From Verrucomicrobiia bacterium (GTDB taxonomy: Bacteria > Verrucomicrobiota > Verrucomicrobiia > Limisphaerales > Palsa-1400), in the NCBI GenBank assembly GCA_025934545.1, contig JAICXV010000096.1:1-7414 (forward strand): a DNA stretch of 7,414 nucleotides, given 5' to 3'. Under the pieces are notes generated by a model that was given only the letters and a program-made list of their open reading frames with translations, was not told the origin of the DNA and did no database searches. A program made the position numbers and the translations under genes. Positions 1 through 7,414 of the stretch are shown piece after piece (positions within the stretch are counted from its first letter, which is position 1; the number at the start of each line of letters is the position of its first letter).

Positions 1-184
1 AGAGGTCATCGGGTTCAAAGGTGAAATCGTTTGGGACACGTCCAAACCGGATGGAACACCGCGCAAATTGATGGATAGTTCGCGCTTGTTTGCTCTCGGT
101 TGGAAACCGAAAATAGATCTGCGCACCGGCATCGGATTGGTCTATCAGGATTTTTTGAAGAAGATCGCCAGTAATCGGTCTTGA
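1..184 (+). CDS. fcl: GDP-L-fucose synthase, C-terminal part (5' truncated)
   Basis: Reading from base 2, an open frame gives about 60 residues, ending in TGA at 182-184. The start lies outside the window. The stretch [18 protein letters not shown] followed by LGWKPKIDL and GLVYQDFLK is the hallmark C-terminus of GDP-L-fucose synthase (GDP-4-keto-6-deoxymannose 3,5-epimerase/4-reductase). This extended-SDR, NADPH-dependent cytosolic enzyme makes GDP-L-fucose for exopolysaccharide, O-antigen or capsule synthesis. The catalytic Ser-Tyr-Lys and the Rossmann glycine motif lie upstream and cannot be checked. Only 21 bases separate its stop from the next ATG on the same strand, so co-transcription is possible. 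The alternative is a close relative in the NAD-dependent epimerase family, but the SKPDGTPRK motif makes fucose synthase much more likely. Confidence 0.82.
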
Positions 185-205
185 ATTCGTTCCGAAAAAT
201 TTCTC

Positions 206-1459
206 ATGAGCACGTTATTGAACCCCAAACGGACGGTTGCGGAACTCAAGGAACTTCGTCAGTTGACCGGCGATCAAAACGGCGCGCAGCGCGTCGCGTT
301 TACCAAAACATGGCTCAAAGCGCGCGCCTGGTTTAAAGAAAAGCTCAAGGACCTTCCGCTCGAAATTCACAACGACGAAGCCGGCAACGCCTGGCACACG
401 CTTCACGGCCCGTCCGACAAAGCGCTTTTGATCGGCGGCCACATTGATTCCGTCCCCAACGGCGGCTGGCTCGACGGCTGTTTGAATATTGTTGCCGGTA
501 TCGAGATTTTGCGCCGTATCAATGCACAATACCAAGGAAAGCCGCCCGTGACGGTCCGGCTCGTCGACTGGGCGGACGAGGAGGGCGCGCGGTTTGGGAA
601 AAGTCTTTTTGGATCCTCGGCATGCTCCGGCAATCTCGATATGAACGAGGCGCGCGGCCTCAAAGACAAGGACGGTATGCGTTTGCCCGACGCGCTGCGA
701 GATGTCGGTATCAATTTCGAGCGCGCCAAAGAATGCGGTAAAGAGCTAAAAAGCGCCGCTGCATATATAGAACTGCACATTGAGCAAGGCCCGGTGCTAT
801 TGGACCTGGGTCTGCCTCTCGGCGCAGTCCTCGGAACATTCGGAGTCGAACGTCACGCAATCACTTTCAAAGGCCAAGCCGCGCATTCCGGCAGCACGCC
901 GATGAACCGTCGCAAAGACGCGTTCCTCGCCGCGGCGAAAATGAGTCCGGAAATCTACAAAATAGCTGAGCGTAGCAAAGGCGGCGTTTGCACGATTGGT
1001 TCGTGCACAACTAAACCGGGCATTGTCACGAGCGTCGTCGAAGAATGCCGCATCACACTCGACCAACGTCATCTCGACGGTGCCGCGTTAAAGCAAATGT
1101 TCAACGAAGCGCAGGAAGCGAGCGAACGTTTCGCCAGAGAAGGCAACGTCGAAGTTTCGTGGGAACGTCTGTGGCAAATTGACCCGCGTCCGTTCAACAA
1201 CGACTTGATTGATTTGTGCGACGAGTCAATTCGTGAAACGTGCGCCAAATCACATCGCTTGCCCTCTGGTCCATTGCACGACGCCGCCGAAGTTGCAGCC
1301 GCGGGAGTCCCAACCGTGATGATGTTCGTCCAGAGCTTACACGGCATCAGTCACAACAAAATCGAGGACACCAAAGAAGAACACCTCGAAATGTGCGTGA
1401 CCGCGTTCGACAAACTTGCCGAAAAAACCATCAAGTGGATTGAGCAGAAGGGGGCTTAA
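206..1459 (+). CDS. M20-family Zn-dependent amidohydrolase (N-carbamoyl-amino-acid hydrolase / allantoate amidohydrolase type)
   Basis: The 417-residue product has the usual length for the HyuC/AllC/beta-ureidopropionase group, cytosolic di-metal enzymes that hydrolyse N-carbamoyl or ureido amides. The visible metal ligands are H79 (GGHIDSV), D90 (GWLDG), E125/E126 (DEEGARF), H191 (ELHIEQG) and H383 (HGISHNKIED). The small lid domain starts near FKGQAAHSGSTPM (222-233), and H227 matches the catalytic lid His. The LPSGPLHDA segment (352-360) is the family's PSGAGHDA motif in variant form. R288 in LDQRHLD matches the substrate carboxylate-binding Arg. The usual Asn 13 residues before it (in an NVIPG-type motif) is T275 here, so the substrate is uncertain. 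ATG 206 is preceded by no Shine-Dalgarno. The stop overlaps the stop of the convergent LacI gene by four bases. No hydantoinase or ureide gene lies nearby to fix the substrate. Confidence 0.88.
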   Translation: MSTLLNPKRTVAELKELRQLTGDQNGAQRVAFTKTWLKARAWFKEKLKDLPLEIHNDEAGNAWHTLHGPSDKALLIGGHIDSVPNGGWLDGCLNIVAGIEILRRINAQYQGKPPVTVRLVDWADEEGARFGKSLFGSSACSGNLDMNEARGLKDKDGMRLPDALRDVGINFERAKECGKELKSAAAYIELHIEQGPVLLDLGLPLGAVLGTFGVERHAITFKGQAAHSGSTPMNRRKDAFLAAAKMSPEIYKIAERSKGGVCTIGSCTTKPGIVTSVVEECRITLDQRHLDGAALKQMFNEAQEASERFAREGNVEVSWERLWQIDPRPFNNDLIDLCDESIRETCAKSHRLPSGPLHDAAEVAAAGVPTVMMFVQSLHGISHNKIEDTKEEHLEMCVTAFDKLAEKTIKWIEQKGA

Positions 1460-2478
1460 GCGGCAACTTGTTTGGGCGGTGCCGTGCTCTGACGAATTAC
1501 CACCGCCGCCGATAGACGAGCTGGCACGGGCTGGTTTCCGTGCAGATATTGTTTCATCAACTCAACCGCCGCCCGACCGAGGCGCGCTTTTGGCTGGCGC
1601 ACCGTCGTAAGGGGAATCCGGAAATGTTCGCTCGCCAAAGTATTTCCAAAACCGGCGATCGACATGTCCTCCGGAATTTTTGCGCCCTGTCTCAAAAACG
1701 TATTCGCCGCGCCGATCGCGACCATATCGTTCACCGCTTGTATCGCCGTCACCTGGACCGCTTCGTTGATGATTTGCAACGCCGCCGCTTCGCCTTCTTC
1801 GATCGTTGAACCGCCGGCGAAAATCAATTTGTCGTCCGGTTCGATGTCCGTCTCACGCAACGCCCGACGATAACCTTCGATCCGTTCGTGGGCTTGCGGA
1901 GAAGCCATCGGCCCCGAAAGAAACGCGATCCGTTTATGGCCGAGTTCGAGCAAATGTTTCGTCATCGCAAAACTGCCCTGCAAATCATCACCCTCCACGT
2001 TCACAAAATTCGCGCAGAACGGCGCGCGTTGTCCAAGGATGATCGTCGGCACCCGGCGGTTGAATAATTCCGTGTAGATTGGCGCGGTCGGTTCAAGTCG
2101 ATAAACCGGCACGACAAAAATTCCATCGACGCGCCGAGCCAACAAACGCCGGATGCACGCTTCTTCGCGTTCCTGAATGTTTAACGTGTGCGCGATGATC
2201 AAATCGTAACCCATCTCGTGCGCGCTCTCCTCGATCGCCGACACCATGCGCGCGTAAACTGGATTCACAATTGTCGGCAGCAACAATCCGAGCAGGCGGG
2301 TGGTGCGACTCCGCAGTCCCTGCGCGGCCGAGTCCGGCACATAACCCATTTGTTGGGCGAGCAATTTGATTCGCGTTTTGGTGCTCGCGGAAATATCCGG
2401 CGCATTGCGCATCGCTTTGGAAACGGTCATGACCGAGACGCCCGCCGCAAACGCGATGTCTTTTAACCGCACCGTCAT
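1456..2478 (-). CDS. LacI/GalR-family transcriptional regulator
   Basis: This 340-residue protein has the full LacI architecture. A helix-turn-helix sits at residues 3-24 (VRLKDIAFAAGVSVMTVSKA). A hinge region follows at about 49-60 (DSAAQGLRSRTT). A periplasmic-binding-protein-like effector domain starts at LLGLLLPTIVNPVY and includes LGHKRIAFLSGP (179-190), NDMVAIGA (250-257) and PEDMSIAGFGN (269-279), where most relatives have GFDD. I chose ATG 2478 rather than the in-frame upstream start at 2721. The helix-turn-helix begins within three residues of it, and the extra 81 residues would only be nadK read in another frame. The ATG overlaps the nadK stop (ATGA), implying translational coupling. 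A GGAG lies 12 bases upstream, a weak ribosome site. The effector is probably a sugar or related metabolite. The regulated operon is not evident here. The product is likely a dimeric DNA-binding protein. Confidence 0.93.
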   Translation of the reverse strand: MTVRLKDIAFAAGVSVMTVSKAMRNAPDISASTKTRIKLLAQQMGYVPDSAAQGLRSRTTRLLGLLLPTIVNPVYARMVSAIEESAHEMGYDLIIAHTLNIQEREEACIRRLLARRVDGIFVVPVYRLEPTAPIYTELFNRRVPTIILGQRAPFCANFVNVEGDDLQGSFAMTKHLLELGHKRIAFLSGPMASPQAHERIEGYRRALRETDIEPDDKLIFAGGSTIEEGEAAALQIINEAVQVTAIQAVNDMVAIGAANTFLRQGAKIPEDMSIAGFGNTLASEHFRIPLTTVRQPKARLGRAAVELMKQYLHGNQPVPARLSAAVVIRQSTAPPKQVAA

Positions 2479-3383
2479 ACTGCCGAGCCGCTCCAGTGCA
2501 ACTTGCGACGAATCGTCTCGAAGAACGATGTCCCGCCCGGATGCAACAGATTCACCGATCGCACGCTCCGGCGGATCGTCACAATTTCTCCAACGCGCAA
2601 TGGAGTGACGACATGACCATCCGCCGCGACAATCGTTTCCACATTCTCCGTGATGAGTTTCACTTTGATGATCGAATTCATGCTCACGATCAATGAGCGG
2701 TTCGACAATGCGTGCGCGCAAATCGGCGTGATGGCGAAAACATTCGCGTCCGGATTGATGATTGGGCCGCCGGCCGCCAGCGAATACGCCGTCGAACCTG
2801 TCGGCGAACTGACGATTAAACCATCGCCCCGATAACGCGTCAGCGGCTGGTCATCGACGGTTACGTCGAGGTCGATCACGCGCGAGGCCGCCCCGTGGCT
2901 GATCACGATGTCGTTCAATGCGGCCATCGTCACCGATTTTTTTCCGTGCTCAGTGGCGCCTTCGATGAGTGAACGCGGTTCAACGACAAAGTCCGGGCTG
3001 AAGATTTTCTTAAGAACCGAAGCGAGGCGGTCCGACGGAACGGCGGTCAGAAAACCAAGCCGGCCAACATTGATTCCAAGGATCGGTGTGCCGATTCCAT
3101 CGATCGATGCGACAACACGCAAGATTGTTCCATCGCCGCCGAAAACCAGCAACAGGTCTACGGCTTTCGCGAGTGCGGTGAGGTTCGGATGTGTCTCACA
3201 TTTGAGCCCGGCGAACGTCGCTGTGATATGGTCGCTCGCGACCTTGCGTCCGGTTTTGCGGATGAGCGCCATCGCTCGATGGACGACGGCGCGGCTGGCC
3301 GCTTTCTCCGCGTTGGCGACTAAGCCGATTCGGTTGATTGGGGAGGGGACCCGCAGCGGTTGAGTTTTACGCGTCTTTTTCAA
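2475..3383 (-). CDS. nadK: NAD kinase (ATP-NAD kinase)
   Basis: The product phosphorylates NAD to NADP in the cytosol. Its 302 residues fit the bacterial family. Diagnostic motifs are FGGDGTIL (81-88, the GGDGT phosphate/NAD loop), NVGRLGFLT (105-113), the LN-acid motif as LND (156-158, commonly LNE), and GDGLIVSSPTGSTAYSLAAG (187-206). ADGH (254-257) matches the C-terminal DGQ motif. The start is TTG at 3383. An in-frame TAG lies three codons upstream, and the first beta strand (RIGLVANA, 18-25) must be kept, so no ATG is available before residue 38. This start overlaps the tlyA coding end by 17 bases, and there is no Shine-Dalgarno, so translation is probably coupled to tlyA. The gene stop overlaps the lacI start. 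A tlyA-nadK pairing (often with recN) is known in many bacteria, which supports the assignment. Confidence 0.95.
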   Translation of the reverse strand: MKKTRKTQPLRVPSPINRIGLVANAEKAASRAVVHRAMALIRKTGRKVASDHITATFAGLKCETHPNLTALAKAVDLLLVFGGDGTILRVVASIDGIGTPILGINVGRLGFLTAVPSDRLASVLKKIFSPDFVVEPRSLIEGATEHGKKSVTMAALNDIVISHGAASRVIDLDVTVDDQPLTRYRGDGLIVSSPTGSTAYSLAAGGPIINPDANVFAITPICAHALSNRSLIVSMNSIIKVKLITENVETIVAADGHVVTPLRVGEIVTIRRSVRSVNLLHPGGTSFFETIRRKLHWSGSAV

Positions 3384-4107
3384 GGAGAACTAAAAATTCT
3401 TTATTGCCGGCCGGGCCGAGCAGCGGAGATTCGATCTGTAATCGCCATTTCAACGTCGTCTCATGCGTCACGAAATCGCGCAATTCTTTCAACACACGCG
3501 CGTGCACATCCGGGTCGGTGATGACGCCCGCGCCTTTATCGGCCTCGGCTTTGCCGGCTTCGAACTGAGGTTTTACGAGCGCCACAATCTTGCCCGCAGG
3601 TTGCAGTAAACTAAACGCTGCGGGAAGAATTTTCCGCAATGAGATGAACGAACAATCGATGACAATAATGTGCGCACCGTTGAATGGTTTGCGAAATTGG
3701 TCCTTCGTCAAAGCCCGCGCATTCATTTTTTCCATGACGACGACCCGCGAATCACGGCGCAACTTCCACGCCAGTTGCCCATGGCCGACATCCACCGCAT
3801 AAACCCGTTCGACGCCACGTTGCAAAAGACAATCCGTAAACCCCCCAGTCGACGCGCCGAGATCGATCGCAACCGCGTCATTTACATCCAATTTAAATTC
3901 GTCGAGCGCCGCTTCGAGTTTATGCCCACCGCGACTGACGTATTTCTCGGGCGCATCGATCGTGATCGTATCTTCCGGCGAAACATCGTCGCTCGGTTTT
4001 TTGGCCTGCTGGCCGTTGACGCGCACCTGTCCGGCGAGGATGCAGCGTTTCGCTTTCTCGCGGCTTTCCGTCAAATGCAGGTCAACCAGTGCCTGGTCCA
4101 GGCGCAT
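3367..4107 (-). CDS. tlyA: TlyA-family rRNA (cytidine-2'-O)-methyltransferase
   Basis: This 246-residue protein has the TlyA layout. An N-terminal S4 RNA-binding domain (1-50, MRLDQALVDLHLTESREKAK then AGQVRVNG) is followed by an FtsJ/RrmJ-like Rossmann methyltransferase (56-246). The SAM site is IDLGASTGGFTD (81-92). VYAVDVGHGQLAWKLR (102-117) is a TlyA signature. The K-D-K-E catalytic tetrad can be read as K63 (GGHKL), D151 (IDCSF), K179 (VKPQFE) and E237 (NKEFL). Characterised TlyA proteins 2'-O-methylate cytidines in 16S and/or 23S rRNA and affect capreomycin sensitivity. Whether this one modifies both subunits cannot be told. It was historically called a haemolysin, which is misleading here. 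ATG 4107 starts exactly where family members start. The upstream sequence is the repeated leader element, with no Shine-Dalgarno. Confidence 0.94.
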   Translation of the reverse strand: MRLDQALVDLHLTESREKAKRCILAGQVRVNGQQAKKPSDDVSPEDTITIDAPEKYVSRGGHKLEAALDEFKLDVNDAVAIDLGASTGGFTDCLLQRGVERVYAVDVGHGQLAWKLRRDSRVVVMEKMNARALTKDQFRKPFNGAHIIVIDCSFISLRKILPAAFSLLQPAGKIVALVKPQFEAGKAEADKGAGVITDPDVHARVLKELRDFVTHETTLKWRLQIESPLLGPAGNKEFLVLLEKDA

Positions 4108-4152
4108 GGCGAAAAGGTGAAACCGGACGCGTCAAAGTTCAAGAGGCAAAGC
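4105..4152 (-). repeat. Start-codon-anchored leader repeat, copy 1 (tlyA)
   Basis: This 48-base stretch matches 6311-6359 with one substitution (4145 versus 6352) and one single-base gap in a G run. On the minus strand it runs from GCTTTGCCTC through TTGAACTTTGACGCG to TTTTCGCC and ends with the tlyA ATG. Similarity stops immediately after the G of the ATG. On the far side a TAACG is shared with copy 2 after a 3-base gap. It includes an 8-base palindrome, GACGCGTC (4127-4134). It does not look coding: the gap changes frame relative to copy 2. Confidence 0.9.
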
Positions 4153-4166
4153 GTTACCAAAGACTT

Positions 4167-4478
4167 TTATCGCAACGGTGGATCCGCTCTTTTGTTGCGA
4201 ATGAGCGCATCCCATGCTTCGTAGTTGCCTCTTTCGTTTTTTTCGAATGCCTCACGTTCGTTGCCGGACCGCCATTTAAGTTTTCTGCCCTCACCTAAAT
4301 CTTTTTTGATGCGGTATGACCAGTCGAGTTCCCGCGCGCTGGATTTGCTTCCCCAACCTTCAGCCAGCGCGACTAATTCGGCGGCGTAGTTTTGTGCTGT
4401 TTCGTCCGATACATCGAATGTCTGCAAGATAAGTGCCTGCACTTCGCGAACAAGCGGAGTGATTGGGAAGATGCTCAT
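4167..4478 (-). CDS. Small charged protein of unknown function (103 aa)
   Basis: I do not recognise this protein. It starts MSIFPITPLVREVQALILQT. Residues 6-43 look largely helical (VREVQALILQTF, ETAQNYAAELVALAEGW). The C-terminal half is very polar and rich in Lys, Arg and Glu (YRIKKDLGEGRKLKWRSGNEREAFEKNERG). No signal peptide, transmembrane segment or metal motif is visible. It is the first open frame of the minus-strand unit, and its TAA is 59 bases upstream of the tlyA ATG, so it may be co-transcribed with tlyA-nadK-lacI. Upstream lies an 18-base near-perfect palindrome, and there is no Shine-Dalgarno. The gene looks real because the frame is open, intact and fills the gap exactly between the palindrome and the tlyA leader. 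Base composition seems more A+T-rich than its neighbours, consistent with an accessory gene. Chance ORF remains possible. Confidence 0.55.
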   Translation of the reverse strand: MSIFPITPLVREVQALILQTFDVSDETAQNYAAELVALAEGWGSKSSARELDWSYRIKKDLGEGRKLKWRSGNEREAFEKNERGNYEAWDALIRNKRADPPLR

Positions 4479-4502
4479 TTGTAGTTACTAGTAGGAGCAG
4501 CA

Positions 4503-4520
4503 GGTTCGAAATTTCAAACC
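4503..4520. promoter_or_regulatory. 18-base imperfect palindrome, candidate operator
   Basis: GGTTCGAAA followed directly by TTTCAAACC gives two 9-base half-sites that are reverse complements except at one position. It lies 25 bases upstream of the ATG (4478) of the 103-residue gene and inside the 156-base divergent gap before the AbrB gene. Size and symmetry fit a dimeric repressor site, but the binding protein is unknown. The adjacent LacI-type regulator is one candidate. Confidence 0.4.
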
Positions 4521-4583
4521 CGCTATTTGTCGCAATTCAATCATATGACATCTTCATCGCTGATAAGTTGATTTTCCAATTCG

Positions 4584-4598
4584 GTATGATTTTCATAC
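4584..4598. promoter_or_regulatory. 15-base perfect inverted repeat upstream of vapBC, candidate operator
   Basis: GTATGA-TTT-TCATAC is a perfect 6-base inverted repeat with a 3-base centre, 37 bases before the AbrB ATG. TATGAT inside it resembles a -10 hexamer, although no good -35 is spaced correctly. VapB antitoxins, alone or in complex with VapC, commonly repress their own promoter through such palindromes, so autoregulation is the natural reading. This is inferred from position only. Confidence 0.45.
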
Positions 4599-4634
4599 TT
4601 GTGAATGTTTGTCCAAACGTTTAATGTTTAACCA

Positions 4635-4874
4635 ATGACGACAACGCTTTCAGAACGGGGTCAGCTTGTTATTCCGAAAGGAATCCGAAAACGATTGTCT
4701 TTGATCCCTGGCGACGGTTTTGAGGTCGATACCGAAGGTCAAGATATCGTTCGTCTGAAACGTGTTTCTCGCCGTCGCAAGTTCGGTTTGGGTAAACATT
4801 TGCTCTCCTGCCCGGTCGAACTCAAAACCCCGGAACGAGCCAGCAAGCCATTGCGAGCGTTTCGTCGCAAATGA
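4635..4874 (+). CDS. AbrB/SpoVT-type antitoxin (VapB-like)
   Basis: This 79-residue protein begins with a swapped-hairpin AbrB DNA-binding domain (about 3-45). The SERGQLVIPKGIRKRLSL segment (6-23) and PGDGFEVDTEG are typical of the family. The basic tail (VSRRRKFGLGKHLL onward) would wrap around and neutralise the cognate toxin. It neutralises the VapC encoded immediately downstream and probably represses its own promoter. The stop overlaps the toxin ATG (ATGA, 4871-4874), the standard antitoxin-first, translationally coupled arrangement. ATG 4635 is at the expected family N-terminus. No Shine-Dalgarno precedes it, only an A+T-rich leader. Confidence 0.9.
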   Translation: MTTTLSERGQLVIPKGIRKRLSLIPGDGFEVDTEGQDIVRLKRVSRRRKFGLGKHLLSCPVELKTPERASKPLRAFRRK

Positions 4875-5287
4875 GTTTCCTGCTCGACACAAACGTCATT
4901 TCCGAATCCACCCGTCCAAAACCGGACGCAGGCGTGGTCGAGTTTCTCCAGCGGGATGACCTGTTCATCAGTGTTGTCACGATTTACGAACTGTATGAAG
5001 GCATTTTGGATCGGGATTACGGTCGCAAGAAGGTGCAATTGCGAAACTGGTTCGAAAAGCTAAGGACCGAATGGCGCGATTCAATCGTAATCGTCGACGA
5101 GCCGGTATCGATGAAATGGGCCGAAATCGTGCAGCGTTTGAAAAACAAAAATCATACGATGGACGTAGAAGATGTTTTGGTCGCTGCGACAGCGTCTGCG
5201 CATCGTCTCACCGTCGCAACCCGGAACGTAAAACATTTCCAACACGCCGGTGTCGATATCTATAATCCGTTTTCCCAAGATACCTAA
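4871..5287 (+). CDS. vapC: PIN-domain ribonuclease toxin (VapC family)
   Basis: This 138-residue protein is a single PIN domain, the normal length for VapC/FitB toxins. They are Mg-dependent endoribonucleases that cut tRNA or rRNA and arrest translation. The acidic site is visible: D6 (LLDTNVISE), E40 (VTIYELYEG), D101 in DVEDVLVAATA, and the fourth position at N119 (ATRNVKHF), as in the TRN-type branch. The C-terminus ends in GVDIYNPF, also typical. It overlaps the antitoxin stop by four bases. The frame is intact with all key residues, so the toxin is predicted active when not bound by the antitoxin. The RNA target cannot be read from the sequence. It converges on the NHL propeller gene, with 66 bases between the two coding ends. 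Confidence 0.93.
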   Translation: MSFLLDTNVISESTRPKPDAGVVEFLQRDDLFISVVTIYELYEGILDRDYGRKKVQLRNWFEKLRTEWRDSIVIVDEPVSMKWAEIVQRLKNKNHTMDVEDVLVAATASAHRLTVATRNVKHFQHAGVDIYNPFSQDT

Positions 5288-5293
5288 ACACCG

Positions 5294-5319
5294 CGAAAGA
5301 TTGATCTGGTCTTCTTTCG
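5294..5319. terminator. Weak stem-loop between convergent genes, possible terminator
   Basis: CGAAAGA (5294-5300) and TCTTTCG (5313-5319) form a perfect 7-base stem with a 12-base loop, just after the vapC stop and 35 bases past the NHL gene stop. A pyrimidine-rich TTCTCTCT follows on the plus strand rather than a clean U run. Position between converging genes favours a transcription-end role, but the stem is A+T-rich and weak. Confidence 0.35.
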
Positions 5320-5353
5320 GTTCTCTCTGCTCGTTCTATGCTTAAATCTCGAC

Positions 5354-6313
5354 CTATTTCGTTCTGACGAATTTCTCCACGCGACCAAATTTGCTCCATT
5401 CCGTCACAATCAGATTTCCGTCCTTGTCGATGCAGGCTCCGTGCGGTGAATTGCAAATGCCATCGGTCCATTGATCGGGCGGTAACCCAAAATTAGCGCG
5501 TTGTTTCTCGTTGGGATTGTCACCGACTCGGGCGGCGATGTTGCCCTTGTCATCCAGGACCGTGACCCGGCCTTGCAATTCGGGAAACACCGCGTACTTG
5601 CCGCGGATATGGACGGCGGCCGGCATCCGCAGATCTTTCTGGATCACTTTGACGAAGTTGCCGTCAAGGTCCCAATACTCGACCCGATTGTTATTGCGAT
5701 CGCAAACGAGCAAAAGCGGCTTTCCCTGTCGCGTGTCCAACGCAATGCCGTGACACGTGTTGAATTTTCCTTCCTCAGCTCCCGGACCGCCGAAGGCCTT
5801 TACGAACTTCCGGTTTTTATCGAATTTCAGCACGTAATTCGATCCATATCCATCGGCGACGAAGATGTCGCCATCCGGCCCGACCGTGACCGCGCATGGA
5901 TTGAATCCTTTCGCTTCCTTATAAATGCCCGACTCCATCGGGGAAGTGATCGTCCACTGAATTTCACCGGCGAGATTGATCTTCACCACTTCGTGATCCG
6001 CTGGACGCGCCCCGTAGATGAATTCCTTGCCACCTTCTTTACGCAGTTCCAGCCCATGAATCCTAGTCGGCCCAAAGGCGCGCAGAAATTTCCCTTTCGA
6101 TGTGAACACCACGATGCCGCGCGGAGTATCAGTCGTTACATAAATATTCCCCGCCTTGTCCGTGACCACGCCACCATGGCACGGGCCCAATTGCTTTTGA
6201 TCGGGATCATGATCAAAAAAATTCGTCGCGAGCGAAAATTTTAGTTCAGCGCCGAATGCAGCGGTGGATGCGAACGCGAGCGCGCAAAGCAAGGAACAGG
6301 CAATACGATTCAT
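5354..6313 (-). CDS. Exported NHL-repeat six-bladed beta-propeller, PAL-like
   Basis: This 319-residue protein begins with a clear Sec signal peptide (MNRIACSLLCALAFASTAAFG, cut near residue 21), so it acts in the periplasm or outside. The remaining roughly 298 residues contain NHL-type blades, for example GNIYVTTD (56-62), GDIFVADGYGSNYVLKF (148-164) and PLLLVCDRNNNRVEYW (199-214). The size suits a six-bladed propeller. Three blades open with His-Gly: H86 (RIHGLEL), H188 (NTCHGIAL) and H291 (NSPHGACI). With Y156 (DGYGSN) and R206 (CDRNNNR), these match in order and near-identical spacing the Zn ligands and catalytic Tyr/Arg of peptidyl-alpha-hydroxyglycine alpha-amidating lyase. R65 may match its second Arg. 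The substrate is unknown; a generic NHL scaffold role is the alternative. ATG 6313 is chosen because it places the signal peptide at the N-terminus. Upstream in-frame starts at 6376 and 6406 would bury it. Confidence 0.87.
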   Translation of the reverse strand: MNRIACSLLCALAFASTAAFGAELKFSLATNFFDHDPDQKQLGPCHGGVVTDKAGNIYVTTDTPRGIVVFTSKGKFLRAFGPTRIHGLELRKEGGKEFIYGARPADHEVVKINLAGEIQWTITSPMESGIYKEAKGFNPCAVTVGPDGDIFVADGYGSNYVLKFDKNRKFVKAFGGPGAEEGKFNTCHGIALDTRQGKPLLLVCDRNNNRVEYWDLDGNFVKVIQKDLRMPAAVHIRGKYAVFPELQGRVTVLDDKGNIAARVGDNPNEKQRANFGLPPDQWTDGICNSPHGACIDKDGNLIVTEWSKFGRVEKFVRTK

Positions 6314-6359
6314 GGCGAAAAGGGTGAAACCGGACGCGTCAAAGTTCAAGACGCAAAGC
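6311..6359 (-). repeat. Start-codon-anchored leader repeat, copy 2 (NHL propeller gene)
   Basis: This is the second copy of the 4105-4152 element, 49 bases, with 47 of 49 aligned columns identical and the same orientation. Its last three bases on the minus strand are the ATG of the NHL propeller gene, and similarity ends there. If the promoter at 6378-6406 is used, the repeat is the bulk of the 5' untranslated leader. It contains a GCGTC/GACGC pair that could form a 5-base stem. Copy 1 breaks one pair of this stem, so structure is not supported by covariation. Confidence 0.9.
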
Positions 6360-6371
6360 TCCGTTAGGAGC
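6358..6371 (-). other. Small perfect hairpin at predicted 5' end of the NHL transcript
   Basis: On the minus strand GCTCC-TAAC-GGAGC forms a 5-base stem with a 4-base loop. Its first base is about seven bases downstream of the predicted -10, so the RNA would begin at or very near the stem. Copy 1 of the leader keeps TAACG but lacks the stem. Confidence 0.4.
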
Positions 6372-6377
6372 GCCATG

Positions 6378-6406
6378 TTTATAGAAACCCGACCCACCAA
6401 TAACAA
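6378..6406 (-). promoter_or_regulatory. Predicted sigma70-type promoter for the NHL propeller gene
   Basis: On the minus strand, TTGTTA (6406-6401) is followed by 17 bases and TATAAA (6383-6378). Spacing is ideal, with 4 of 6 and 5 of 6 consensus matches. Transcription would start near 6371, giving a leader of about 58 bases ending at ATG 6313. Confidence 0.5.
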
Positions 6407-6451
6407 TTAATCGCCTCGTTTTTGCCGAACCCCACCTCAGGCCGACACCTA

Positions 6452-6481
6452 TTGTTCTCATTAACGCGACCAATAGATAAT
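6452..6481 (+). promoter_or_regulatory. Predicted promoter for the iron-type alcohol dehydrogenase gene
   Basis: TTGTTC (6452-6457), an 18-base spacer and GATAAT (6476-6481) resemble a sigma70 promoter. The start of transcription would fall near 6488, about a dozen bases before ATG 6501, giving a very short leader. It is divergent from the NHL promoter, and the two -35 regions are about 45 bases apart. Confidence 0.4.
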
Positions 6482-6500
6482 TCCTGTCAAATATCAGGGT

Positions 6501-7414
6501 ATGCTTTCAAATCTTTCAAATTTTTCTTTTCCAACAAAAATCGTTTTTGGTCCGGGCGCCATTCGCGAACTGCCTGCCAAGTTGGCCGAAGCCCGCGCGC
6601 GTCGTCCTCTCATTGTCACTGATCCGGGCGTTCTTGCTACCGACGCGTTCAAAAAAGTTTCCGTCATTGGAAACGACCAATGGCCGGTTTTCGCCAAAGT
6701 CAGGCCCAATCCCATCAATGACGACGTTGAAGCCGCGCTCGCCGAATTTTTGGAAAACAAATGCGATTCGAGTATCGCTTTGGGCGGAGGCCGCGCGCTC
6801 GACGTTGGCAAAATCGTCCGACTCCGCATCAAGCGTCCCGAGAAGACGCTCGCCCAATTTGATTTCACCGCCGACTGGTCCGGCCTTGCGCCGTTGTTCG
6901 CAATTCCGACGACCGCCGGCACCGGCAGCGAAGTCGGCCGAAGTTCAGTAATCATTTTGAACGGCAAAAAGACCTGCATTTTTCACCCAACACTTTTGGC
7001 GACTGCCGCCATTCTCGATCCCGAGTTGACCGTCGCTCTGCCTCCGCGACTCACCGCCGCAACCGGCGCCGACGCTCTCACCCATTGTATCGAGTCTTAC
7101 ACCTCGCCCGTCTTCCATCCGCTCTGCGACGGGATTGCGCTTGAGGGCATTCGTCTTATTTCGACCGCTTTGCCGCGCGCCGTCAAAAACGGCGCCGACA
7201 TCGAAGCGCGCGGCCTTATGCAAATCGCGGCGCTCATGGGAGGCATCGCGTTCCAAAAAGATCTCGGCGCAGCGCACTCTCTGTCGCACCCGCTTTCGTC
7301 GTTGTGCGGACTGCACCACGGCACGGCCAACGCCCTGACGTTGCCGGTCGTGATGGAATTTAACGCCGCGCGCAAACCCGGTCTCTATCGTCGTGTCGGC
7401 GAAGCCTTCGGCCT
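6501..7414 (+). CDS. Iron-containing (group III) alcohol dehydrogenase, 3' truncated
   Basis: The open frame from ATG 6501 runs off the window end after 304 complete codons. The usual length is about 380, so roughly 75 residues are missing. It opens with the family's N-terminal strand (FPTKIVFGPGAIRELP, 10-25). The nucleotide-binding loop is GGGRALDVGK (95-104), followed by PTTAGTGSEV (136-145). The four metal ligands can be read as D191 and H195 (TGADALTHCIESY), H263 (SLSHPLS) and H273 (LHHGTANAL), so the enzyme should bind Fe2+ (or Zn2+) and be active. Members reduce aldehydes or oxidise alcohols and diols with NAD(P). The exact substrate is unknown. GGGR replaces the common GGGS. It is soluble, with no signal peptide. 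AGGG lies too close to the ATG to be a good ribosome site. Confidence 0.92.
   Translation, partial: MLSNLSNFSFPTKIVFGPGAIRELPAKLAEARARRPLIVTDPGVLATDAFKKVSVIGNDQWPVFAKVRPNPINDDVEAALAEFLENKCDSSIALGGGRALDVGKIVRLRIKRPEKTLAQFDFTADWSGLAPLFAIPTTAGTGSEVGRSSVIILNGKKTCIFHPTLLATAAILDPELTVALPPRLTAATGADALTHCIESYTSPVFHPLCDGIALEGIRLISTALPRAVKNGADIEARGLMQIAALMGGIAFQKDLGAAHSLSHPLSSLCGLHHGTANALTLPVVMEFNAARKPGLYRRVGEAFG

What the first reader, a model, noticed from the sequence alone, without database searches (positions are those of the whole stretch)
4105..6359. Near-identical 49-base element fused to the ATG of two unrelated genes
Positions 4105-4152 and 6311-6359 match in 47 of 49 columns, in the same orientation, 2.2 kb apart. 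In both, the element ends precisely with the ATG of a minus-strand gene whose start is independently fixed: the TlyA family N-terminus, and a signal peptide. The proteins share nothing and similarity stops after the ATG, so duplicated coding sequence is excluded. The 1-base gap shifts frame, so the element itself is not a conserved peptide. A mobile or recruited 5' leader that brings its own initiation region would explain this. Because the starts lack Shine-Dalgarno sequences, it may be a translation-initiation or regulatory leader shared by a regulon. This is the best candidate here for something undescribed.
Basis: partly seen in the sequence, partly recalled or inferred. Interest (0 to 1): 0.74.

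Follow-up and report, generated by a model that had tools for sequence, protein, structure and literature searches.

The report
Copied promoter fused to start codon
In an unnamed, probably Verrucomicrobial bacterium, the 49 bases that end at the start codon of the RNA-methylase gene tlyA recur almost unchanged at the start codon of an unrelated gene 2.2 kb away; the stretch is likely a promoter whose message would begin directly at the start codon and which was probably copied to the second gene, a small new case of two known phenomena.

Summary
In detail: 47 of 49 columns match, same orientation, both ending on the ATG. The element is rare: a profile search of six genomes found six strong copies, four in this genome and two in the one same-genus genome searched. 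tlyA keeps the ATG-fused copy in both species; three of the six copies are not fused to an ATG. Motif learning on 246 genes of this genome, window excluded, recovered a -35/-10 pattern (TTG, about 17 bases, then a -10) ending mostly 5-7 bases before start codons. That is the layout of leaderless promoters. The copies fit it as TTGAAC-N17-CACCTT-N6-ATG and TTGAAC-N17-CACCCT-N7-ATG. Best reading: tlyA's leaderless promoter, duplicated onto an NHL/beta-propeller gene. Leaderless transcripts are already measured in Akkermansia (Verrucomicrobiota), and copied 'mobile promoters' are described in bacteria. So this is a new member of known kinds, not an undescribed RNA leader or regulon. Transcription starts and promoter activity are untested. 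Against: one copy lies between convergent reading frames, the spacer is also partly conserved, the -10 is poor, and a promoter-like site upstream of the NHL copy scores higher.

The parts
4105..4152 (-). element copy 1, ending with the ATG of tlyA
   Evidence: orthologous copy at tlyA in same-genus genome G001
4137..4142 (-). predicted -35 of copy 1, TTGAAC
   Evidence: held-out promoter model; invariant in all six copies
4114..4119 (-). predicted -10 of copy 1, CACCTT (17-base spacer, 6 bases before the ATG)
3367..4107 (-). tlyA, TlyA-family rRNA (cytidine-2'-O)-methyltransferase
   Evidence: NCBIfam TIGR00478 above its cut-off; Pfam S4 + FtsJ
6311..6359 (-). element copy 2, ending with the ATG of the NHL gene
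6344..6349 (-). predicted -35 of copy 2, TTGAAC
6321..6326 (-). predicted -10 of copy 2, CACCCT (17-base spacer, 7 bases before the ATG; the model itself preferred ACCCTT with an 18-base spacer, 6 bases before the ATG)
   Evidence: sequence
5354..6313 (-). NHL-repeat / six-bladed beta-propeller protein with signal-peptide-like N-terminus
   Evidence: Pfam PF01436, PF17170; orthologs 74% and 68% in G003 and G002
6356..6389 (-). separate dispersed palindromic repeat (GCTCC-TAAC-GGAGC with a TATAAACAT flank) abutting copy 2 upstream; its TATAAA is the -10 of a promoter-like site TTGTTA-N17-TATAAA
   Evidence: four copies in this genome at up to 3 mismatches, contexts

Best explanation
The 49-base element is likely the promoter of tlyA, predicted to start transcription on the A of the ATG and so to yield a leaderless mRNA, and a second, nearly identical copy of it sits at the ATG of an unrelated NHL-propeller gene. 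Predicted anatomy: -35 TTGAAC, 17 bases, -10 CACCTT (copy 2: CACCCT), 6-7 bases, ATG. The similarity would stop at the ATG because a leaderless promoter ends there, and no Shine-Dalgarno sequence would be needed. Shown: the sequence match, the tlyA copy shared with the same-genus species, and a -35/-10 pattern locked to start codons in a sample of this genome. Inferred: promoter activity, the transcription start, and that the NHL copy arose by duplication of tlyA's promoter after the two species split (1 substitution and 1 indel between the two copies; 5 substitutions in 45 bases between the two species' tlyA copies). The route of copying is unknown.
For: Genome pattern: of 258 sampled genes with an upstream gap of at least 40 bases, 21 (18 without the window and contig C399) have TTG-N16..18-[T/C]A...T ending 5-7 bases before the start, against a mean of 1.79 (maximum 5) at 24 control offsets. 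EM on 246 genes, window and C399 excluded: log-likelihood 98.4 from a consensus start and 98.5 in each of the best six of 20 random starts, same motif; 38-55 in 20 shuffles, 65 for displaced windows. Shine-Dalgarno-like words are not in excess in these genes: 18 of 258 versus 15.1 in control windows. Held-out scores with the consensus-started model: tlyA in the top 0.7% of 8000 ATGs and best of 180 offsets; G001 tlyA the same score; NHL in the top 2%. In the six aligned copies the two hexamers vary in 1 of 12 columns and the spacer in 8 of 17 (Fisher two-sided p 0.043; copies not independent; one copy's extra spacer base left out); A at -10 position 2 and T at position 6 are kept in all six. 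tlyA leader between species: 40 of 48 bases identical, all in the 45 nearest the ATG, versus 58% at third codon positions and 15 of 60 just upstream. NHL orthologs in G002 and G003 have unrelated upstream sequence (by eye; no strong profile hit there). Four of seven cobA loci of this family show a start-fused -35/-10 on my reading. Akkermansia muciniphila: 10% of mapped starts leaderless (PMC4782308, passages).
Against: No transcription start is mapped. Three of six copies are not fused to a start: 66 bases before cobA, 23 before an HMA-domain gene, one between convergent reading frames. Parts of the spacer are as conserved as the hexamers. CACCTT/CACCCT lacks the first T of a consensus -10, and the plain sigma-70 scan calls neither copy. 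For NHL, a promoter-like site 58 bases upstream scores higher (3.0 versus 2.1). My gene caller chose a longer start for NHL, so it is not among the 21. The tlyA leader is no better conserved than much of the coding sequence: 282 of 693 48-base coding windows are at least as identical. The pattern is weaker in relatives: in G004 (128 genes) TTG..TA...T ends 4-7 bases before the start in 3 and 8-11 bases before in 7, and CA...T shows no excess; in 20 loci of other genomes (83 genes) 2 at 4-7. Genes with short upstream gaps do show some Shine-Dalgarno-like words, 9 of 96 versus 4.4. Start calls are approximate and come from 102 contigs or parts, about 15% of a 73%-complete draft.
Confidence: 0.6

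Rival explanations
1. A low-copy dispersed intergenic repeat with no promoter role; the fusion to two ATGs is incidental, tlyA's copy having been inherited by both species.
For: Three of six copies lie away from a start codon and one of these between convergent reading frames; the spacer is partly as conserved as the hexamers; copy 2 abuts another dispersed repeat; the sampled genome carries several other short palindromic repeat families.
Against: Five of six copies lie in sense orientation upstream of a gene, three exactly at the ATG; the fit to an independently learned start-fused promoter model; conservation of the tlyA leader above third codon positions and upstream flank; no palindrome or inverted ends seen, unlike REP elements (recalled).
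Confidence: 0.22
2. The two copies are direct repeats left by insertion of a 2.2-kb segment (NHL gene, VapBC-like pair, small ORF) next to tlyA, by site-specific or homologous recombination; the shared ATG follows from where the crossover lay.
For: The copies are direct repeats flanking exactly that segment; in the same-genus genome a single copy stands at tlyA with a different upstream neighbour; the NHL ortholog is not beside tlyA in G002 or G003 (different contigs).
Against: No integrase or transposase among the segment's ORFs that were searched; other copies stand alone on other contigs. This rival is compatible with a promoter role and could be its route.
Confidence: 0.1
3. One reading: a transcribed 5' leader controlling translation or RNA stability of a regulon.
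For: Sharp end at the ATG and no Shine-Dalgarno; a promoter-like site upstream of the NHL copy would transcribe it.
Against: The tlyA copy folds no better than shuffles (z 0.24) and the 96-base NHL stretch, which includes part of the palindrome, only weakly (z -1.48); no Rfam match; only two of four copies in the genome are at an ATG; the genes share no evident pathway (my judgement).
Confidence: 0.08

Closest known systems
Leaderless genes with a -10 box adjacent to the ORF (Zheng et al. 2011 PMC3160421; Zhong et al. 2025 PMC12340547; Akkermansia data in PMC4782308)
   Same: -10-like box a few bases before the start codon, no Shine-Dalgarno; in Deinococcus radiodurans the motif lies about 6-7 bp before the ORF
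   Different: -10 here is CACCTT/CACCCT, not TANNNT; no transcript data for this organism
Putative mobile promoters (Matus-Garcia et al. 2012; van Passel et al. 2014; known here only from citing passages in PMC8049555 and PMC9208149, the primary papers are not held)
   Different: this one ends flush with the start codon, is low-copy, and was found only in one genus in the genomes searched
REP-type palindromic repeats (recalled)
   Same: short, dispersed, intergenic
   Different: no palindrome seen; only four strong copies found in the genome

Membership tests
Leaderless promoter | -10 element ending about 5-8 bases before the start codon | tested here: met
   CACCTT-N6-ATG and CACCCT-N7-ATG; held-out model score in top 0.7% and 2% of 8000 ATGs
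Leaderless promoter | TANNNT core of the -10 | tested here: not met
   CACCTT/CACCCT lacks the first T; TTG-N16..18-CA...T at this place is nonetheless enriched in this genome, 10 genes (tlyA among them) versus 0.88 at control offsets
Leaderless promoter | -35 at 16-18 bases | tested here: met
   TTGAAC, 17-base spacer
Leaderless promoter | transcription starts on the start codon | not testable with these tools
   needs 5'-end mapping
Mobile promoter | near-identical sequence upstream of unrelated genes of one genome | tested here: met
   tlyA and NHL, 47 of 49; diverged copy before cobA
Mobile promoter | copying to new places in a lineage | tested here: inconclusive
   cobA of G001, NHL of G002 and G003 and the downstream side of the DUF1573/cytochrome gene of G001 lack it; loss cannot be excluded and drafts are incomplete
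Mobile promoter | promoter activity | not testable with these tools
   no expression data
Structured RNA leader | stable or conserved fold / known family | tested here: not met
   z 0.24 for the tlyA copy, z -1.48 for the NHL stretch; no Rfam match up to E 1. No covariation test was run.

The most novel reading that the evidence does not exclude
A 'plug-in start': a mobile leaderless promoter cassette of about 48 bases that delivers transcription start and translation start in one piece, so a copy landing against any ATG expresses that gene without a 5' UTR or ribosome-binding site; in lineages with little Shine-Dalgarno use, such flush cassettes could be a common route to rewire genes.
Probability: 0.2. 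Interest if true: 0.55.

Novelty: new member of a known kind. Interest (0 to 1): 0.32.

Why it matters
In genomes that start many genes without a leader, a promoter can be copied together with the start codon it serves, so promoter capture needs no ribosome-binding site. If confirmed it would link two known phenomena, leaderless transcription and mobile promoters, in a little-studied phylum, and it gives a practical warning: conserved 'leaders' that end exactly at an ATG may simply be promoters.

Tried and rejected
Rfam search of the window: nothing up to E 1. RNA folding of both copies: no clear signal beyond shuffles. Standard sigma-70 consensus scan of 4000-6500: misses both copies. Class-wide degenerate pattern: 30 of 384 genomes (this one included) match at up to 2 mismatches, but 29 genomes, by my count of the table, match the reversed control pattern, so there is no excess outside this genome; G001 was not in that draw. 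Element sought as DNA in 58 genomes: only this genome and G001. The 80 tlyA loci of genome contigs (L007-L086), scanned whole on both strands at up to 7 substitutions of a 28-base core: none; G002-G010 upstream of tlyA: none seen by eye. The idea that a wider 'CTTTGCGTCTT' repeat underlies the element: 4 matches versus a mean of 1.7 (maximum 5) in shuffles, dropped. A first gene set on fewer contigs was superseded. The profile search scored only 150 of about 1,900-4,300 candidates per genome, so weak copies can be missed; hits at E 0.013 and above were treated as chance.
Full report
Observation. The window is one whole contig (C789) of an unnamed draft genome: 3.58 Mb, 797 contigs, 73% complete. 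Its best named tlyA matches are mostly Verrucomicrobia MAGs, subdivision 3 among them. On the minus strand, 4152-4105 and 6359-6311 align in 49 columns with 47 matches, one mismatch and one gap. Each copy ends on the ATG of a gene: tlyA and an NHL/beta-propeller gene. The core is not expected by chance (0 in 200 shuffles).

How many copies. DNA search of the own genome gave three places: the two in the window and C399:3178-3220. Among 58 genomes searched, only this one and the one other genome of its genus, G001, matched; G001's copy is at tlyA, again fused to the ATG, although the upstream gene there is a different one, a glycosyl hydrolase 25 gene. A sequence profile built from those four copies and run on six genomes found two more strong copies: G001:C77 and G000:C297, E about 2e-7; the next hit is E 0.013. 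In all, six strong copies, four in this genome and two in G001. Three end on an ATG. One lies 66 bases (counted from the predicted -10) before cobA, one 23 bases before an HMA-domain gene, and one between convergent reading frames, of which the nearer minus-strand one (117 aa) has no Pfam match. At that last place G001 has the large neighbouring gene in the opposite orientation right after the cytochrome gene (my reading of the translation), so the copy marks a rearrangement.

What it is. I called genes on 102 contigs or parts of this genome (357 genes; 258 with an upstream gap of at least 40 bases) and learned motifs before the starts of the 246 that are not on the window or C399. A two-box motif appears: T-T-G, about 17 bases, an A/T-rich box ending mostly 5-7 bases before the start (a fifth of the weight falls at 9). 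The best six of 20 random starts reach the same solution as a consensus start, and the likelihood is well above shuffled and displaced controls. Shine-Dalgarno-like words are not in excess in these genes (18 of 258 versus 15.1), though they are somewhat so in genes with short gaps (9 of 96 versus 4.4). This is the arrangement expected of leaderless genes (PMC3160421: section 7 and passages read; PMC12340547: outline and section 7 read). Leaderless starts make up 10% of mapped starts in Akkermansia muciniphila, a member of Verrucomicrobia (PMC4782308, passages read), and some Verrucomicrobia are listed as Shine-Dalgarno-scarce (PMC10783764, passages read). The word Verrucomicrobia does not occur in the main text of PMC3160421. 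The listings of three searches showed no paper on leaderless genes in this particular lineage.

Relatives. The same count is weaker elsewhere: in G004 (128 genes) TTG-N16..18-TA...T peaks both at 6-9 and at 11 bases before the start, and the CA...T form shows no excess; in 20 loci of other genomes (83 genes) only 2 genes fall at 4-7. So the CA...T -10 may be peculiar to this genome, or a sampling effect.

Fit of the element. Scored with a model that never saw the window or C399, the tlyA start ranks in the top 0.7% of 8000 ATGs and the NHL start in the top 2%. The fit is TTGAAC, 17 bases, CACCTT or CACCCT, 6 or 7 bases, ATG. The third copy's gene, cobA, has its own better start-fused site (3.81). 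Across the six copies the hexamers vary in 1 of 12 columns and the spacer in 8 of 17. Between the two species the tlyA leader is 40 of 48 identical (all in the 45 bases nearest the ATG), while third codon positions are at 58% and the 60 bases just upstream match in 15; but 282 of 693 coding windows of that length are at least as identical. This suggests constraint, and cannot by itself separate a promoter from other uses.

History. The tlyA copy is shared by the two species and is the likely source. The NHL gene's orthologs in G002 and G003 have unrelated upstream sequence, and cobA in G001 lacks the element. So the others look lineage-specific, though drafts are incomplete (73% and 67%) and loss is possible. 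How the copy was made is not known; the two window copies are direct repeats around a 2.2-kb segment, which also allows an insertion or recombination reading. Upstream, copy 2 abuts another dispersed palindromic repeat.

Against this reading. Half the copies are not at a start codon; the -10 is poor; the NHL copy is outscored by a site 58 bases upstream; the plain consensus scan finds neither copy; nothing has been measured. I therefore put 0.6 on the duplicated leaderless promoter, with a plain dispersed repeat as the main rival.

Novelty. Both ingredients are in print. Mobile promoters are known here from citing passages only (PMC8049555, PMC9208149; the primary papers are not held). One search joining leaderless and mobile-promoter terms listed three papers, by title none on the combination. 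I rate it a new member of a known kind, of modest interest.

Noticed in passing
window 6356-6389 (-); L006 2610-2642; L206 1500-1533; L207 about 125-155: Dispersed palindromic repeat GTTTCTATAAACAT-N-GCGCTCCTAACGGAGC, four copies in the genome at up to 3 mismatches, the three outside the window with a second, imperfectly kept GCTCCTACGGAGC-like stretch upstream; carries a TATAAA that could act as a -10.
   Followed up: partly
window 4635-5287 (+): A small gene weakly like MazE antitoxins (below Pfam's cut-off) overlapping a PIN-domain, VapC-like gene, lying between the two element copies.
   Followed up: no
L295 1331-2887 versus L310 (G001:C631): The gene following a DUF1573/cytochrome gene is in opposite orientation in the two same-genus genomes; the sixth element copy lies at this breakpoint.
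   Followed up: partly
L006 3246-3283; L109, L110, L113 upstream of cobA: Four of seven cobA loci in the family appear to carry -35/-10 boxes flush with the start codon (e.g. TTGCGC-N17-TAAACT-N7), suggesting long-kept leaderless cobA.
   Followed up: partly
L189 1440, L197 1380, L191 1980, L238 3540, L229 2760: Several other short palindromic intergenic repeat families in this genome (e.g. AGGCTCCTGCCGAGCC, GCGGACTGAAGTCCGC, CCGATTGNCAATCGG).
   Followed up: no
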